DNA of 64,000 nucleotides. Source: Auraticoccus cholistanensis (GTDB taxonomy: Bacteria > Actinomycetota > Actinomycetes > Propionibacteriales > Propionibacteriaceae). The translations under genes and the position numbers were made by a program. Below the pieces are notes generated by a model, which saw nothing but the letters and a program-made list of their open reading frames with translations, made no database searches and was not told the origin of the DNA. Location of the stretch: contig NZ_WPCU01000003.1 in assembly GCF_009742705.1 (NCBI RefSeq), positions 199,262 to 263,261 on the forward strand, read 5' to 3'. Shown here piece by piece: positions 1 through 64,000 of the stretch. Position 1 is the stretch's first letter. The number at the start of each line of letters is the position of its first letter.

Positions 1-667
1 GAGCGCCACCGGGCCCGGGCAGGGCGCCGAGCTGCTCGGCCACGTCGGCGATCACCCGCTCGTTGGCCGTGGCCGTCGTCGCCAGCACCGGCGTCCCCTC
101 CGGCAGGAGCGCGATGATCCCGGCGATCCGGCGGTAGTCGGGGCGGAAGTCGTGACCCCAGTCGGAGATGCAGTGGGCCTCGTCGACCACCAGCAGGCCC
201 AGCCGCTCGAGCAGGGTGGGCAGCACCGACTCGCGGAAGCGGGGGTTGGTCAGCCGCTCCGGGCTGATCAGCAGCACGTCGACGGCGTCCCCGCGCAGCT
301 GCTGCTCGACGTCCTCCCACTCGGTCTGGTTGGCGGAGTTGATCGCCACCGCCCGCACCCCGGCCCGTTCGGCGGCAGCGATCTGGTCGCGCATCAGCGC
401 CAGCAGCGGGGAGACGATGACCGTCGGGCCGGCTCCTCGGGCCCGCAGCAGCATGCTGGCCACGAAGTAGACCGCCGACTTGCCCCAGCCGGTGCGCTGG
501 ACCACCAGTGCCCGGCGCCGCCCCTGCACCAGCGCCTCGACCGCCTCGAACTGACCCGGGTGGAAGTCGACCTCGACCCCGGGGCGCGACGCCGAGGTCA
601 GGGCGCGCAGCCGGGCCAGGGCCTCCTCGCGCACGGTGGACGTCGCCTCGGACTGGTCGGTGCTCAC
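1..667 (-). CDS. RecQ-family ATP-dependent DNA helicase, N-terminal part (runs off the window)
   Basis: ATP-driven 3'-5' DNA unwinding in repair is the family role. The visible 222 residues form the first RecA-like helicase domain. The Walker A is TGWGKS at about residues 59-64, where RecQ usually has TGGGKS. Motif II is VVDEAHCISDWGHDF at about 160-173, which is diagnostic of RecQ, and motif Ia/III elements (SPLLALMRDQ, ATTATA) are present. The GTG start at 667 is chosen because a CATACT hexamer lies 7 bases upstream with no ribosome binding site, as in many leaderless genes here. The C-terminal helicase, zinc and HRDC regions are outside the window, so the exact RecQ subtype is open. Confidence 0.87.
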   Translation of the reverse strand, partial: MSTDQSEATSTVREEALARLRALTSASRPGVEVDFHPGQFEAVEALVQGRRRALVVQRTGWGKSAVYFVASMLLRARGAGPTVIVSPLLALMRDQIAAAERAGVRAVAINSANQTEWEDVEQQLRGDAVDVLLISPERLTNPRFRESVLPTLLERLGLLVVDEAHCISDWGHDFRPDYRRIAGIIALLPEGTPVLATTATANERVIADVAEQLGALPGPGGA

Positions 668-674
668 GCTGTGC

Positions 675-680
675 AGTATG
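675..680 (-). promoter_or_regulatory. -10 hexamer CATACT of the RecQ-like gene (leaderless)
   Basis: CATACT on the minus strand lies 7 bases before the GTG start at 667, so transcription should begin at or next to the start codon. This supports the chosen start. No clear -35 is claimed. Confidence 0.45.
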
Positions 681-829
681 TCTGCTGCCACCGACCAGAC
701 CCGTGCCGGCGGTGGCCCTGGGGACGGCGCCCCGCCCCTGTGGACGGCGCCGACGGCGCGCCCCGGCCCCGGACCTGTTCAGCGGCTGCGGGCTGTGGTC
801 GACTGGTCCGACACCGGAGGAGGAGCGAG

Positions 830-2266
830 ATGGCCGACAACGTGGGGGCGAGGCCCGCCCAGCCGAACACCCCGTCGCACACGGGGGAGGAGCCCACCGA
901 GCTCAGGCGGGTGATCGGCCCCGGGCTGCTGCTGCTGTTCATCGTCGGCGACATCCTCGGCACGGGCATCTACTCCCTCACCGGCCGGGTGGCCGCGGAG
1001 GTGGGGGGTGCGGTGTGGCTGCCCTTCCTGGCCGCCTTCGTGGTGGCCTTCCTCACCGCCTTCAGCTACCTGGAGCTGGTCACCAAGTACCCGCGGGCCG
1101 GCGGTGCGGCGATCTACACGCACCGGGCCTTCAAGATCCACTTCCTCACCTTCCTGGTCACCTTCGCGGTGATGTGCTCGGGGCTCACCTCGGCCTCGAG
1201 CGCGGCGAAGTCCTTCGCCGGCAACCTGTTCGCCGCGATCGGGGTGGACGAGCCGGGGGAGTGGGTGCTGCTGATCGCCGCGCTGGCCTTCATGACGGGG
1301 GTGGCGCTGATCAACCTGCGCGGTGTGGGCGAGAGCGTGAAGGCCAACGTGGTGCTCACCTGCATCGAGCTCAGCGGTCTGCTGATCGTCATCGCGGTGG
1401 GCGCCTGGGCGCTGCTGCGCGGCGTGGGCGAGACGGCCCGGCTGACCGAGTTCAACGTGCCCGAGGGTGAGACCGCCTTCGGCGCGGTCACCGCGGCCAC
1501 GGCGCTGGCCTTCTTCGCCATGGTCGGCTTCGAGGACTCGGTCAACATGGCCGAGGAGACGAAGAACCCCAGCCGGGTCTTCCCGAAGTACATGATCCTC
1601 GCCCTGGTCATCACGGGCGTGATCTACGTGCTGGTGGCGATCTCGTCCGTGGCCCTGGTCTCCCCGGCGGAGCTGGGTGAGGGCACCACCCCGCTGCTGA
1701 AGGTGGTGGAGGCCGGCGCCCCCGGGTTCCCGATCGCGCTGTTCGCCTGGATCTCCATGTTCGCGGTGGCGAACTCGGCCCTGATCAACATGCTGATGGC
1801 CAGCCGGCTGCTCTACGGCATGGCGCGCGAGAACGTGCTGCCGCGCGGGCTGGGCCGCGTGCTGCCGGGCCGGCGCACCCCGGTGGTGGCCATCGTGTTC
1901 ACCACCGTGCTGGCCTTCGCGCTGATCTCGCTGGCCGACCTGACCGCCCTGGGTGGCACCACCTCGCTGATCCTGCTGTGCGTGTTCACGGTGGTGAACA
2001 TCGCGGTGCTGGTGCTGCGCCGCGACGAGGTCGGGCACCAGCACTTCCGCACGCCCGCGGTGATCCCGGTGCTGGGGGCGCTGCTGTGCGCCTACCTCGC
2101 CAGCCCGCTGTCGGGCCGCTCCACCGCCGACTACGAGGTCGCCGGCTGGCTGATGCTGATCGGCGTGGCGCTGGGCGTGATCACCCTGCTGCTCAACAAG
2201 TACGTCTTCCACCGCCGGGTCGAGATCGGCAGCCACGAGATCGACCCCAGGACGCCGCGGCGCTGA
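830..2266 (+). CDS. APC-superfamily amino acid permease
   Basis: Integral membrane amino acid transporter of 478 residues, near the usual size for the family. About 12 hydrophobic segments are visible after a short hydrophilic N-terminus. TM1 contains the unwound glycine motif GDILGTGIY, and TM6 contains FFAMVGFED followed by NMAEETKNP, both typical of APC permeases. ATG at 830 is preceded by a strong GGAGGAGGAG ribosome binding site. The same frame stays open far upstream, but that part overlaps the helicase gene in antisense and lacks APC character. Substrate is unknown; the cationic amino acid/fructoselysine-like branch is one possibility. Confidence 0.9.
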   Translation: MADNVGARPAQPNTPSHTGEEPTELRRVIGPGLLLLFIVGDILGTGIYSLTGRVAAEVGGAVWLPFLAAFVVAFLTAFSYLELVTKYPRAGGAAIYTHRAFKIHFLTFLVTFAVMCSGLTSASSAAKSFAGNLFAAIGVDEPGEWVLLIAALAFMTGVALINLRGVGESVKANVVLTCIELSGLLIVIAVGAWALLRGVGETARLTEFNVPEGETAFGAVTAATALAFFAMVGFEDSVNMAEETKNPSRVFPKYMILALVITGVIYVLVAISSVALVSPAELGEGTTPLLKVVEAGAPGFPIALFAWISMFAVANSALINMLMASRLLYGMARENVLPRGLGRVLPGRRTPVVAIVFTTVLAFALISLADLTALGGTTSLILLCVFTVVNIAVLVLRRDEVGHQHFRTPAVIPVLGALLCAYLASPLSGRSTADYEVAGWLMLIGVALGVITLLLNKYVFHRRVEIGSHEIDPRTPRR

Positions 2267-2286
2267 GGCGGCCGTCCGGGCCGGGG

Positions 2287-2892
2287 TCAGCCGAGCAGCA
2301 GCGTGACGCCCAGCACCAGCATGGTCACGCCGATCACGACGTCGATCACCCGCCAGGCCCGGGGCCGGTCCAGCCACCGGCTCAGCCGGTGCGCCCCCGC
2401 GCCCAGCGCGCTGAACCAGACCGCGCTGGCGGTCGCCGACCCGAGCACGAACCACCACCTCCGGTCCCCGTGACCGTTGGCCAGCGCGCCGAGCAGCACG
2501 ACGGTGTCGAGGTAGACGTGGGGGTTGAGGAAGGTGAGGGCGGCGGCGGTCAGCAGGGCGGTCCGGCGGGAGCCGGCGCCCTCGCTGCGGGCCACCAGGA
2601 CGCCGGGACGCACGGCCCGCCGCAGCGCGAGCAGGGCGTAGCCCAGCAGGAAGAGTCCGCCGGCCACCCGGGCCGCCGTCGCGAACCACGGTGCCGCCTC
2701 GACCAGCACCCCGAGCCCGGCGGCGCCGGCGCTCATCAGCACCACGTCCGCTCCGGTGCAGAGCAGCACCACGGGCAGCACGTGCTCGCGACGCAGGCCC
2801 TGGCGCAGCACGAAGGCGTTCTGCGCACCGATCGCGACGATCAGCGCCGCCCCGCTCAGGAAGCCGGTCAGCACGACGGAGAGGAGGTCCAC
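2287..2892 (-). CDS. lysE: LysE/ArgO-type basic amino acid exporter
   Basis: Exports L-lysine and/or L-arginine across the cytoplasmic membrane. The 201-residue protein has about six TM segments and the family N-terminal signature GAQNAFVLRQGL at about residues 25-36. Length fits LysE/ArgO (about 200-235). The start is set at GTG 2892 because a TAGCCT -10 hexamer lies 7 bases upstream; an upstream ATG at 2964 would extend the protein across the regulator's promoter. It is divergent from a LysG/ArgP-type regulator, the classical arrangement in which the regulator activates the exporter when basic amino acids accumulate. Which amino acid is exported cannot be told from sequence. Confidence 0.9.
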   Translation of the reverse strand: MDLLSVVLTGFLSGAALIVAIGAQNAFVLRQGLRREHVLPVVLLCTGADVVLMSAGAAGLGVLVEAAPWFATAARVAGGLFLLGYALLALRRAVRPGVLVARSEGAGSRRTALLTAAALTFLNPHVYLDTVVLLGALANGHGDRRWWFVLGSATASAVWFSALGAGAHRLSRWLDRPRAWRVIDVVIGVTMLVLGVTLLLG

Positions 2893-2899
2893 GGCGACG

Positions 2900-2905
2900 A
2901 GGCTA
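2900..2905 (-). promoter_or_regulatory. -10 hexamer TAGCCT of lysE (leaderless)
   Basis: TAGCCT on the minus strand ends 7 bases before GTG 2892. It decides the lysE start in favour of the shorter protein. Confidence 0.5.
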
Positions 2906-2948
2906 GGTCCGCCCTGCTCTGCAGTCGAACGAAAGAACCTGACGTTGC

Positions 2949-2963
2949 TGAAGCGCTGCTTCA
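2949..2963 (+). promoter_or_regulatory. Inverted repeat TGAAGC-GCT-GCTTCA, candidate LysG operator
   Basis: A perfect 6+6 bp inverted repeat with a 3-bp centre sits between the divergent lysE and lysG promoters, just upstream of the lysG -10 element. LysR-type regulators bind dyads in such shared regions and control their own gene and the divergent target. Assignment to LysG is by position only. Confidence 0.5.
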
Positions 2964-2965
2964 TC

Positions 2966-2971
2966 TAGGGT
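2966..2971 (+). promoter_or_regulatory. -10 hexamer TAGGGT of lysG (leaderless)
   Basis: TAGGGT lies 7 bases before GTG 2979, with TTGCTG at 2945-2950 as a possible -35 (15-bp spacer). The -35 overlaps the inverted repeat at 2949-2963, which would allow autoregulation. Confidence 0.5.
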
Positions 2972-2978
2972 TGGCGCC

Positions 2979-3878
2979 GTGGACCTCGACACCGGCGCCC
3001 TCACCACGCTGGCCACCGTGCTGCGGCTGGGGAGCCTGGAGGCGGCGGCGCGCGAGCTGCACCTGACGCCGTCGGCGGTGAGCCAGCGGCTCCGGGCCCT
3101 GGAGAACCGTGTCGGGCAGGTGCTGGTGCGGCGCAGCCGCCCGGTCCGCCCCACCGAGGGCGGCGAGGTGCTGCTGCGGCTGGCCGCCCAGATCGAGCTG
3201 CTGCAGGCCGAGGCGCTCGCGGAGCTGCGCGCCGGGTCCGAGCCGGACGGGCCGCCCATGGAGCTGGCCGTCGCGGTGAACGCCGACTCCCTGGCCACCT
3301 GGTTCCTGCCCGTGGTGGCCGACGTCCAGGCGAGCCAGCACGTGGTGCTCGAGCTGCTCCGTGACGACGAGCGGCACTCGGCCGACCTGCTCCGCCAGGG
3401 ACGCGTCATCGCCGCCGTCACCTCCGACCCGCGGCCCATCCAGGGCTGCCGGACGGTGCCGCTGGGCTCGCTGCGCTACCTCGCGGTGGCGGCTCCCGGC
3501 TGGGTGCGACGGTGGGGCGCCGGCTCCGAGGTCGACCTGGCCCGGGCCCCGATGCTCGTCTTCGACCGGCGCGACTCGACCCAGCACGCCATGCTGGCCG
3601 CCCGGGGCTGGCAGGGACCGGTGCCGCCGGTGACCAGCGTCCCCTCCTCCGCCGACTTCGAGCGGGCGGTCCGGTTGGGGATCGGCTGGGGGATGCTGCC
3701 CGAGCCGACGATCAGCGACGCCCTCGCCGAGGGGGAGCTGGTCGCGCTGTGGCCCGGCGACGGGCACCTCGACGTCGCCCTCTACTGGCAGCACTGGCGG
3801 CTGGGGTCGACGACCACGACCGCGCTGACCCGGGCGGTGCGGGACCGGGCGGCGCAGGTGCTGCGACCACCCGGCTGA
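2979..3878 (+). CDS. lysG: LysR-type regulator, LysG/ArgP family
   Basis: Transcription factor of 299 residues that would sense basic amino acids and activate the divergent exporter. The N-terminal winged HTH (about residues 1-60) contains LEAAARELHLTPSAVSQRLR, a typical LysR recognition helix region, and the remainder fits the periplasmic-binding-protein-like effector domain. ArgP/LysG proteins are about 295-305 residues. GTG start with no ribosome binding site; the -10 is 7 bases upstream. Divergent pairing with lysE is the main argument for the specific name. Confidence 0.88.
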   Translation: MDLDTGALTTLATVLRLGSLEAAARELHLTPSAVSQRLRALENRVGQVLVRRSRPVRPTEGGEVLLRLAAQIELLQAEALAELRAGSEPDGPPMELAVAVNADSLATWFLPVVADVQASQHVVLELLRDDERHSADLLRQGRVIAAVTSDPRPIQGCRTVPLGSLRYLAVAAPGWVRRWGAGSEVDLARAPMLVFDRRDSTQHAMLAARGWQGPVPPVTSVPSSADFERAVRLGIGWGMLPEPTISDALAEGELVALWPGDGHLDVALYWQHWRLGSTTTTALTRAVRDRAAQVLRPPG

Positions 3879-3893
3879 GCACCCGCCCCGCGA

Positions 3894-4859
3894 TCAGGGG
3901 AGCCGGGCGGCCAGCGAGCCCAGGTGGCGGGCCAGCGCCCGCGGTCCCGACCGGGGGGCGACCGCCTCGACGGAGGCGTTGTAGTTGGTGTTGGTGTTGA
4001 CGTCGTAGGTGAGCACCCGGCCGTCGGCGGCCTCGATGAACTCGATGCCGCACACCTCCAGCCCCATCCGGTCGGCGAAGGCCAGGTACTGCTGCACCAG
4101 GGCCGGGTCCACGTCCTCGCGCAGCGTGAACAGCTCCTGGTCCGGGTCGGGGGCGAGGGTCGCCCCCGGCGGGACCACCGGTCGTCCGGTCGCGGGGTCG
4201 AGGGCGCAGGCGTCGGCGGGGCAGAGCTGGAACCCGCCGCGGGCGGTGTCGGCGGAGATGGCGTACACCAGCTCGCCGGCGACGATCTCGACGCGGGTGA
4301 TCCGAGGTTCCGCCGCCTGCACGTACTCCTGCACCAGGGTGATGCCGTCGACCGGGTGCTCGACGTCGGGGCCGGCGAGGTGCTCGGCCAGCTCCTCCAC
4401 GGAGTCGAACCGGTGGACGCCCAGACCCTTGCCGCCCTGGTTGTGCTTGGTCACGAAGGGCGCCGGCACCGACCGCGCCGCCCGCAGCACCTGCTCGGGC
4501 CCGATCGCGGCCACCGTCCGCGGCACCGCGATGCCGGCCGCGCGCAGCGCGGTGAGCTGGTCGACCTTGCTCATCTCGAGCTCCAGCACCCGGCGGCCGT
4601 TGACCGTGCGACGGCCGTGCGACTCCAGCCAGGACAGCACGGCGCGCGCGTAGTCCTTGGAGAGCCCGTGCCCGCGGGTGTGGGAGGAGGCGCTGAGGCG
4701 GGACCAGAAGATGCCCTCCGGCGGCGCCTCGGTCAGGTCCAGGGTGCCCTCGGTCAGCAGCCACTCCGTGACCGGCACCCCCTCCGCGGCGAACGCGTCG
4801 GCGAAGGGCGGCCACCACTCCGGGTTCTCGTGCAGGGCGTAGACCATCGGTGTGCTCAC
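3894..4859 (-). CDS. ATP-grasp ligase-like protein (RimK-related)
   Basis: A 321-residue protein with ATP-grasp features. PFVTKHNQGGKGLGVHRF (about 133-150) resembles the ATP-binding lysine and glycine-rich loop, LVQEYV follows, and GIEFIEAADGRVLTYDVNTNTNY near the C-terminus supplies the Mg-binding E/N residues. The N-terminus carries a conserved-looking segment with FWSRLSASSHTRGH. ATP-grasp enzymes join an acid and an amine through an acyl-phosphate, but the substrates here are unknown; related actinobacterial proteins are often labelled alpha-L-glutamate ligase. GTG start at 4859, overlapping no neighbour, convergent with lysG. Confidence 0.75.
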   Translation of the reverse strand: MSTPMVYALHENPEWWPPFADAFAAEGVPVTEWLLTEGTLDLTEAPPEGIFWSRLSASSHTRGHGLSKDYARAVLSWLESHGRRTVNGRRVLELEMSKVDQLTALRAAGIAVPRTVAAIGPEQVLRAARSVPAPFVTKHNQGGKGLGVHRFDSVEELAEHLAGPDVEHPVDGITLVQEYVQAAEPRITRVEIVAGELVYAISADTARGGFQLCPADACALDPATGRPVVPPGATLAPDPDQELFTLREDVDPALVQQYLAFADRMGLEVCGIEFIEAADGRVLTYDVNTNTNYNASVEAVAPRSGPRALARHLGSLAARLP

Positions 4860-4902
4860 GTGGGCACAAGGAGCCGGCCGGGGGCCGCTATTCCAGCGGC
4901 GG

Positions 4903-5469
4903 TCAGGCCGGGCCGGGAGCGGGCCCGTAGCGGGTCGGTCCCGGGCGGGCGCCGACGGCGCGGAACCACTCGCTGGAGGACCTCGTCCACAGCAGCACGA
5001 GCGCGCCGACGGTGACCAGCATCGTGGCCACGACGAGCGCCTTGCTGAACCAGGGGGTGGGCTGGGTCAGGGACAGCACCCCGCTCACCAGGTAGAGGCC
5101 GCCGAGCACGGTGGCCAGGATCCGCGACCAGTTCGCGCCCCGGCCGCAGAACACGGCGTTGAGGGCCCACAGCGCCGTCACCACCAGGCCGCTGACGACG
5201 GCGGTCACCAGCCCCAGCGTGACCGTCGTGTCGATGAGCTCGGGCGAGGCCTGCAGACCCTGCCGGGCCAGCTCCTCGGCCACCATGGCGCGCGTCTGGC
5301 CCTGCTGCGCCAGCGCGGCGACCAGGCCGAGCAGGCTGAGACCGGCGCCGACCCAGATCAGCGCGACGGCGTTGCGGACCGAGCTCGGCCTGGCGGGGGC
5401 CGGCCCCGGCGCGCCGGGCGGCCGGTGCTGCGGACGCGGCGGGTGCTGCGGACCTGGCGTGGTGCTCAT
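4903..5469 (-). CDS. Four-TM membrane protein of unknown function
   Basis: A 188-residue protein with a proline-rich cytoplasmic N-terminus (about 30 residues) followed by four hydrophobic segments (about 33-52, 84-106, 120-140 and 146-163). No catalytic motif is recognisable. ATG at 5469 has a good GAGGAGGAG ribosome binding site. It is divergent from the aldehyde dehydrogenase gene. Proteins of this architecture are common and unassigned in high-GC actinobacteria. Confidence 0.75.
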   Translation of the reverse strand: MSTTPGPQHPPRPQHRPPGAPGPAPARPSSVRNAVALIWVGAGLSLLGLVAALAQQGQTRAMVAEELARQGLQASPELIDTTVTLGLVTAVVSGLVVTALWALNAVFCGRGANWSRILATVLGGLYLVSGVLSLTQPTPWFSKALVVATMLVTVGALVLLWTRSSSEWFRAVGARPGPTRYGPAPGPA

Positions 5470-5588
5470 GGCTGCTCCTCCTCGAGGCCGGGAGGCCCAC
5501 GCTAGGCCCGGCCCGGGTCAGCCGCCGGCCGTCCGGGTGCCAGACTCGAGGAGACCACCTGCGACCGCGGTGCCCGAGGAGGACCGAG

Positions 5589-7037
5589 ATGACCAGCCTG
5601 CCGATCGACGTGCCGACCGACCTCTTCATCGCCGGGGAGTGGCGCCCGGCCACCGGTGGCGGGACCGTGGCCGTCACCGACCCCGCCGACGGCAGCGAGC
5701 TGGCCCGGGTGGCCGACGCCCGTCCCGAGGACGCCGTCGCCGCCCTCGACGCCGCCTGCGCCGCGCAGCGGGAGTGGGCCGCCACCGCGCCGCGGGAGCG
5801 CTCCGACCTGCTGCGGGCGGCCTTCGAGGCCATCATGGACTCCGCCGAGGAGATGGCGCGGCTGATGACCTGCGAGATGGGCAAGCCGTTGGCCGAGTCC
5901 CGCGCGGAGGTCACCTACGGCGCGGAGTTCCTGCGGTGGTTCAGCGAGGAGGCGGTCCGCATCGGGGGGCGCCACGGCACCCGGCCCGAGGGCGGCGCCG
6001 ACATGGTGGTGCGGCCCTACCCGGTCGGGCCCTGCCTGCTGATCACGCCGTGGAACTTCCCGCTGGCCATGGCCACCCGCAAGCTCGGCCCCGCCCTGGC
6101 GGCCGGCTGCACCACGGTGCTCAAGCCGGCCACCCTGACCCCGCTCACCACGCTGGCCACGGTCCGGGTGCTGGAGCAGGCCGGGCTGCCCCGCGGCGTG
6201 GTCAACGTGGTCACCACCACCTCGGCGTCGGCGGTGACCAAGCCGCTGATGGCCGATCCGCGGCTGCGCAAGGTCAGCTTCACCGGCTCCACCGAGGTGG
6301 GCCGCATCCTGCTGGAGCAGGCCGCCCCGACCGTGCTGCGGACGTCGATGGAGCTGGGCGGCAACGCCCCCTTCCTGGTCTTCGACGACGCGGACCTCGA
6401 CACCACGGTCACCGCCGCCATGCAGGCCAAGTTCCGCAACATCGGCCAGGCCTGCACCGCGGCGAACCGTTTCCTGGTGCAGCGCGGCATCGCGGACGCG
6501 CTGGTCGAGCGGCTGACCGCCGAGATCGACGCCCTCGTGGTGGGTCGCGGCACCGACGAGGGCGTCACCATCGGGCCGCTGGTGGACGACGACGCCGTGG
6601 CCAAGTGCCTGGAGCTCACGCGGGACGCCGTCGATCGCGGTGCCACCCTGGTGCGTGGCGGCGAGGCGCTCGACGGGCCCGGGCACTTCATGCAGCCCAC
6701 GCTGCTCACCGACGTGCCGGCCGACGCCCGGATCTGCGCGGAGGAGGTGTTCGGCCCGGTGCTGCCCATCACCGTCTTCGACACCGAGGAGGAGGCGGTG
6801 GCGCTGGCCAACGACACCGAGTTCGGGCTCACGTCCTACCTGTGCACCGGCGACATGGTGCGGGCCCGCCGCGTCGTCGACCAGCTCGAGGTCGGGATGG
6901 TGGGGATCAACCTCGGGGTGCTCTCCAACGCCGCGGCCCCGTTCGGCGGGGTGAAGCAGTCCGGCCTCGGCCGCGAGGGCGGCGCCGAGGGCATCGCGGA
7001 GTACCAGTCGCTGCGCTACACCCTCACCCCGCTCTGA
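5589..7037 (+). CDS. gabD: NAD(P)-dependent succinate-semialdehyde dehydrogenase
   Basis: Aldehyde dehydrogenase of 482 residues that would oxidise succinate semialdehyde to succinate, feeding GABA or related carbon into the TCA cycle. It has the ALDH core: ITPWNFPLAM substrate/cofactor region, FTGSTEVGR nucleotide loop, catalytic Glu at about 255 in MELGGNAPF, and catalytic Cys at about 289 in GQACTAANR. The overall pattern matches GabD-type SSADH more than betaine aldehyde or generic ALDHs, but the exact aldehyde is inferred. ATG follows GAGGAGGAC. tenA starts 33 bases downstream. Confidence 0.86.
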   Translation: MTSLPIDVPTDLFIAGEWRPATGGGTVAVTDPADGSELARVADARPEDAVAALDAACAAQREWAATAPRERSDLLRAAFEAIMDSAEEMARLMTCEMGKPLAESRAEVTYGAEFLRWFSEEAVRIGGRHGTRPEGGADMVVRPYPVGPCLLITPWNFPLAMATRKLGPALAAGCTTVLKPATLTPLTTLATVRVLEQAGLPRGVVNVVTTTSASAVTKPLMADPRLRKVSFTGSTEVGRILLEQAAPTVLRTSMELGGNAPFLVFDDADLDTTVTAAMQAKFRNIGQACTAANRFLVQRGIADALVERLTAEIDALVVGRGTDEGVTIGPLVDDDAVAKCLELTRDAVDRGATLVRGGEALDGPGHFMQPTLLTDVPADARICAEEVFGPVLPITVFDTEEEAVALANDTEFGLTSYLCTGDMVRARRVVDQLEVGMVGINLGVLSNAAAPFGGVKQSGLGREGGAEGIAEYQSLRYTLTPL

Positions 7038-7070
7038 ACCCGGACCGGCCACCCGGCACACTGGGCGGCC

Positions 7071-7763
7071 GTGAGCACCGACACCGTCTCCCAGACCACC
7101 CGGACCGGTTCCCTCGCGCAGCGGATGTGGCAGCGGGCCGAGCCGACCTACCAGCGCATCCTGCAGCACCCGTTCCTGCTCGGGCTGGCCGAGGGCACCC
7201 TGCCGCGGGAGTCGTTCGGCTACTTCGTCGTGCAGGACAGCCACTACCTGCGGGCCTACTCCCGCTGCCTGTCCCTGCTGTCGGCCCGGGCGCTGCCCGA
7301 GGAGCCGGTGCGGATGTTCGCGTTGCACGCCGCCAACGCGGTGGACGTCGAGCGCGAGCTGCACGCCTCGCTGCTGCCCGAGCTGGGCATCGACCCCGCC
7401 GACCTCGACCGGATCGGCGCCGGCCCCACCACCACCGCCTACACCTCCTACCTCACCGCGGTGTGCGCCACCGGCAGCTGGGCGGAGGGGGTGGCCGCGG
7501 TGCTGCCCTGCTACTGGGTGTACCGGGAGGTGGGGCGCACGCTGCTCGAGCGCTCCTCGCCCGACCCGCTGTACGCCCGCTGGATCGAGACCTACGGCTC
7601 GCCCGAGTTCGACGCGGTGGTGGACCAGGTGGTGGCGGTCGCCGACGCCCTCGAGGTGTCCGCGGCGGAGGAGGCCCGCTGCCTGGAGCACTTCGCCGTC
7701 ACGACCCGCTACGAGTGGATGTTCTGGGACGCCGCCTCCCGGCGGCTGGCCTGGCCGGTGTGA
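7071..7763 (+). CDS. tenA: TenA-family aminopyrimidine aminohydrolase (thiaminase II)
   Basis: Salvages thiamin breakdown products by hydrolysing aminopyrimidines to HMP. The 230-residue all-helical protein has the family motif PCYWVYREVG (the Cys is the usual catalytic nucleophile) and the N-terminal FGYFVVQDSHYL segment. GTG start; CACACT at 7057-7062 could serve as -10, so it may be transcribed from its own weak leaderless promoter or read through from gabD. No riboswitch precedes it, unlike the likely HMP transporter cytX elsewhere in this window (33.6 kb). Confidence 0.88.
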   Translation: MSTDTVSQTTRTGSLAQRMWQRAEPTYQRILQHPFLLGLAEGTLPRESFGYFVVQDSHYLRAYSRCLSLLSARALPEEPVRMFALHAANAVDVERELHASLLPELGIDPADLDRIGAGPTTTAYTSYLTAVCATGSWAEGVAAVLPCYWVYREVGRTLLERSSPDPLYARWIETYGSPEFDAVVDQVVAVADALEVSAAEEARCLEHFAVTTRYEWMFWDAASRRLAWPV

Positions 7764-7786
7764 ACCCGCGGGGGTAGCCTCGCCGG

Positions 7787-7948
7787 ATGGGGCGACCGCT
7801 GCGGTGCCGGCTGGGTCTCCACCGCTGGCAGGACCGGTGGAACGAGGAGCACCAGCGCTACCAGGTGTGCCGGCGCTGCCAGGCCGAGCGCGACCCGGTC
7901 GTGATCTCCGACGTCTCCAACCCCGACACGTCCGGCGGCGGGCTCTGA
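7787..7948 (+). CDS. Small zinc-ribbon-like protein, 53 aa
   Basis: A short basic protein with a possible metal site made of C7, H12 and a C28-x2-C31 knuckle (VCRRCQ). A TAGCCT hexamer lies 6 bases before the ATG, fitting a leaderless gene, and the coding region keeps G/C in third positions. Small proteins of this pattern occur in many actinobacteria but have no known role. Too short for certainty. Confidence 0.6.
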   Translation: MGRPLRCRLGLHRWQDRWNEEHQRYQVCRRCQAERDPVVISDVSNPDTSGGGL

Positions 7949-8088
7949 CGGCGGCCGCGCCGGGCGGCTCCGAGACGTCCCCTACGGCGACGGTCGTGCC
8001 CGGTCAGGGTCGGACCAGACCACGGTCGGGGTCAGCACCAGACCCTGCACCGATGCGGGGCCGTGGCGGCGCGCCGAGCATGGTGGTC

Positions 8089-8202
8089 ATGGACATCACA
8101 CAGATCCTCCTCACCGTCGGCGCCGTCCTGGGCATCGTGCTGGTGGCCGCCCTGGCCATCCTGCCCACCGTGATCGAGGCGGAGTCGCACAACCACGACT
8201 GA
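8089..8202 (+). CDS. Small single-TM protein, 37 aa
   Basis: Consists almost entirely of one hydrophobic helix (about residues 5-27, ILLTVGAVLGIVLVAALAIL) with a short acidic, His-containing C-terminus. ATG at 8089 is preferred, but an in-frame ATG at 8080 and another at 8053 are possible. No function can be assigned; it may be a small membrane regulator or an unexpressed ORF. Confidence 0.45.
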   Translation: MDITQILLTVGAVLGIVLVAALAILPTVIEAESHNHD

Positions 8203-8232
8203 GGGGAGCACGACCGCGGGGAGCACGACGGG
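8203..8232 (+). repeat. Two tandem 15-bp repeats upstream of icd
   Basis: GGGGAGCACGACCGC (8203-8217) is followed directly by GGGGAGCACGACGGG (8218-8232), starting just after the stop of the small TM protein. Part of a wider pattern of short tandem repeats in the gaps of this window. Confidence 0.6.
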
Positions 8233-8305
8233 GGAGAGCCCGCCGGTCGACCCGGGGCCGACCCCGCCGCGCCTCCTGCCGGGCGCCGGGGAGCTCGCCC
8301 GTGCC

Positions 8306-8332
8306 GTGACCGGGGGCGGCGTTCGGTAGCCT
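8306..8332 (+). promoter_or_regulatory. Candidate promoter of icd
   Basis: GTGACC (8306-8311) and TAGCCT (8327-8332) with a 15-bp spacer. The transcript would carry a leader of about 46 bases before the icd ATG, which is preceded by a GAGAGGCAGGG purine tract. Confidence 0.35.
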
Positions 8333-8385
8333 CGCCCCGAGCGATCACTCGCGTCGTCCAACCGCACGAGAGGCAGGGCTGGCCC

Positions 8386-10605
<2,220 letters not shown>

Positions 10606-10623
10606 CCCGCACCGCACCACGCC

Positions 10624-10660
10624 GACGAGCCGCCGGAGGACCTTCCTCCGGCGGCTCGTC
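10624..10660 (+). terminator. Hairpin terminator after icd
   Basis: A perfect 17-bp stem (10624-10640 with 10644-10660) closes a 3-base loop, beginning 18 bases after the icd stop. There is no T-tract, as is common for actinobacterial terminators. Confidence 0.8.
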
Positions 10661-10801
10661 CGCGTCTGCGGCCCACTTCCCCCGACCGCCTCCCAGCGGG
10701 CAGGACGGCCATGGGGACCCGACGGCGCGGCCCTCGACCCCCGCCCGGGTCCTGTCCGGGGGCGTCGCTAGGGTGACGACCACCCGCGAGGAAGGACGCC
10801 C

Positions 10802-11590
10802 ATGAGCAGCGAGCTCGCCGCACCCGCCGTCGACCTGGCCCCCGGCCGCTCCGCCATGCCGTTGCTGGGCTTCGGCACCTGGCAGATCGCCGACGACGAG
10901 GCCGAGGCGGTGCTCAGCACCGCCTTCGAGGTCGGCTACCGCCACGTCGACACGGCCACCGGCTACGGCAACGAGGCCGGCATCGGACGCGCGCTGGCCG
11001 CCAGCGGCCTGTCGCGCGACGAGGTCTTCCTGACCACCAAGATGCCGCCGGACCACGTCGGCCGGGAGCGCCGGACGCTGGAGGAGAGCCTGCAGAAGCT
11101 GGGCGTCGACCACGTCGACCTGTGGCTGGTGCACTGGCCGCCCAACCGCGAGGCTACCCCCTCGGCCTGGGAGCAGTTCGTGGCCGCCCGCGAGGAGGGG
11201 CTGGCCACCCACATCGGGGTCAGCAACTACTCGCTGGCCCAGATCGACGAGCTGACGCGGGCCACCGGAGTCACCCCGGCGGTCGACCAGATCAAGATGA
11301 GCCCGGCCCAGTACGACGCCGAGGTGGTGCAGGGCCTGGCCGAGCGCCAGGTCGTGCTCGAGGGCTACAGCCCCTTCCGCGCCAGCGACCTCGAGCACCC
11401 GGTGCTGGCCGAGATCGCCCGGGCCCACGAGGTCACCCCCGCGCAGGTGATCATCGCCTGGCACGTGGCGCACCAGTTCGTGGTGATCCCCAAGTCCAGC
11501 CGGCGCGAGCGGATGGTGGCCAACGCCGAGGCGCTGGGCGTCCGCCTCACGCCGGAGGAGGTCATCCGCCTGGACGGCCTCGCCGGCTGA
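10802..11590 (+). CDS. Aldo/keto reductase (AKR)
   Basis: NADPH-dependent carbonyl reductase of 262 residues with the TIM-barrel AKR signature. The catalytic tetrad is visible as D50, Y55, K80 and H111 ([28 protein letters not shown]). C-terminal [13 protein letters not shown] supplies the NADPH phosphate-binding loop. It resembles the diketogluconate reductase/MSMEG_2407-like group; substrate unknown. ATG at 10802 follows GAGGAAGGA; a TAGGGT at about 10768-10773 may be its -10. Confidence 0.92.
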
Positions 11591-11594
11591 GCCG

Positions 11595-11616
11595 CGGCCG
11601 GCCCTCAGGCCGGTCG
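11595..11616. terminator. Hairpin between convergent AKR and EcsC genes
   Basis: Nine paired bases (one G-T) around a CTCA loop, directly between the two convergent stop codons. It could terminate both genes. Confidence 0.45.
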
Positions 11617-11617
11617 G

Positions 11618-12310
11618 TCAGGCGGGCGGGGCGCCGTGGTTCAGGCTGCGGCGCCGACGCAGCTCGGAGGCGGCGAACACGCCGATCTGGCGGGTGGCCA
11701 CGCCGTCCACCACGGCGCCGACCCCGCCACCCACGATGGGGATCCGCTTGGTCAGCAGCAGGGCCCCGTTGGTGCCACCGACGCGGGCGGCCATCTCGAG
11801 CACGACCCGCTCCGCCACCCGGCGGTCCAGGTCGGGGTCGAACACGGGGGCGGTGGCCACCGCCATCGGGGTGGTGGGCAGCACGCCCTTCTCGATCAGC
11901 TTGACCAGCTGCTCACCGCCCAGCAGGCACATCATCATCGCGGTGCGGACCCGCGGGTCGTCGATGTCGTAGCCGCGCAGGTGCGCGATCGCGCCCACCA
12001 TCCGGATCTGCACGACCGCCAGCCCCGCCAGGTTCCCCGGCAGCGAGACCACGCTGGCCAGCACGCCGCCCACGTTGGCCATGAACCCCTGGGCCGAGGA
12101 GAGGCCCACGTGCTGCACGACGACCGCGTCGATGGCGGCGTCCACCGAGCCGTGCTTCTGCAGCTGGCTCACCGCGGCGGCCTTGGCGCCGGGCATCCCG
12201 GCCACGCCGTCGATGCCGAGCTCGAGGACCATCCGCATGACGCCCCCGGCTGCCTTCGGGGCCTTCCGGGCCGCGGGGACCAGCCCCCGGGCGAATTCGC
12301 TGACTCCCAC
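11618..12310 (-). CDS. EcsC-family protein
   Basis: A 230-residue protein of the EcsC family, named after a Bacillus ABC-exporter accessory gene; molecular function is unknown. Recognisable features are the long central hydrophobic amphipathic region (GFMANVGGVLASVVSLPGNL) and the glycine-rich C-terminal IPIVGGGVGAVVDGVATRQIG, both typical of the family. GTG start with AGGAGAAC upstream. No ABC exporter is adjacent. Confidence 0.82.
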   Translation of the reverse strand: MGVSEFARGLVPAARKAPKAAGGVMRMVLELGIDGVAGMPGAKAAAVSQLQKHGSVDAAIDAVVVQHVGLSSAQGFMANVGGVLASVVSLPGNLAGLAVVQIRMVGAIAHLRGYDIDDPRVRTAMMMCLLGGEQLVKLIEKGVLPTTPMAVATAPVFDPDLDRRVAERVVLEMAARVGGTNGALLLTKRIPIVGGGVGAVVDGVATRQIGVFAASELRRRRSLNHGAPPA

Positions 12311-12437
12311 CAGTTCTCCTCTGCTCGGCGCGGGCCCAGCCTACGCAGCCCGGTGCTCGCCGACCCACGGTGCGGGCCCTGAGCCGACCCTGACCCGTCC
12401 CGGCCCCGGACCGCCCGCGCTCGTGCAAGATGAGCCC

Positions 12438-13097
12438 ATGGAGCTCTCCGCCTTCGGCGACAGCGAGGTCTGGCCGAGGCAGGACCTCATCGGGGTGTCG
12501 GCGGAGCTCGACGAGACGCTCGTCGTCGAGGCCTACACCTGCGGGGTCTTCCCGATGCCGCTGGAGGAGGGCGTCATCGGCTGGTTCGCGCCGATGGAGC
12601 GCGGGGTGCTGCCGCTGGCCTCGCTGCGGGTGACCCGCTCGATGCGGCAGAGCCAGCGGCGCTACCGCACCACCGTGGACGTGGACTTCGACGCCGTGGT
12701 GCACCGCTGCGCCGACCCCACCCGCCCCTACGGCTGGATCGACGACCGGATCATCGAGGTCTACACCGGCCTGCACGAGCGCGGTCTGGTGCACTCGGTC
12801 GAGGTCTGGGACGAGCAGGACCGGCTGGTCGGGGGGCTCTACGGGGTCTCGATGGGCGGGTTGTTCGCCGGGGAGTCGATGTTCCACGACCCCGAGCACG
12901 GCCGTGACGCCAGCAAGGTGGCGCTGATGCGGCTGGTCCGGCTGCTGTCCGCCGACGGCCGCGACCGGCTGCTGGACGTGCAGTGGCGGACCCCGCACCT
13001 GGACTCCCTGGGGGCGGTGGGGCTGGACCGGGCGCGCTACCTGCGCCGGCTGGCCGAGGCGCTGGCGATGCCCGAGCCGGACTGGGACGACGGCTGA
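12438..13097 (+). CDS. aat: Leucyl/phenylalanyl-tRNA--protein transferase
   Basis: Transfers Leu or Phe from tRNA to proteins with N-terminal Lys or Arg, marking them for N-end-rule degradation in the cytoplasm. The 219-residue protein has the family signatures AYTCGVFPMP near the N-terminus, WFAPMERGVLPL, and GGLYGVSMGGLFAGESMF with SKVALMRLV. The ATG has CAAGAT 6 bases upstream and no Shine-Dalgarno, so it is probably leaderless. The glycosylase gene starts 16 bases downstream. Confidence 0.95.
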   Translation: MELSAFGDSEVWPRQDLIGVSAELDETLVVEAYTCGVFPMPLEEGVIGWFAPMERGVLPLASLRVTRSMRQSQRRYRTTVDVDFDAVVHRCADPTRPYGWIDDRIIEVYTGLHERGLVHSVEVWDEQDRLVGGLYGVSMGGLFAGESMFHDPEHGRDASKVALMRLVRLLSADGRDRLLDVQWRTPHLDSLGAVGLDRARYLRRLAEALAMPEPDWDDG

Positions 13098-13112
13098 GGC
13101 CATAATGGCGCC

Positions 13113-13976
13113 ATGCCGGAGATGCCCGAGGTGGAGTCGCTGCGGGAGTTCCTCGAGGGTCGGTGCGTCGGGCGGGTGGTGGCCCGGGCCGAGCTGGCCG
13201 CGTTCAGCGCGCTGAAGACCTTCGACCCGCCGTTGTCGGCGCTGCATGGGCTGGAGGTGACGGCGGTCCGGCGCTTCGGCAAGTTCCTCGCCCTCGACGC
13301 CGACGGCGTGTGGCTGGTGGTGCACCTGGCCCGGGCGGGCTGGCTGCGTTGGCGCGAGCAGATCCCGCCCACCCCGGCCCGGCCGGGGAAGGGCCCGCTG
13401 GCGCTGCGCGTGGTGCTCGACGACGACTCGGGGTTCGACCTGACCGAGGCCGGCACCCAGCGCAAGCTCGCCGTCTACGTGGTCACCTCGCCCGACCAGG
13501 TGCCCGGGATCGCCACGCTGGGCCCCGACCCCACCAGCGAGGAGTTCGGGCGCCCGCAGCTGGACGAGATCCTCACCGCGGCCGGACGTGCCCAGCTCAA
13601 GGGGGTGCTGCGCGACCAGCGGGTGCTGGCCGGGATCGGCAACGCCTACTCCGACGAGATCCTGCACGCCGCGCGGATGAGCCCGTTCAAGGCGGCCAGC
13701 TCCCTCGACGACGCAGAGCGCGACACCCTGCTGGCCGCGATCAAGGGCGAGCTGGCCGAGGCGATCGAGCGCTCCCGCGGGCGCCCCGCCGCCGAGCTGA
13801 AGGACCAGAAGCGCGCCGGCATGGCCGTCCACGGCCGGGCCGGCCAGCCCTGCCCGGTCTGCGGGGACACGGTGGCCGAGGTCAGCTTCGCCGACAGCTC
13901 GTTGCAGTACTGCCCGACCTGCCAGACCGCGGGCAAGAAGCTGGCCGACCGGCGGATGTCGCGGCTGCTCAAGTGA
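13113..13976 (+). CDS. Fpg/Nei-family DNA glycosylase with altered zinc finger
   Basis: Base-excision repair glycosylase/AP lyase of 287 residues. The N-terminus MPEMPEVES keeps the catalytic Pro2 and Glu3; the helix-two-turn-helix region includes GIGNAYSDEILHAARMSP; and a C-terminal zinc finger with CPVCG and CPTCQ (four Cys) is present. The zinc-finger Arg that in E. coli Fpg (QRATFYC) contacts lesion DNA is replaced by Ser (FADSSLQYC), so substrate range may differ from classical Fpg. CATAAT lies 6 bases before the ATG. The start is fixed by the need for Pro at position 2. Confidence 0.9.
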   Translation: MPEMPEVESLREFLEGRCVGRVVARAELAAFSALKTFDPPLSALHGLEVTAVRRFGKFLALDADGVWLVVHLARAGWLRWREQIPPTPARPGKGPLALRVVLDDDSGFDLTEAGTQRKLAVYVVTSPDQVPGIATLGPDPTSEEFGRPQLDEILTAAGRAQLKGVLRDQRVLAGIGNAYSDEILHAARMSPFKAASSLDDAERDTLLAAIKGELAEAIERSRGRPAAELKDQKRAGMAVHGRAGQPCPVCGDTVAEVSFADSSLQYCPTCQTAGKKLADRRMSRLLK

Positions 13977-14003
13977 GCGGCCCACCTCGGGTGGGGCGCG
14001 GCG

Positions 14004-15182
14004 TCAGTGCGTGGGCGCCCCGGTCAGGCTGGCCGCCAGCCGCCCGTTGACCAGCGGCAGCCCCGAGGCGGCCACCACCGTCCGCCGGGCCAGCTGGTCC
14101 CACCGGGTGCGGGGCACGAACGCGGCAGCGGCCCGGCGGCCGGCCCGCTGCACCGGCTCGACCACGGACCGCCAGGACGTCTCGTGCGCGGCCAGGGCGC
14201 TGTCGAGGTCGTCGGTGCGACGCAGCTGGTCGGCCAGCGCCGTCGCCCCCGCCACGGCCAGCGACGCCCCCTGCCCGGCCAGCAGCGAGACCGCGTGGGC
14301 GGCGTCGCCGACCAGCAGCACCCGGCCGTACCGCCAGCGGGGGAGGACCGTCTGGGCCACCGAGTCCAGGTACAGGTCGGCCGGCACCAGGTCGACCAGC
14401 GGCGCGGCCACCCGGCCGTGACGCCGCAGCTCCGCGCGGGTGGCCGCCACCGGGTCGTCGGGCAGCCGGTCGGCGGCGGTCACCACGAAGGCCGAGACCC
14501 GGCCGCTGCCGTCCCCGGGCCGTCCGGGGCGGCCCGCGTCCAGGGCGAACAGGCCGACCTGGCCACCGGTGGTGTCGGTGAGGTGCACCTCGTCGCCGAG
14601 CCGTCGGGCCAGCTCAGGCGCCGGGCAGGTGAAGGCCGCCACCGTGTAGCCCAGCGGGCGGACCACGTCGTCCTCGGGCCCGACCACCAGCCGGCGGACG
14701 CCGGAGTGCAGCCCGTCGGCGGCCAGCAGCAGGTCCCCGGACAGGGTGGTGCCGTCGTCCAGGGTGACCCTGACCGGCTCGGCCCCGGCCCGCTGCTCCA
14801 CCGCGGTCATCGTGCGGCCGTGGCGCAGCTCGACCTGCGGCGGCAGCGCACCGCGGAGCACGTCCTCGATCTCGGGCCGCAGCACCGAGAAGTAGCGGCC
14901 GCGGGCCGCCCGCAGGAACGAGTCGAGCCGCAGCCTCCCGGTGGTGCGCCCGGCCAGGTCGACGTAGCGGGCCGCCGCGTACAGCCGGCCGTGCCGGCGC
15001 AGCGGTTCCAGCACGCCCAGCCGGTCGGCGGCCCGCCACCCCGGCCCGAAGAAGTCGATCATGTACCCGCCGCGCCGGGGTGCCGGCGCGCACTCCACCA
15101 CGGTGACGTCCCACCCCAGCCGGCTCAGTGCCAGGGCGCAGGAGAGGCCGGCGATGCCGGCGCCGCTGATCAGGACCCTCAT
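14004..15182 (-). CDS. FAD-dependent monooxygenase (aromatic hydroxylase-like)
   Basis: A 392-residue flavoprotein of the p-hydroxybenzoate hydroxylase/TetX-like group. It has the dinucleotide-binding GAGIAGLSCALALSRLG at the N-terminus, the second FAD motif with the DG pair (LLAADGLHSGVRRLV), and the GD motif RVLLVGDAAHAVSLLAGQGASLA. It would oxidise an aromatic or drug-like compound using NAD(P)H and O2. The ATG overlaps the stop of the upstream TetR gene (ATGA), so the two are translationally coupled. TetR-monooxygenase pairs often respond to the monooxygenase substrate; the substrate here is unknown. Confidence 0.88.
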   Translation of the reverse strand: MRVLISGAGIAGLSCALALSRLGWDVTVVECAPAPRRGGYMIDFFGPGWRAADRLGVLEPLRRHGRLYAAARYVDLAGRTTGRLRLDSFLRAARGRYFSVLRPEIEDVLRGALPPQVELRHGRTMTAVEQRAGAEPVRVTLDDGTTLSGDLLLAADGLHSGVRRLVVGPEDDVVRPLGYTVAAFTCPAPELARRLGDEVHLTDTTGGQVGLFALDAGRPGRPGDGSGRVSAFVVTAADRLPDDPVAATRAELRRHGRVAAPLVDLVPADLYLDSVAQTVLPRWRYGRVLLVGDAAHAVSLLAGQGASLAVAGATALADQLRRTDDLDSALAAHETSWRSVVEPVQRAGRRAAAAFVPRTRWDQLARRTVVAASGLPLVNGRLAASLTGAPTH

Positions 15183-15757
15183 GGTGCTCCTCCTTGGTCG
15201 TCGGGGACCAGCCGTCCGAGCAGGTCGGCGAGCCGGTGCAGCGGCAGCGCCGGGTCGAGGACGCGGTGCAGCGCGATGCCGTCCAGCGCCGCCCCCAGCA
15301 GCGCGGCCAGGTCGCCGGCCTCGGCGGCTGGGACGCCGCCGGCCCGCAGCCACCGCGTCAGCTCGGTGCGGAAGTCCGCCAGCACGCCGCTCAGCGCCGC
15401 GGCCACCGCCTCGTCGCGGGACGCCGCCAGGTAGGTCTCGGTGAACAGCAGGTGGGCCGGCTGCCCGGGTCCCAGCCCGGCCAGCGAGCCGACCAGGCCA
15501 GCCAGCCCGGAGCGGACGTCGTCCAGCTCGGACAGGGCGACGAGGGCCTGCGAGACGAACCCGGACAGCACCGCCGTGGCCGCCTCGGTGAGCAGCTGCT
15601 GCTGGGAGGCGAAGTGGTAGTGCACCACCCCGGGACGCACCCCGGCGCGCTCGGCGACCAGCCGGGTGCTGACCCGTCCCCAGCCGAGCTCGGCGATCAG
15701 CTCGCCTGCCGCCTGCAGCACCGCAGCCCGCGTGCTTCGCCCGCGTCCGTTGCCCAC
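15179..15757 (-). CDS. TetR-family transcriptional regulator
   Basis: Repressor of 192 residues. The N-terminal HTH (about residues 10-50) contains VSTRLVAERAGVRPGVVHYHF, the classic TetR recognition helix, and the rest is the helical ligand-binding domain. It is encoded first in a two-gene unit with the FAD monooxygenase (4-base stop/start overlap). GTG 15757 is chosen because CACAGT lies 6 bases upstream; a longer reading from 15793 would run through its own likely operator. It probably controls itself, the monooxygenase and perhaps the divergent ASCH gene. Confidence 0.9.
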   Translation of the reverse strand: MGNGRGRSTRAAVLQAAGELIAELGWGRVSTRLVAERAGVRPGVVHYHFASQQQLLTEAATAVLSGFVSQALVALSELDDVRSGLAGLVGSLAGLGPGQPAHLLFTETYLAASRDEAVAAALSGVLADFRTELTRWLRAGGVPAAEAGDLAALLGAALDGIALHRVLDPALPLHRLADLLGRLVPDDQGGAP

Positions 15758-15763
15758 GTCCCC

Positions 15764-15769
15764 ACTGTG
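15764..15769 (-). promoter_or_regulatory. -10 hexamer CACAGT of the tetR gene (leaderless)
   Basis: CACAGT on the minus strand lies 6 bases before GTG 15757. The palindrome at 15778-15793 would cover the corresponding -35 region. Confidence 0.45.
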
Positions 15770-15777
15770 ACACGGAT

Positions 15778-15793
15778 TTGGACGATCGTCCAA
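15778..15793. promoter_or_regulatory. Perfect 16-bp palindrome TTGGACGATCGTCCAA, TetR operator
   Basis: A perfect palindrome between the tetR gene and the divergent ASCH gene. It overlaps the -35 positions of both leaderless promoters, so binding of a TetR dimer would repress both directions. Length and symmetry are typical for TetR operators. Confidence 0.8.
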
Positions 15794-15806
15794 GAAACGC
15801 CGTGGT

Positions 15807-15812
15807 TAGCCT
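15807..15812 (+). promoter_or_regulatory. -10 hexamer TAGCCT of the ASCH gene (leaderless)
   Basis: TAGCCT lies 6 bases before GTG 15819, with no ribosome binding site. The tetR palindrome lies about 13-28 bases upstream. Confidence 0.5.
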
Positions 15813-15818
15813 GGGTCC

Positions 15819-16406
15819 GTGCTGATCAACGCCCGCACGGCGGCCGGCATCGCCGACGGCTCCATCACGCTGCTCTTCCGTCGCTGGGAGGCGCCGCGGG
15901 TGCGCACGGGGGGCAGCCAGGTCACGTCGGCGGGCGTGGTCTCCTTCGACCGCGTGGTGGAGGTGCCCGACGTCGACGACATCACCGAGTCCGAGCTCGC
16001 CGCGGCGGGGCTGCGCGACCGCGACGAGCTGCGCGCGCTGCTCGACCGGCGGCCCGGGCGGATCCACCGGATCGAGGTGAGCTTCGCCGGACCCGACCCG
16101 CGGGTCGCGCTGCGCGAGCAGCTGCCCGGCCCCGCGGAGCTGGAGGCGCTGAGCAGGCGGCTGGCGCGGATGGACGCCGGACGTCACGGGGCCTGGGCGG
16201 TGCCGACGCTGCGCTGGGTGGCCCAGCACCCCGGGGTGGTGTCCACCGAGCTGGCCGAGCACCTGGGTCGCGAGCGGTACGCCCTCAAGGCCGACATCCG
16301 CCGGCTCAAGGCCCTCGGGCTCACCATCAGCCTGGACGTGGGCTACCGCCTGTCGCCGCGGGGCGAGGCCCTGCTGCGCCACCTCGACGCCGTCGACGGC
16401 GGCTGA
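15819..16406 (+). CDS. ASCH-domain protein with C-terminal winged-helix segment
   Basis: A 195-residue protein. The N-terminal about 100 residues resemble ASCH/PUA-like RNA-binding domains (LINARTAAGIADGSITLLFRR, with GSQVTSAG). The C-terminal about 70 residues form a probable winged helix (VVSTELAEHLGRERYALKADIRRLKALGLT). This suggests a nucleic-acid-binding role. It is divergent from tetR and shares its operator region. No pathway can be assigned. Confidence 0.72.
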   Translation: MLINARTAAGIADGSITLLFRRWEAPRVRTGGSQVTSAGVVSFDRVVEVPDVDDITESELAAAGLRDRDELRALLDRRPGRIHRIEVSFAGPDPRVALREQLPGPAELEALSRRLARMDAGRHGAWAVPTLRWVAQHPGVVSTELAEHLGRERYALKADIRRLKALGLTISLDVGYRLSPRGEALLRHLDAVDGG

Positions 16407-16451
16407 GGCGGCGCACCGAACGGCCGCGAGCTGGTCGACGGCAGGCCGTGT

Positions 16452-16461
16452 ACACCGGTGT
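16452..16461. promoter_or_regulatory. 10-bp palindrome ACACCGGTGT upstream of the sulfatase gene
   Basis: A perfect short palindrome about 45 bases before the sulfatase start, close to a possible -10 (TACACT, 16473-16478). It may be an operator, but short GC palindromes are common in this base composition. Confidence 0.3.
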
Positions 16462-16506
16462 CAACCGCTGCCTACACTCGCTCCGCACGACGACGTGAGG
16501 AGCAGC

Positions 16507-18054
16507 GTGGACCCCGACCCTGCCACCCCCGCAGCGACCGACCCGCTGCCCGACGTGCTGGTGGTGATGACCGACCAGCACCGGGCCGGGCTCACCCGGC
16601 GCTCCGGCTACCCGCTCGACACCATGCCGTTCACCGACCGGCTGGCGGCCACCGGCACCGACTTCACCCGGGCCCACACGGCGAACCCGACCTGCGTCCC
16701 GGCCCGCACCAGCCTGCTGACCGGACGCTTCCCCTCGGCCCACCGCGTCCGGCAGAACAGCACCGCGCGCCACGCCTGCTACGAACGGGACCTGCTCGAC
16801 GTCCTGCGCGACGCCGGCTACCGCCTGCACTTCGCCGGCAAGCCGCACATCCACCGGGGGCCCGAGGACTTCGACGCCTGGGCCGGGCCCTACTGGCACA
16901 CCTCCGGACCGCAGCGCAGCGAGGAGCAGCGGCGCTTCGACGCCTGGCTGCACGCCCTCGACCACGGCCCGAGCGAGACCGCGACGCCCTTCCCGCTTGA
17001 GGTCCAGCTGCCGTACCGGATCGTCGACGACGCGATCGCCCAGCTGGACGAGGCCCCGACCGGGCAGCCGGGCTTCTTCTGGGTCTCCTTCCCCGAGCCG
17101 CACAACCCCTACCAGGTGCCCGAGCCGTACTTCTCGCTCTTCGCCGAGGAGGACGTCCCCGAGCGCGCCAGCGGTCCGGAGGCGGCCGAGCGCAAGGGCG
17201 GGGACCACCTGTGGATGCGCCGGCTGATCGAGTCGAAGCGACCCGGCTACGACGAGCGGTGGCGGCGCTACGCGGCCAGCTACCTGGGCATGCTGCGGCT
17301 GGTCGACGACCAGCTCGAGCGGCTGGTGGACGCCGTGGGCCAGCGCGGCCGCGACACCGTGGTGGTCCTCCTCAGCGACCACGGCGACTACGTCGGGGAG
17401 TACGGGCTGCAGCGCAAGGGCGCCGGCCTGTCCGACTTCCTGACCCGGATCCCGCTGGTGGTCGCCGGCCCCGGCGTGGTGGCGCAGCAGCGCGACGAGC
17501 TGGTCTCGCTGGTGGACCTGCTGCCCACCCTCTGCGAGCTGCTCGGCCTCGACGTCCCGGCCGGCGTCCAGGGCCGCAGTCTCGCGCCCCTGCTCGCGGG
17601 GGAGGACGTACCGGTGGGGGAGTTCGCCAGCATCTACGCCGAGGTGGGCTTCGGCGGCGCGCGGTACCGCGTCGACGAGCACCCGCCGCTGCACTTCGAC
17701 TACGCCGGAACCACCTACGACGAGCTCAACTCCGTCACCATGAGCGGTGGCCAGCGCATGGTGCGGGCCGGCGACTGGAAGCTCGTGGTCGACGACGAGG
17801 GCCGCAGCGAGCTGTACCACCTCGGCGACGACCCGGCCGAGCTGTGCGACCTCTCCGAGGACGGCGAGCACGCCGACCGGCTGCTCACCCTGACCCGCCT
17901 GCTCGCCGCCTGGATGATCCGCACCGGCGACGAGCTCCCCACCGGCGCCTACCGGCCCAAGCGCGTGCCGCACAACTGGCGCTGGGCCGAGCACGCCCCG
18001 CCCGGCCTGGCCGAACTCGTCGGCCCGGCCTACGGTGCGGCACCGCCTCGATGA
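16507..18054 (+). CDS. Type I sulfatase-family hydrolase
   Basis: Alkaline-phosphatase-superfamily enzyme of 515 residues hydrolysing sulfate (or phosphonate) esters. The formylglycine motif C-x-P-x-R is visible as C63-V-P-A-R67 followed by TSLLTG. Metal ligands appear in VVMTDQHR near the N-terminus and in LLSDHGDYVGEYGLQRKG. No signal peptide is evident. It would need the formylglycine-generating enzyme, which is not in the window. GTG 16507 is preferred over GTG 16495 because GTGAGGAG then serves as ribosome binding site. Substrate unknown. Confidence 0.88.
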   Translation: MDPDPATPAATDPLPDVLVVMTDQHRAGLTRRSGYPLDTMPFTDRLAATGTDFTRAHTANPTCVPARTSLLTGRFPSAHRVRQNSTARHACYERDLLDVLRDAGYRLHFAGKPHIHRGPEDFDAWAGPYWHTSGPQRSEEQRRFDAWLHALDHGPSETATPFPLEVQLPYRIVDDAIAQLDEAPTGQPGFFWVSFPEPHNPYQVPEPYFSLFAEEDVPERASGPEAAERKGGDHLWMRRLIESKRPGYDERWRRYAASYLGMLRLVDDQLERLVDAVGQRGRDTVVVLLSDHGDYVGEYGLQRKGAGLSDFLTRIPLVVAGPGVVAQQRDELVSLVDLLPTLCELLGLDVPAGVQGRSLAPLLAGEDVPVGEFASIYAEVGFGGARYRVDEHPPLHFDYAGTTYDELNSVTMSGGQRMVRAGDWKLVVDDEGRSELYHLGDDPAELCDLSEDGEHADRLLTLTRLLAAWMIRTGDELPTGAYRPKRVPHNWRWAEHAPPGLAELVGPAYGAAPPR

Positions 18055-18108
18055 GGCCACGGCTGGTGGCCCGCGAGAGCACGGCGGCCACCGGCCGCTG
18101 ACGTGGCA

Positions 18109-18138
18109 GGCGGGTGGCACCGTCCGGTGCCACCCGCC
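18109..18138. terminator. Hairpin terminator between sulfatase and T7SS locus
   Basis: A perfect 12-bp stem (18109-18120 with 18127-18138) around a 6-base loop lies between two convergent genes and could stop transcription from both sides. Confidence 0.75.
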
Positions 18139-18163
18139 CGTCGTGTCCAGGAAGACCCGCAGG

Positions 18164-19795
18164 TCAGCGGATCTCGGGAGGGGGAGCGGAGCTGCGGGCG
18201 CCCCAGACGCTCTCCTCCTCCTCGAGCCAGGTGCCCTCCAGCTCGGTCTCCTGCTCCTCCTCGCCGTCGTGGGAGCGCCGGGCCACGGGGGCGACGCCAC
18301 CGGGGCCGCCGGCTGCGCCGGAGCCGGCAGCGCCCGTGGCGGAGGACCCGCCACCCGGACCACCGGCGGCACCCGGACCGCCCGGACCGCCGGGCCCGGC
18401 CGAGCCGGGGAGGCTGCCGTGGCTGCCCGCCGAGAGCAGGGGCTTGCCGCCGGGCCCGACCGAGAAGCTGGTGCCCGGCGCGCCACCGCCCGGGGTGGCC
18501 ATCGGCAGGGCGCCCAGCCCGCCGACGCCGCTGGCCCCCGAGGGCGCACCGGTCGTCACCGGGGGCAGGCTGCCCGCCGCCGGGGCGGCGGGGGCGGGGG
18601 CACCGATGGCGGTCACCCCTGCGGCCGAGGTCCCCTCCGCCGCCGGCACCGCACCGGGCGAGCCCTGCGGGCCGCCGATGCCGCCGGGTCCGGCGTCGGG
18701 AGGGCTGGTCAGCGACGGGCCGCCGGGGGCGCCGCCACCCGGGCCCGCCCCGGGCCCGGTCCCCGGGCCGGGAGCACCCGGCACCGGGCCGTCCGGACCG
18801 GTCGGGGCGTCGGGTCCGCTGCCGACGGGGGTGTGCGAACCGGGGCCGGGCACCTCGGGTCCGCGCGGACCCTGCAGCTGCGGACCGTCGCCGCCACCCG
18901 GACCGTCCCCACCCGGACCGCTCGGGCCGGGACCCTGCGGGTACGCGCCGCCGGGACCGCTGCCCGGACCCGACGGACCCGACCCGGGACCGCCGGGGGT
19001 GTCACCGCCGGGCGTGGGCGCCTTGTAGCGACCACCGCGGAAGGCCGGCTGCTGCACGGGTGCGGGCTCGAAGGACGCGAGCTCGGTGTCGATGCCTGCG
19101 GCGGCGCTGCGGACGTTGCTGCGCACCGAGGTGTTGAGCTGCTCGGTCTCCATCATCCGGTCGAAGCGGTGCTGCTCGGCGGTGACGGCGGTGCCCACCC
19201 GCCCGAACACGCTCGGCGGGGCGGTCAGCGGGTTGATCGTCTCGTTGAGCTGCCACTGCTCCTTCGGCACCGACTTCACCAGCGCCTGGTTGCCGCGCTT
19301 GATCTCGTACGGCGCGTTGGCCTTGGCCTTCTCGTAGTCCTCGTCCTCGCCCTGGACCGCCTCCTCGATCTTGGAGAAGAGGCCCTGCTCGACCTCCTTG
19401 CGGCTGACGAACCACTTGGTGTCGACGTCCCAGGGGATGTTGTTGTGCACGGCCGTGGCGTGGGCGGAGGTGACCGCCTCGATCAGCGGCTGGTACGCCT
19501 GGGCGTTGCGCCGGGCGACCTCGGCGTAGTCGCGCAGCGGCTGCACCAGGTCGTGCAGGATCATCGAGCGGTAGGCCTCGGCGCCGGTGCCCGTCCACCC
19601 CTCCGGGGCGGTGAGCTGGTCCAGCCGCCGCACCACCACGTCCGCGACGTCGGTGGCCTGCTCGGCCGTCCGCTCCCAGTCGCGCTGGGCCCGCTCGAGG
19701 TCGCTCAGCTGGGTGGAGGCGATGTAGGCCATGTTCTCCCGCTGGGTGCCGCGGCTGTACTGGCTGCCGCCGCCACCGCCGTCTGCGATGTGCAT
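18164..19795 (-). CDS. T7SS-associated WXG-type protein with Gly/Pro-rich tail (PPE-like)
   Basis: A 543-residue protein in three parts. Residues about 20-230 are helical, with a W-x-G turn (EGWTGTGAEAYRSM at about 65-78) as in WXG100/PPE substrates. Residues about 255-510 are low-complexity Gly/Pro/Ala. The acidic C-terminus ends LEEEESVWGARSSAPPPEIR. Its place at the end of a T7SS gene cluster, 18 bases after a small helical partner, suggests a secreted substrate or secretion-linked surface protein. No PPE dipeptide signature or signal peptide is present, so it is PPE-like only by architecture. Confidence 0.72.
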   Translation of the reverse strand: MHIADGGGGGSQYSRGTQRENMAYIASTQLSDLERAQRDWERTAEQATDVADVVVRRLDQLTAPEGWTGTGAEAYRSMILHDLVQPLRDYAEVARRNAQAYQPLIEAVTSAHATAVHNNIPWDVDTKWFVSRKEVEQGLFSKIEEAVQGEDEDYEKAKANAPYEIKRGNQALVKSVPKEQWQLNETINPLTAPPSVFGRVGTAVTAEQHRFDRMMETEQLNTSVRSNVRSAAAGIDTELASFEPAPVQQPAFRGGRYKAPTPGGDTPGGPGSGPSGPGSGPGGAYPQGPGPSGPGGDGPGGGDGPQLQGPRGPEVPGPGSHTPVGSGPDAPTGPDGPVPGAPGPGTGPGAGPGGGAPGGPSLTSPPDAGPGGIGGPQGSPGAVPAAEGTSAAGVTAIGAPAPAAPAAGSLPPVTTGAPSGASGVGGLGALPMATPGGGAPGTSFSVGPGGKPLLSAGSHGSLPGSAGPGGPGGPGAAGGPGGGSSATGAAGSGAAGGPGGVAPVARRSHDGEEEQETELEGTWLEEEESVWGARSSAPPPEIR

Positions 19796-19813
19796 GAGAA
19801 TCCGTCCCCCTCG

Positions 19814-20161
19814 TCAGGCGCGCTCGGCGCCCTGCTCCATGACTGCGGTGATCTCGTCGGACGCCGCCCGGTTGAGCTCGGACAGGTCCGCGTACTGCTT
19901 GGCGAGCTCCTCGGTGCCGGCGACGAGCTCCTCGTGGCGCACGGCCAGCCGGGTGCTCGCCTCGACGGCGGAGGAGACGGCGCGTGCGTGCTGGCGCTCG
20001 GCGGCCGCCGCGGAGGGGTGGGCGCCGAAGTCGGGCCTGCGCCGTTCGCTCTCGCTCATCCGTGCCCTGATCCGCTCCAGCCGGCGGCCCTGGGCGTCCA
20101 GGAACCGGGCGAAGTCGCGGATGGCCCCCGGGTCCACGGTGATGTTGCTGGGATCGGTCAT
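19814..20161 (-). CDS. Small helical T7SS-associated protein (EspC/PE-like)
   Basis: A 115-residue, nearly all-helical acidic protein beginning with DPSNITVDPGAIRDFARFLD, reminiscent of EspC/DUF2580 or PE-type ESX partners. No W-x-G turn and no exact Y-x-x-x-D/E export motif are seen. It precedes the Gly/Pro-rich WXG-type protein by 18 bases and probably forms a heterodimer with it, as PE-PPE or Esx pairs do. ATG with AAGGAG 9 bases upstream; tandem repeats lie just before this site. Confidence 0.65.
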   Translation of the reverse strand: MTDPSNITVDPGAIRDFARFLDAQGRRLERIRARMSESERRRPDFGAHPSAAAAERQHARAVSSAVEASTRLAVRHEELVAGTEELAKQYADLSELNRAASDEITAVMEQGAERA

Positions 20162-20176
20162 CGGTGCGTGCTCCTT

Positions 20177-20227
20177 GTGTGACCTTCGGGCTGGTGTGAC
20201 CTTCTGGCTGGTGTGACCTTCAGGCGG
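20177..20227 (-). repeat. Three tandem 17-bp repeats in the leader of the EspC/PE-like gene
   Basis: GTGTGACCTTCNGGCKG on the plus strand occurs three times without gaps (20177-20193, 20194-20210, 20211-20227), varying at only three positions. The block ends immediately upstream of the AAGGAG ribosome binding site of the gene starting at 20161. Confidence 0.85.
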
Positions 20228-20253
20228 GTGCGAGCCCAGGCGGGTGCGCGCTC
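20222..20253 (-). repeat. Two tandem 16-bp repeats next to the 17-bp block
   Basis: AGGCGGGTGCGAGCCC (20222-20237) is followed by AGGCGGGTGCGCGCTC (20238-20253), two mismatches. Together with the 17-bp triplet this makes the gap between the small helical gene and the WXG100 gene repeat-rich. Confidence 0.7.
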
Positions 20254-20278
20254 GGGCTGATGAAGGGCTCAGATGCGG

Positions 20279-20310
20279 ACGGCCCGCCCGGGAAGAGCCG
20301 GGCGGGCCGT
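20279..20310 (-). terminator. Hairpin terminator after the WXG100 pair
   Basis: A perfect 13-bp GC stem (20279-20291 with 20298-20310) and a GAAGAG loop, 28 bases past the stop of the WXG100 gene. It probably separates the Esx-like pair from the downstream small-helical/Gly-Pro pair. Confidence 0.75.
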
Positions 20311-20337
20311 GGGGTGGTGGTCACCGCCGGGGGCGGC

Positions 20338-20628
20338 TCAGGCCCACTGGCCCTCGATCTGCTTCTCGTTCGCGTCGTAGTTCTCGCTGATCTGGCCCAT
20401 GGTGGTCTGCATCTTCTGGATCACCGACGCCATGTGCGCCGCCGCGGCGTCCCACTCGGCCTTGGCCTGGGTGTAGGCCTGCCGGGCCGCGCCGTCCCAC
20501 TGGGCCAGCGAGCCGCTGAGCTGGCTCTCCAGGGTGTCGAGGTGGTCGGACAGCTGCTTGTGGGCGTTGGTGAGGTCCGAGATCCCCTCCGCCATCGCGG
20601 CGGAGTTGACCGAGGTGTAGTCAGACAT
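20338..20628 (-). CDS. WXG100-family protein (EsxA-like)
   Basis: Small secreted T7SS substrate of 96 residues forming a helical hairpin. The W-x-G turn is at W44 (QWDGAARQAY) and the C-terminal helix carries the export motif Y-x-x-x-E (YDANE). It is encoded 37 bases after a second WXG100 gene, so the two likely form an antiparallel heterodimer recognised by the EccC ATPase. Start ATG 20628 with AGGAG upstream. Which partner corresponds to EsxA or EsxB of other systems is by analogy only. Confidence 0.92.
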   Translation of the reverse strand: MSDYTSVNSAAMAEGISDLTNAHKQLSDHLDTLESQLSGSLAQWDGAARQAYTQAKAEWDAAAAHMASVIQKMQTTMGQISENYDANEKQIEGQWA

Positions 20629-20665
20629 TGGGTGCTCCTGGGTTCTGGTGGTCGCGGGTGGAGGG

Positions 20666-20983
20666 TCAGCCGTTGAGCAGGGCGCTGATGGCGTTGGTGC
20701 TCTGGGCCTGCTCTTCCTCGGTGGTCGTGTACTTCATCTGGGTGTCCACGAGCTTGCCGTGGATGTCGACGAGGGCCTGCTGCACCTTGGCGAACTGGGC
20801 GTCGAAGTCGGTGAACGCACGCAGGAAGGCCTGCGCGGCGTTGCCCTGCCAGCCGCTGCCGATCAGGCCGTTGATCTGGCCCTGCAGGTTGCGCTGCACG
20901 CCGTCGATCGCGCCGGCCTTCTCCTCGATCTGGCCGGCGGCCTGCTGCATCGCAGCCCTGTCGACACTGCTCTGTCCAGACAT
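20666..20983 (-). CDS. WXG100-family protein (EsxB-like)
   Basis: A 105-residue WXG100 protein with W45-Q-G in the turn (GSGWQGNAAQAF) and a C-terminal Y-T-T-T-E motif (Y-x-x-x-E) close to the end, the usual signal read by EccC. First gene of the Esx pair. ATG follows TTGGAGGAATGGC, a strong ribosome binding site. Both proteins of the pair keep an export motif, unlike many Esx pairs where only one has it. Confidence 0.92.
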   Translation of the reverse strand: MSGQSSVDRAAMQQAAGQIEEKAGAIDGVQRNLQGQINGLIGSGWQGNAAQAFLRAFTDFDAQFAKVQQALVDIHGKLVDTQMKYTTTEEEQAQSTNAISALLNG

Positions 20984-21142
20984 GCCATTCCTCCAAGTGG
21001 GTTGCTTGCCGGGCGCCGCCCGGGTGGTCTGTGGGCCCCTGGGACCGGGGCGTCCGTCCTGCCTTCGACAGTAGGAGGAGAGGGGGTCACTCCCCGCACC
21101 GGGGCCCCCGCGAATTCCGTCCGGGCGGCCGGTCCGGGTGCG

Positions 21143-22492
21143 TCAGGCCGGCTGGCGGGCCGCGTCGACCGACAGCTCCTGGCCGCGGGGGAGACCGTCG
21201 GGGACCAGCTTCAGCAGGGCCGCGGGGACGGCCTGCGCCGGGGTCTGGCCGTAGCCCAGGGCGGCCCGCGACTCGGCGTCGGGGATCCCGTAGCGGCGGC
21301 CGGCCACCACCAGGAAGGCCGGCCCGCCCTCCGGTGTCCGCTCGGCCCGCAGCAGCGCCCCCTGCAGGGGTGCGGTCTCCACCAGGTCGGCGGTGCCGGG
21401 GACCGGCGAGGCGCCGGCCGGCTGCGGCGTCGGGACGCCCAGCTGCAGCACCGGCTCGGCCCCCTCCTCGCCCCAGGTCAGGCACAGCGAGCTGGTGGCC
21501 TGGTCGGGCCGGGACTGCTCGGAGGTGGGGACGAAGTCGGGCATGTCCGGCTGGCGCACGCTGGTGGCGCTGAGACTGCCGCCGACCTCGCCGGGCGTCA
21601 GCTCGGTGTTCTCGCGGCCGGCCACCATCATGACCCGGTGCTCCAGCTCGGAGATCTCGGCCAGCCCGTCGGTGAGCAGCACGTAGTAGGAGTCGACGGT
21701 CCCCGACACGCTGGCCAGCTGCCCCACCTCGCTCAGCGTGCCCACGGTGACGCGGGCCCGCCCGCCGTCGCCGGGGATCTCGAGCGGAGCCAGCGCGGGA
21801 CCGCGGGGGATGGTGTTGATCATGGCGTCGGCGGGGGTGCCCGCGTCGGTGAAGCCGAGGTTGACCAGCAGCGGCGGCACGCCGGAGCCCTTCCCGGGGA
21901 CCGGGTAGGCGCGGCCGTCGGCCAGCAGGTAGTGGGTGCCGGCGCTGTCGCGGACCACCGCCGTGCTGGGTCCGCCCGGTGCCGGGCCGGTGCCGACCTG
22001 CAGGGTGGTGTAGCGCACGCCGTCGCCGTCGGGGCTGGTGCTGCACACCCGCATCGGCCAGGGGTCGATGTCCTCCGGCGCCGGCAGCTGCGCCGGCGCG
22101 TCCGGGATGCCGATCCGGCCGGCCTGCGGCTCCCCGCGCAGGGTCGCCGACTTCACCCGCACCTCCGGCCCGCCGCCGGTGGCCAGCCGGGCCGAGGTGA
22201 TGTTCGTGGTCGGGTGCAGCTGGGTGCCGAGCACCGCGAACACCACCCCCGAGGAGGTGTCGATCACCACGGTGCGGTCCTGCCGCCAGTCCTTGCTGCC
22301 GCCGCCCAGGACCAGCCCGACCACCCCGAACCCGGCCAGCACCAGCACCGAGATCATGACGCTGACGAACGTCCCGGTGGCGACCCGGCGCAACGGCGGC
22401 TCCAGCTCGTCGGGGTTGCGGTCCACGAGGGCCGAGACCAGGCGCTGGCTGGTGAACTTGTGCGCCTTGAGCAGGTCCCTGCGGGTGGCCAT
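21143..22492 (-). CDS. eccB: T7SS core membrane protein EccB
   Basis: Core channel component with most of its mass outside the cytoplasmic membrane. The 449-residue protein begins with the conserved cytoplasmic segment RDLLKAHKFTSQRLVSALV, followed by one TM helix (about 41-63) and a long extracytoplasmic domain, as in EccB of ESX systems. ATG with GAGGAGGGGC upstream. It starts 146 bases from the divergent eccE and ends 159 bases before the esx pair on the same strand. Confidence 0.93.
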   Translation of the reverse strand: MATRRDLLKAHKFTSQRLVSALVDRNPDELEPPLRRVATGTFVSVMISVLVLAGFGVVGLVLGGGSKDWRQDRTVVIDTSSGVVFAVLGTQLHPTTNITSARLATGGGPEVRVKSATLRGEPQAGRIGIPDAPAQLPAPEDIDPWPMRVCSTSPDGDGVRYTTLQVGTGPAPGGPSTAVVRDSAGTHYLLADGRAYPVPGKGSGVPPLLVNLGFTDAGTPADAMINTIPRGPALAPLEIPGDGGRARVTVGTLSEVGQLASVSGTVDSYYVLLTDGLAEISELEHRVMMVAGRENTELTPGEVGGSLSATSVRQPDMPDFVPTSEQSRPDQATSSLCLTWGEEGAEPVLQLGVPTPQPAGASPVPGTADLVETAPLQGALLRAERTPEGGPAFLVVAGRRYGIPDAESRAALGYGQTPAQAVPAALLKLVPDGLPRGQELSVDAARQPA

Positions 22493-22638
22493 GCCCCTCC
22501 TCCTCCGCGGCTGGTGGTTCCTCCGCCTCGTCCGAGGTCGGACCGGCGGGCCCTACAGTAACGGCGGAGCAGTGCAGGGACGGTGCAGCGGCCCGCGCAC
22601 GCGGACGAGGGCAGCTCGAGGAGAGGCAGGGTCGGCAG

Positions 22639-23814
22639 ATGGCGCGAGCGACGTCGGACACCGCCGCGTTGGCGCCGCGCCGCACCGGGGCGCTGACGGG
22701 GCTGCGGCCGCTGGTCGTGGCCGAGCTGCTGCTGCTGGCCGCGCTGCTGTCGGGGTTGACCGGCACCGTGCCCGGCTACGTGGTGGCCGCTGTGCTCGTG
22801 GTGGTGACCGTGGTGCTGCTGGTGCCTTTCGGCGGGCGCTCGCTGCTGCGCCGGCTGCGGCTGCGGCTGGCCTACCTGCGCCGTCGTCCCGCCCCCGCGC
22901 TGGACGCGGACGTGCCCTACGACCTCGTCCCGCTGGCGCAGTGGGTGCCGGGTCTGTCGGTCAGCCAGACCGTCACCGGGCGGGGCGAGGAGGTCGGGGT
23001 GATCACCGACGGCAGCGCCTGGACGGCCGTGCTGGCCCTGGACGCCGACGACGAGCTGGTCGCCGACAGCGGCGAGGAGCTGAGCCTGCGCGAGCTGGCC
23101 GACCTGACCGTGCAGGACGACGTGGTCTTCGCCGGGGTGCAGGTGGTCACCTACACGGTGCCCGCCCCGGCGCGGCTGCTGCTCGCCGAGGGCTCCGCCG
23201 CCGCCCGCGCCTACCTGGAGGTCGCCGACGGCGTGCCCCCCACGGTGCAGCGGACCTGGTTGTGCGTCCGGCTGGACCCGAGGCTGTGCCTGGAGGCCGT
23301 GGCCCGCCGCGGCCTCGACAACGACGGCATCTACGCCACCCTCCGCTTCGGGCTGCACCGGGTGCAGTCGGTGCTGAAGCGGCAGGGGATCGAGACCCGG
23401 GCGCTGACCCCGCTGGAGATCCACGAGGTGCTCGCGCTCACCGCCGGCTCGGGCCCGGACGGCGGTGAGGTGCGCAGCCGCGAGAGCTGGCAGCACTGGG
23501 AGTGCGACGGCCTGCTGCACAGCGGCCGGGCCGTGCGCAGCTGGGGGACCTCCCACTCCCTGGGCTACGGCCGGCTGCTGCAGGCGGTGGCGCAGGCGCC
23601 GGTGCTGTTCGCCGTCACCTCCTACGTGCTGACCCCCGGACGGCCCGCGACCGGCGGCATCCGGCTGGTGTCCCCGAACGAGCAGCTGGCGCGCACGGCG
23701 GTGCAGGCCGTGGGGGGCGCGCTCGGCCGCGAGGTCCGCCTGGCCGCACCGGGCGGCAGCCAGGTGCCGACCATGCTGGCCACCGTGCCGCTGGGCCGGG
23801 GGGTGGCGGCGTGA
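22639..23814 (+). CDS. eccE: T7SS membrane protein EccE
   Basis: A 391-residue protein with two close TM helices near the N-terminus (about 25-60) and a large cytoplasmic domain, the EccE layout. EccE lies at the outer edge of the ESX inner-membrane complex. The sequence around TRALTPLEIHEVLALTAG and ESWQHWECDGLLHSG fits the family. The gene is divergent from eccB and its stop overlaps the next gene's start (GTGA). ESX-4-type loci usually lack eccE, so this is not a simple ESX-4 arrangement. A TACAGT at 22554-22559 may be part of its promoter. Confidence 0.8.
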   Translation: MARATSDTAALAPRRTGALTGLRPLVVAELLLLAALLSGLTGTVPGYVVAAVLVVVTVVLLVPFGGRSLLRRLRLRLAYLRRRPAPALDADVPYDLVPLAQWVPGLSVSQTVTGRGEEVGVITDGSAWTAVLALDADDELVADSGEELSLRELADLTVQDDVVFAGVQVVTYTVPAPARLLLAEGSAAARAYLEVADGVPPTVQRTWLCVRLDPRLCLEAVARRGLDNDGIYATLRFGLHRVQSVLKRQGIETRALTPLEIHEVLALTAGSGPDGGEVRSRESWQHWECDGLLHSGRAVRSWGTSHSLGYGRLLQAVAQAPVLFAVTSYVLTPGRPATGGIRLVSPNEQLARTAVQAVGGALGREVRLAAPGGSQVPTMLATVPLGRGVAA

Positions 23815-24527
23815 GCGGGTGGCAGCTGCCGGCCGAGGGGGCGCCGTCGGCGCCGGCGGCCGAGGACTGGGTGATGCCCGCGCCGATGGCCGGCGGCACC
23901 CGCTCGGTGGTGCGCACCGGGCCCAGCGGGCTGCTGCTCGGCACCACGCGCAACGAGCGCGGCGAGACCAGCAGCCTGGCCGTCCGGCTGTTCCGCAACC
24001 GGCCCACCCGCGTGTTCCTCGCCGTCCCCGAGTACGTCAGCTGGGTGCTGGCCTTCCGCTGCGTCGCCCTCGGCGCCCACCTGACCGTGCTGACCGGCGA
24101 CCCCCGCCGCTGGGGCCGGCTGGTCCGCGCCGTCACCGACAGCGGCGGCAGCGTCGACCTGCTCGGGCCCGACGGCACCCCGCCCGGGTCGGGGCGGCCC
24201 TACCGGCCCTCGCTGGTGCTGGACGACGTGGCGCACTACGACGGCAGCCAGGCGGCGCTGGGGCCGTGGCAGGCCGTGCTGGTCAACGAGAACGCGGCCG
24301 CCTCGGGAGCGGTCTTCCAGCTGCGTTCCTGCGACATGGCGGTGGTCGGTCCGTGCGACGCCCGGGTCACCGAGAACCTGCGCCGGGCCTACGCGCTCGG
24401 CCCGCGCCAGGTCCGCGACTGCACCGCGCTCGGCCAGGACGAGGTGGTGCTGGCCATGCCGCGCCGGCTGCTGCGGGTGCAGGTGCCACCCACCCCGACC
24501 GAGTACGGCGTCCTCTTCCGCGCCTGA
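23811..24527 (+). CDS. Unknown protein translationally coupled to EccE
   Basis: A 238-residue soluble protein of unknown function. GTG 23811 overlaps the eccE stop by 4 bases, so translation is coupled and a role in the secretion complex is likely. There is no TM segment or signal peptide. The sequence has alternating hydrophobic strands (VFLAVPEYVSWVLAFRCVAL, LTVLTGDPRRWGRLVRAV) that suggest an alpha/beta fold, and a repeated use of 'ALGPRQ/ALGPWQ'. I do not recognise a family; it might be a second EccE-like cytoplasmic domain. Confidence 0.75.
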   Translation: MSGWQLPAEGAPSAPAAEDWVMPAPMAGGTRSVVRTGPSGLLLGTTRNERGETSSLAVRLFRNRPTRVFLAVPEYVSWVLAFRCVALGAHLTVLTGDPRRWGRLVRAVTDSGGSVDLLGPDGTPPGSGRPYRPSLVLDDVAHYDGSQAALGPWQAVLVNENAAASGAVFQLRSCDMAVVGPCDARVTENLRRAYALGPRQVRDCTALGQDEVVLAMPRRLLRVQVPPTPTEYGVLFRA

Positions 24528-24558
24528 GCGGAGGTGCCGGGCGCCCCGGCCGGGCCCG

Positions 24559-26112
24559 TCACACCGTCTGCACGAGGAGGCCCCGCCGGGCGGCCGCGGC
24601 GAGGGCCTCGTCCCGGGAGGACGCGCCGAGCTTGCGGTAGATGCTCTTGCGCTGGTTCTTCACCGTGCTCGGGGAGACGTAGAGCTGCTCGCTGATCTGC
24701 TGGATGTTCAGACCGCGGGCGAGCTGCTGCAGCACCAGCATCTCGCGCGGGGTCAGCTGCAGCTCCGCCGGCTGGCTGGTGGGGTCCGTCGGGGCCAGCT
24801 CCTCCAGCCGGACGACGATCGGGGCCGCCTCCGGCACCTTGCGCACGAGGTCGGTGAGGATCGGACGGTCCACGCAGGCGAAGGCGTACAGCCAGGCCAG
24901 GCCGCGGTGCCCGGTCAGGTTGACCGCCCGCCGCAGCGCGGCCGCCGCCGCGCCCACCTGGCCGAGGTGGTGCCGGGCGCCGCACTGGGCGAGCAGCAGC
25001 AGGATCTGCTCCCGGCGGGTGGTGCGGGGCGGCCACCGCAGCGGGTCGGAGAGGGCGGCCGCCTCGTCCGCGCGCCCGCAGGCCAGCAGCAGGTGGGTGC
25101 TCGCCGCCAGGTGGACACGGTCGCCGCCCCAGGCGGTCAGCCGCTCCCGCACCTCGGGCAGCTGGCCCAGGCTCACCATCAGCGCCGCCTCCGCCGACTC
25201 GAGCAGCCCGCTGGGAAGGGACGGCTCGAGGAGGTACTGCGGGTGGCTGCCGCGGTAGTCCGCGATCTCCTCGGCCACCGCCCGCTGGTTGCCGCGCAGC
25301 ACCGAGGCCAGTGCCCGGTGGTGCAGCACGTACATCCACTGCTCGTCCTGCTCGATGCGCTCGGCGTCGATCCGGTCGTCGTGCTCGTGGTAGGCCGACC
25401 AGTCCAGCCTGTCCAGGGCCAGCAGCGCCCGGGCGCACAGCTGGGGGACCCGCTCGGCCGCACGCAGCGGCCAGGGGCTGGCCCCCGCGTCGGCCGCGGC
25501 GGCCCGCTCCAGCCAGCCCTCCGCCCGCGCCGTCTCGCCGCGCAGGGCGCAGAGCAGGGCCAGCCTGCCGGCGGCGTCGGCCGCGTGGTTGGTGAAGGCG
25601 GACGGCTGCCGGAAGGCCGTCTCCAGCCAGCGCTCGGCGTGGCGGAGGTCGCCCTGCAGCAGGTGGAGGTTGCCGACCTGCAGGTACAGCCCGGCGGCGA
25701 GGCTGCTCAGGTCGGTGCCCTGCAGGGTGCTGGCGGGGACCACCAGCTCCGTGCCCAGCTCGAGCGCGTCGGCGAAGCGGCCACGCCGGCGCAGCGCGTG
25801 CAGCACCGCCGCCCCCGTGCTCGCGACGAGCTCGGCGTCGGCGGCCGGGACCGGCATCGCCTGCAGGGTCTCGGCGACGAGCCGGTCCTGGACGGCGGGC
25901 GCCCGCCAGCTGTCGGGGTGCAGCAGGTCGCGCACCAGGTGGTGGGTGGGGCGGGTGTGCTCCTGCGGCAGCCGGGCGATGGCCGTGTCCAGCAGCGAGG
26001 GCCTGATCCGCACCACGTAGGGCCAGTGCCGTTCCACCCGCTCGGCCACGGTGGCGTGGTCGTGGGTGGAGACGGCGTTCTCGAGCTCGGCGACGACCCG
26101 TTCGGCGTTCAC
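24559..26112 (-). CDS. LuxR-family regulator with TPR-like sensor region
   Basis: A 517-residue regulator. The C-terminal 60 residues are a LuxR HTH (LTPREMLVLQQLARGLNIQQISEQLYVSPSTVKNQ). The remaining about 450 residues are alpha-helical with tetratricopeptide-like repeats (LGTELVVPAS, AGLYLQVGNLHLLQGDLRHAERWLETAF), as in MalT-like proteins but without a P-loop. It lies inside the T7SS locus between the eccE unit and eccD, so it may control secretion genes. The GTG 26112 start is preferred over an upstream ATG at 26229 because the helical domain begins there and a purine-rich tract precedes it. Confidence 0.82.
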   Translation of the reverse strand: MNAERVVAELENAVSTHDHATVAERVERHWPYVVRIRPSLLDTAIARLPQEHTRPTHHLVRDLLHPDSWRAPAVQDRLVAETLQAMPVPAADAELVASTGAAVLHALRRRGRFADALELGTELVVPASTLQGTDLSSLAAGLYLQVGNLHLLQGDLRHAERWLETAFRQPSAFTNHAADAAGRLALLCALRGETARAEGWLERAAAADAGASPWPLRAAERVPQLCARALLALDRLDWSAYHEHDDRIDAERIEQDEQWMYVLHHRALASVLRGNQRAVAEEIADYRGSHPQYLLEPSLPSGLLESAEAALMVSLGQLPEVRERLTAWGGDRVHLAASTHLLLACGRADEAAALSDPLRWPPRTTRREQILLLLAQCGARHHLGQVGAAAAALRRAVNLTGHRGLAWLYAFACVDRPILTDLVRKVPEAAPIVVRLEELAPTDPTSQPAELQLTPREMLVLQQLARGLNIQQISEQLYVSPSTVKNQRKSIYRKLGASSRDEALAAAARRGLLVQTV

Positions 26113-26353
26113 CGCTGGAGGCCCGTCCTTCCTCGTCGTCGAAACCTGTCGAGGTGTTCCCCGGTCCACCGCGTACGTCGCTGCGGACGTTAGCAGGCCG
26201 GGGTGCCGGAGGGCTACGAGCAGGGCCAAGAATTCCCGCCCAGGGGGCTAAAGAAGGGGCTAAGGAGGAAAGCCGGGGCCGGCGCGGGAAAGGCGGCCAG
26301 AATGCAGGGGAGAACCACGGAGAAAGCGCGAGGAAGGTGCCCGCGCGGACGTC
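26113..26353. other. Purine-skewed gap between eccD and the luxR gene
   Basis: No gene is seen. The plus strand at 26215-26340 is unusually A/G-rich and less GC-rich than its surroundings, and contains two tandem 12-bp units GGGGCTAARGAR (26244-26255, 26256-26267). TAACGT at 26187-26192 on the minus strand is a possible -10 for luxR. The tandem units would then lie upstream of the promoter, where activators bind. Confidence 0.5.
26244..26267 (-). repeat. Two tandem 12-bp repeats, possible regulator sites
   Basis: GGGGCTAAAGAA followed by GGGGCTAAGGAG, upstream of the luxR-type gene. Direct repeats at about one helical turn suit cooperative binding, for example by the adjacent LuxR protein itself. 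Confidence 0.45.
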
Positions 26354-27730
26354 TCAGGCGCCGCCGAGCCCGCGGACCAGGTCGTAGAGGTCGAGCACGG
26401 CCAGCACCAGCGGCACGACCGCCATCACGGCCAGCCACTCCAGGATGTCGCCGGTGCGGCCCCAGACGGGGGAGACGAAGCGGTTGTAGGCCTGGGCGGC
26501 GTAGTAGCCCAGGGCCACGGCCAGCGCCACCACCAGCACCATGCCGACGGCCAGCAGCAGCACGCCGTCCTCGACGCCCAGCGCCAGCCGGACGAGGGTC
26601 ATCGCCGTCACCGCCAGACCGCTGAGCAGCACCACCAGCCGCTGCGCGAGCCCGACGAAGGCGCGGGCCCGCAGCAGCAGGGCCAGCCCGCAGGCGCCGG
26701 TGAGGGCCAGCGCCGACCAGCGTCCGTCGAGCACGAGCACCAGCGAGAGCACGGTGGCGCCGGCGCAGGTGGCGAACAGCAGCCCCGCCAGCAGGCGGTC
26801 CGCGGCCACGGCGCGGGCCACGATGTCGGACTGCACCGGCTGGTCGTCGCGGGCCAGCTCCTCGGCCGAGGTGGGCAGGTTGGGCATCGCGACCCGGGCC
26901 AGCCGGTAGCAGAGCCCCGGCAGCCAGGGGGTCACCCCCAGCAGCACGGCCACGGCGACCGCGCAGACCTCCACCGGACGTCCCGGCAGCAGCACCACGG
27001 CCATCGCCACCAGGATCAGCACCAGGGCCGTCACGGCCACCGCCGCGAAGACGTGGGACCGCACCCCGGTGCCGACCGCCATCGTGCCCGCGGCCACCAG
27101 CACCAGCGCGCAGGCGACCAGCGCGCGCAGCCCCACGTCCTCGCTGCCGAGCAGGAACCAGCCGGCCAGCGCGCTCAGCCCGACGGCGAACCAGGCCAGC
27201 GCGTGCGCCACCACGGCCCGGTCGAAGGCCCGGGAGAGCAGGATCGAGGCCAGCCCGGACGCCACCGCCAGCCCCAGCGCCGCCAGGCTGACCGGCAGCT
27301 CGGGACGGTGCAGGACGATCACCAGCGGCGTCCCGATCAGCACAAGCCCGAGCACGGCCAGCGCCATCCGCCGGCTGTGGGCCGGGCGCCAGGACGGCTG
27401 GGTGTTGGTGGAGGTGGCCACGGCGTCGACCACGTCGTCGAAGGCGGCGTCGGGCATCGCGGCCTGGCGCTGCCGCAGGTGCAGCACCTCGCCGTCGCGG
27501 ATGCCGAGCGCCGACACCAGCCGGGTCGGGTCGAAGGGGTCCTCGCCCAGCCGCTGCAGCACCCAGCTGTGGACCGGGTCGCCGGTGGTGGACCCCTCGT
27601 GGCCGGAGAAGCGGACGACGTGGGGCAGCACCTCGCCGATGGTGGCGCTGCCCGGCAGGGCCAGGTCGATCCGCCGGGTCGGCGAGATGACCGTGACGCG
27701 CGCGAGGTCCTCTCCAACGCCTGTGCTCAC
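26354..27730 (-). CDS. eccD: T7SS integral membrane protein EccD
   Basis: Forms the central membrane vestibule of ESX systems. The 458-residue protein has an N-terminal ubiquitin-like (YukD) domain at about residues 10-90 (RIDLALPGSATIGEVLPHVV) and then about 11 TM helices. GTG 27730 is fixed by TAGGGT 6 bases upstream with no ribosome binding site. It is divergent from eccC with 193 bases between them, which also contain a block of tandem repeats. Confidence 0.93.
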   Translation of the reverse strand: MSTGVGEDLARVTVISPTRRIDLALPGSATIGEVLPHVVRFSGHEGSTTGDPVHSWVLQRLGEDPFDPTRLVSALGIRDGEVLHLRQRQAAMPDAAFDDVVDAVATSTNTQPSWRPAHSRRMALAVLGLVLIGTPLVIVLHRPELPVSLAALGLAVASGLASILLSRAFDRAVVAHALAWFAVGLSALAGWFLLGSEDVGLRALVACALVLVAAGTMAVGTGVRSHVFAAVAVTALVLILVAMAVVLLPGRPVEVCAVAVAVLLGVTPWLPGLCYRLARVAMPNLPTSAEELARDDQPVQSDIVARAVAADRLLAGLLFATCAGATVLSLVLVLDGRWSALALTGACGLALLLRARAFVGLAQRLVVLLSGLAVTAMTLVRLALGVEDGVLLLAVGMVLVVALAVALGYYAAQAYNRFVSPVWGRTGDILEWLAVMAVVPLVLAVLDLYDLVRGLGGA

Positions 27731-27736
27731 GGCGGC

Positions 27737-27742
27737 ACCCTA
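27737..27742 (-). promoter_or_regulatory. -10 hexamer TAGGGT of eccD (leaderless)
   Basis: TAGGGT on the minus strand lies 6 bases before GTG 27730 and decides the eccD start. Confidence 0.5.
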
Positions 27743-27778
27743 CTGGGTGACGGTCCACCGGCAGCGGGACGGACAGGC

Positions 27779-27846
27779 CCCCCGCGCAGCGACCCGGGTG
27801 TCCCCCGCGCAGCGGTCGAGGTGTCCCCGCGCAGCGGCCCGGGTGT
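27779..27846. repeat. Three tandem 22-23-bp repeats between eccD and eccC
   Basis: Units of the form CCCCGCGCAGCGRYCSRGGTGT run at about 27779-27801, 27802-27824 and 27825-27846; a degenerate start of a fourth unit (CCCCCTGGCAG) follows. The block lies about 50 bases upstream of the eccD -10 and about 77 bases upstream of the eccC start, so it could hold regulator sites serving both. Confidence 0.85.
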
Positions 27847-27923
27847 CCCCCTGGCAGGGCATGATGTGCCCGGTACAGGGCGGCCGCCGGGCCGCCCCGA
27901 CGCCCGAGGAGGACGCAGCACAG

Positions 27924-30900
27924 ATGGCGGTCAGCATCTTCACCCGCGGCAAGCGGGCCAGTGCTCCGGCCCTGCCGCGCGGCGACCTGCTGCTGGAGTC
28001 CCCGCCCGAGATCCCGCCGCCGGCGACCGCGCGGAACTTCGGGGCCATCCTGCGGATGCTGCCCATGCTGGCCGGTGCCGGCGCGATGGCCATGATGATG
28101 ACCTCCTCCATGGGCGGCGGAGGCGGCCGTGGCGTGATGGGCGCCGTGATGGGCGGCATGTACGGGCTGTCGATGCTCGGCATGATGATCACCCAGACCG
28201 GGCGCTCCAACGACGACCAGGCCCAGCAGCTCGACGCCTCCCGCCGCGACTACTTCCGCTACCTCGCCCAGACCCGGCGCAAGGTCCGCGCGACCGCCGA
28301 GGCCCAGCGCCGGTTCGTGATGTGGCGCCACCCCGCCCCGGAGGACCTGTGGGCGGTGGCGGGGGACCGCCGGATGTGGGAGCGGCGGGTCGACGACGAC
28401 GACTTCGGCTCCATCCGCATCTCCGTGGGGCCGCAGCAGTTCGCGCAGCGGATCACGCCGCCGGAGTCCAAGCCGATCGAGGACCTCGAGCCGCTGACCA
28501 CCGGGGCGCTGCGCCGCTTCATCCGCACCCACCGGACGGTCCCCAGCGTCCCGCTGGCGGTCAGCCTCAAGGGGTTCACCACCATCACCATGGTGGGCGA
28601 CCCCGACGCCCAGCGCCGGCTGGCCTACGCCATGGTGGCCCAGATGGCGGCCTGGCACAGCCCCGACGACCTCGTCCTCGCCGTCTGCGCCGCCCCCGAC
28701 GCGGTGGGGGCGTGGGAGTGGGCCAAGTGGCTGCCCCACGTCCAGCACCCCACCCGCACCGACGGGGCCGGGTCGCTGCGGATGATCACCACCTCGGCCA
28801 ACGAGCTCGCCCAGCTGGCGGAGGGTATGGGCGGGCAGGACCGGCCGCCGGCTCACCTGGTCGTCGTCACCGACGGGGTGCCGGGGGCCAGCGCCGAGAT
28901 GCTGGCCAGCCCCGCCACCCGCGTCACCACCCTGCAGCTGACCCCGCAGCGGGAGCGTCCCCGCCGGATCGAGCCCGCGGTCGCGGTGCTGGAGGTCTCG
29001 CCCACCGAGCTCACGCTGCACCGCCGGCAGGGCTCGGGGCAGGTGGCCTCCACCCCGCTCGGCCGCCCCGACCAGCTGCCGATGGTGCAGGCCGAGCTGC
29101 TGGCCCGGGCGCTGGCGCCCTACCGGATGCCGGAGGTCCGCAGCGACGACGCCGACGAGGGCGACGAGACGCCCGAGGTGGTGTTCGAGGCGCCCAAGGA
29201 CTACCCCGCCCAGCTGGGGGTCGGCGACCCGCTGACGCTGGACACCCGCGTCACCTGGAAGCAGCGGCCGATGCACAAGCGGCTGCGGGTGCCGATCGGC
29301 ACCGGCGAGGACGGCCGCCCGGTCGAGCTCGACATCAAGGAGGCCGCGCTGGGCGGCATGGGCCCGCACGGGCTCTGCATCGGCGCCACCGGGTCGGGCA
29401 AGTCGGAGTTCCTGCGCACCCTGGTGCTCGGCCTGGCCATGACGCACTCCTCGGAGCAGCTCAACTACGTGCTGGTCGACTTCAAGGGCGGTGCGACCTT
29501 CCTCGGCCTGGACGAGCTGCCGCACGTCAGCGCGGTCATCACCAACCTCGAGGGCGAGCTGACGCTGGTCGACCGGATGCAGGACGCCATCGCCGGTGAG
29601 ATGGAGCGGCGGATGGAGGTGCTGCGCGCCGCCGGCAACTTCAAGAACCGCGAGGACTACGAGCAGGCCCGTCAGGAGGGCGCCGACCTGCCGCCGATGC
29701 CCAGCCTGTTCATGGTGGTGGACGAGTTCTCCGAGCTGCTGGCCGCCCGGCCGGAGTTCATCGACCTGTTCATCCAGATCGGTCGGATCGGGCGCTCCAT
29801 CGGGGTGCACCTGCTGCTGGCCTCGCAGCGGCTGGAGGAGAGCAAGCTGCGCGGGCTGGACACCTTCCTGTCCTACCGGATCGCGCTGCGGACGTTCTCC
29901 CCGGCCGAGTCGCGGGTGGTCATCGGGGTGCCCGACGCCTACGAGCTGCCCACCCCGCCGGGCAACGGCTACCTCAAGTTCGACACCGTCTCGATGGTGC
30001 GCTTCAAGGCCGCCTACGTCTCCGGCCCGTGGCACGGCAGCGCCGACCGCGGCCCGGTGCCCGAGGCGGAGGGCGGCGGCGACCCGCTGCAGCGGCGCAG
30101 CTGGGTGCCGCCCGTGCTGGAGTTCAGCGCCCGGCACGTCCCGGTGGTGGTGCCGCCGCGGGAGGACCCCGCACCGGCGCTCCCCGCCACCCTCGACGAG
30201 GTGCCCGCCAGCGCCGAGCCCGCCGAGCAGGAGGACGAGGAGGAGACCCTGCTGTCCATCGTGGTGGACAAGCTCCGCGGGAAGGGCTGGCCCGCCCACC
30301 GGGTCTGGCTGCCGCCGCTGGACGAGCCGCCGACGGTCGACCAGCTGCTCCGCAGCGACCTGGTCGAGGTGGAGGGCCGGGGGCTGACCACCGCCGACAG
30401 CCGGCTGCACGGACGCCTCGGCGCCCCCGTGGCGCTGGTGGACCGTCCCCGCCAGCAGCGCCGGGACCCGATGTGGCTGGACTTCTCCGGCTCCGGCGGC
30501 AACATGGCCGTGGTCGGCGGTCCGCAGGCGGGCAAGAGCACCGCGATCCGCACCATGATCGCCTCGATGGCGCTCACCCACACCCCCGACGAGGTCGGCT
30601 TCTACTGCCTCGACTTCGGCGGCGGGTCGCTGGCCTCGCTGCGCGACCTGCCGCACGTCGGCTCGGTGTGCTCGCGGCTGGACACCGACCGGGTCCGGCG
30701 GACGGTGGCCGAGATGACCTCGCTGCTGCAGGCCCGTGAGGTCGCCTTCGCCGAGCTCGGCATCGACGGCATGAGCAGCTACCGCCGCGGCCGGCGCAAC
30801 GGCACGGTGGAGCGGGACCGCTTCCCGACCGACGTCTTCCTGGTCGTCGACGGCTGGATGACGCTGCGGCAGGAGTTCGAGGCGATGGAGGCCTCGGTCA

Positions 30901-31994
30901 CCGCCCTGGCGGCCCGCGGGCTCGGGTTCGGCATCCACGTGGTGGCCACCTCCAACAAGTGGTCGGAGTTCCGGATCAACATCCGCGACCTGCTGCAGAG
31001 CCGGGTGGAGCTGAAGCTGGGCGACTCCTTCGAGTCCGAGATCGACCGCAAGCGGGCCAACCTGGTCCCGGCCGGGCGTCCCGGGCGCGGGCTCTCCGCC
31101 GACGCCCTGCACATGCTGACCGCGCTGCCGCGGATCGACTCGGTGATGAGCACCGACGACCTCTCCGAGGGGTCACGGGCGATGGTGCAGCGGGTCCGCG
31201 CGGCCTGGCCCGGTCCCGGTGTCGCGCCGGTGCGGATGCTGCCCGACGACCTGCCGGTCACCGCGCTGCCGCGGATGGAGCACGACACCCGCGACCGCAC
31301 GCTGTGGTTCGGCATCGACGAGCTGGAGCTGGCCCCGGTGGGGCTGGACCCGCTGGCCGACCCGCACATGGTCATCTTCGGCGCCCCCGAGTGCGGCAAG
31401 TCGACGCTGCTGCGCACGATCCTCAACGGCATCACCACCCGGTACACGCCGAAGGAGGCCAAGGTGATGATCCTCGACTACCGGCGCTCCCTGCTGGGTG
31501 CGGTCGAGGGCGACCACATGGCCGGCTACGCCGCCTCGGCGGCAGCGGCCACCCAGCTGATGAAGGACGCCGCGGCCGCGGTCCGCTCCCGGCTGCCCGG
31601 TCCGGACGTCACCCAGCAGCAGCTGCGGGACCGCAGCTGGTGGAAGGGCTCGGACCTGTTCATCGTCATCGACGACTACGAGCTGGTCGGCACCAGCATG
31701 GGACACGCCATGCAGCCGTTCTTCGACCTGGTCAGCCAGGCGGCCGACATCGGTCTGCACATCATCCTGGCCCGCGGCATGGGCGGCGCCGGCCGGGCGG
31801 TGTTCTCCGACCAGATCATCGCCCGGGCCAAGGACGCGCAGAACCCGGGGATCGTCATGAGCGGCACCCGCGACGAGGGCGTGCTGCTGGGCGACGTCCG
31901 TCCGCAGCCGCTGCCGCCCGGCCGGGGCACCCTGGTCACCCGCGCCGGCAAGGTGCTGGTGCAGACCGCCCACACGCCGCCCAAGGAGCTCTGA
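27924..31994 (+). CDS. eccC: T7SS motor ATPase EccC (three ATPase domains)
   Basis: FtsK/SpoIIIE-type motor that recognises WXG100 substrates and drives export. The 1356-residue single chain corresponds to fused EccCa+EccCb. Two N-terminal TM segments (about 40-90) are followed by three P-loop domains: Walker A GATGSGKS at about 487, GGPQAGKST at about 864 and GAPECGKST at about 1152. Domain 1 keeps an acidic Walker B (MVVDEFSEL), whereas domains 2 and 3 have LVVDGW and IVIDDY, as usual for EccC. ATG 27924 is preceded by GAGGAGG. The open frame continues upstream to 27069 without EccC features. Confidence 0.96.
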   Translation: MAVSIFTRGKRASAPALPRGDLLLESPPEIPPPATARNFGAILRMLPMLAGAGAMAMMMTSSMGGGGGRGVMGAVMGGMYGLSMLGMMITQTGRSNDDQAQQLDASRRDYFRYLAQTRRKVRATAEAQRRFVMWRHPAPEDLWAVAGDRRMWERRVDDDDFGSIRISVGPQQFAQRITPPESKPIEDLEPLTTGALRRFIRTHRTVPSVPLAVSLKGFTTITMVGDPDAQRRLAYAMVAQMAAWHSPDDLVLAVCAAPDAVGAWEWAKWLPHVQHPTRTDGAGSLRMITTSANELAQLAEGMGGQDRPPAHLVVVTDGVPGASAEMLASPATRVTTLQLTPQRERPRRIEPAVAVLEVSPTELTLHRRQGSGQVASTPLGRPDQLPMVQAELLARALAPYRMPEVRSDDADEGDETPEVVFEAPKDYPAQLGVGDPLTLDTRVTWKQRPMHKRLRVPIGTGEDGRPVELDIKEAALGGMGPHGLCIGATGSGKSEFLRTLVLGLAMTHSSEQLNYVLVDFKGGATFLGLDELPHVSAVITNLEGELTLVDRMQDAIAGEMERRMEVLRAAGNFKNREDYEQARQEGADLPPMPSLFMVVDEFSELLAARPEFIDLFIQIGRIGRSIGVHLLLASQRLEESKLRGLDTFLSYRIALRTFSPAESRVVIGVPDAYELPTPPGNGYLKFDTVSMVRFKAAYVSGPWHGSADRGPVPEAEGGGDPLQRRSWVPPVLEFSARHVPVVVPPREDPAPALPATLDEVPASAEPAEQEDEEETLLSIVVDKLRGKGWPAHRVWLPPLDEPPTVDQLLRSDLVEVEGRGLTTADSRLHGRLGAPVALVDRPRQQRRDPMWLDFSGSGGNMAVVGGPQAGKSTAIRTMIASMALTHTPDEVGFYCLDFGGGSLASLRDLPHVGSVCSRLDTDRVRRTVAEMTSLLQAREVAFAELGIDGMSSYRRGRRNGTVERDRFPTDVFLVVDGWMTLRQEFEAMEASVTALAARGLGFGIHVVATSNKWSEFRINIRDLLQSRVELKLGDSFESEIDRKRANLVPAGRPGRGLSADALHMLTALPRIDSVMSTDDLSEGSRAMVQRVRAAWPGPGVAPVRMLPDDLPVTALPRMEHDTRDRTLWFGIDELELAPVGLDPLADPHMVIFGAPECGKSTLLRTILNGITTRYTPKEAKVMILDYRRSLLGAVEGDHMAGYAASAAAATQLMKDAAAAVRSRLPGPDVTQQQLRDRSWWKGSDLFIVIDDYELVGTSMGHAMQPFFDLVSQAADIGLHIILARGMGGAGRAVFSDQIIARAKDAQNPGIVMSGTRDEGVLLGDVRPQPLPPGRGTLVTRAGKVLVQTAHTPPKEL

Positions 31995-32009
31995 GAGCCG
32001 GACGCTCCC

Positions 32010-32052
32010 GAGGGGGCGCCTCTGAGGGGGCGCCTCTGAGGGGGGTGCCTGT
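32010..32052. repeat. Three tandem 14-15-bp repeats between eccC and mycP
   Basis: GAGGGGGCGCCTCT (32010-32023) is repeated exactly at 32024-32037 and as GAGGGGGGTGCCTGT at 32038-32052, 16 bases after the eccC stop and between convergent genes. Each unit contains a small GGCGCC palindrome, so the block can fold. Confidence 0.8.
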
Positions 32053-32077
32053 GTGGGCGGGCGCCCCGGCGCGGTGG

Positions 32078-33391
32078 TCAGCGCGGGTCGGGACGGTCGC
32101 CGCGCGAGGGCGTCCAGCCCCGCCGGCGACCGGCGGGCAGCGAGGCGGCGACCACCGCGGCCGCCACCACCAGCACCACCGCGCCACCGGCCAGCAGCAG
32201 CGCCCGGTCGCGGGCGCGGTGGTCCGGCGGCGGGCGGTCGCGGTAGTCCTCGGCCGGGGTCGGGCTGGCCACCGGTCCGGGCGCGGGCGTCTGGGCGCCG
32301 ACCACCTCGGTGAGGGCGGCCACCGGGTTGACCACGCCCCAGCCGGCCTGGGCGTCGGGCACGGAGCGGGGGATCGGGTCGGCGGTCCGGCGCAGCCGCC
32401 GCGCCACCTGGGCCGGGGTCAGGTCCGGCTCCCGCTCGAGCAGCAGGGCCACCACCCCGCTCACCTGCGGGGCGGCGAAGGAGGTGCCCTCCACCGTCGC
32501 CCACGAGACCTCGCCGTGCTGCGAGGGCGAGGCGGTCAGCACCTGCTCCCCGGGCGCGGACACGGTGACCTGCAGCCCCTCGCTGGACTGGGAGAACGCG
32601 GCAGGGGCGTCGGTGCGGGTGGTCGCCCCCACCGCGATGACCCCCGGCCAGGCCGCGGGGTAGGGGGTCGGGGCGCCCGGCTGGCCGTTGCCGGCGGCGG
32701 CGACCACCACGATGCCGGCGGCGATGGCGTCGGCCACGGCGTCCTCGTAGTCGGGGTCGTAGCTGGAGGTCTGGGAGATGTTGATGATGTCGACCCCCTC
32801 GGCGGTGGCCGCGCGGACGGCCTCCACCACGGGGGCGATCGGCTCGCGCTGCTGCTGCTGCGGGGGCTGGCCGTCCTGCGGCAGGGCGGGTCCCCGCTCC
32901 AGGGAGCGCATCACGACCACGCTGGCCTCGGGCGCGACGCCGGTGAAGTCGGTGCCCTCCGCCCCGGGCTGGCCCACGATGAGGGAGGTGACCTGGGTGC
33001 CGTGGCGGCAGTCGCGCAGGTCGGTGCCGGGCTCCACGGTGGCCTCGAAGCCGGTGTAGTTGACGACGCTGACGTCGGCGCCGTCCAGGGCGGGCACCTC
33101 GGTGTCGGCGCCGGTGTCGATGACGGCGATCCTGACCCCGCGCCCGGTGGCCAGCTCGGCGGCCTCGTCCAGCCCCAGCCGCTGCGCCGCCCAGGAGTCC
33201 ACCGCCGGGGTGGCCTGGAAGTTCTGGCACTCCGAGCTGTCGAACACCTCCCCGTCGCCGACCGCCCCGGCCGGCAGGGCGGCGGGGGACAGCAGCCCCA
33301 GCGCGGACCCGAGCGCGAGCGCGGCGGTGCCGGCGCGGACCGTGCGGCGTCTCCCGGGACGGTCGCCGGAGGCGGGCACGGGGATCGGCAC
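32078..33391 (-). CDS. mycP: Mycosin, T7SS subtilisin-like protease MycP
   Basis: Membrane-anchored serine protease required for ESX secretion. The 437-residue protein has an N-terminal signal/anchor region (about 18-44), catalytic Asp at about 92 (AVIDTGAD), His at about 130 (CRHGTQVTSL) and Ser at about 304 (EGTSFAAPQVSG), and one C-terminal TM helix (about 400-422) before a basic tail. The start is set at GTG 33391 since TAGTCT then lies 6 bases upstream; an in-frame GTG at 33397 abuts the hexamer and is less likely. Convergent with eccC. Confidence 0.94.
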   Translation of the reverse strand: MPIPVPASGDRPGRRRTVRAGTAALALGSALGLLSPAALPAGAVGDGEVFDSSECQNFQATPAVDSWAAQRLGLDEAAELATGRGVRIAVIDTGADTEVPALDGADVSVVNYTGFEATVEPGTDLRDCRHGTQVTSLIVGQPGAEGTDFTGVAPEASVVVMRSLERGPALPQDGQPPQQQQREPIAPVVEAVRAATAEGVDIINISQTSSYDPDYEDAVADAIAAGIVVVAAAGNGQPGAPTPYPAAWPGVIAVGATTRTDAPAAFSQSSEGLQVTVSAPGEQVLTASPSQHGEVSWATVEGTSFAAPQVSGVVALLLEREPDLTPAQVARRLRRTADPIPRSVPDAQAGWGVVNPVAALTEVVGAQTPAPGPVASPTPAEDYRDRPPPDHRARDRALLLAGGAVVLVVAAAVVAASLPAGRRRGWTPSRGDRPDPR

Positions 33392-33397
33392 GGGCAC

Positions 33398-33403
33398 AGA
33401 CTA
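33398..33403 (-). promoter_or_regulatory. -10 hexamer TAGTCT of mycP (leaderless)
   Basis: TAGTCT on the minus strand is 6 bases before GTG 33391. It rules against GTG 33397, which would have no spacing from the hexamer. Confidence 0.5.
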
Positions 33404-33459
33404 CGGCCCGGCGGGGGCGGGCGACCGGTGCCGCCGGGGGGCTATGCTCGGGACGACAT

Positions 33460-33564
33460 CTTCGGGAGCTCGCACCCTGTGGCGGGCTGAGAGGGCGGAG
33501 TGGCGACGACGTCGCCGGGTCCCCGACCGACTGAACCTGACCGGGTAATGCCGGCGTAGGGAGG
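33460..33564 (+). ncRNA. TPP riboswitch (THI element) controlling cytX
   Basis: The conserved thi-box core is visible: an early GGGAGCTCGCACCC arm, the invariant GGCTGAGAGG at about 33485-33494, a variable GC hairpin, GACCGACTGAACCTGACCGGGTAATGCCGGC, and the closing GTAGGGAGG that includes the cytX ribosome binding site. Because the Shine-Dalgarno is part of the last helix, thiamin pyrophosphate would mainly block translation initiation. Confidence 0.95.
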
Positions 33565-33568
33565 ATCC

Positions 33569-34906
33569 ATGAGCACGTCCACGCACCCCTCCAGCCCTGC
33601 CACCACCTCTCCGGGGCGCGTCGAGGCCCCCCTGGTGCTCACCACCGAGCCGCCGCGACCGCTCGGCTTCTGGGACCAGTTCGCCACCTGGGCCAACCTC
33701 GGCATCTCGCTGTTCGGCCCGCTGACCGGCGCGCTGGTCGTCGCCACCACCGGCTCGGTGGCCAGCGGTCTGCTCGCGGTCGTGGTCGGGTGCGTGCTCG
33801 GCAGCGCCCTGCTCGCCTGCGCGGCCGTGTTCGGCTCCCGCACCGGCGCCCCGGCGATGGTGGCGCTGCGGGGGCTGTTCGGCCGGCGGGGCTCGGTGGC
33901 GCCCACGGTGCTCAACATCGGGCAGAACGTGGGCTGGGCCACGATGGAGATCATCGTCATCTCGACCGCGGCGGCGCTCGTGCTCGGCGACGGCTGGCGG
34001 GTGCCGGTGGCCGTGCTGGCCGGTGCGGCCGCCACCTGGATGGCGGTCCGCCCGCTGGGCAGCGTCCGGCTGCTGCGCAAGGTGATGGTGTGGCTGGTGC
34101 TGGCGGCCTCGGTGCTGCTCTACGTCCAGGTGCTGCTGCAGCCGAGCCGACCTATCGACCAGTCCGGGGTGCTCGGCTTCTGGCCGGCGGTCGACATCGC
34201 CGTCGCCGGGGTGGTCTCCTTCGCCCCGCTCGCCGCCGACTACTCCCGCCACTCCCGCTCCGGCCGTGACGCCTTCCTCGGCGCCGGCCTGGGCTACGGG
34301 CTGGCCGCGGTGGCCTACTACAGCCTCGGCGTGGTGGCCATCTCCCGGGTCGGCGGGGACGACCTCATCGCCGCGCTGATCGCCCTGCCGGCCGGCTGGA
34401 TCGCGCTGACCGTGCTGCTGGTGGACGAGGTCGACGAGGCCTTCGCCAACGTCTACTCCACCACCATGTCGGTGCAGAACCTCTTCCCCGACCTGGACCG
34501 GCGCTGGGTGGCGCTCGGGGTCGGCGGGCTGGCCACGCTGGTCGCCTGCCTGCTCGACCTCAGCCGCTACCAGTCGTTCCTGTACCTGATCGGCTCGGTC
34601 TTCGTGCCGCTGTTCGCCGTGGCCGCCGCCGACTTCTTCCTGGTCTCGCGAGGCCGCTGGGACGTGTCGGCCTCCGCCCGGCTGCGGCTGGCCCCGCTGC
34701 TCGCGTGGCTGTGCGGGTTCGTCACCTACCAGCTGATCGCCCCGGGCACCGTGCCGGGGTGGTCGACGGCGTGGGCGGCGCTCGCCGCGGCCGTCGGCTT
34801 CTCCGCCCCCAGCTGGCTCGGCTCGTCGGTGGCGGCGATCCTCGTCGGGGTGGTGGCGATGTGGGTGCTGGGTCGCGCGGGGCAGCGGCTGCGTCGGCTG
34901 CGCTGA
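33569..34906 (+). CDS. cytX: CytX, likely hydroxymethylpyrimidine transporter
   Basis: Membrane transporter of the NCS1 (purine-cytosine permease) family, 445 residues with about 12 TM helices. The CytX branch is defined by its thiamin link: a TPP riboswitch ends at its ribosome binding site (GTAGGGAGGATCC ATG). Family-like segments are GFWDQFATWANLGISLFGPLTGALV near the N-terminus and FAPLAADYSRHSRSGRDAFLG in the middle. It probably imports HMP or a related pyrimidine for thiamin salvage, functionally linked to tenA at 7071. Confidence 0.93.
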   Translation: MSTSTHPSSPATTSPGRVEAPLVLTTEPPRPLGFWDQFATWANLGISLFGPLTGALVVATTGSVASGLLAVVVGCVLGSALLACAAVFGSRTGAPAMVALRGLFGRRGSVAPTVLNIGQNVGWATMEIIVISTAAALVLGDGWRVPVAVLAGAAATWMAVRPLGSVRLLRKVMVWLVLAASVLLYVQVLLQPSRPIDQSGVLGFWPAVDIAVAGVVSFAPLAADYSRHSRSGRDAFLGAGLGYGLAAVAYYSLGVVAISRVGGDDLIAALIALPAGWIALTVLLVDEVDEAFANVYSTTMSVQNLFPDLDRRWVALGVGGLATLVACLLDLSRYQSFLYLIGSVFVPLFAVAAADFFLVSRGRWDVSASARLRLAPLLAWLCGFVTYQLIAPGTVPGWSTAWAALAAAVGFSAPSWLGSSVAAILVGVVAMWVLGRAGQRLRRLR

Positions 34907-34946
34907 ACCGTCGCCCTCGCCCCGGGGTTCTGTCAGACTGCTGGCC

Positions 34947-35750
34947 ATGACGCGGACGTCCGACATCGAGGTCATCGCGCACCGTGGCTTCTCCGCCCTG
35001 CACCCCGAGTCCACCCGCGCCGCCTACCGCGCCGCGATCGAGCTGGCCCGGCGGACCCGGCACCCGGTCGAGCTGGAGGCCGACGTCCACTTCAGCGCCG
35101 ACGACCAGCTGGTGGTGCTGCACGACCTGGGCCTGCGCCGCACCGGCGGACGTCCTGACCTGGCCGAGACGCTGACGGTGGCGCAGCTGAAGAAGGTCGA
35201 CTTCGGACGCTGGAAGGTCAGCGTGGCCACCCCGGAGCAGCGCGAGCTCATCACCTTCGCCGAGCTGCTGGAGATGGTGGTGGAGGCCCGGGACGAGGGC
35301 GTGCCGGTGGGGCTCGCCGTGGAGACCAAGCACCCCACCCGGCGGGGCACCGAGGTGGACCGGCGGGCGCTGCAGCAGCTGGCCGAGCTGGGCTGGACAG
35401 AGCCCGGCTCACCGGTGCGGATGATCAGCTTCAACCCCGACGCGGTGACCCTGGTCGGGACCCTGGCGCCGGGGCTGCGGCGGTCGCTGCTGGTGGAGAA
35501 GGAGCTCGGCGTGTGGTCCGACGGCCACCTGCCCGACGGGGTCGACACCGTCGGCGTGGACCACCGGCTGGCCCGCCGCAACCTGGACTGGGTGGACCGG
35601 CTGCTGTCCCGCGGCCACCACCTGCACCTGTGGACCGTCAACGACGCCGACGAGATGGCGTACTGGCTGGACCGCGGCGCCACCGGCCTGACCACCGACC
35701 ACCCCGACCGCGCCCTGGCCGTGGTGCACGGCGGCGGCCACGTCCTCTGA
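34947..35750 (+). CDS. Glycerophosphodiester phosphodiesterase family protein
   Basis: A 267-residue TIM-barrel GDPD. The N-terminal HRG motif (VIAHRGFSALHPEST), the metal-binding ELEADVHFSADDQLVVLHD and the later AVETKHP are the expected active-site elements; WTVNDADEM and GLTTDHPDRA close the domain. It hydrolyses glycerophosphodiesters to glycerol-3-phosphate and an alcohol. No signal peptide, so cytoplasmic. CAGACT lies 7 bases before the ATG (leaderless type). Confidence 0.92.
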   Translation: MTRTSDIEVIAHRGFSALHPESTRAAYRAAIELARRTRHPVELEADVHFSADDQLVVLHDLGLRRTGGRPDLAETLTVAQLKKVDFGRWKVSVATPEQRELITFAELLEMVVEARDEGVPVGLAVETKHPTRRGTEVDRRALQQLAELGWTEPGSPVRMISFNPDAVTLVGTLAPGLRRSLLVEKELGVWSDGHLPDGVDTVGVDHRLARRNLDWVDRLLSRGHHLHLWTVNDADEMAYWLDRGATGLTTDHPDRALAVVHGGGHVL

Positions 35751-35824
35751 CGCAGCCCGGCCCTGAGTCGCACGTCCCGGCTGAGGGGGTGCGTCCGGGT
35801 GGGGTGGCCGGCCCGTCCTCTGCC

Positions 35825-36004
35825 CCGCTTCACAGCCGTCCGGTGGGGTTCACAGCCGCTGCAGCGGCTGTGGGGCGCGGGTTGTGGCTGTGAAGCTGCG
35901 GCTGGGCGGTCGTGGTGGGCGTCTGCGGACCGCTTCACAGCCGTGCGGGGGGGTTCACAGCCGCTGCAGCGGCTGTGAGGCGCAGGTTTTCGGCTGTGGA
36001 GGTG
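35825..36004. repeat. Duplicated palindromic element between GDPD and arcA
   Basis: Two related copies (about 35825-35897 and 35930-36004, 105 bases apart). Each contains the perfect 22-bp palindrome CACAGCCGCTGCAGCGGCTG+TG (35851-35872 and 35956-35977). In copy 1 this is nested inside an outer inverted pair CTTCACAGCC (35828-35837) / GGCTGTGAAG (35886-35895); copy 2 keeps the same plan with changes. The 299-base gap between the convergent genes holds no gene. It may act as a double terminator or be a REP-like element. Confidence 0.85.
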
Positions 36005-36049
36005 CGTCCAGGCGCAGGTTGCGCGGTGGAGCCGCGGGAGGGCCGGGCG

Positions 36050-37249
36050 TCAGAGCGGGTCGCGGGCGATCGGGCAGGACATGCACCGGGGCCCGCCGCG
36101 GCCGGAGCCCAGCTCGGAGCCGCGGATGGCCAGCACCTCGATGCCGGACGCCTCCAGCCGCGCGTTGGTCTCGGTGTTGCGCTCGTAGGCCACGGCGACC
36201 TTCGGCGCCAGCGCCAGGGTGTTGTTGCCGTCGTCCCACTGCTCCCGCTCGGCGGTGACCGGGTCCAGCCCGGTGTCGATCACCCGCAGCTCGGGGATGC
36301 CCATCGCCTCGGCGGCCGCGTCGAGGAAGTGCAGCGGCTCGCCGACGTCCAGGCCGCCGGCCCCGGCGCGCACGACCCGGGCCGACAGCCGGTGGGCGAT
36401 GTTGGGGTACATCACCACCGCGTCGACGTCGACCATCGTCACCACGGTGTCCAGGTGCATGGTCGCCCGCTCCTGGTCAACCGGGACGACCACCAGGGTG
36501 TGGGCCAGGTCCTGGTCGAACACGGTCCGCGCCAGCCGCTCCGCGCCCGCGGGTGTGGTCCGCTGCCCGACGCCGATGGCCAGCACGCCGTCGGCCAGCG
36601 CCAGCACGTCGCCGCCCTCCACCCGCTCGCGGTCCCAGCCGTAGAGGGGGTCGGTGCCGGCGAAGCGCGGGTGGAAGGTGTAGATCAGCTCCGTCAGCTG
36701 GGTCTCCCGGCTGCGGGCCGGCATCGCCAGCGAGGTGACCACCGGCCGCTCGCCGATCCAGACGCTGGAGTCGCGGGTGAACAGCAGGTTGGGCAGCGGG
36801 TCGATGACGAAGTCGTCCTCGGCCATCAGCGCCGTCACCAGCGTCCGCTGACCGGCCGTCTCGTCGTTGCGCAGGCCGGCGACCAGCACCTCGGCCAGCT
36901 CCTCGGCCGCCAGGTCGGCCAGGTGCCGGCGCAGCCAGCCCCGCAGCTGCTCGCCCAGCCGGAGGTCGCGGCAGGTCAGCTCGACCGCCTGCTCCCGGGC
37001 CGCGGGCAGCTGCAGCGTCTCGGCCAGCAGGTCGGCCAGCAGCAGCACCTCGACCCCGCGCCCGACCAGCAGCTGGGCGAAGGCGTCGTGCTCCTCCTGC
37101 GCGCGGTCCACCCACGGGATGCCGTCGAAGAGCAGGGCGTCGTTGTTGCGTGGCGTCAGCCGCCGCAGCTCGTTCCCGGGCCGGTGCAGCAGCACGGTGC
37201 GCAGCCGTCCCACCTCGGAGTGCACGCCCAGCGGGTGGCTCGTCGTCAT
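36050..37249 (-). CDS. arcA: Arginine deiminase
   Basis: Converts arginine to citrulline and ammonia; a source of ATP (with arcBC) and acid resistance. The 399-residue protein has the N-terminal [22 protein letters not shown], the [10 protein letters not shown] substrate segment, [10 protein letters not shown] and the C-terminal catalytic Cys at about 389 in [13 protein letters not shown]. No arcB, arcC or arcD gene lies nearby, so the pathway is either scattered or ArcA acts alone. ATG has TAGAGT 6 bases upstream. Confidence 0.95.
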
Positions 37250-37255
37250 GGCGTG

Positions 37256-37261
37256 ACTCTA
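37256..37261 (-). promoter_or_regulatory. -10 hexamer TAGAGT of arcA (leaderless)
   Basis: TAGAGT on the minus strand lies 6 bases before the arcA ATG at 37249, with no ribosome binding site between. Confidence 0.5.
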
Positions 37262-37427
37262 GGACCTCCCGCGGCGCGCGCCGGAGTCCCGTACCGGCCG
37301 CCGCGGGAGCGGGGTCGCCATGCCGGGACGAGTGCCGTCGCGGGGGGTGCGACCCGTTAGCCTTGCTCTGGCGTCGTCGGGTCCGGGCGGTGTCCGGCCA
37401 GGAAGTGCGGACGTCAGGGAGGCTCGC

Positions 37428-39092
37428 GTGCGGAACCGGTTGACGCCCCGGCGGGCGGACGGTCTGCACCCCGCCCCGCCACGGCCGAAGCGGTGGCACC
37501 GCGACCACCGCGTCGGCATGGGCCTGGTCGTGAGCAGCCCGCTGATCACCCTCGTCGTCGCCTTCCTGGGCCCCTCGGCCATCACCCTCGACCTCGGTCC
37601 CCGTCGCGGCCTGCTGCCGCCCTGGTACCTGCCCGCGGACCTGCTCGGGACGCCCCACGAGCTCGCCGTCTCGCTGGCGGTCGTCGTCGGGCTGGCGCTC
37701 GGCGCGGTGGGGGTGTGGATCTGCCTGCGGGCCATGGCCGACGGCTGGCGGCCGCACCACCGGCGGCTCTTCGTGCTCGGCTCGTCGCTGAGCACCGCCA
37801 CGATCCTGGTGCCCCCGGTCACCTCCGCCGACGTGCTGATGTACGCCGGCTACGGACGCCTGCAGGTGATCGGGCGCAACCCCTACGAGATCACCCCCGC
37901 CGAGATCTTCCGCAGCCAGTACGACCCCGTGCTGCGCTGGACCGAGGAGCCGTGGCAGGACACCCCCAGCGTGTACGGCCCCATCACGTCGTGGACGCAG
38001 TGGTTCGCCAACGTGCTGGGCGGGGAGAACATGCACGACGTCGTGTTCTGGCTGCAGGTCTTCTGCCTGGTGCCCTTCCTGGTCGCCTGCGCCGGGGTCG
38101 TCTGGCTGGCCCACGGCGACCCGCGGCTGCAGGCCCGCGCGGCGCTGCTGAGCGTGTGCAACCCGCTGCTCATCTGGGCGGTGGTGGCGTGCGCCCACAA
38201 CGAGGCGCAGTCGGTGATGTTCGCCGTCTTCGGCATCATGCTGATGCGCAAGACGCCGTTCGGGGCCGGGGTCGCGATCGGGCTGGCCGGCTGCGCCAAG
38301 CTGTCGATCGGCCTCTACGGGCTGGCGATGCTGTGGGCCTACCGGCGCGAGCCCCGCAAGGCGCTGGCGCTCTGCCTGGGCGCCCTGGTCCCGATCGGGC
38401 TGGCCTACGGGGTGTGGCAGCCCACGGCGCTGTTCCAGGTGCTGCGCAACACCACCTACGTCTCCTCCGGCTCCTGGGTGTCCCCGGTCTACGGGTTGAT
38501 GACGCAGTGGCTGGGGATGACCACCAACAGCTCCAAGGTGGTGCTCAACGGGGTGGCGCTGTGCCTGCTGGTGGTGATCGCCTGGATGCTCTCGCGGGTG
38601 CTGCCCTGGCGGGCGGCGCCCGGGCTGCGTCCCGGCACGGACCCGATGACCGACCCGATCACCGTGGCGCTGCGGACGGCCCTGCTGCTGTCGGTGGGCT
38701 GGCTGGTCACCTCGATCTACACGCTGAGCTGGTACGACCTGATCGCCTGGGTGCCGCTGGCCGTCATCGGCGCCACCCAGCTGGACCGGCTGTTCCTGTG
38801 GCGCGGTGCGCTGCTGTCGATGGCCTTCGTCCCCGGCCGGGCGCTCGAGGTCGGCCCGGCCCTGGACCTGCTCAGCTCGCGGATGCGCGACACCTTCTCC
38901 CCGGCCGTCCAGATCGGGGTGCTGGTGATGATCGTGCTGTGGTGGCGGCGGATGTGGCTGCTGCCCCGGCGCGAGCTGAAGGCGATGGGCGGGCTGGCCC
39001 GGCCGCAGGGCAGCGCGCTGCTGCCCGCCTCGCCGGGGACCCCGTCCGGGGTCGGCTCCCGCTCGGCCAGCTCTCCGGGGTCGGCCACCTGA
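37428..39092 (+). CDS. Polyprenol-phosphomannose-dependent mannosyltransferase-like (MptB family)
   Basis: GT-C-fold membrane glycosyltransferase of 554 residues with about 12-13 TM helices. The first extracytoplasmic loop has the acidic catalytic-type motif SADVLMYAGYGRLQVIGRNPY, and WQDTPSVYGP and ACAHNEAQSVM follow, as in MptA/MptB alpha-1,6-mannosyltransferases that build lipomannan cores from polyprenyl-phosphate mannose. GTG 37428 follows AGGGAGG; TAGCCT at 37358-37363 may be the -10, giving a leader of about 60 bases. Exact linkage and acceptor are inferred from the family. Confidence 0.8.
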   Translation: MRNRLTPRRADGLHPAPPRPKRWHRDHRVGMGLVVSSPLITLVVAFLGPSAITLDLGPRRGLLPPWYLPADLLGTPHELAVSLAVVVGLALGAVGVWICLRAMADGWRPHHRRLFVLGSSLSTATILVPPVTSADVLMYAGYGRLQVIGRNPYEITPAEIFRSQYDPVLRWTEEPWQDTPSVYGPITSWTQWFANVLGGENMHDVVFWLQVFCLVPFLVACAGVVWLAHGDPRLQARAALLSVCNPLLIWAVVACAHNEAQSVMFAVFGIMLMRKTPFGAGVAIGLAGCAKLSIGLYGLAMLWAYRREPRKALALCLGALVPIGLAYGVWQPTALFQVLRNTTYVSSGSWVSPVYGLMTQWLGMTTNSSKVVLNGVALCLLVVIAWMLSRVLPWRAAPGLRPGTDPMTDPITVALRTALLLSVGWLVTSIYTLSWYDLIAWVPLAVIGATQLDRLFLWRGALLSMAFVPGRALEVGPALDLLSSRMRDTFSPAVQIGVLVMIVLWWRRMWLLPRRELKAMGGLARPQGSALLPASPGTPSGVGSRSASSPGSAT

Positions 39093-39931
39093 TGGCCACC
39101 GCTCCCGGCTGGTACCCCGACCCGCAGGAGCCGAGCACCGTCCGGTGGTGGAACGGGATCGGCTGGACCCCCTGGCGCGCGGAGTCCGCCGACGCGGAGC
39201 CGCCGCCCTACGGCGGCGACCCCCGCACGGTGGCGACCGTGGTGCCGGCGGCCGACCGGGAGCAGCGCCACACGCTGCGGATCGTGCTGCTCGCGGTGGC
39301 CGTGGTGCTGGCCCTGCTGGCCGCCGTGGCGGTGATGGGCTCCGCCCAGCGCCGGGCCAGCCCGCTGCCCGGCTCCTCCACCTCGCCCACCGCCTACGGC
39401 TCGCCGTCGGTGCGGGCGGCGCCGCTGGTGCTCCACCCCGGCCCACGGACCGCCGAGCTGTTCGGCGAGCTGACGGTGCAGCTGCCCGGTGAACCGGCCG
39501 AGGCGCCCGTGCAGGGGACCGCCGGCCCGTTCGCCGACGCGGCCGCGTCCAACACCGAGATCCACCCCGACTGGTACGTCAGCGCCTGGGTCGGGCTGCC
39601 GCAGGAGAGCGCGGTGCAGGTGACCCCGGCCGCCACCGCGGCGGCGATCGGCGAGTCCTTCCTCAGCAGCTCCTACCCCGGCACCGTCCGGGCGGGAGAG
39701 CCCCGGACCGGTCCGCTGGGCGAGCTGCCCGCCGACCGGGCGGCCAGCTGGAGCGTCGACGTCGAGCTCGTGGGGGTGGACGTCCCCAGCCGGACCGAGA
39801 CGCTGCAGGTGGGCGCCGTCCGGCTGGACGGCGGCCAGCAGGTCGTCATGCTCGCCACCACCACCGACGACACCCCCGAGGACCTGCGGGCCGCGGTCGA
39901 GGCGTTCTGGACGAGCCCGGTGCTGGCCTGA
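39092..39931 (+). CDS. DUF2510 membrane-anchored protein
   Basis: A 279-residue protein. Residues about 4-27 are a DUF2510 motif (PGWYPDPQEPSTVRWWNGIG), a short Trp-rich cytoplasmic domain found in many actinobacterial envelope proteins. One TM helix (about 57-80) is followed by an extracytoplasmic domain of about 190 residues with no known signature. The ATG overlaps the stop of the mannosyltransferase gene (TGATG), so the two are coupled and may act together in the envelope. Confidence 0.8.
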   Translation: MATAPGWYPDPQEPSTVRWWNGIGWTPWRAESADAEPPPYGGDPRTVATVVPAADREQRHTLRIVLLAVAVVLALLAAVAVMGSAQRRASPLPGSSTSPTAYGSPSVRAAPLVLHPGPRTAELFGELTVQLPGEPAEAPVQGTAGPFADAAASNTEIHPDWYVSAWVGLPQESAVQVTPAATAAAIGESFLSSSYPGTVRAGEPRTGPLGELPADRAASWSVDVELVGVDVPSRTETLQVGAVRLDGGQQVVMLATTTDDTPEDLRAAVEAFWTSPVLA

Positions 39932-39940
39932 CCGGGTGCC

Positions 39941-39946
39941 TATGGT
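39941..39946 (+). promoter_or_regulatory. -10 hexamer TATGGT of pheA (leaderless)
   Basis: TATGGT lies 6 bases before GTG 39953, supporting that start. Confidence 0.5.
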
Positions 39947-39952
39947 GGCCCG

Positions 39953-40882
39953 GTGACGCCTCCCACCCACGGCTACCTCGGTCCGGCCGGCACCTTTACC
40001 CACCAGGCCCTGCTCACCCTCGGTGACCTGCCGGGGGAGGCCCGACCCTTCCCCTCCGTGCCGGCGGCGCTGCACGCCGTCCGCAGCGGGGAGGTGGAGG
40101 CGGTGCTGGTGCCGATCGAGAACTCCGTGGAGGGCGGCGTCAGCGCCACCCTGGACGCCCTCACCCACGGCGAGCCGCTGACCATCACCCGCGAGGTGGT
40201 GATCGACGTGCAGTTCGACCTCTACGTCCGCCCCGGCACGGCGCTGGAGGACGTCCGGGAGGTCATCACCCACCCGCACGCCGCCGCCCAGTGCCGCGGC
40301 TGGCTCGACGCCCACCTGCCCGGCGCGTCGGTGACCGAGCGCGGCTCCACCGCCGCCGCCGCGGTCGCGGTCGCCGACCCGGCCAGCGGCTTCGACGCCG
40401 CCATCTGCGCACCGGTGGCCGGACGGTCGCAGGGGCTGGTGGCCGCGGCGGTCGGCATCGCCGACAACCCCGACGCCCAGACCCGCTTCGTGCTCGTGTC
40501 CCGGCCGGCGCCGGTGCCGCCACGCACCGGCGCGGACAAGACGACGCTGGTCTGCTTCATGCGGGTCGACCGCTCCGGGGCGCTGCTGGAGATCCTGGAG
40601 CAGTTCGCCAGCCGCGGGGTGAACCTGTGCCGGATCGAGTCGCGCCCCACCCGCACCACGCTTGGCAACTACTGCTTCTCCATCGACGCCGAGGGCCACC
40701 TCGACGACGCCCGGATCGCCGAGGCGCTGATGGGGCTGCACCGGATCTGCCAGGACGTGGTCTTCCTGGGCTCCTACCCCCGGGCCGACGCCGTGCTGCC
40801 GTCGGTGGCGGCCGGGCACGCCGACGACGACTACGCCGAGGCGGCCGCCTGGCTGGCACGGCTCCGCGACCCCGCCCGCTGA
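39953..40882 (+). CDS. pheA: Prephenate dehydratase
   Basis: Converts prephenate to phenylpyruvate in phenylalanine synthesis. The 309-residue protein has the catalytic domain (YLGPAGTFTHQALL; ENSVEGGVSATLDAL) and a C-terminal ACT domain (about 195-275) with the regulatory ESRPTR motif for phenylalanine feedback. It is a stand-alone dehydratase without chorismate mutase, as in other actinobacteria. Its last 52 bases overlap the 3' end of the convergent PAP2-kinase gene. Confidence 0.95.
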   Translation: MTPPTHGYLGPAGTFTHQALLTLGDLPGEARPFPSVPAALHAVRSGEVEAVLVPIENSVEGGVSATLDALTHGEPLTITREVVIDVQFDLYVRPGTALEDVREVITHPHAAAQCRGWLDAHLPGASVTERGSTAAAAVAVADPASGFDAAICAPVAGRSQGLVAAAVGIADNPDAQTRFVLVSRPAPVPPRTGADKTTLVCFMRVDRSGALLEILEQFASRGVNLCRIESRPTRTTLGNYCFSIDAEGHLDDARIAEALMGLHRICQDVVFLGSYPRADAVLPSVAAGHADDDYAEAAAWLARLRDPAR

Positions 40883-42531
40883 CGGGCCGCGGGCAGCGCG
40901 GTCTGCGCCTGCCGCAGCACCGCCGCCTGCTCGTCCACCAGGCCGTGCCGGTGGTTCGGCGGCAGCCGCAGCAGCAGCGCCCCCGGGTTCACCTCGGCCA
41001 CCATCGTCGTGCACTGCCCGACGGTGTCGCCGTCCATCTGGTAGAACTCGCTGCGCTCGATCCGGATCGTCACCCGGCGGCCGGTGATGCGGTCCAGCTG
41101 GGCGTCGTCGCGCTCGGCCCGGGTCAGCACCCGCGTGACGAGCCGGGCCCAGTCCCGCACCCCGGCGGGGGAGGCCACCAGCAGGTCGAGCAGCCCGTCG
41201 TTGGCGCGGGCGTCGGGGATCAGCGGGATGCCGCCCTGCAGGAAGCCCACGTTGCCGATCACGATGACGCTGGCCCGGCGCCGCAGCACGGGACCGTCGT
41301 CGACGCGGATGGTGGCCTGCACCGGCGGGTGGGCCGCGTGGCGGGCCGCGGCGACGAAGTAGGCCGCCGACCCCACCGCCCGCTTCAGCTCGGGGTTGGT
41401 GGCGGCCATGATGACCGCGTCCACGCCCACCCCGGCCATCACCGTGAAGTGCTCGCCGCGGGGCTGGCCGTCGACGGTGAGCTGCACCAGGTCGACAGGG
41501 GTGTCGACGCCGTCCAGGGCCAGCCGCAGGGCGGTGGTCTCGTCCAGCGGGATGCCCAGGTTCTTGGCCAGCAGGTTGCCGGTGCCGGCCGGGATGACGC
41601 CGAAGGGGATGCCGGTGCCGGCCAGCCCGTCGCAGACCACCCGGATGGTGCCGTCGCCCCCGGCGCCCAGCACCAGGTCGACCTCCTCGCGGACCGCCCG
41701 CGCGGTCATCGCCCGTCCCGGGTCGGCCGGGGTGGTCTCCAGCCAGAGCACGTCGTAGCCGCGCCGCTGCAGCTCGTAGCCCACCCGGCGGCGGAAGCTG
41801 GGCCAGTCGGTGACCTTGGTGGGGTTGTAGACCACCGCGCAGCTGCGGCGGGGGGCGGTGACGCTCTCGGTCGGGGGTCGGATCAGCCGGTCCAGCTCGG
41901 GCGGGATCACCCGGACCCGGGCCGCGAGCAGCGTCAGCGAGGTGGCCGTCACCCCCCACAGCAGCCCGCCGAGCACGTCGGTGACCCAGTGCGCGCTCAT
42001 GATCCAGCGGTCCACCGCGACCAGCAGCACCAGGAAGGTGCCGAGCAGCCGCCAGGAGGCCGTCACGCGCCGCGCCTGCCGGGTGTGGATCAGGGTGGCG
42101 CTCACCGTCACCACCAGCACCGCGACGGCGGTGGCGTGCCCGGAGGGGAAGCTGTAGCCGGTGGCGCTGATCAGGTCGTGCGGCGACGGCGGCCGGGGCC
42201 GCTCCAGCAGGTGCTTCCAGGCGGTGTTGCCCAGCCAGGCCAGCGGGATCGCCGTGATCACCGCCACCGACAGGTTTCGCAGCCGGTGCCGGGCGCACCA
42301 GATGCCGAAGCCGAGCACGACCGTGTAGACCACGACCGGCATCGTCAGCAGCGCCACGGCCGAGAAGATCTCCTCCGCCGGGGACCCCGGCACCAGCGGC
42401 GGGGCCGCGGTGGCCCGGTCGAAGCCGTCCAGGGCGCCGCTGGCGACCACCGCGCTGAGCGTCAGGAAGGCCAGCAGCGTCCCCAGCGCGATGACCCAGG
42501 AGAGGGTCGAGGGGAGCCGCCGGGGGGTCAT
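40831..42531 (-). CDS. PAP2 phosphatase-diacylglycerol kinase fusion
   Basis: A 566-residue two-domain lipid enzyme. Residues about 1-215 form a PAP2 phosphatase with five or six TM helices and the three motifs KHLLERPRP, YSFPSGHAT and SAHWVTDVLGG. After a short linker, residues about 232-530 form a DAGK-catalytic domain (VYNPTKVTDW; GAGGDGTIRVV; GVIPAGTGNLLAKNLGIP). The two activities are opposite in direction on lipid phosphates, so one may act on a different lipid or the pair may cycle undecaprenol/diacylglycerol. ATG with TACGCT 8 bases upstream. Confidence 0.9.
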   Translation of the reverse strand: MTPRRLPSTLSWVIALGTLLAFLTLSAVVASGALDGFDRATAAPPLVPGSPAEEIFSAVALLTMPVVVYTVVLGFGIWCARHRLRNLSVAVITAIPLAWLGNTAWKHLLERPRPPSPHDLISATGYSFPSGHATAVAVLVVTVSATLIHTRQARRVTASWRLLGTFLVLLVAVDRWIMSAHWVTDVLGGLLWGVTATSLTLLAARVRVIPPELDRLIRPPTESVTAPRRSCAVVYNPTKVTDWPSFRRRVGYELQRRGYDVLWLETTPADPGRAMTARAVREEVDLVLGAGGDGTIRVVCDGLAGTGIPFGVIPAGTGNLLAKNLGIPLDETTALRLALDGVDTPVDLVQLTVDGQPRGEHFTVMAGVGVDAVIMAATNPELKRAVGSAAYFVAAARHAAHPPVQATIRVDDGPVLRRRASVIVIGNVGFLQGGIPLIPDARANDGLLDLLVASPAGVRDWARLVTRVLTRAERDDAQLDRITGRRVTIRIERSEFYQMDGDTVGQCTTMVAEVNPGALLLRLPPNHRHGLVDEQAAVLRQAQTALPAARQRAGSRSRASQAAASA

Positions 42532-42539
42532 GGTCGGCA

Positions 42540-42545
42540 AGCGTA
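42540..42545 (-). promoter_or_regulatory. -10 hexamer TACGCT of the PAP2-kinase gene
   Basis: TACGCT on the minus strand ends 8 bases before the ATG at 42531, close to leaderless. Confidence 0.4.
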
Positions 42546-42599
42546 GGTGGTGCGCCGCCAGCTGGCCCGCTGCCGGTCGAGACGGGGTCCGGGCGTCGG

Positions 42600-42605
42600 T
42601 AGGCT
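42600..42605 (+). promoter_or_regulatory. -10 hexamer TAGGCT of serS (leaderless)
   Basis: TAGGCT lies 7 bases before GTG 42613. It supports this start over an upstream in-frame ATG-like extension to 42547. Confidence 0.5.
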
Positions 42606-42612
42606 GACGGCC

Positions 42613-43890
42613 GTGATCGACCCCAAGCTGCTCCGGACCGACCCCGACCGCGTGCGGGACTCGCTGCGCGCCCGCGGGGAGGACGCCTCCCTGGTGGACG
42701 AGCTGCTGGCCGCCGACGAGCAGCGCCGCGCCGCCATCGCCGGGTACGAGGCCCGCCGGGCCGAGCAGAAGGGGCTGGGCAAGGAGGTCGCCCGGGCCCA
42801 GGGCGAGGAGAAGGCCGCGCTGCTGAGCCGCACCCGCGAGCTCGCCGCCGAGGTGAAGTCGCTGCAGGCCCAGTCCGACCAGGCCGGCGCCCGCTTCGAC
42901 GAGCTGCTGGCCCGGGTGCCGAACCTGCTGCTGCCCGACGTCCCGCCCGGCGGCGAGGACGACTACGTGGTGCTGGAGACCGTCGGCACCCCGCGCGACT
43001 TCACCGCCGAGGGGTTCGAGCCCCAGGACCACCTCGAGATCGGCCAGCGGCTCGCCGCCATCGACACCGAGCGCGGCGCCAAGGTCTCCGGCTCGCGGTT
43101 CTACTTCCTGACCGGGCAGGGCGCCGAGCTGGAGATGGCCCTGGTGAACCTGGCCATGGCCAAGGCGCTGTCGTGGGGCTTCACCCCGGTGCTGCCGCCC
43201 GCGCTGGTCAAGCCGTCGGCGATGGAGGGCACCGGCTTCCTCGGTCAGGCGGCCCAGGACGTCTACCGGCTGGAGGCCGACGACCTGTACCTGGTCGGCA
43301 CCGCCGAGGTGCCGCTGGCGGCCTACCACAGCGAGGAGATCCTCGACGTGGACCGGCTGCCGCTGCGCTACGCCGGCTACAGCCCCTCGTTCCGCCGCGA
43401 GGCCGGCTCCTACGGCAAGGACACCCGCGGCATCTTCCGGGTGCACTGGTTCGACAAGGTCGAGATGTTCGTCTTCTGCGCCCCCGAGGACGCCGAGGCC
43501 CAGCACCGGGCGCTGCTCGGGTTCGAGCGGGAGTTCATCGAGGCCCTCGAGCTGCCCTACCAGGTGCTGGAGCTGGCCGCCGGCGACCTCGGCATGAGCG
43601 CGGCCCGCAAGTACGACTGCTACGCCTGGTTCCCCAGCCAGCAGCGCTACCGGGAGGTGACCTCCACCTCCAACTGCACCGACTTCCAGGCCCGCCGGCT
43701 CAACATCCGGGCCCGCTTCGAGGGCGGCACGGCCCCCGTCGCCACCCTCAACGGCACGCTGTGCGCGGTGCCGCGGACGATCATCGCCCTGCTGGAGAAC
43801 CACCAGCAGGCCGACGGGACCGTGCGGGTGCCCGAGGCCCTGCGCCCCTACCTGGGCGGCCGTGAGCTGCTGACGCCGGTCGCCCGGTGA
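42613..43890 (+). CDS. serS: Seryl-tRNA synthetase
   Basis: Charges tRNA-Ser with serine in the cytoplasm. The 425-residue class II enzyme has the N-terminal coiled-coil arm (about 30-100) starting after [18 protein letters not shown], motif 2 ([24 protein letters not shown]) and motif 3 ([19 protein letters not shown]). First gene of a probable unit with the HAD hydrolase, whose start overlaps its stop by 4 bases. Two of its tRNA-Ser substrates are encoded at 57301 and 59766. Confidence 0.97.
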
Positions 43891-44681
43891 GCGCGACCGA
43901 CGGCTGGCGACCCGAGATGGTCGCCCTGGACATCGACGGCACGCTGCTGCACGCCGACGGCGAGATCCCGGCGGAGGTGCGTGCCGCGGTCCGGCGCGTG
44001 GTCGAGGCCGGGGTGCCGGTGGTGCTCGCGACCGGCCGCGGCTGGCACAACACCCGCGAGGTCTTCGAGGCGCTGCAGCTGCCGACCGGCTGGGTGGTCT
44101 GCTCCAACGGCGCGGTGACGCTGCGGCACGCCCCCACCGAGGTGGTCCGCGAGGTCACCTTCGACCCCCGCCCGGTGGTCGAGGGGGCGCTGGCCCACTC
44201 CCCGGACGTGCTGATCGCGGTCGAGGAGGTCGGTCTCGGGTTCCGGGTCAGCCGGCCCTTCCCCGAGGGCGAGCTCGGCGGCGACGCCCGGGTCGAGGAC
44301 GTCGAGACGCTGGTGTCGCAGCCCGTGACCCGGGTGGTGATCCGCAACCCGTCGGCCACCGACGAGGACTTCCTGGCCATGGCCGAGGCCCTGGGCCTGC
44401 ACGGCGTCTCCTACTTCGTCGGCACCAGCGCCTGGCTCGACATCGTCCCCGAGGGGGTCAGCAAGGCCTCGGCGCTGGCCGAGGTGTGCGCCGCCCTGGG
44501 GGTCGACAGCTCGGCGGTGCTGGCCCTCGGCGACGGCCGCAACGACATCGAGATGCTGACCTGGGCCGGCCGCGGCGTGGCCCTGGGGGAGGCGGCCGCG
44601 GAGGTCCAGGCGGTGGCCGACCACGTCACTAGCCGCTTCGTCGACGGCGGCACCGTCGAGGAGCTGTCCCGCTGGTTCTGA
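43887..44681 (+). CDS. HAD-superfamily hydrolase (Cof/IIB type)
   Basis: Small-molecule phosphatase of 264 residues. The nucleophile motif is ALDIDGTLL near the N-terminus, and the C-terminal [22 protein letters not shown] carries the acidic metal ligands of class IIB Cof-like HADs. GTG 43887 overlaps the serS stop (GTGA). HAD genes of this kind commonly follow serS in actinobacteria. Substrate, probably a sugar phosphate or nucleotide, is unknown. Confidence 0.92.
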
Positions 44682-44717
44682 GCGCCCGCCCCGCGGCGCC
44701 CGAGGAAGGAGACCCAG

Positions 44718-45992
44718 GTGCTGCCCTGGAAGCTGCACGGTGACGGACGCTCGATCGGCTCCGGGGAGGTGGTGCACCCGCGCGAACGGCTGTCCTGGCC
44801 GGCGACCGTCGGGCTGGGTCTGCAGCACGTGGTGGCGATGTTCGGGGCGACCTTCCTGGTGCCCCTGCTGACCGGCTTCCCGCCGACGACCACGGTGCTG
44901 TTCTCCGGCATCGGCACCATCGTGTTCCTGCTGGTGACCGGCAACCGGCTGCCCAGCTACCTGGGGTCGTCGTTCGCCTTCATCGCCCCGATCACCGCCG
45001 CCAGCGCCGGCGGCGGGATCGGCGCGGCCCTGTTCGGCGTGGTCGTGGTCGGCATCGTGCTGGCCCTGGTGGGCCTGGTGGTGGTGCGCACCGGCACCGG
45101 CTGGATCGACGCCCTGATGCCGCCGGTCGTGGCCGGGGCGATCGTGGCCCTGATCGGGCTGAACCTGGCGCCCACCGCCCGGGACAACTTCGTCGCCGCG
45201 CCGCTGGTGGCCCTGGTCACGCTGACCGCGGTCATCCTGTGCACGGTGCTGCTGCGGGGGCTGCTGGGCCGGATGTCCATCGTGCTGGGGGTCGTGGTCG
45301 GCTACCTGGCGGCGGTGCTGTCGGGCCAGGTGGACTTCAGCGGCGTCCGCCAGGCCGCCTGGTTCGGGCTGCCGGACTTCGCCACCCCCACGATGGCCTG
45401 GTGGGCGCTGCCGGCGTTCCTGCCCGTGGTGCTGGTGCTGGTGGCCGAGAACGTGGGCCACGTCCGCTCGGTGGCCCACCTGACCGACCCGGGGCTCAAC
45501 CGGCTCACCGGCCGGGCGCTGCTGGCCGACGGCCTGGCGACCACGCTGGCCGGCTCCGTCGGCGGCTCGGGCACCACCACCTACGGCGAGAACATCGGCG
45601 TGATGGCCGCCACCCGGGTGTACTCCACCGCCGCCTACTGGGTGGCCGCGCTGTTCGCGGTGCTGCTGGGCTTCAGCCCCAAGTTCGGGGCGCTGGTCAA
45701 CACGATCCCGCCCGGGGTGCTGGGCGGCGTCACGACGGCCCTGTACGGGCTCATCGGCATCATCGGGGTGAAGATCTGGGTCGACAACCGGGTGGACTTC
45801 TCCCGCCCGGCGAACCAGTTCACCGCCGCCACCGCGCTGGTGGTCGGGGTGGCCAACTTCACCTTCGACCTCGACGGGCTCAGCTTCAACGGGATCGCGC
45901 TGGGCACCCTGGCCGCCATCGTGATCTACCACCTGATGACGACGCTGGAGCGGCTGCGCGGCGGAGGCGGCGCCTCGCCCGTGCACGAGTGA
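44718..45992 (+). CDS. NCS2-family uracil/xanthine permease
   Basis: Nucleobase:proton symporter of 424 residues with about 12-14 TM segments. The family motifs are visible: GLQHVVAMFGATFLVPLL at the N-terminus, VLVAENVGHVRSVA (substrate-binding Glu) in the middle, and GGSGTTTYGENIGVMAATRVYS in the TM10 region, a pattern closer to UraA than to UapA. GTG start with GAGGAAGGAGACCC upstream, 36 bases after the HAD gene. A hairpin terminator follows. Confidence 0.9.
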   Translation: MLPWKLHGDGRSIGSGEVVHPRERLSWPATVGLGLQHVVAMFGATFLVPLLTGFPPTTTVLFSGIGTIVFLLVTGNRLPSYLGSSFAFIAPITAASAGGGIGAALFGVVVVGIVLALVGLVVVRTGTGWIDALMPPVVAGAIVALIGLNLAPTARDNFVAAPLVALVTLTAVILCTVLLRGLLGRMSIVLGVVVGYLAAVLSGQVDFSGVRQAAWFGLPDFATPTMAWWALPAFLPVVLVLVAENVGHVRSVAHLTDPGLNRLTGRALLADGLATTLAGSVGGSGTTTYGENIGVMAATRVYSTAAYWVAALFAVLLGFSPKFGALVNTIPPGVLGGVTTALYGLIGIIGVKIWVDNRVDFSRPANQFTAATALVVGVANFTFDLDGLSFNGIALGTLAAIVIYHLMTTLERLRGGGGASPVHE

Positions 45993-46025
45993 GCCGCCCG
46001 GGCGGGAGTGGGCCGGGGACTCCAG

Positions 46026-46060
46026 CACGGGGGACGCCCGCCGCAGCGGCGTCCCCCGTG
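46026..46060. terminator. Hairpin terminator between the permease and whiB-like genes
   Basis: A 13-bp perfect stem (46026-46038 with 46048-46060) lies between convergent genes and can serve both. Confidence 0.75.
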
Positions 46061-46079
46061 ACCGGGCAGGTCGAGCGGG

Positions 46080-46646
46080 TCAGGCGGCGACCCGCGGCCG
46101 CCGGCCGGTGCCGCTGACCACGTCCTGGGCCACCGCGGCGACCTGCTCCGGGCTGGGGCGGCGGGCCGGGGCGGGGCGGGGCGTCGAGGCCTCGGTGCGG
46201 GCCCGGCGCAGGTGGCGCTTGACGGTGGAGAGGGAGCAGCCCAGCCGGTGCGCCAGGGTCTCCAGGCTCTCGTCGGGGTTCGCGCGGCGGAGCCGGAGCA
46301 CCTCCTCGTGGTCCACCTGGCGGTTGGGGGAGGTGACGCCGGCCAGCGTGTCGAAGTCCTCCGGGGTCACGGTGACACCCAGCCGGCGGCGGATCTCGGC
46401 GCGCTGGCGCTGGGTGGTCTGGGCCACGTAGCCGGAGACGTCGTGCTTGACCACCGCGTCGTAGAGGCAGCTCTTCAGCAGCGGGCAGCTCTCGCACAGG
46501 TTCTGCGCCTTGCGCACCATCATGGCGGCCTGGCGGCGTTCGTCGGGGCCTGCGCCGGCCGGTAGCCCCTCGTCCATCACCGGGTGCTGGAAGAGGTCGG
46601 CGAAATCGACGCAGCTGGGTCGCTTGCGTGCGCTGGCAGAAGTCAT
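46080..46646 (-). CDS. WhiB-family iron-sulfur regulator with C-terminal HTH
   Basis: Actinobacteria-specific 4Fe-4S regulator of 188 residues. Cluster ligands are C12, C51, C54 and C60 (C-x2-C-x5-C). The usual GVWGG turn is replaced by SGYVAQTTQRQR. A long extension (about 115-188) contains a plausible HTH (ESLETLAHRLGCSLSTVKRHLRRAR), so DNA contact may not rely only on sigma-factor binding. ATG 46646 follows GGGGGAAATACGCA. The open frame continues to 46814 but that part lies in the leader. Confidence 0.88.
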   Translation of the reverse strand: MTSASARKRPSCVDFADLFQHPVMDEGLPAGAGPDERRQAAMMVRKAQNLCESCPLLKSCLYDAVVKHDVSGYVAQTTQRQRAEIRRRLGVTVTPEDFDTLAGVTSPNRQVDHEEVLRLRRANPDESLETLAHRLGCSLSTVKRHLRRARTEASTPRPAPARRPSPEQVAAVAQDVVSGTGRRPRVAA

Positions 46647-46826
46647 TGCGTATTTCCCCCACGGATCTCGTTCGCTGGCGTTTCCGGAGGGTCTGACGTC
46701 GCGTCCGGTGTTTCCGGTTCCCTCCACTGTGCCGCGAATCATCGTGGCAGAACACGGCCCGGTGGGACAGGGCCAGATGTGGGAAGACCTACCTGACTGT
46801 TCTGGGGCGATCACCCAGAAGGCGGT

Positions 46827-46840
46827 GAGTACGTGTACTC
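46827..46840. promoter_or_regulatory. Inverted repeat GAGTAC-GT-GTACTC upstream of whiB-like gene
   Basis: A perfect 6+6 dyad with a 2-bp spacer, 181 bases before the whiB-like start, in a stretch with relatively low GC. It could be an operator for that gene; no specific protein is implied. Confidence 0.4.
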
Positions 46841-46940
46841 AGATGCGGAGGAGTCATTCGTACGGGCTTCTGGGCCCCTATTCCAGGCACCTGTCGGGAA
46901 TTGCACGGCCGGGTTCACCGGCGGTGTCGGGCGCGTGAAC

Positions 46941-46976
46941 GGACGCCTCCCGCGCCGGTGCGGCGGGGAGGCGTCC
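46941..46976 (-). terminator. Hairpin terminator after bpa
   Basis: An 11-bp perfect stem (46941-46951 with 46966-46976) lies 22 bases beyond the bpa stop on the minus strand. Confidence 0.7.
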
Positions 46977-46997
46977 GGACGTGCTCACGGGCGTGGC

Positions 46998-47612
46998 TCA
47001 GAGGTACATGCCGCTGCCGCGCTGGGGCGCCTGGGCGGCCGCGCGGTCCGCGCCGGGCAGCGCCCGACGCATCTGCTCCAGCTGGGCCCGGGCGGCCATC
47101 TGCTGGGCGAAGAGGGCGGTCTGGATGCCCTGGAACAGACCCTCCAGCCAGCCGACCAGCTGGGCCTGGGCGATGCGCAGCTCGGCGTCGGAGGGCACCT
47201 CGTCGCTGGTGAACGGCTCGCTGAGCCGCTCCAGCTCCTCGGCCAGCTCCTCCGACAGCCCCGACTTCAGCTCCTCGACCGCGCCCGCGTGGATGTCGCG
47301 GAGCCGGGTCCGGCTCGGGTCGTCCAGCGGGGCGGACTTCACCTCCTCGAGCAGGGTGCGGATCATCGTGCCGATCCGCATCACCTTGGCCGGCTGCTCG
47401 ACCATGTCGGTCACGGAGTCCTGCCCGTCGCGGGACCCGCCCTCCTCGACGACCTCGGAGTCCACCACGTCCTGACCCTGGGAGCCGCCGTCCGGGGCCT
47501 GCTGGACAGCCATCCCGTTGGGGGTCACCACGACCGTGCGACCGTCCTCGGTCTGCCCGGCGTAGATGGGGGCCTGCTGTGCGCGTGCGCTCTCCGGCTG
47601 GTTCTCGGTCAT
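46998..47612 (-). CDS. bpa: Bacterial proteasome activator Bpa/PafE
   Basis: ATP-independent ring-shaped activator that opens the 20S proteasome gate and feeds unfolded proteins. The 204-residue protein has the DUF2587 helical core (VMRIGTMIRTLLEEVKSAPLD; DAELRIAQAQLVGWLEGLFQGIQTALFAQQMAARAQLEQMRR) and ends in GSGMYL, an HbYX-type docking tail (GQYL in mycobacteria). The N-terminal about 70 residues are polar and probably disordered. ATG 47612 has TAGACT 7 bases upstream. Proteasome genes are outside the window. Confidence 0.95.
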   Translation of the reverse strand: MTENQPESARAQQAPIYAGQTEDGRTVVVTPNGMAVQQAPDGGSQGQDVVDSEVVEEGGSRDGQDSVTDMVEQPAKVMRIGTMIRTLLEEVKSAPLDDPSRTRLRDIHAGAVEELKSGLSEELAEELERLSEPFTSDEVPSDAELRIAQAQLVGWLEGLFQGIQTALFAQQMAARAQLEQMRRALPGADRAAAQAPQRGSGMYL

Positions 47613-47619
47613 GCGAGCG

Positions 47620-47625
47620 AGTCTA
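47620..47625 (-). promoter_or_regulatory. -10 hexamer TAGACT of bpa (leaderless)
   Basis: TAGACT on the minus strand lies 7 bases before the ATG at 47612. The divergent gene has its own GATACT at 47643-47648, so both promoters are packed into about 40 bases. Confidence 0.5.
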
Positions 47626-47654
47626 GGCCGGGCCCCGGAGGCGATACTGAACCG

Positions 47655-48179
47655 GTGCTGCACCTGGAGCTGCTCCCCGACCCGGCCACCGAGCTGCGGC
47701 TGCGGCAGGACTGGGCGCGACTGGAGGAGCGGGGTCTGCCCAACCTGTCGCGGCACCGGCGGGACTCGAACCGGCCGCACCTCACGGTGACCATCTCCGC
47801 CGACGAGGTGGCCGCCGCAGGTGTCGCGCCGCTGCTGCCGGACCTCCGCCGAGCCACGTCGACGCTGCCGCTGCCGCTCGCGCCCGCGGCGGTCTCGGTC
47901 TTCGGCACCGGGCCGTGGGTCCTGGTGCGCACGCTGGTGGTGACCCCGGCGCTGCTCGACCTCCACGCCCGCGTGCAGTCGGTGATGGGACGCCCCTGCG
48001 TGCCGCACCTGGCTCCGGGGGAGTGGGTGCCCCACACGACCATCGCCCGACGCCTGGACGCCGCCCAGGTCGCCGCGGCGCTGGAGGTCCTGCAGCCGGT
48101 GGAGCTCGCCGGCGCGGTGTGGGAGCGGGCGCGGCTGTGGGACTCCGCCCGGCAGCAGGTCACCGACGTGCCCCGCTGA
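47655..48179 (+). CDS. 2'-5' RNA ligase/phosphodiesterase-like (2H family) protein
   Basis: A 174-residue protein of the 2H phosphoesterase superfamily. It has the two H-x-T-x motifs, PHLTVTI at about residue 40 and PHTTIARR at about 125, which form the active site in RNA ligase/cyclic phosphodiesterases. GTG 47655 has GATACT 6 bases upstream and is divergent from bpa. Substrate unknown; RNA 2',3'-cyclic phosphate ends or ADP-ribose cyclic phosphates are the usual candidates. Confidence 0.82.
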   Translation: MLHLELLPDPATELRLRQDWARLEERGLPNLSRHRRDSNRPHLTVTISADEVAAAGVAPLLPDLRRATSTLPLPLAPAAVSVFGTGPWVLVRTLVVTPALLDLHARVQSVMGRPCVPHLAPGEWVPHTTIARRLDAAQVAAALEVLQPVELAGAVWERARLWDSARQQVTDVPR

Positions 48180-48232
48180 GACGCGCACCCGCCGCCGGCG
48201 GCGGGGGGACGTCCGGCTGCCAGACTGGCCGG

Positions 48233-48694
48233 GTGCGGGCGCTGCTGGTGACCGGGATGTCTGGTGTCGGGAAGTCCACCGTGCTGCGTGAGCTGGGCCT
48301 GCGGGGGCTGGAGGTCGTCGACACCGACGACCCGGGCTGGATCGAGGTGGTCGACGGCGAGCCGCTGTGGCGGCTGCCACGGGTCACCAGCCTGCTCGAC
48401 CGGCCACGGGATCGCCCGGTGGTGGTGCAGGGCACGGTCGCCAACCAGGGTGCCCTCTACCACCGCTTCGACGCGGTCGTGCTCCTGACGGCTCCCCGCG
48501 CCGTCGTGCTGCAGCGGATCCGGTCCCGCACCACGAACTCCTACGGCAAGGCACCGGCTGAGCTCGCGCGGATCGAGCAGGACCTCCGCGACGTCGAACC
48601 GCTGCTGCGGGCGGGCGCAACCCACGTGGTCGACACGTCGGCACCGCTGCCGGAGGTGGTCCTCGCCGTCGAGCGCATCGCCCGCGGCGCATGA
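48233..48694 (+). CDS. Small P-loop kinase-like ATPase
   Basis: A 153-residue protein with a Walker A at the extreme N-terminus (VTGMSGVGKSTVL) and a fold expected to resemble shikimate/adenylate-type kinases (AAA_18-like). VVVQGTVANQG and VVLLTAPRAVVLQRI fit the later core strands, and RTTNSYGKAPAEL the lid region. It probably phosphorylates a small molecule, unknown. GTG with CAGACT 6 bases upstream. Confidence 0.82.
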   Translation: MRALLVTGMSGVGKSTVLRELGLRGLEVVDTDDPGWIEVVDGEPLWRLPRVTSLLDRPRDRPVVVQGTVANQGALYHRFDAVVLLTAPRAVVLQRIRSRTTNSYGKAPAELARIEQDLRDVEPLLRAGATHVVDTSAPLPEVVLAVERIARGA

Positions 48695-48706
48695 GGTGCG
48701 AGGTGG

Positions 48707-49279
48707 TCAGCGCAGCTGCAGCCGCATCAGCACCCGGGGGAAGCCGCCGGAGACGGAGTCGGTCGGGGCGGCCAGGGTGAAGCCGACCCGCTCGAACAGG
48801 GCGCGGGTGCCCACGTAGGCCATGGTCAGGTCGACCTTCTGCCCCTGGTTGTCCACCGGGTAGCCCTCCACCGCGGGAGCACCCTCGCTGCGGGCGTACC
48901 CGACCGCGCCGGCGAGGAGGTCGACCGCGACGCCGCGACCGCGGTGGCCGGCGCGCACCTTGACGCACCACAGCGACCACACCGGCTGGTCGTCGACGTG
49001 GGGGATCTTGCGCGAGCGGGCGAAGGGCAGCTCCGAGCGCGGCGCGACCGCCGCCCAGCCGACGACCTCGCCGTCCTCGTAGGCCAGCACCCCCGGTGCG
49101 ACCGGGCGCCGGCACAGCTCGCGGACGTACTCGGCGCGGGCCGGCCCGACCAGCGAGCGGTTGGTCCGCGAGTCCAGCCGGTGGCTCAGGCACCAGCACA
49201 CCGAGGCCTGCGGGTCCCGCGGCCCGAGCACAGCCGCCACGTCCTCGAACACCCTCGCGGGACGCACGTCTCGCGGCAC
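48707..49279 (-). CDS. GNAT-family N-acetyltransferase
   Basis: Acetyl-CoA-dependent acetyltransferase of 190 residues. The CoA-binding motif A is visible as VRAGHRGRGVAVDLLAGAVGYA (about 112-133), preceded by the central strand WSLWCVKV. The N-terminus carries CWCLSH, an oddity also found in some actinobacterial GNATs. GTG start follows GGAGGAGGTC. Substrate unknown. Divergent from the ABC transporter genes, with tandem repeats between. Confidence 0.85.
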   Translation of the reverse strand: MPRDVRPARVFEDVAAVLGPRDPQASVCWCLSHRLDSRTNRSLVGPARAEYVRELCRRPVAPGVLAYEDGEVVGWAAVAPRSELPFARSRKIPHVDDQPVWSLWCVKVRAGHRGRGVAVDLLAGAVGYARSEGAPAVEGYPVDNQGQKVDLTMAYVGTRALFERVGFTLAAPTDSVSGGFPRVLMRLQLR

Positions 49280-49310
49280 GCCGACCTCCTCCGCCCAGGT
49301 GCACCGGTGC

Positions 49311-49376
49311 CGTCATCGTAAGGGGGGGCGTCATCGTAGAGGGGCGTCATCGTAAAGGGGTCGTCACTGTCGGTGG
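49311..49376 (+). repeat. Three to four tandem 16-18-bp repeats upstream of the ABC transporter genes
   Basis: CGTCATCGTA followed by A/G and a G-run occurs at 49311-49328, 49329-49344 and 49345-49361; a degenerate CGTCACTGTCGGTGG follows from 49362. The block ends about 8 bases upstream of the -10 TAGGCT (49384-49389), covering the expected -35 and upstream region. Confidence 0.85.
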
Positions 49377-49383
49377 GGCTCCC

Positions 49384-49389
49384 TAGGCT
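49384..49389 (+). promoter_or_regulatory. -10 hexamer TAGGCT of the ABC exporter pair
   Basis: TAGGCT lies 9 bases before the ATG at 49399, with no ribosome binding site. The tandem repeats lie directly upstream. Confidence 0.5.
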
Positions 49390-49398
49390 GACTCCGTC

Positions 49399-51261
49399 AT
49401 GCCTCTCTTCCCGCCGAGGGTGCGCGCCTACGCCGAGGACGCCACCGAGTTCCCGGACACCCGCAGCCCCTCGGCGTTCCTGCTCTGGATGATCCGCTCC
49501 CAGTGGCGGATCTACCTCGCCATGGTCGGGATCGGGGTGCTGTGGTTCCTGCCCGGCGCCGTCGGCCCCTACTTCCTCGGCCGCGCCATCGACTCCGGCG
49601 TCTCCAGCGGCGACTGGTCCGCGGTGGTGATGTGGTCGTCGGCGCTGCTGGGTGTGCTGGTGCTCGGCGTGGTCGCCGGCATCGTCGGGCACAGCCTGGA
49701 GGTCGCCTCCTGGCTGGTCGCCCTCTACGGCACCGTCATGCGGGTCACCCGCAAGAGCGTGCAGATGGGTCACGTGCTGCCGCGACGGACCCCGACCGGT
49801 GAGGTGCTGAGCGTCTCCGCCAGCGACTCCGACACCTTCGGCGCCACCCTCAACGTGGTGGCCCGCGCCACCAGCGGCGCCCTCGCCTTCCTGGTCGTGG
49901 CCGCGCTGGTGCTCAGCACGTCGGTGCCGCTGGGGCTGGTGGTGCTGCTGGCCGGCCCCGTGCTGGTCGGGGCGGCCGCCCCCCTGCTGCGCCCGCTGCA
50001 CCGGGCCCAGGCCGTCGAGCGGAACCGGATCTCCGAGCTGACCTCGATGGCCACCGACATCGTGGCCGGGCTGCGGATCCTGCGCGGCATCGGCGGTGAG
50101 GCCACCTTCGGGCGCAACTACACCCAGCAGTCCCAGCGTGCCCGCCAGGCCGGTGTGCGGGCCGGGCGCTGGCAGGCGGCCGTGGACGCCCTGGGCGTGC
50201 TGCTGTCGGGCCTGTTCCTGGTCACGCTCACCTGGCTGGGAGCGCGCGAGCTGGTGGCCGGGCGGATCTCGATCGGGCAGCTGATCAGCTTCTTCGGCTA
50301 CGCCGTCTTCGTGGTGCTGCCGATCCAGCTCTTCTTCGAGGCCGTCCGGGCCTGGGTGCAGGGTCTGGTGTCGGCGCGCAAGGCCACGGCCGTGCTCGGC
50401 CTGCAGCCGCCGTGGCAGGAGCCGGAGTCCCCGGCGGCCATCCCCGCCGGAGCCGAGCTGGTGGACGAGCGGTCGGGGGTGCGCATCCCCGCCGGACGTC
50501 TGGTCGTGGTGGTCAGCGGCGTCCCCGACGACTCCGCGGCGCTGGCCGACCGGCTCGGCCGCTACCTGCCCGACACCGGCACCCCGCCGAGCCTGGACGT
50601 GGACGAGTCGCTGAAGGGCCGGGCCCGCCGCGAGGCCAAGGCCGAGATGCAGCGGCTCCGCCGTGAGCGGGCGGTCGAGGACGAGGTCCGCGCCCGTGCC
50701 CGGTGGGGGGTCACCCTCGGCGGCGTCGACCTGTCCCAGCTGCCGGTGGCCGAGCTGCGCCGGCACGTGCTGGTCAGCGACGCGGCCAGCGCCGTGTTCG
50801 CGGGCACCCTGCAGCAGGCCGTCGACCCGCACCGCCGCGCCACCCGCGAGCAGGCCGAGCGGGCGCTGGACGCCGCCTCCGGCGAGGACGTCTACACGGC
50901 CCTGCCCGGCGGCTGGCAGGGCGTGCTGGACGAGCGGGGCCGCGGTCTCTCCGGCGGCCAGCGGCAGCGGCTGGTGCTGGCCCGCGCGCTGCTGGCCGAC
51001 CCGCCGGTGCTGGTGCTGGTGGAGCCCACCTCGGCCGTCGACGCGCACACCGAGGCCCGGATCGCGGCCCGGGTGCCGGAGCTGCGCCGGGGACGCACGA
51101 CCGTGGTGATGACCGTCTCGCCGCTGTGGCTGCACCACGCCGACGAGGTGATCTGGCTCGAGGACGGACGGCTGGCCGGTCAGGGCAGCCACACCGACCT
51201 GCTGGCCGAGCGCGGCTACCGCGACGTGGTGGCCCGGGGGATGGAGGTGAGCGATGTCTGA
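49399..51261 (+). CDS. ABC exporter half-transporter with degenerate nucleotide-binding site
   Basis: Type IV ABC exporter subunit of 620 residues: six TM helices (about 28-320) then an NBD. The NBD lacks a Walker A lysine: the expected place reads VVVVSGVPDDSAALADRL (about 368). The Walker B Asp is Val541 (LVLVEPTSAVD, Glu542 kept) and the H-loop His is replaced (MTVSPLW). The signature LSGGQ is intact (517-521). A charged insertion (about 395-430) sits in the NBD. It overlaps its partner gene by 8 bases and can act only as part of a heterodimer. Confidence 0.93.
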   Translation: MPLFPPRVRAYAEDATEFPDTRSPSAFLLWMIRSQWRIYLAMVGIGVLWFLPGAVGPYFLGRAIDSGVSSGDWSAVVMWSSALLGVLVLGVVAGIVGHSLEVASWLVALYGTVMRVTRKSVQMGHVLPRRTPTGEVLSVSASDSDTFGATLNVVARATSGALAFLVVAALVLSTSVPLGLVVLLAGPVLVGAAAPLLRPLHRAQAVERNRISELTSMATDIVAGLRILRGIGGEATFGRNYTQQSQRARQAGVRAGRWQAAVDALGVLLSGLFLVTLTWLGARELVAGRISIGQLISFFGYAVFVVLPIQLFFEAVRAWVQGLVSARKATAVLGLQPPWQEPESPAAIPAGAELVDERSGVRIPAGRLVVVVSGVPDDSAALADRLGRYLPDTGTPPSLDVDESLKGRARREAKAEMQRLRRERAVEDEVRARARWGVTLGGVDLSQLPVAELRRHVLVSDAASAVFAGTLQQAVDPHRRATREQAERALDAASGEDVYTALPGGWQGVLDERGRGLSGGQRQRLVLARALLADPPVLVLVEPTSAVDAHTEARIAARVPELRRGRTTVVMTVSPLWLHHADEVIWLEDGRLAGQGSHTDLLAERGYRDVVARGMEVSDV

Positions 51262-53212
51262 GACGAACGGCACGGCCGTGCTGCCGCTGGAGCCGGACTG
51301 GCGTGAGGACTCCGCCCGCACCTGGGTGCACGACACCGACGCCCTGCCCCGCGTGCCGGCCGAGCTGGTGCCGCCCGAGCACGCCGGGCCGCGCGAGCGG
51401 CTGCGCGCCTGGCGGCGCCGGCACCGGATCCGCGCCGAGCGGGCCGACAGCTACTACCACTCCACCCGGGCACCCGAGCGGGGGCTCCCGGTGGCCCCCG
51501 CGACCGCGGTGGTCGGGTTCGTCTCGGGGCTGCTGCGGCGTCGCCGCAGCCGGGTGGTGCTGCTGCTCGCCCTCAACGTCGCCGCGGCCGTGGCCGGTCT
51601 GGTGGTCCCGCGGATGCTGGGCTCGCTGGTCGACCGGGTCTCGGCCGGCGACACGGTGCTGGCGGGGCTGAACGCCCTGGCGCTGGCCGTGGTGGGCGTG
51701 GTGGTGCTGCAGGCGCTGCTGGTGTTCGGCGCCCGGTTCTCCTCCACCGTGGTGGGTCAGGACGTGCTGGCCTCGGCCCGCGAGGACGTGGTCGAGACCG
51801 TGCTGTCGCTGCCGCTGGGCAGGGTCGAGAGCGCCAGCTCCGGCGACCTGGTGACCCGGGTGACGCGCGACGTGTCGGCGATGAGCAACTCGGTGCAGTA
51901 CGCCCTGCCGCAGGCCGTGATCGCCGCCGCCACCACGGTGCTGACCATCGTGGCGCTGGTGCTGAACAGCCCGCTGCTCGCGGTGCCGTCGCTGGTGGCG
52001 CTGGTGCTGGTGTCGGTGCCGGTGCGCCGCTACCTGCGCGCCGCACCCCGGGGCTACATCACCGAGGGCGGCACCTACTCCCGCATCAACACCACCTTCA
52101 CCGAGACCGTCGAGGGCGCCCGCACGGTGGAGGCCCTCGACCTGCAGCGCCAGCGGATCGCCGCCGGGGACGACGACGTGGCCGAGTCCGCGCAGGCCGA
52201 GCGCTACACGATGTCGCTGCGCAACCTGATGTTCGGCTGGATCGACCTGGCCTACAACACGCCGCTGGTGGCCGTGCTGCTGCTCGGCACCTACGGCTAC
52301 TCGCGGGGCTGGGTGACGCTGGGCGAGATCACCACCGCCACCCTGTACGTGCAGGCCCTGGTGGAGCCGGTCGACCGGCTGATCGCCAACGTCGACCGGC
52401 TGCAGGTGGGCATCGCCTCGACCACCCGGCTGCTCGGCATCCGGCAGGTCCCGCAGGACCGGACACCGGGGGAGGAGCGCCCGGACGGGGTGGACCTGGT
52501 CGGCCGCGACCTGCGCTTCGCCTACCGCGAGGGTCGCGACGTGCTGCACGGGGTGGACCTCGCGCTGCGTCCGCGTGAGCGGCTCGCCGTGGTCGGGCCC
52601 AGCGGGTCGGGCAAGTCGACGCTGGGACGGCTGCTGGCCGGCATCAACGGCCCGCGGACCGGGTCGGTCACCGTCGGCGGGGTGGAGCTCACCTCGCTGC
52701 CGCTCGACGTGCTCCGCACCGAGGTCGCCCTGGTCACCCAGGAGCACCACGTCTTCGTGGGCACGGTGCGCGACAACATCGTGCTGGCCCGCGAGGACTC
52801 ACCCGACGAGGTGGTCATCCGGGCGCTGCAGACCGTCGACGCCTGGGAGTGGGTGCAGCGGCTGCCCGAGGGCCTGGACACCATGCTCGGCAGCGGGCAC
52901 ACCAGCCTCACGCCGGCGCAGGCCCAGCAGGTGGCGCTGGCCCGCCTGGTGGTCGCCGACCCGCACACCCTGGTGCTCGACGAGGCGACGTCGCTGATCG
53001 ACCCGCGCACCGCCCGGGACGTGGAGGGCTCGATGAACGGCCTGCTGGAGAACCGGGCCGTGGTGGCCATCGCGCACCGGCTGCACACCGCCCACGACGC
53101 CGACCGCATCGCGGTGGTGATCGACGGCCGCATCGCCGAGCTCGGCAGCCACGAGGAGCTGGTCGAGCGCGACGGGGAGTACGCGGCGCTCTGGCGGGCC
53201 TGGACCTCCTGA
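51254..53212 (+). CDS. ABC exporter half-transporter, catalytic partner
   Basis: Partner subunit of 652 residues with an N-terminal extension of about 70 residues, six TM helices and an NBD with Walker A GPSGSGKST (448-456), Walker B LVLDEATSLID and H-loop IAHRLHT all intact. Its signature is altered: LTPAQ (552-556) in place of LSGGQ. Combined with the first subunit this leaves one complete ATP site and one empty one. ATG overlaps the first gene (ATGTCTGA). Heterodimeric exporters of this kind export drugs, lipids or peptides; substrate unknown. Confidence 0.95.
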   Translation: MSETNGTAVLPLEPDWREDSARTWVHDTDALPRVPAELVPPEHAGPRERLRAWRRRHRIRAERADSYYHSTRAPERGLPVAPATAVVGFVSGLLRRRRSRVVLLLALNVAAAVAGLVVPRMLGSLVDRVSAGDTVLAGLNALALAVVGVVVLQALLVFGARFSSTVVGQDVLASAREDVVETVLSLPLGRVESASSGDLVTRVTRDVSAMSNSVQYALPQAVIAAATTVLTIVALVLNSPLLAVPSLVALVLVSVPVRRYLRAAPRGYITEGGTYSRINTTFTETVEGARTVEALDLQRQRIAAGDDDVAESAQAERYTMSLRNLMFGWIDLAYNTPLVAVLLLGTYGYSRGWVTLGEITTATLYVQALVEPVDRLIANVDRLQVGIASTTRLLGIRQVPQDRTPGEERPDGVDLVGRDLRFAYREGRDVLHGVDLALRPRERLAVVGPSGSGKSTLGRLLAGINGPRTGSVTVGGVELTSLPLDVLRTEVALVTQEHHVFVGTVRDNIVLAREDSPDEVVIRALQTVDAWEWVQRLPEGLDTMLGSGHTSLTPAQAQQVALARLVVADPHTLVLDEATSLIDPRTARDVEGSMNGLLENRAVVAIAHRLHTAHDADRIAVVIDGRIAELGSHEELVERDGEYAALWRAWTS

Positions 53213-53254
53213 GCCGCAGGCGCCCGCTCCCAGCAGACCGTGGAGGACGCCGTC

Positions 53255-53776
53255 CTAGCGGCGGGTCACGTCGGCGACGTGGTGCTCCAGGTCGTGCAGG
53301 GCGTAGAGGCCGAGCGTCCAGGTGATGAAGACCGACCCGTTCGAGCGTCGTCCGGGTCGCTGCCAGGCGTCCTCGGGCACGTCGGCGAAGGCGGCGGACA
53401 GCCGGTCCGCCGCCTCCCGCAGCTCGACGGCCACCCGGGCGGGGTCCTGCTCGGCGTAGCGCTCGGCCACCGCGGTGGCGTCCTGGTCCCAGTCGGCGAA
53501 CTCCGGGTCGTCGCGGCTGAGCAGCAGCGCGAGCCGCCCGGCCATCACCCGGCAGACGTCGCGGACGTGGGCGCCGTACTCCAGCACCGACCACGTGGAC
53601 GGGTCGCGTCGCCGGCGCACGTCCGCGCCGGCGAGGGCGTCCGCGACGGTGCCGGTGGCGGCCAGGATCCGCTGCGGCAGCGCCGTGCGCCGCACCTCCG
53701 CCGGGTCGAAGCCGCACTCGGCGCAGGGCTGCCGCAGCACCCAGGTCCAGTCCTTGGTGTCTGGGGTGATTCCCAT
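53255..53776 (-). CDS. DinB-family putative metalloenzyme
   Basis: A four-helix DinB/mycothiol-dependent-type protein of 173 residues. Three His suited to metal binding are visible (EYGAHVRDV at about 67-75 and HDLEHHVADV near the C-terminus). The N-terminus has a CAECGFDP pair that could bind metal too. DinB proteins in actinobacteria often act as mycothiol S-transferases in detoxification. Convergent with the ABC genes. Confidence 0.83.
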   Translation of the reverse strand: MGITPDTKDWTWVLRQPCAECGFDPAEVRRTALPQRILAATGTVADALAGADVRRRRDPSTWSVLEYGAHVRDVCRVMAGRLALLLSRDDPEFADWDQDATAVAERYAEQDPARVAVELREAADRLSAAFADVPEDAWQRPGRRSNGSVFITWTLGLYALHDLEHHVADVTRR

Positions 53777-53833
53777 GGGCGAGGGCTAGCCCGCCCTAGG
53801 ATGCCGACCGTCCGACCACCCCGAGGAGCCGCT

Positions 53834-54900
53834 GTGCCCGTCGTCCGAGCGTCCGACCTGCCGACGGAGGTCCCGGGAGGGGCGTGGCCGACCAGCCACG
53901 TCCAGGGGCTCGCCGTGGACCGGGAGAACGGCTACGTCTACTTCTCCTTCACCCAGCTGCTGGTGAAGACCGACCGGTCGGGCGCCGTCGTGGGGACGGT
54001 CGGCGGGCTCACCGGCCACCTCGGCGACCTCACGCTGAACCCCGACGACGGGCGGGTGTACGGCTCGCTGGAGTACAAGGCGCAGGAGGCCTTCTACGTC
54101 GCGGTCTTCGACGTCGCCCGGATCGACCGGGTGGGCATGGACGCCGAGGCCGACGGGGTGATGACCACCGTGCACCTGGCCGAGGTGGTGGCCGACTTCA
54201 CCGCCGACATGGACGGCGACGGGGTCTTCGACGGCGACACCGCCGACACCGCCGACCACCGCTACGGCTGCAGCGGCATCGACGGGATCGCCTTCGGCCC
54301 CCGCCTCGGCTCGCGGAGCGGGAGCAGGGTGCTGGTGGTGGCCTACGGCGTCTACGCCGGCCTCCACCGCGAGGACGACGACCACCAGGTGCTGCTCGAG
54401 TACGACGTGTCGGGGTGGTCGCGGTGGGAGCAGCCGCTGGACCAGCACGCGCCCCACCGCTCCGGCCCGCAGCGGCCGTCGCGGAAGGTGTTCGTGCGCA
54501 CCGGGAACACCACCTTCGGGGTGCAGAACCTCACCTACGACGAGCACACCGGCCACTGGCTGATGGCGGTCTACCGGGGCACCAAGCCGCACTTCCCCAA
54601 CTACGGGCTGTACGTGGTCGACGGGTCGGTCGGCCGACGGAGGCCGAGATCGTGGGTCAGCGGCGGCCTGAGCGCGGTCTGGTCGCGCCGCTGCTGCCGG
54701 CCGGGCTGCACCACCGCCCGAGCGACGTCTGGGGCTACGAGCTCGACGGCGGCGTCGGCCTGGAGGCCCTCGGAGACGGCTGCTTCTACGTCGGGCGGGC
54801 TGCGCAGGTGGTGGAGGACGGCGTGGTGCTGCAGAGCGGCACGGCGGTGCTGCACCGGTGGACCGGGGACGTCCCGACCCCGCTCGTCCCCGTCCGCTGA
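53834..54900 (+). pseudogene. Propeller-like protein gene interrupted by a frameshift
   Basis: The frame from GTG 53834 (ribosome binding site GAGGAG) encodes about 265 residues with repeated strand/turn units (VQGLAVDRENGYVYFSF; LTLNPDDGRVYGSLEY) and an Asp-rich DMDGDGVFDGD loop that could bind calcium. Near 54621-54640 coding character moves to the -1 frame (RPTEAEIVGQ, DVWGYELDGGVGLEALGDG) and ends at a stop at 54900. An intact protein would have about 355 residues. A one-base deletion in the repeated TCGGTCGG run, a sequencing error or programmed slippage are all possible. Family not recognised; probably a beta-propeller. Confidence 0.7.
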
Positions 54901-54964
54901 CCCCGCCGCCCGTCGCGGAGGAGCGGGTGGCGCCGGCCGGGGGCCCCGGTGGCAGGATCGAGCT

Positions 54965-55267
54965 GTGCCCACCGCCGAGCAGCCGGACGCCGACCAGCCC
55001 GCCGGGAACCCCGCCGCGCGGGGGGAGGACGCGCGTCTGGACGAGGCGCTGCAGCAGCTGCTGGACGCCCGCCCGGCGACCGCCTCGATCTGCCCCTCGG
55101 AGGTGGCGCGGGCGGTCGGCGGCGAGGAGTGGCGCGAGCTGATGGAGCCGGCGAGGGCGGCCGCCCGTCGGCTGGTCGCCGAGGGCCGGGCCGAGATCAC
55201 CCAGGGCGGACGGGTCGTCGACCCGGCCACCGCCAGGGGACCGATCCGCATCCGTCGACCCCGCTGA
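54965..55267 (+). CDS. DUF3253-family small protein
   Basis: A 100-residue protein. After a polar N-terminus, residues about 35-98 match the DUF3253 winged-helix-like pattern (ASICPSEVARAVGGEEWRELM; ARRLVAEGRAEITQGGRVVDP; GPIRIRR). Proteins of this family have unknown function and may bind nucleic acid. GTG 54965 has CAGGAT 6 bases upstream. Confidence 0.82.
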   Translation: MPTAEQPDADQPAGNPAARGEDARLDEALQQLLDARPATASICPSEVARAVGGEEWRELMEPARAAARRLVAEGRAEITQGGRVVDPATARGPIRIRRPR

Positions 55268-55306
55268 CCGGCCCTGCTGCCGGCGGGCGGTCCGGTGCGG
55301 TGCGTC

Positions 55307-56221
55307 TCACCGGTCGTCGTCGGTGGCGGCGGCCAGGGCGTCCAGCTGCTGCTGGGCCTCCTCCTGCTCCGCCCGGGCCTGCTCCAGCGCCTCGGTGGCC
55401 TCGTCCAGCCGCTGCTGGGTGGCCTCCGCCGCCTGGTGGGCCTCCTGCTCGGCGGCCTCGGCCTGCTCCAGCTCCGCCCGCAGGTCGGCGACCTCCTGGC
55501 TGCGCCGGTCCAGCTCCTCGGCGGCCGCCAGGTGCTCCTCCTCGACCGCCGAGGCGAGCGACTCGGCCTCCACCAGCGCCGACTCGGTCTGCTGCAGGTG
55601 CCGGCGGGCGTCCTGGATGGCCCGGATCCGCGCCTGCTCGGCCTCCCGCTCCTGGCGGCTGCGGCGACGTGAGCGGGCCTGGTCCAGGCTGCTGACGGGC
55701 TCCGGCTCCCGACGCGGGTGCGCCGGCGCCAGCCCGAACCCGCTGTAGCTGGCCGCCCGGGTGAGCCGGGCCCGTCGCAGCTCCTCGGCCACCTCCGGGT
55801 CGGCGAGCGCGGCCTGCAGCGTGCTCGCGACCTCGGAGCGGACCGGCTCCGAGGTCGGGTGGCCGTGCTCGGCGGCCAGCCGGGCCGCCCGGCGGGTCAG
55901 CGCCTCCACCACCGCGGTGCGCTGCGCGGCCAGCGGACGCAGCTCCTCGGCCGACAGCGTCTGGTGCGCGGCCCGCAGCGCCTCGCCGAGGTCGAGCAGC
56001 TCCCGCACCGACCCGGCCTCCTCGCGGGCCAGCAGGTTGGCCACCCAGGCCGCGGCGGTGGGACGGCGCAGCGCCTTGATGCGGTTGGCCAGCCCGCGCT
56101 CGCCGGCCTTGCGGGCGCGGGCGGCGAGGGCGTCCCGGCCGGCGGTGAAGGCGCCCGGGTCGCCGGCGAACAACCGGTCCAGCTCCGCCTCGGCGTCGAG
56201 CGGCTCGGCCTCGTCGGGCAC
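55307..56221 (-). CDS. Coiled-coil protein of unknown function
   Basis: A 304-residue soluble protein. The first about 150 residues are helical (PTAAAWVANLLAREE is a conserved-looking core), then from about 175 to the end a long Ala/Glu/Gln coiled coil. No signal peptide. GTG start lies 3 bases after the stop of the quinone oxidoreductase gene, so the two form an operon. Role unknown; similar proteins are found next to oxidoreductases in actinobacteria. Confidence 0.78.
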   Translation of the reverse strand: MPDEAEPLDAEAELDRLFAGDPGAFTAGRDALAARARKAGERGLANRIKALRRPTAAAWVANLLAREEAGSVRELLDLGEALRAAHQTLSAEELRPLAAQRTAVVEALTRRAARLAAEHGHPTSEPVRSEVASTLQAALADPEVAEELRRARLTRAASYSGFGLAPAHPRREPEPVSSLDQARSRRRSRQEREAEQARIRAIQDARRHLQQTESALVEAESLASAVEEEHLAAAEELDRRSQEVADLRAELEQAEAAEQEAHQAAEATQQRLDEATEALEQARAEQEEAQQQLDALAAATDDDR

Positions 56222-56224
56222 CGG

Positions 56225-57193
56225 CTACACCACCAGCACGATCTTGCCGTGGCTCTGCCCGGACTCCATCCACCGGTGCGCCTCGGCCGCCTCGGCGAGC
56301 GCGAACCGGGTCTCGTGGGCGGGCCGCACCCGGCCCTCGGCGAGCATCGGCCAGACCAGCTCGCGCACCCGCTCGCAGATGGCGCTCTTCTGCTCCACCG
56401 GGCGCGAGCGCAGCGCCAGCGCCGAGATGCTGCCGCGGCGGGCCAGCAGCGCTCCCAGGTCGAGCTCGGCCCGCCGTCCGCCCTGCATCCCGATCACCAG
56501 CAGGTGGCCGTCCGGGGCCAGCACCGAGACGTTGTCGGCCAGGTACCTCGCCCCCATCACGTCCAGCACCGCGTCCACGCCGGCCGGTGCGGCGGCGCGC
56601 ACGGCGGCGGGCCAGTCGCCGGTGTAGTCGACGGCCTCGTCGGCCCCCAGCTCGCGGCAGTAGCGGCGCTTGTCCTCGGTGCCCGCGGTGGCCAGCACCC
56701 GGCAGCCGAGGGCGCGGGCGTACTGGATCGCGAAGGAGCCGATCCCGCCGGCGCCGCCGTGCACCAGCAGCGTCGCACCGGCTCCCAGCCGGGCGTGGTC
56801 GAGGTTGGACACCACCGTGGCGGCCACCTCCACCAGACCGGCCGCGCTCACCAGGTCGACCCCGGGCGGGGGCGGCAGCAGCTGCCCGGCCGGGACCACC
56901 ACCCGTTCGGCGTAGCCGCCTCCGGCCAGCAGCGCCACGCAGGGGTCGCCGGCCTGCCAGCCCGTCACCCCGGCGCCGACCTCGGCCACGGTGCCGGAGC
57001 ACTCCAGCCCCAGCAGCTCCGAGGCCCCCGGCGGCGGCGGGTAGTGACCCTGCCGCTGCAGCAGGTCGGCCCGGTTGACCCCGGCAGCCACCACCTGCAC
57101 CAGCACCTCGCCGGGGCCGGGGCGGGGGTCCTCGACCTCGCCGACGTGCAGCACCTCGGGGCCACCGGATCCGTCGCACAGCACCGCTCGCAT
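56225..57193 (-). CDS. PIG3-like NAD(P)H quinone oxidoreductase
   Basis: Medium-chain reductase of 322 residues, zinc-free type. It has the N-terminal GroES-like domain (GVNRADLLQRQGHYPPPPG is the PIG3 hallmark) and a Rossmann domain with VHGGAGGIGSFAIQYA as the NADPH loop. It probably reduces quinones with NADPH. ATG 57193 with CACGCT 6 bases upstream. First gene of a two-gene unit with the coiled-coil protein. Confidence 0.92.
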   Translation of the reverse strand: MRAVLCDGSGGPEVLHVGEVEDPRPGPGEVLVQVVAAGVNRADLLQRQGHYPPPPGASELLGLECSGTVAEVGAGVTGWQAGDPCVALLAGGGYAERVVVPAGQLLPPPPGVDLVSAAGLVEVAATVVSNLDHARLGAGATLLVHGGAGGIGSFAIQYARALGCRVLATAGTEDKRRYCRELGADEAVDYTGDWPAAVRAAAPAGVDAVLDVMGARYLADNVSVLAPDGHLLVIGMQGGRRAELDLGALLARRGSISALALRSRPVEQKSAICERVRELVWPMLAEGRVRPAHETRFALAEAAEAHRWMESGQSHGKIVLVV

Positions 57194-57300
57194 GCGGCCA
57201 GCGTGCCACAGCCGCGCGGCGGCACCGGGGCAGGGCGAGCGGCTACGATGAGGTGCTCCCGAGCCGGTCCGCCCGTCGCGGCGACCCGTCCCGGGTGCCA

Positions 57301-57387
57301 GGCGGGGTCGCATAGTGGACTAGTGCAGACGCCTTGAAAGCGTCCGAGCGGGAGACCGCTCCGTGGGTTCGAATCCCACCCTCGCCG
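57301..57387 (+). tRNA. tRNA-Ser(TGA)
   Basis: Acceptor GGCGGGG pairs with CCTCGCC (57380-57386, one G-U). Anticodon loop CT-TGA-AA at 57333-57339 between GACGC and GCGTC, so it reads UCA/UCG-type serine codons. A long variable arm (AGCGG-GAGA-CCGCT) is typical of tRNA-Ser, and the T-arm is GTGGG-TTCGAAT-CCCAC. CCA is not encoded. Confidence 0.96.
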
Positions 57388-57439
57388 CCGACCGTCCCAC
57401 CCACCGCCGACACCCACCGACTCGAGGAGTTGAGCCCGC

Positions 57440-57874
57440 ATGAGCGTGCACCGGTTCCGTCCCCGGCTGCCGATGCGGGCCCTGGCCGTCGGCTCGGCCC
57501 TGGAGGTGACCGGTGCCGTGCTGGCGGTGGCCCTCGAGGCCGCCACCGGCCACGTGGCCTGGGTGCTGCCGGGCGTGGTGCTCGTCGTGCTGGGCAGCGT
57601 GCTGATCGCCGTGGCCATCCTCTCCACCGTGCGCAACGCCGCCGAGGTGGAGCTGACCGACGAGGGCTACGTGGTCCGCAACCGCGCGGGTGAGCAGCGG
57701 GGGAGCTGGAGCGAGGTCACCAGCGTCAAGCAGTCCGTGGAGGGCGACCGGCTCACCTTCGTCAGCGGCGACGGCTCCACGGTGCACGTCGTGGCCGCGC
57801 AGGGCTCGATCACCTCGCTGGCCTCGGAGGTCACCACCCGGCTGAACCGCAACCGGGGCTACGGCCGGATCTGA
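57440..57874 (+). CDS. Two-TM protein with PH-like domain
   Basis: A 144-residue protein: two TM helices (about 14-60) then a C-terminal PH-like strand-rich domain (ELTDEGYVVRNRAGEQRGSWSEVTSVKQ). Such small membrane-PH proteins are widespread and unassigned in actinobacteria. ATG follows GAGGAGTTGAGCCC. Confidence 0.78.
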   Translation: MSVHRFRPRLPMRALAVGSALEVTGAVLAVALEAATGHVAWVLPGVVLVVLGSVLIAVAILSTVRNAAEVELTDEGYVVRNRAGEQRGSWSEVTSVKQSVEGDRLTFVSGDGSTVHVVAAQGSITSLASEVTTRLNRNRGYGRI

Positions 57875-57910
57875 GCCGCCCCCGGGACCGTCCGGGAGAC
57901 GAGCGGGCGG

Positions 57911-59611
57911 TCAGGGGATCCGGGTCGGACCGGGGGTGGAGGCCGCCGCGGCCTCGGGGTCGAAGGCGCAGGCGTCGGTCACCGAGTCGCTCTCGGTGGT
58001 CTTCTTCGCCGACGGGCTGCCCGGGCGGTCGGAGGAGGAGGCCGAGGACGAGGCCGGCGGCGCACCCGTCTGCGAGGAGGACGCCCCCGAGCCCGGCTCT
58101 GGCTCGCCCGAGGCGGTCGGTGCCGGCGCGGAGGAGGCCCCACCCGGGTTCTTGCCGGTCTCGCCCAGCGCCTTGTCGACCCGGCGGCGCACCTGGTCCC
58201 AGTCGGGTCGGCTGGAGGAGAAGCCGGCCTTGCCGTTCTGGAACAGGACGCTGCGGGTCTCGCCGTCCTTGACGCGGAACGCCAGCTCGAGCAGCGAGGG
58301 CAGCAGCTCCTGCGGGACGTCGGTCTGGATGATGTCCTTCGAGGCGCGGGCGATGGCCTCGTAGCGGGTCAGCACCGTCTGCGGGTTGGCCTGCGCGATC
58401 ACGGCGCTGATGACGCAGCGCTGCCGGGCCATCCGCTCGAAGTCGTCGGAGCCGTAGCGGCCGCGGGCGAACCAGAGCGCGTCGTTGCCGTTGAGGTGCT
58501 GGTCCGGGCCGGGGGCCAGGTAGCGGTCGGGGTAGATGCCCAGGTCGGTGTTCCCGCCGACCGCGACGTGGGTGTTGATGTTGACCGTGACCCCGCCCAG
58601 GGCGTCGATCATCTGGGAGAAGCCGTCGAGGTTCACCATCGCGTAGTAGTCGATGTCCAGCCCGAGGGCCTCGCCGACGGAGATCTTCAGCACGTCGGCG
58701 CCCTCGTTGTCGGTCTCGCCGACCGCACCGGGGTGGAGCGCGGGGATGTTGCGGTACATCGAGAACAGCACGTACTCGAGGTTGTCGGCGTCGTAGCCGT
58801 CGTAGAAGCCGTCCGGGTAGATCCGGCCCAGCTCGGAGTCGGCCGGGAAGGGCATGTGCGCGGTGTTGCGGGGCAGGCTGAACAGCGTGGTGTCGCCGCT
58901 GCGGGTGTCGATGCTGGCCACCATCACCGTGTCGGTGCGGACCCCCTCGCGGTGGTCGTCGCCGTCACCACCCAGCAGCAGCACGTTGAGGCGGGGCTGC
59001 TTGGCCCACGGGTCGGACTCGGGGTCGTGGGTGGGACGGGTGGCGGACTTGGTGTCCTTGCCGCTCTTGAACACCGCGCCGACCACGCCCGCCTGGTCGT
59101 GGGAGTAGCGGGCGGCGACGGCCATCGGCGCGGCCACCACGAACGCCAGCACCGCCACCAGGGCGGCCGACATCGCCCGCTGGGCGGTGGCCAGCCGCTG
59201 CGGACGCAGCGCGAGGTTGGTGGCCACGATGACGCCCACCCACAGCACGGCGACGAGGACGAGCACGGCCGAGATGACGTTGAGGCTGGTGGGGTCGACC
59301 GCGGCGGCGAGCAGCGAGGAGCGCCCCAGCAGCACCCACAGCGCCAGCCCCAGCAGGGCGGCCAGGAACACCCCGAGGACCACGCCGCCGGCGCGCCGGT
59401 GGCCCGCCTTGAGCAGCCCGACCCCGGGGACCAGGGCGCCGAGGGCGGTCCACCCGGCGCTGCGCTGGAAGGCGGTCTGCTCGGGGTCGGCGTGACGGCC
59501 GCCGAGGGCGTGCCGGCCGGCGGCGGGGCGGGGCTCCGGAGCAGGCGCGTCGTCCCGGGGCGGCAGCGCGCGGCGCGGCGTGTCGCTCCCGGGGGCTTCG
59601 TCGTCGGCCAC
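57911..59611 (-). CDS. LytR-CpsA-Psr (LCP) family wall polymer ligase
   Basis: Attaches glycopolymers to peptidoglycan at the cell surface. The 566-residue protein has a polar N-terminus, about four TM segments (about 58-185), then the LCP domain (about 215-400) with the conserved RTDTVMVASIDTRSGDTTLFSLPRNT and NGNDALWFARGRYGSDDFERMARQ, and a Ser/Pro/Ala-rich C-terminal tail. GTG 59611 follows AGGAGCACGCCC. It lies between two tRNA-Ser genes. Confidence 0.92.
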   Translation of the reverse strand: MADDEAPGSDTPRRALPPRDDAPAPEPRPAAGRHALGGRHADPEQTAFQRSAGWTALGALVPGVGLLKAGHRRAGGVVLGVFLAALLGLALWVLLGRSSLLAAAVDPTSLNVISAVLVLVAVLWVGVIVATNLALRPQRLATAQRAMSAALVAVLAFVVAAPMAVAARYSHDQAGVVGAVFKSGKDTKSATRPTHDPESDPWAKQPRLNVLLLGGDGDDHREGVRTDTVMVASIDTRSGDTTLFSLPRNTAHMPFPADSELGRIYPDGFYDGYDADNLEYVLFSMYRNIPALHPGAVGETDNEGADVLKISVGEALGLDIDYYAMVNLDGFSQMIDALGGVTVNINTHVAVGGNTDLGIYPDRYLAPGPDQHLNGNDALWFARGRYGSDDFERMARQRCVISAVIAQANPQTVLTRYEAIARASKDIIQTDVPQELLPSLLELAFRVKDGETRSVLFQNGKAGFSSSRPDWDQVRRRVDKALGETGKNPGGASSAPAPTASGEPEPGSGASSSQTGAPPASSSASSSDRPGSPSAKKTTESDSVTDACAFDPEAAAASTPGPTRIP

Positions 59612-59765
59612 GGGCGTGCTCCTGGTGTTCGATGGGTCCGGGGGCCGAGTGTAGACGCGGGCCGGAGCGCGGACCGGGTGGTCGGGTGCACCGCGCCCGC
59701 AGTAGCCGGCGCCGCGGGTCTTTGCGGCGTCGGCGTCTCGACCGGTAGGCTGGCCCGGCACCACT

Positions 59766-59859
59766 GGAGGCGTCGCCTAGTCAGGTCTATGGCGCCCGCC
59801 TGCTAAGCGGGTTGAGGGCTTCAACCCTCTCGCGGGTTCAAATCCCGCCGCCTCCGCCA
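59766..59859 (+). tRNA. tRNA-Ser(GCT)
   Basis: Acceptor GGAGGCG pairs exactly with CGCCTCC (59849-59855). Anticodon loop CT-GCT-AA between CCCGC and GCGGG, so it reads AGC/AGU. Long variable arm TTGAGGGCTTCAACCCTCTC and T-arm GCGGG-TTCAAAT-CCCGC. The 3' CCA is encoded. Confidence 0.96.
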
Positions 59860-59869
59860 GTCGGCCGGC

Positions 59870-59912
59870 CGAGCGCCGCCCCGCTCCCAGCTCGGGAGCA
59901 GGGCGGCGCTCG
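59870..59912. terminator. Long hairpin between tRNA-Ser(GCT) and the CYTH-CHAD gene
   Basis: 12 bp (59870-59881 with 59901-59912) continue as 6 bp (59883-59888 with 59894-59899) across one C-A mismatch. It lies between convergent transcription units and can terminate both. Confidence 0.8.
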
Positions 59913-59927
59913 TCCGTCCTGGGCCGC

Positions 59928-61385
59928 TCAGGACTGCTGGTCGCCCCAGCGCCGTGCGAGCTCCGCGCGGATCTGCTCGGCCCGGTGCTCCTCCCGCGCC
60001 ACCAGGTAGCCGTAGGTGAACCCGTTCTGGCCGCCGCCTGCTCCGGCCGCAGCGCCGAGCCGCCGCAGGAACGCCGCGCTGACCACGCTGTCCTGGTGCT
60101 CGCCCAGCAGCGTCTGCAGCTCGCTGGTCGACTCCGCGATCCGGGCCGCCTTCTTGCCGCCCGCCTGGGCCAGCAGCTCGGCGGCGTAGCGGTAGCGCTT
60201 GGCCGCCTTGCGGGCCCGGTGCAGCGCCTCGACGTCGCCGCCGGCGGCCTGGAGCCGGCGGTCGAGCTTCTTCCCCGCCCTGCGCAGGTGGCGGCGGGCG
60301 TCCTTGGCGGGCCGGTCCGCCTCCGCGGTGAGCGGCGGGTCGGTGAGCCACCGCCGCACCAGCCCCATCAGCGCGGCGTACCGTTCACCGGCCATGGCCT
60401 CGGTCAGCCGCGACAGGTGCTCGGCGCGCTCCAGCGACAGGGTGGTCTCGACGTGCGCGGCCACCGGACCCAGCACGACCTCCGCCGGGAGCTCGGCGAG
60501 CTGGCCGGCGAGCCGCTGGGAGAGGACGTCGCGGTCGCGCACCTGGCCGAGCAGCCCGGCCAGCCACACCAGCTCGGTCTCCAGCTGCTGGGCGGCGTCG
60601 GGGTCGAACAGCGGGCCGAAGACCCGCAGCGTGCTGCGCAACCGACGGATCGCCACGCGGAACTTGTGGACGGGCGGCTCCCCGAGACGCGTCTGGACGT
60701 CGCCGCGGACGATCTGGCGGCACTGCGCGGCCAGGTAGCTGCGGACGAGGGCGGCCACCGTGCCGTCCCCGGCGTCGGTGGTCCCGCCGGCGGGAGAGCC
60801 GAGGGTGCGCTGCAGCTTCGAGGCCGTGGCCGAGGGGGTGGCACCGGCGGCGAGCAGCTGCTGGCCGACCCGGCGCTGCAGCTCCTCGTCCCCGCCGGGA
60901 CCCAGCTCCACCTCGAGCTCGCGCCAGCTGCTGATCCGGGCCTCCTCACCCATCGCGACCCCGCTGACCCGGTCGTCGGCCAGCTCGAGCAGCAGCGTGC
61001 CGTCGCCGGTCAGCAGGCGGTGCACCGTGCGCGTGACCGTGACCCGGGCGACCGGGGACAGCTCCTCGCCCGACCGCAGCCCGACGACCACGTCGGCCAG
61101 GGTGGCGGGCAGCTCGTCGCCGGCGGAGCCGTCGCGGACCTCCACCCGCCCGTCCTCCTCGGGGACCTTGAGGTGCCAGCCGGCGTCGGTCCCGCCCTCG
61201 CGGTGCCGCAGCGTCACGCCGAACCCGGCCAGGTGGCCGGAGGGGGTGTCGTGGTAGGTGTTCTGCAGGTGGAGCTCCTCGGTCTCCCACCGGACGCCCG
61301 CCGGCGCCAGCTCCTGCAGGTCCGGGAGGCGGAAGCTCTCGGGGACGTCGAACTTGTCCTCCCGTTCGAGCACCTGGTCGACCAT
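59928..61385 (-). CDS. CYTH and CHAD domain protein
   Basis: A 485-residue two-domain protein linked to polyphosphate. The CYTH domain (about 1-195) keeps the E-x-E-x-K signature (E7-R-E-D-K11) and many Arg/Glu for triphosphate binding. The CHAD domain (about 205-480) has HKFRVAIRRLRSTLRVF and RKAAKRYRYAAELLA, the His/Arg-rich polyphosphate-binding helices. CHAD proteins localise to polyphosphate granules; whether this one hydrolyses or only binds is open. ATG 61385. Confidence 0.92.
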   Translation of the reverse strand: MVDQVLEREDKFDVPESFRLPDLQELAPAGVRWETEELHLQNTYHDTPSGHLAGFGVTLRHREGGTDAGWHLKVPEEDGRVEVRDGSAGDELPATLADVVVGLRSGEELSPVARVTVTRTVHRLLTGDGTLLLELADDRVSGVAMGEEARISSWRELEVELGPGGDEELQRRVGQQLLAAGATPSATASKLQRTLGSPAGGTTDAGDGTVAALVRSYLAAQCRQIVRGDVQTRLGEPPVHKFRVAIRRLRSTLRVFGPLFDPDAAQQLETELVWLAGLLGQVRDRDVLSQRLAGQLAELPAEVVLGPVAAHVETTLSLERAEHLSRLTEAMAGERYAALMGLVRRWLTDPPLTAEADRPAKDARRHLRRAGKKLDRRLQAAGGDVEALHRARKAAKRYRYAAELLAQAGGKKAARIAESTSELQTLLGEHQDSVVSAAFLRRLGAAAGAGGGQNGFTYGYLVAREEHRAEQIRAELARRWGDQQS

Positions 61386-61549
61386 CAGCACCCCTGTTCT
61401 CGCCCGTGCCGCGGTGCGGTCGGGCGGCTCGTTCCGTCGCTCGACGTTATACACCGGGCCGTGCGCCCGCCCGGGGCGGGGAGCAGGCGCGGGGAAGGCG
61501 ATTTGGACGGCGGGTGGATGGTCGCTAGACTCATCCCTCGGTTCGACCG

Positions 61550-61622
61550 GCGCTCGTAGCTTAACGGATAGAGCATCTGACTACGGATCAGAAGGTTGGG
61601 GGTTCGAATCCCTCCGAGCGCG
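61550..61622 (+). tRNA. tRNA-Arg(ACG)
   Basis: Acceptor GCGCTCG pairs with CGAGCGC (61615-61621). Anticodon loop CT-ACG-GA between TCTGA and TCAGA, so A34 (inosine) reads CGU/CGC/CGA. CCA is not encoded. Confidence 0.96.
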
Positions 61623-61627
61623 CAGCA

Positions 61628-61660
61628 CAGCCCCTGACCACATCTCGTGGCCGGGGGCTG
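61628..61660 (+). terminator. Hairpin terminator after tRNA-Arg
   Basis: CAGCCCC (61628-61634) pairs with GGGGCTG (61654-61660), with an inner CCAC/GTGG pair. It starts 6 bases after the tRNA. Confidence 0.7.
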
Positions 61661-61801
61661 ACCTGCTTCCGGGTGCCGCTGCCGGATGTCGGAGCAGGAC
61701 GTCGGCACATCTCGTCGAACCGTCAGCACGAGGCAGCGCTGACGGATACCGTGGCGACATCCCCCGAGAACGACGTCGCGACTGAGCACGGGGGAGACGC
61801 C

Positions 61802-62011
61802 ATGCACAAGAACCTGTCCTTCTGGTCCGCGCTGGCGGGCTTCACGCTGGCGGCCCTGGCCCTGACGCTGCTGCTCAGCGGGCAGTCGGGACCCGTCTGG
61901 TGGGTGCACGCGTTCATGGCGGTGTCAGGGCTGTACCTCGGGGTGGACCACTCGCGGACGGCGGTCGCGCTCCGCCACTCCAAGGCCAGGCGCGTCGCCG
62001 GCCAGCGCTAG
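61802..62011 (+). CDS. Small two-TM protein, 69 aa
   Basis: Two hydrophobic segments (about 8-26 and 30-48) and a basic tail (RHSKARRVAGQR). ATG 61802 has GGGGGAG 7 bases upstream; an in-frame GTG at 61751 is possible but weaker. No family recognised. Confidence 0.65.
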   Translation: MHKNLSFWSALAGFTLAALALTLLLSGQSGPVWWVHAFMAVSGLYLGVDHSRTAVALRHSKARRVAGQR

Positions 62012-62205
62012 CGGCCCGCGGCCGCCCCGCCGTCCTGGAAGTCCTCGGCGACCGCCTCGCGCTCGGAGTCCAGCGCCTCCCCGGGAGAGGCGGAGGCCTG
62101 CTCGCCGAGCCGCGGGGTCGGCTCCCGGTCGGTCGGGACGTGCTCGTGGACCTCGCTCGCGAAGTCGTCCTGCTCACCGGAGACGTGGGTCGAGGATTCG
62201 CTCAT
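62008..62205 (-). CDS. Small acidic protein, 65 aa
   Basis: A hydrophilic, strongly acidic protein with no Cys and no membrane segment; probably disordered. Its stop (TAG) overlaps the stop of the convergent small membrane protein within CTAG at 62008-62011. Function unknown. Confidence 0.55.
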   Translation of the reverse strand: MSESSTHVSGEQDDFASEVHEHVPTDREPTPRLGEQASASPGEALDSEREAVAEDFQDGGAAAGR

Positions 62206-62235
62206 GCCCGGCCCATACCCGTCGGCCGGTCGTCG

Positions 62236-63126
62236 TCACCGCCCGGCGGCGGTCGCGCGCTGCGGCGACCAGAGCAGCGGGCGCCGCGGCCGCGGCGGGG
62301 GGACCGGCGAGCGTCGCAACCGCTCGGCGCGCAGCAGCATCGACTCGTCGCCCTCCCGGGTGCCGATGGTGGTCAGCGCCCGGGCCAGCGGAGCGCTGCC
62401 GCACCGGCGCGCCGCCGCGTCGTCGGCGATGAGCTCCACCAGCAGACCGGTCACCCGGTGCAGCTCCCGGGCTCCCGGCAGCAGCGGCAGGCAGGCCGCG
62501 TTGAGCCGGGCCAGCCGGACCAGCACCGGGTGGTGCAGCCGCAGGTGCGCCAGCTCGTGCTGCATCACCGCCCGCAGCTCGGCCGGCGTCAGCGCCCGGG
62601 CCAGACCCGAGGAGACGACGACCCGGTGCCGGGCCCCAGAGCCGCCGGGCAGGCGTCCCGGCAGCGCGCAGGCCAGCGCCCGCTCCGACTCCACCACGGT
62701 GATGACCATCGAGTCCGCGACCGTGCGGTGGATGCCCCGCTCGGCCACCAGGGCGCCCAGCAGCCGCCGGGTGCGGGCCTCCTCGCAGGCGATCCGGTGC
62801 GACTGGGTGCTGACCACCACGGCGGCGACCCCGGCCACGGTGATGGCGACCCAGGCCAGCACCATGCCCTGCACCGGGCTCAACGACCCCGGAGGTGGCG
62901 GCGCCTGCTGCTCGACCAGCACCGCGGCCAGCGCCATCGCCACCGCCAGGCTGGCCGCGGCCGCCGCCAGCCCGCTGTGCAGGGCGACGTGCCAGAGGCC
63001 GAGGGCCAGCCCGGGACGGCGGAAGCGCCACCGGCCGCGGGTCAGCAGCACCGGCGCCAGCCCGGCCATCAGCCCGGCGTGCCCCAGCAGCAGCCCGACG
63101 GCCAGCAGCGACCCCCCGACGTCCAC
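62236..63126 (-). CDS. M56-family (BlaR1-like) membrane metallopeptidase
   Basis: Zinc protease with about four TM segments, 296 residues. The H-E-x-x-H motif is H190-E-L-A-H194, with ELIADDAA (about 229-236) as the third-ligand region. It lacks an extracellular penicillin-sensor domain, so the signal is not necessarily a beta-lactam. The GTG start lies one base after the stop of the BlaI-type repressor gene; together they form the usual BlaI/BlaR1-like pair in which the protease inactivates the repressor. Confidence 0.9.
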   Translation of the reverse strand: MDVGGSLLAVGLLLGHAGLMAGLAPVLLTRGRWRFRRPGLALGLWHVALHSGLAAAAASLAVAMALAAVLVEQQAPPPPGSLSPVQGMVLAWVAITVAGVAAVVVSTQSHRIACEEARTRRLLGALVAERGIHRTVADSMVITVVESERALACALPGRLPGGSGARHRVVVSSGLARALTPAELRAVMQHELAHLRLHHPVLVRLARLNAACLPLLPGARELHRVTGLLVELIADDAAARRCGSAPLARALTTIGTREGDESMLLRAERLRRSPVPPPRPRRPLLWSPQRATAAGR

Positions 63127-63127
63127 C

Positions 63128-63496
63128 TCAGGCCTCCGGCGGCGGGTCGAGGGCCCGGCGGAGGGCCGCGACGTCCTCGGGATCCAGGCTGCCGGCGAAC
63201 TTCAGCAGCGCGGCGGTCCGGTCCCCGGAGTCGGCCAGGGTCGCCAGCATGGCCTCACCCGTGAACTCCGACTCCGACCGGGCGGCGGCGAAACGCACCC
63301 CGCGGGCACCGCCCACCCGCACCACCTCGCCCTTGACGCGCAGCCGCTCCAGCGCGGTCAGCACGGTGGTGACGGCCGGCGTGGTGCCCGGCAGCCGGCC
63401 CGCGAGCTCCTGCGCGCTGAGCGGCTCCTCGCCCTGCCACAGGGCGCGCAGCAGCGCCGCCTCCAGCTCGCCCCGGGCCCGTCTGCGCCCCGTCAT
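63128..63496 (-). CDS. BlaI/MecI/CopY-family transcriptional repressor
   Basis: Winged-helix repressor of 122 residues (ELEAALLRALWQGEEPLSAQELAGRL; AVTTVLTALERLRVKGEVVRV), with a C-terminal dimerisation helix region. The length fits BlaI/CopY. It is followed by an M56 protease and preceded by a CopD-like gene, so it may regulate copper or envelope stress genes rather than beta-lactamase. ATG 63496 with GGAGGCGGAG upstream. Confidence 0.93.
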   Translation of the reverse strand: MTGRRRARGELEAALLRALWQGEEPLSAQELAGRLPGTTPAVTTVLTALERLRVKGEVVRVGGARGVRFAAARSESEFTGEAMLATLADSGDRTAALLKFAGSLDPEDVAALRRALDPPPEA

Positions 63497-63527
63497 CTCC
63501 GCCTCCCTGCTCGTGCCGCCCGGGTGC

Positions 63528-64000
63528 TCACCGGACCTCCACCGTGCCGCTGCCGACCGGCTCGCGGAACTCGTCGACGCGCACCGCGAGCTGCACCTCC
63601 CAGCTGCCGGTGACGGGCAGGTCCACCTCGCCGGTCCACCGTCCGCCGCCGTCGTCGGCCGTCAGGGGAGCGGTCAGCGGTCCCACCCCGGCGACCGGCT
63701 GGGTGAGCCGCAGCGTCGGGGCCGCGGTGGTCTGCAGCGGACGTCCGTCGGCACCGGTCAGCACCACCGACACCGTGTTCCGCCCCGTCACCCCCGGCTC
63801 CAGGGTGATGTCGGCGCGGTCGCCGGCCAGCTCCAGCTGGGTGGCGGCCGGCTCCGGCGGGGCGGACGTGCTCGGGCTGGAGGAGATCAGCAGCCCGGTC
63901 ACCGCCACCGCGGCGAGCAGCAGCGCGAGCTCGTCCAGCAGGGTCCGGCGGAGCCGGGACAGCAGGGCCGACGGGTCGCCGACCGCGGCCAGCGCGGGCA
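63528..64000 (-). CDS. CopD-like copper resistance protein, C-terminal part (runs off the window)
   Basis: The visible 156 residues are the C-terminal end of a larger membrane protein: a cytoplasmic piece (ALAAVGDPSALLSRLRRTLLDELALL), the last TM helix, then an extracytoplasmic YtkA/CopC-like beta domain (TLEPGVTGRNTVSVVLTGADG; WTGEVDLPVTGSWEVQLAVRVDEF). This layout is common in CopC-CopD proteins for copper uptake or resistance. The frame is open to the window edge, so the true start lies outside. Confidence 0.75.
   Translation of the reverse strand, partial: PALAAVGDPSALLSRLRRTLLDELALLLAAVAVTGLLISSSPSTSAPPEPAATQLELAGDRADITLEPGVTGRNTVSVVLTGADGRPLQTTAAPTLRLTQPVAGVGPLTAPLTADDGGGRWTGEVDLPVTGSWEVQLAVRVDEFREPVGSGTVEVR

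What the first reader, a model, noticed from the sequence alone, without database searches (positions are those of the whole stretch)
35825..36004. Two copies of a nested palindromic element with a perfect 22-bp palindrome
Each copy has an inner 22-bp palindrome inside an outer inverted pair with the same core (CACAGCC/GGCTGTG), and the copies are 105 bases apart between convergent genes. The core is used four times per unit. This looks like a REP/BIME-type repeat or a site for a dimeric DNA-binding protein, not a simple terminator.
Basis: partly seen in the sequence, partly recalled or inferred. Interest (0 to 1): 0.58.

Follow-up and report, generated by a model that had tools for sequence, protein, structure and literature searches.

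The report
Species-private converging intergenic repeat arrays
The two nested palindromes belong to a family of 23 rigidly spaced repeat units at 16 intergenic places in this bacterium, not found as arrays in any other genome searched, and they look more like docking arrays for an unknown DNA-binding protein than like classic REP repeats or simple terminators.

Summary
The palindrome is the core of an array of CACAGCC boxes that converge on it from both sides, in 20-bp steps beside the core (43 of 44 scorable), then 22, 20, 19 or 24. The genome (3.80 Mb, 17 contigs) has 23 cores at 16 intergenic places. The one other genus member held, and all 390 other order genomes sampled, lack the pattern; a scan of 84,980 species genomes gave 5 stray cores, no array. 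Boxes differ from consensus at 4 of 637 positions; spacers are 46% identical between places. In three duplicated pairs spacers changed at 8 of 78 positions, boxes at 0 of 77. Opposite spacers and native halves pair no better than permuted ones. No RAYT family match; no T tail at any array. Best reading: phased sites for an unidentified DNA-binding protein that nucleates at the core. REP-like mobile DNA or a two-way terminator remain possible. Protein and function are unknown.

The parts
35829..35837 (+). unit 1, outer left box TTCACAGCC
   Evidence: its CACAGCC starts 20 bp before the core
35851..35872 (.). unit 1, palindromic core CACAGCCGCTGCAGCGGCTGTG (its left box with the TT before it is 35849-35857)
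35886..35894 (-). unit 1, outer right box (GGCTGTGAA), 20 bp after the core's right box
35934..35942 (+). unit 2, outer left box TTCACAGCC
35956..35977 (.). unit 2, palindromic core (its left box with the TT before it is 35954-35962)
35992..35998 (-). unit 2, outer right box (GGCTGTG), 21 bp after the core's right box: the only one of 44 scorable inner steps in the genome that is not 20
34947..35750 (+). neighbour: GDPD-family phosphodiesterase gene
   Evidence: PF03009, 4.6e-30
36050..37249 (-). neighbour: arginine deiminase gene
   Evidence: PF02274, 2.5e-109

Best explanation
A chromosomal array of sequence-specific binding sites. A DNA-binding protein private to this lineage, or with a specificity private to it (not identified), recognises CACAGCC boxes, usually preceded by two pyrimidines and followed by G. 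Two molecules meet head-to-head at the 22-bp core. Further molecules add outward on both sides on roughly one face of the helix, about two turns (20-22 bp) apart, to make a symmetric nucleoprotein element. Such elements sit at 16 places between genes, mostly close to a stop codon, where they could mark, insulate or bridge chromosome sites or influence transcription from either side. Shown: the architecture, dispersal, conserved boxes with drifting spacers, and no sign of selected strand pairing outside the boxes. Inferred: that a protein binds, that binding is cooperative, and what it is for.
For: Rigid phasing: 43 of 44 scorable inner steps are 20 bp; outer steps are 22 (16), 20 (6), 19 (5) and 24 (3). 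Box numbers are often unequal on the two sides (e.g. 7 left and 2 right), which a hairpin does not need. In the four inner boxes of the units 4 of 637 positions differ from consensus, while 46 spacers are 46% identical between places (34% if shuffled). In three duplicated pairs, 0 of 77 box and 0 of 24 core-centre positions changed against 8 of 78 spacer positions (Fisher p = 0.001); over a longer stretch of one of these pairs it is 0 of 42 box against 10 of 66 other positions. Spacer pairing is no better than permuted (102 vs mean 118 ungapped; p = 0.24 gapped), the pyrimidines before the boxes do not covary (p = 0.76 core, 0.34 outer), and native halves fold no better than swapped ones (permutation p 0.99 and 0.86 for 21 units). 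The core-centre asymmetry does not follow transcription direction in the tandem places.
Against: No binding protein was found. Three of the neighbour genes do carry DNA-binding domains (TetR_N by L070, NrtR winged helix by L068, an HTH on an EPSP-synthase-like protein by L073), but segments of all three match the sister genome (49%, 75% and 90% identity), which has no array. So the protein or its specificity must be new in this lineage. Spacers are not fully random (46% vs 34%), which ancient copying would also give. Among the five neighbouring pairs not used in the test, one (L067) has 2 core-box changes and two (L061, L067) have core-centre changes. Units can form strong hairpins on either strand, and two (L061 second unit, L066) rank 1st to 4th of about 20 for native pairing. 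The fold comparison does not exclude a hairpin made by the boxes alone.
Confidence: 0.52

Rival explanations
1. A REP/BIME-like (or REPIN-like) mobile palindromic repeat spread by a transposase acting in trans, then grown by local tandem duplication.
For: Dispersed, found in one species only, intergenic, and nearer the upstream stop codon in the 8 scorable tandem places. At least three places hold tandem duplications. REP families can be species-specific and lie mostly downstream of coding regions (abstract of PMC3733652). Two of 11 orthologous gaps are shorter in the sister species by about 270 and 520 bp (L073, L069), as an insertion would give.
Against: No Y1_Tnp match in the genome; no GTAG or CGTC within 6 bp of any core; 23 copies, against about six hundred REPs in E. 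coli K12 (PMC8266576 passage). With boxes masked the wider regions gave 46 hits between places, fewer than the 96-217 of four sets of mostly coding control regions, and the short array stretches gave 0, though these are short and heavily masked. With up to 3 mismatches over 42 bp no further or decayed unit appears; the 3 rows with 3 mismatches are shifted registers inside known arrays. In the other 9 of 11 orthologous gaps the sister's gap is as long or longer, or its edge is unclear.
Confidence: 0.2
2. A two-way transcription terminator or mRNA 3'-end stabiliser working as nested RNA hairpins.
For: Strong predicted RNA folds on both strands (window units -35 to -48 kcal/mol, z -5.5 to -6.8). 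Tandem-gap arrays lie nearer the upstream stop codon in 8 of 8 scorable places, though one (62 vs 66 bp) is nearly a tie. One array lies about 70 bp beyond the 3' end of rnpB.
Against: No T tail: 0 terminator-like sites in 34900-37300, and at the 16 arrays no 8-base window within 40 bases past either end has more than 3 T, and after the cores none has more than 4. No pairing selection seen: native halves fold no better than swapped halves and variable positions do not covary. Unequal box numbers on the two sides. No enrichment in convergent gaps: 4 of 15, with convergent gaps 21% of sampled intergenic bases. Two places are divergent.
Confidence: 0.2
3. Operators of a widespread actinobacterial regulator such as MtrA, whose reported motif GTCACAgcg resembles the box.
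For: TTCACAGCC shares TCACAGC with GTCACAgcg (motif quoted in PMC2945938, passages read).
Against: MtrA is widespread in Actinobacteria (recalled), yet the arrays occur in 1 of 391 order genomes. Arrays in tandem gaps lie nearer the upstream stop codon than the downstream start. I did not search this genome for MtrA.
Confidence: 0.05

Closest known systems
REP / BIME / REPIN elements with RAYT (TnpA-REP)
   Same: Short palindromic intergenic repeats, dispersed, species-specific in some families, often clustered and downstream of genes.
   Different: No Y1_Tnp match, no GTAG/CGTC tag, low copy number, direct-repeat arms with fixed 20/22-bp steps, and no detected homology between places outside the boxes.
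Iteron arrays with an inverted operator (e.g. RepE of F)
   Same: Direct repeats plus an inverted pair of sites: RepE binds iterons, and its dimer binds inverted repeats (PMC13028717 passages). The roughly 20-bp step is like plasmid iterons (recalled).
   Different: Sixteen chromosomal places scattered over the genome, no initiator among the neighbours' Pfam hits; no match to the window's array in plasmid or phage records.
BldC-type cooperative binding to direct repeats
   Same: An actinobacterial DNA-binding protein that multimerises on direct repeats (title and start of abstract of PMC5859096 in a search listing).
   Different: Here arrays converge on a palindrome; box and step are different (BldC motif recalled), and tandem-gap arrays lie nearer the upstream stop than the next start.
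Nucleoid-occlusion or terminus site families (Noc, SlmA, MatP; recalled)
   Same: About a score of palindromic sites around the chromosome.
   Different: Approximate positions projected on the sister genome are not skewed from dnaA (16 places, KS p = 0.39), and the sites are multi-box.

Membership tests
REP/BIME (RAYT-linked) | Palindrome of 20-50 nt, intergenic, repeated in the genome | tested here: met
   22-bp core, 23 copies at 16 intergenic places
REP/BIME (RAYT-linked) | GTAG (or CGTC) tag beside the palindrome | tested here: not met
   No tag within 6 bp of any of 23 cores
REP/BIME (RAYT-linked) | Cognate Y1 transposase (RAYT) in the genome | tested here: not met
   PF01797: 0 matches in G000; the control search rang in 5 of 14 known genomes. 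CGTC REPs also apparently lack a dedicated transposase (abstract), so absence alone does not exclude every REP class.
REP/BIME (RAYT-linked) | High copy number (hundreds to thousands) | tested here: not met
   23 cores
Intrinsic terminator | GC hairpin followed by a T run | tested here: not met
   0 such sites in 34900-37300; no T tail at any of the 16 arrays or after the cores
Intrinsic terminator | Transcripts end at the element | not testable with these tools
   No RNA data
Protein-binding site array | Conserved boxes at fixed helical phase, variable spacers | tested here: met
Protein-binding site array | A protein that binds the boxes | not testable with these tools
   No candidate identified
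Iteron plasmid origin | Replication initiator gene beside the iterons | tested here: inconclusive
   None among the Pfam hits of the 31 neighbour genes scanned, 2 of which had no hit; the genome was not searched for initiator families

The most novel reading that the evidence does not exclude
A lineage-private chromosome-marking system: an unknown protein nucleates as a dimer on a palindromic core and extends outward as a phased polymer over up to 7 boxes per side at about 16 chromosomal places. Both the protein's specificity and the sites arose since the split from the only other genus member held here, or were lost there.
Probability: 0.25. Interest if true: 0.72.

Novelty: new variant of a known kind. 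Interest (0 to 1): 0.45.

Why it matters
Dispersed bacterial palindromes are usually treated as REP-like mobile DNA or terminators. Here the boxes are conserved while what lies between them drifts, no paired strand seems to be selected, and no array was found outside one species. That points to a private binding system that spread over a whole chromosome in one lineage, a process rarely caught. One pull-down with a 62-bp probe could name the protein.

Tried and rejected
Unique gap element: rejected. RAYT-linked REP: the transposase family was sought and not found. Known RNA family: in 16 stretches of about 3 kb only rnpB and a tRNA reach gathering, neither over an array; near the window copy only sub-threshold hits that do not overlap it. 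Plasmid or phage source: no match to the window array in plasmids or phages, none to the core or box-core patterns in viral contigs. Terminus- or origin-biased placement: not seen (approximate positions typed, four or five with only one flanking gene found, L072 ambiguous because its two flanks lie far apart in G005). An analogous array with another box in the sister species: 11 orthologous gaps located, seven displayed plus the window gap. One G005 gap holds a local repeat (GTGGCGAC type); its 24-bp part recurs at one other place with 3 mismatches, so it is not a parallel family. I did not search the rest of G005 for arrays with other boxes. MtrA as binder: unlikely (see rivals). A dif-like recombinase site was considered on geometry alone (11-6-11; recalled) and not tested. 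The literature search for four box and core strings found 0 papers (whole-word match; strings in figures or supplements would be missed); two other literature searches brought nothing on such arrays.

Caveats: gene calls are my own codon-bias calls, checked with Pfam for 31 neighbour genes. The three duplicated pairs in the Fisher test were chosen from eight for high spacer identity; the window pair was left out because a 1-bp shift on its right side inflates mismatches; the other four are in the Against line. In the 637-position count one right box was scored with that 1-bp shift and one box cut by a contig end was dropped. One contig (C6) ends inside an array, so copies may be missing. The genus has only two genomes here, and the order and family searches were samples.

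Full report
What is there. The window copy is two units of a four-box element, CACAGCC-13-CACAGCC-8-GGCTGTG-13-GGCTGTG (the last spacer of unit 2 is 14), with a perfect 22-bp palindrome in the middle. Chance is excluded: none of 100 shuffles gave a core within 3 mismatches.

It is a genome-wide family. A core search with up to 3 mismatches finds 23 cores in the 3.80-Mb, 17-contig genome (reversed control 1 per strand). The direct-repeat pattern (two boxes 17-24 bp apart) gives 48 + 32 matches against 2 + 1 in the reversed control; by my reading of the list 75 of these 80 fall in the arrays. The cores lie at 16 places, with 127 exact boxes within about 200 bp of them. Allowing 3 mismatches over a 42-bp pattern found no further place.

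Anatomy. Boxes on the left point right, boxes on the right point left, and all converge on the core. Units have 1 to 7 left boxes and 1 to 4 right boxes by exact match, core included; one single-box side has a mismatched outer box and the other is cut by a contig end. The step beside the core is 20 bp in 43 of 44 scorable cases; the one exception, 21, is unit 2 of the window. Outer steps are 22 (16), 20 (6), 19 (5) and 24 (3). The two bases before a core box are TT, CT or TC in 44 of 46 cases. The most frequent core centres are GCTGCAAC and its complement GTTGCAGC (7 of 23 and 6 of 23 if only cores with both boxes exact or nearly so are read from the list, one further GTTGCAGC having a changed box), so the perfect palindrome of the window is a minority form.

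Setting. None of the 16 arrays lies inside the conserved part of a gene, in a 286-kb sample where intergenic DNA is 11%. At one place (L069) my gene call ran through the array because that FAD-dependent oxidoreductase appears frameshifted near its end; the stop corresponding to the sister's lies 27 bp before the array. Of 15 places with both neighbours, 4 are convergent, 9 tandem and 2 divergent; by intergenic bases 21%, 55% and 24% would be expected, so there is no clear convergent enrichment. In the 8 scorable tandem places the array lies nearer the upstream gene's stop, though once by only 4 bp and next to weak gene calls (L065). One array follows rnpB by about 70 bp. The 31 neighbours scanned are mixed: enzymes, transport, DNA repair (RecR, a DinB-type polymerase, spore photoproduct lyase), a few regulators, two without a hit.

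Distribution. The box-box-core pattern is in 1 of 391 sampled order genomes, the window's own. The looser core pattern is in 4 of 197 sampled family genomes: the own one and 3 with a single match and no array. The 84,980 species genomes gave 5 contigs with a near-full core, none with an array; records of this genome may be left out of that collection. Viral contigs, plasmids and phages gave nothing. The only other genus member held, G005, is one contig of 4.46 Mb and has none. Its orthologue of the window gap carries a TauE/SafE gene instead. In 11 located orthologous gaps the sister's is clearly shorter in two (L073, L069) and as long, longer or unclear in nine.

Selection. Inner boxes are near-invariant (4 mismatches in 637 positions), spacers 46% identical between places against 34% after shuffling, so the spacers have a weak pattern of their own. 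With boxes masked, the short array stretches share no detectable similarity between places, and the wider regions give 46 hits against 96-217 in four control sets, mostly coding. In three duplicated pairs the changes fall only in spacers (8 of 78 against 0 of 77 box and 0 of 24 core-centre positions). So copies are either maintained box by box or are old copies whose boxes alone are held.

Pairing. Single units can fold strongly, but that follows from inverted boxes. Three tests look for selected pairing and find none: opposite spacers match less than permuted (102 vs 118; gapped p = 0.24); native halves fold less stably than swapped halves (-40.0 vs -42.6 and -40.6 vs -41.8 kcal/mol); the variable pyrimidines do not covary. 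Two units go the other way and pair very well. The asymmetric core centre is not oriented with transcription in the tandem places. No T tail follows the arrays or cores; the most is 4 T in 8 bases, after the window cores.

Interpretation. Phase, conservation and lack of pairing selection point to sites read as double-stranded DNA by a protein. The converging layout suggests a head-to-head pair at the core with outward extension, much as iteron proteins or BldC occupy repeats. The species-only distribution argues against an ancient regulator. Three neighbours encode DNA-binding domains, but their homologues exist in the array-free sister, so none is a good candidate. The REP reading keeps the location and species-specificity but loses the tag, the transposase and the copy number. 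The terminator reading keeps the stop-codon bias but loses the T run, the pairing and the convergent enrichment. Function is open.

Noticed in passing
L069:7076-8902 (G000 C9): FAD-dependent oxidoreductase gene appears frameshifted near its C-terminal end compared with the sister species, so its reading frame runs on into the array; an assembly error is not excluded.
   Followed up: partly
L064 end (G000 C6:124640-124924): Contig C6 ends inside an array of at least 14 boxes, so arrays may break assemblies and copies may be missed.
   Followed up: no
L087:1578-1864 (G005): In the sister species the NrtR/DinB gap holds its own repeat of about 97 bp in two copies (GTGGCGAC motif), nearly private to that gap.
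   Followed up: yes
L068 upstream of dinB, and the same place in L087 (G005): A conserved AATCGAACAC..TGTGCGAC-like stretch upstream of dinB resembles an SOS (LexA) box (recalled motif).
   Followed up: no
L062:7994-8089: ARAGORN's tRNA-Leu call lies inside the Rfam rnpB match and is probably false.
   Followed up: partly
all 16 places: Base skew turns from C-rich to G-rich across the array: in the 60 bp beside the outermost cores (boxes included) the left side is C-rich in 15 of 16 and the right side G-rich in 16 of 16 (means -0.33 and +0.36). The window's left side is the exception.
   Followed up: no
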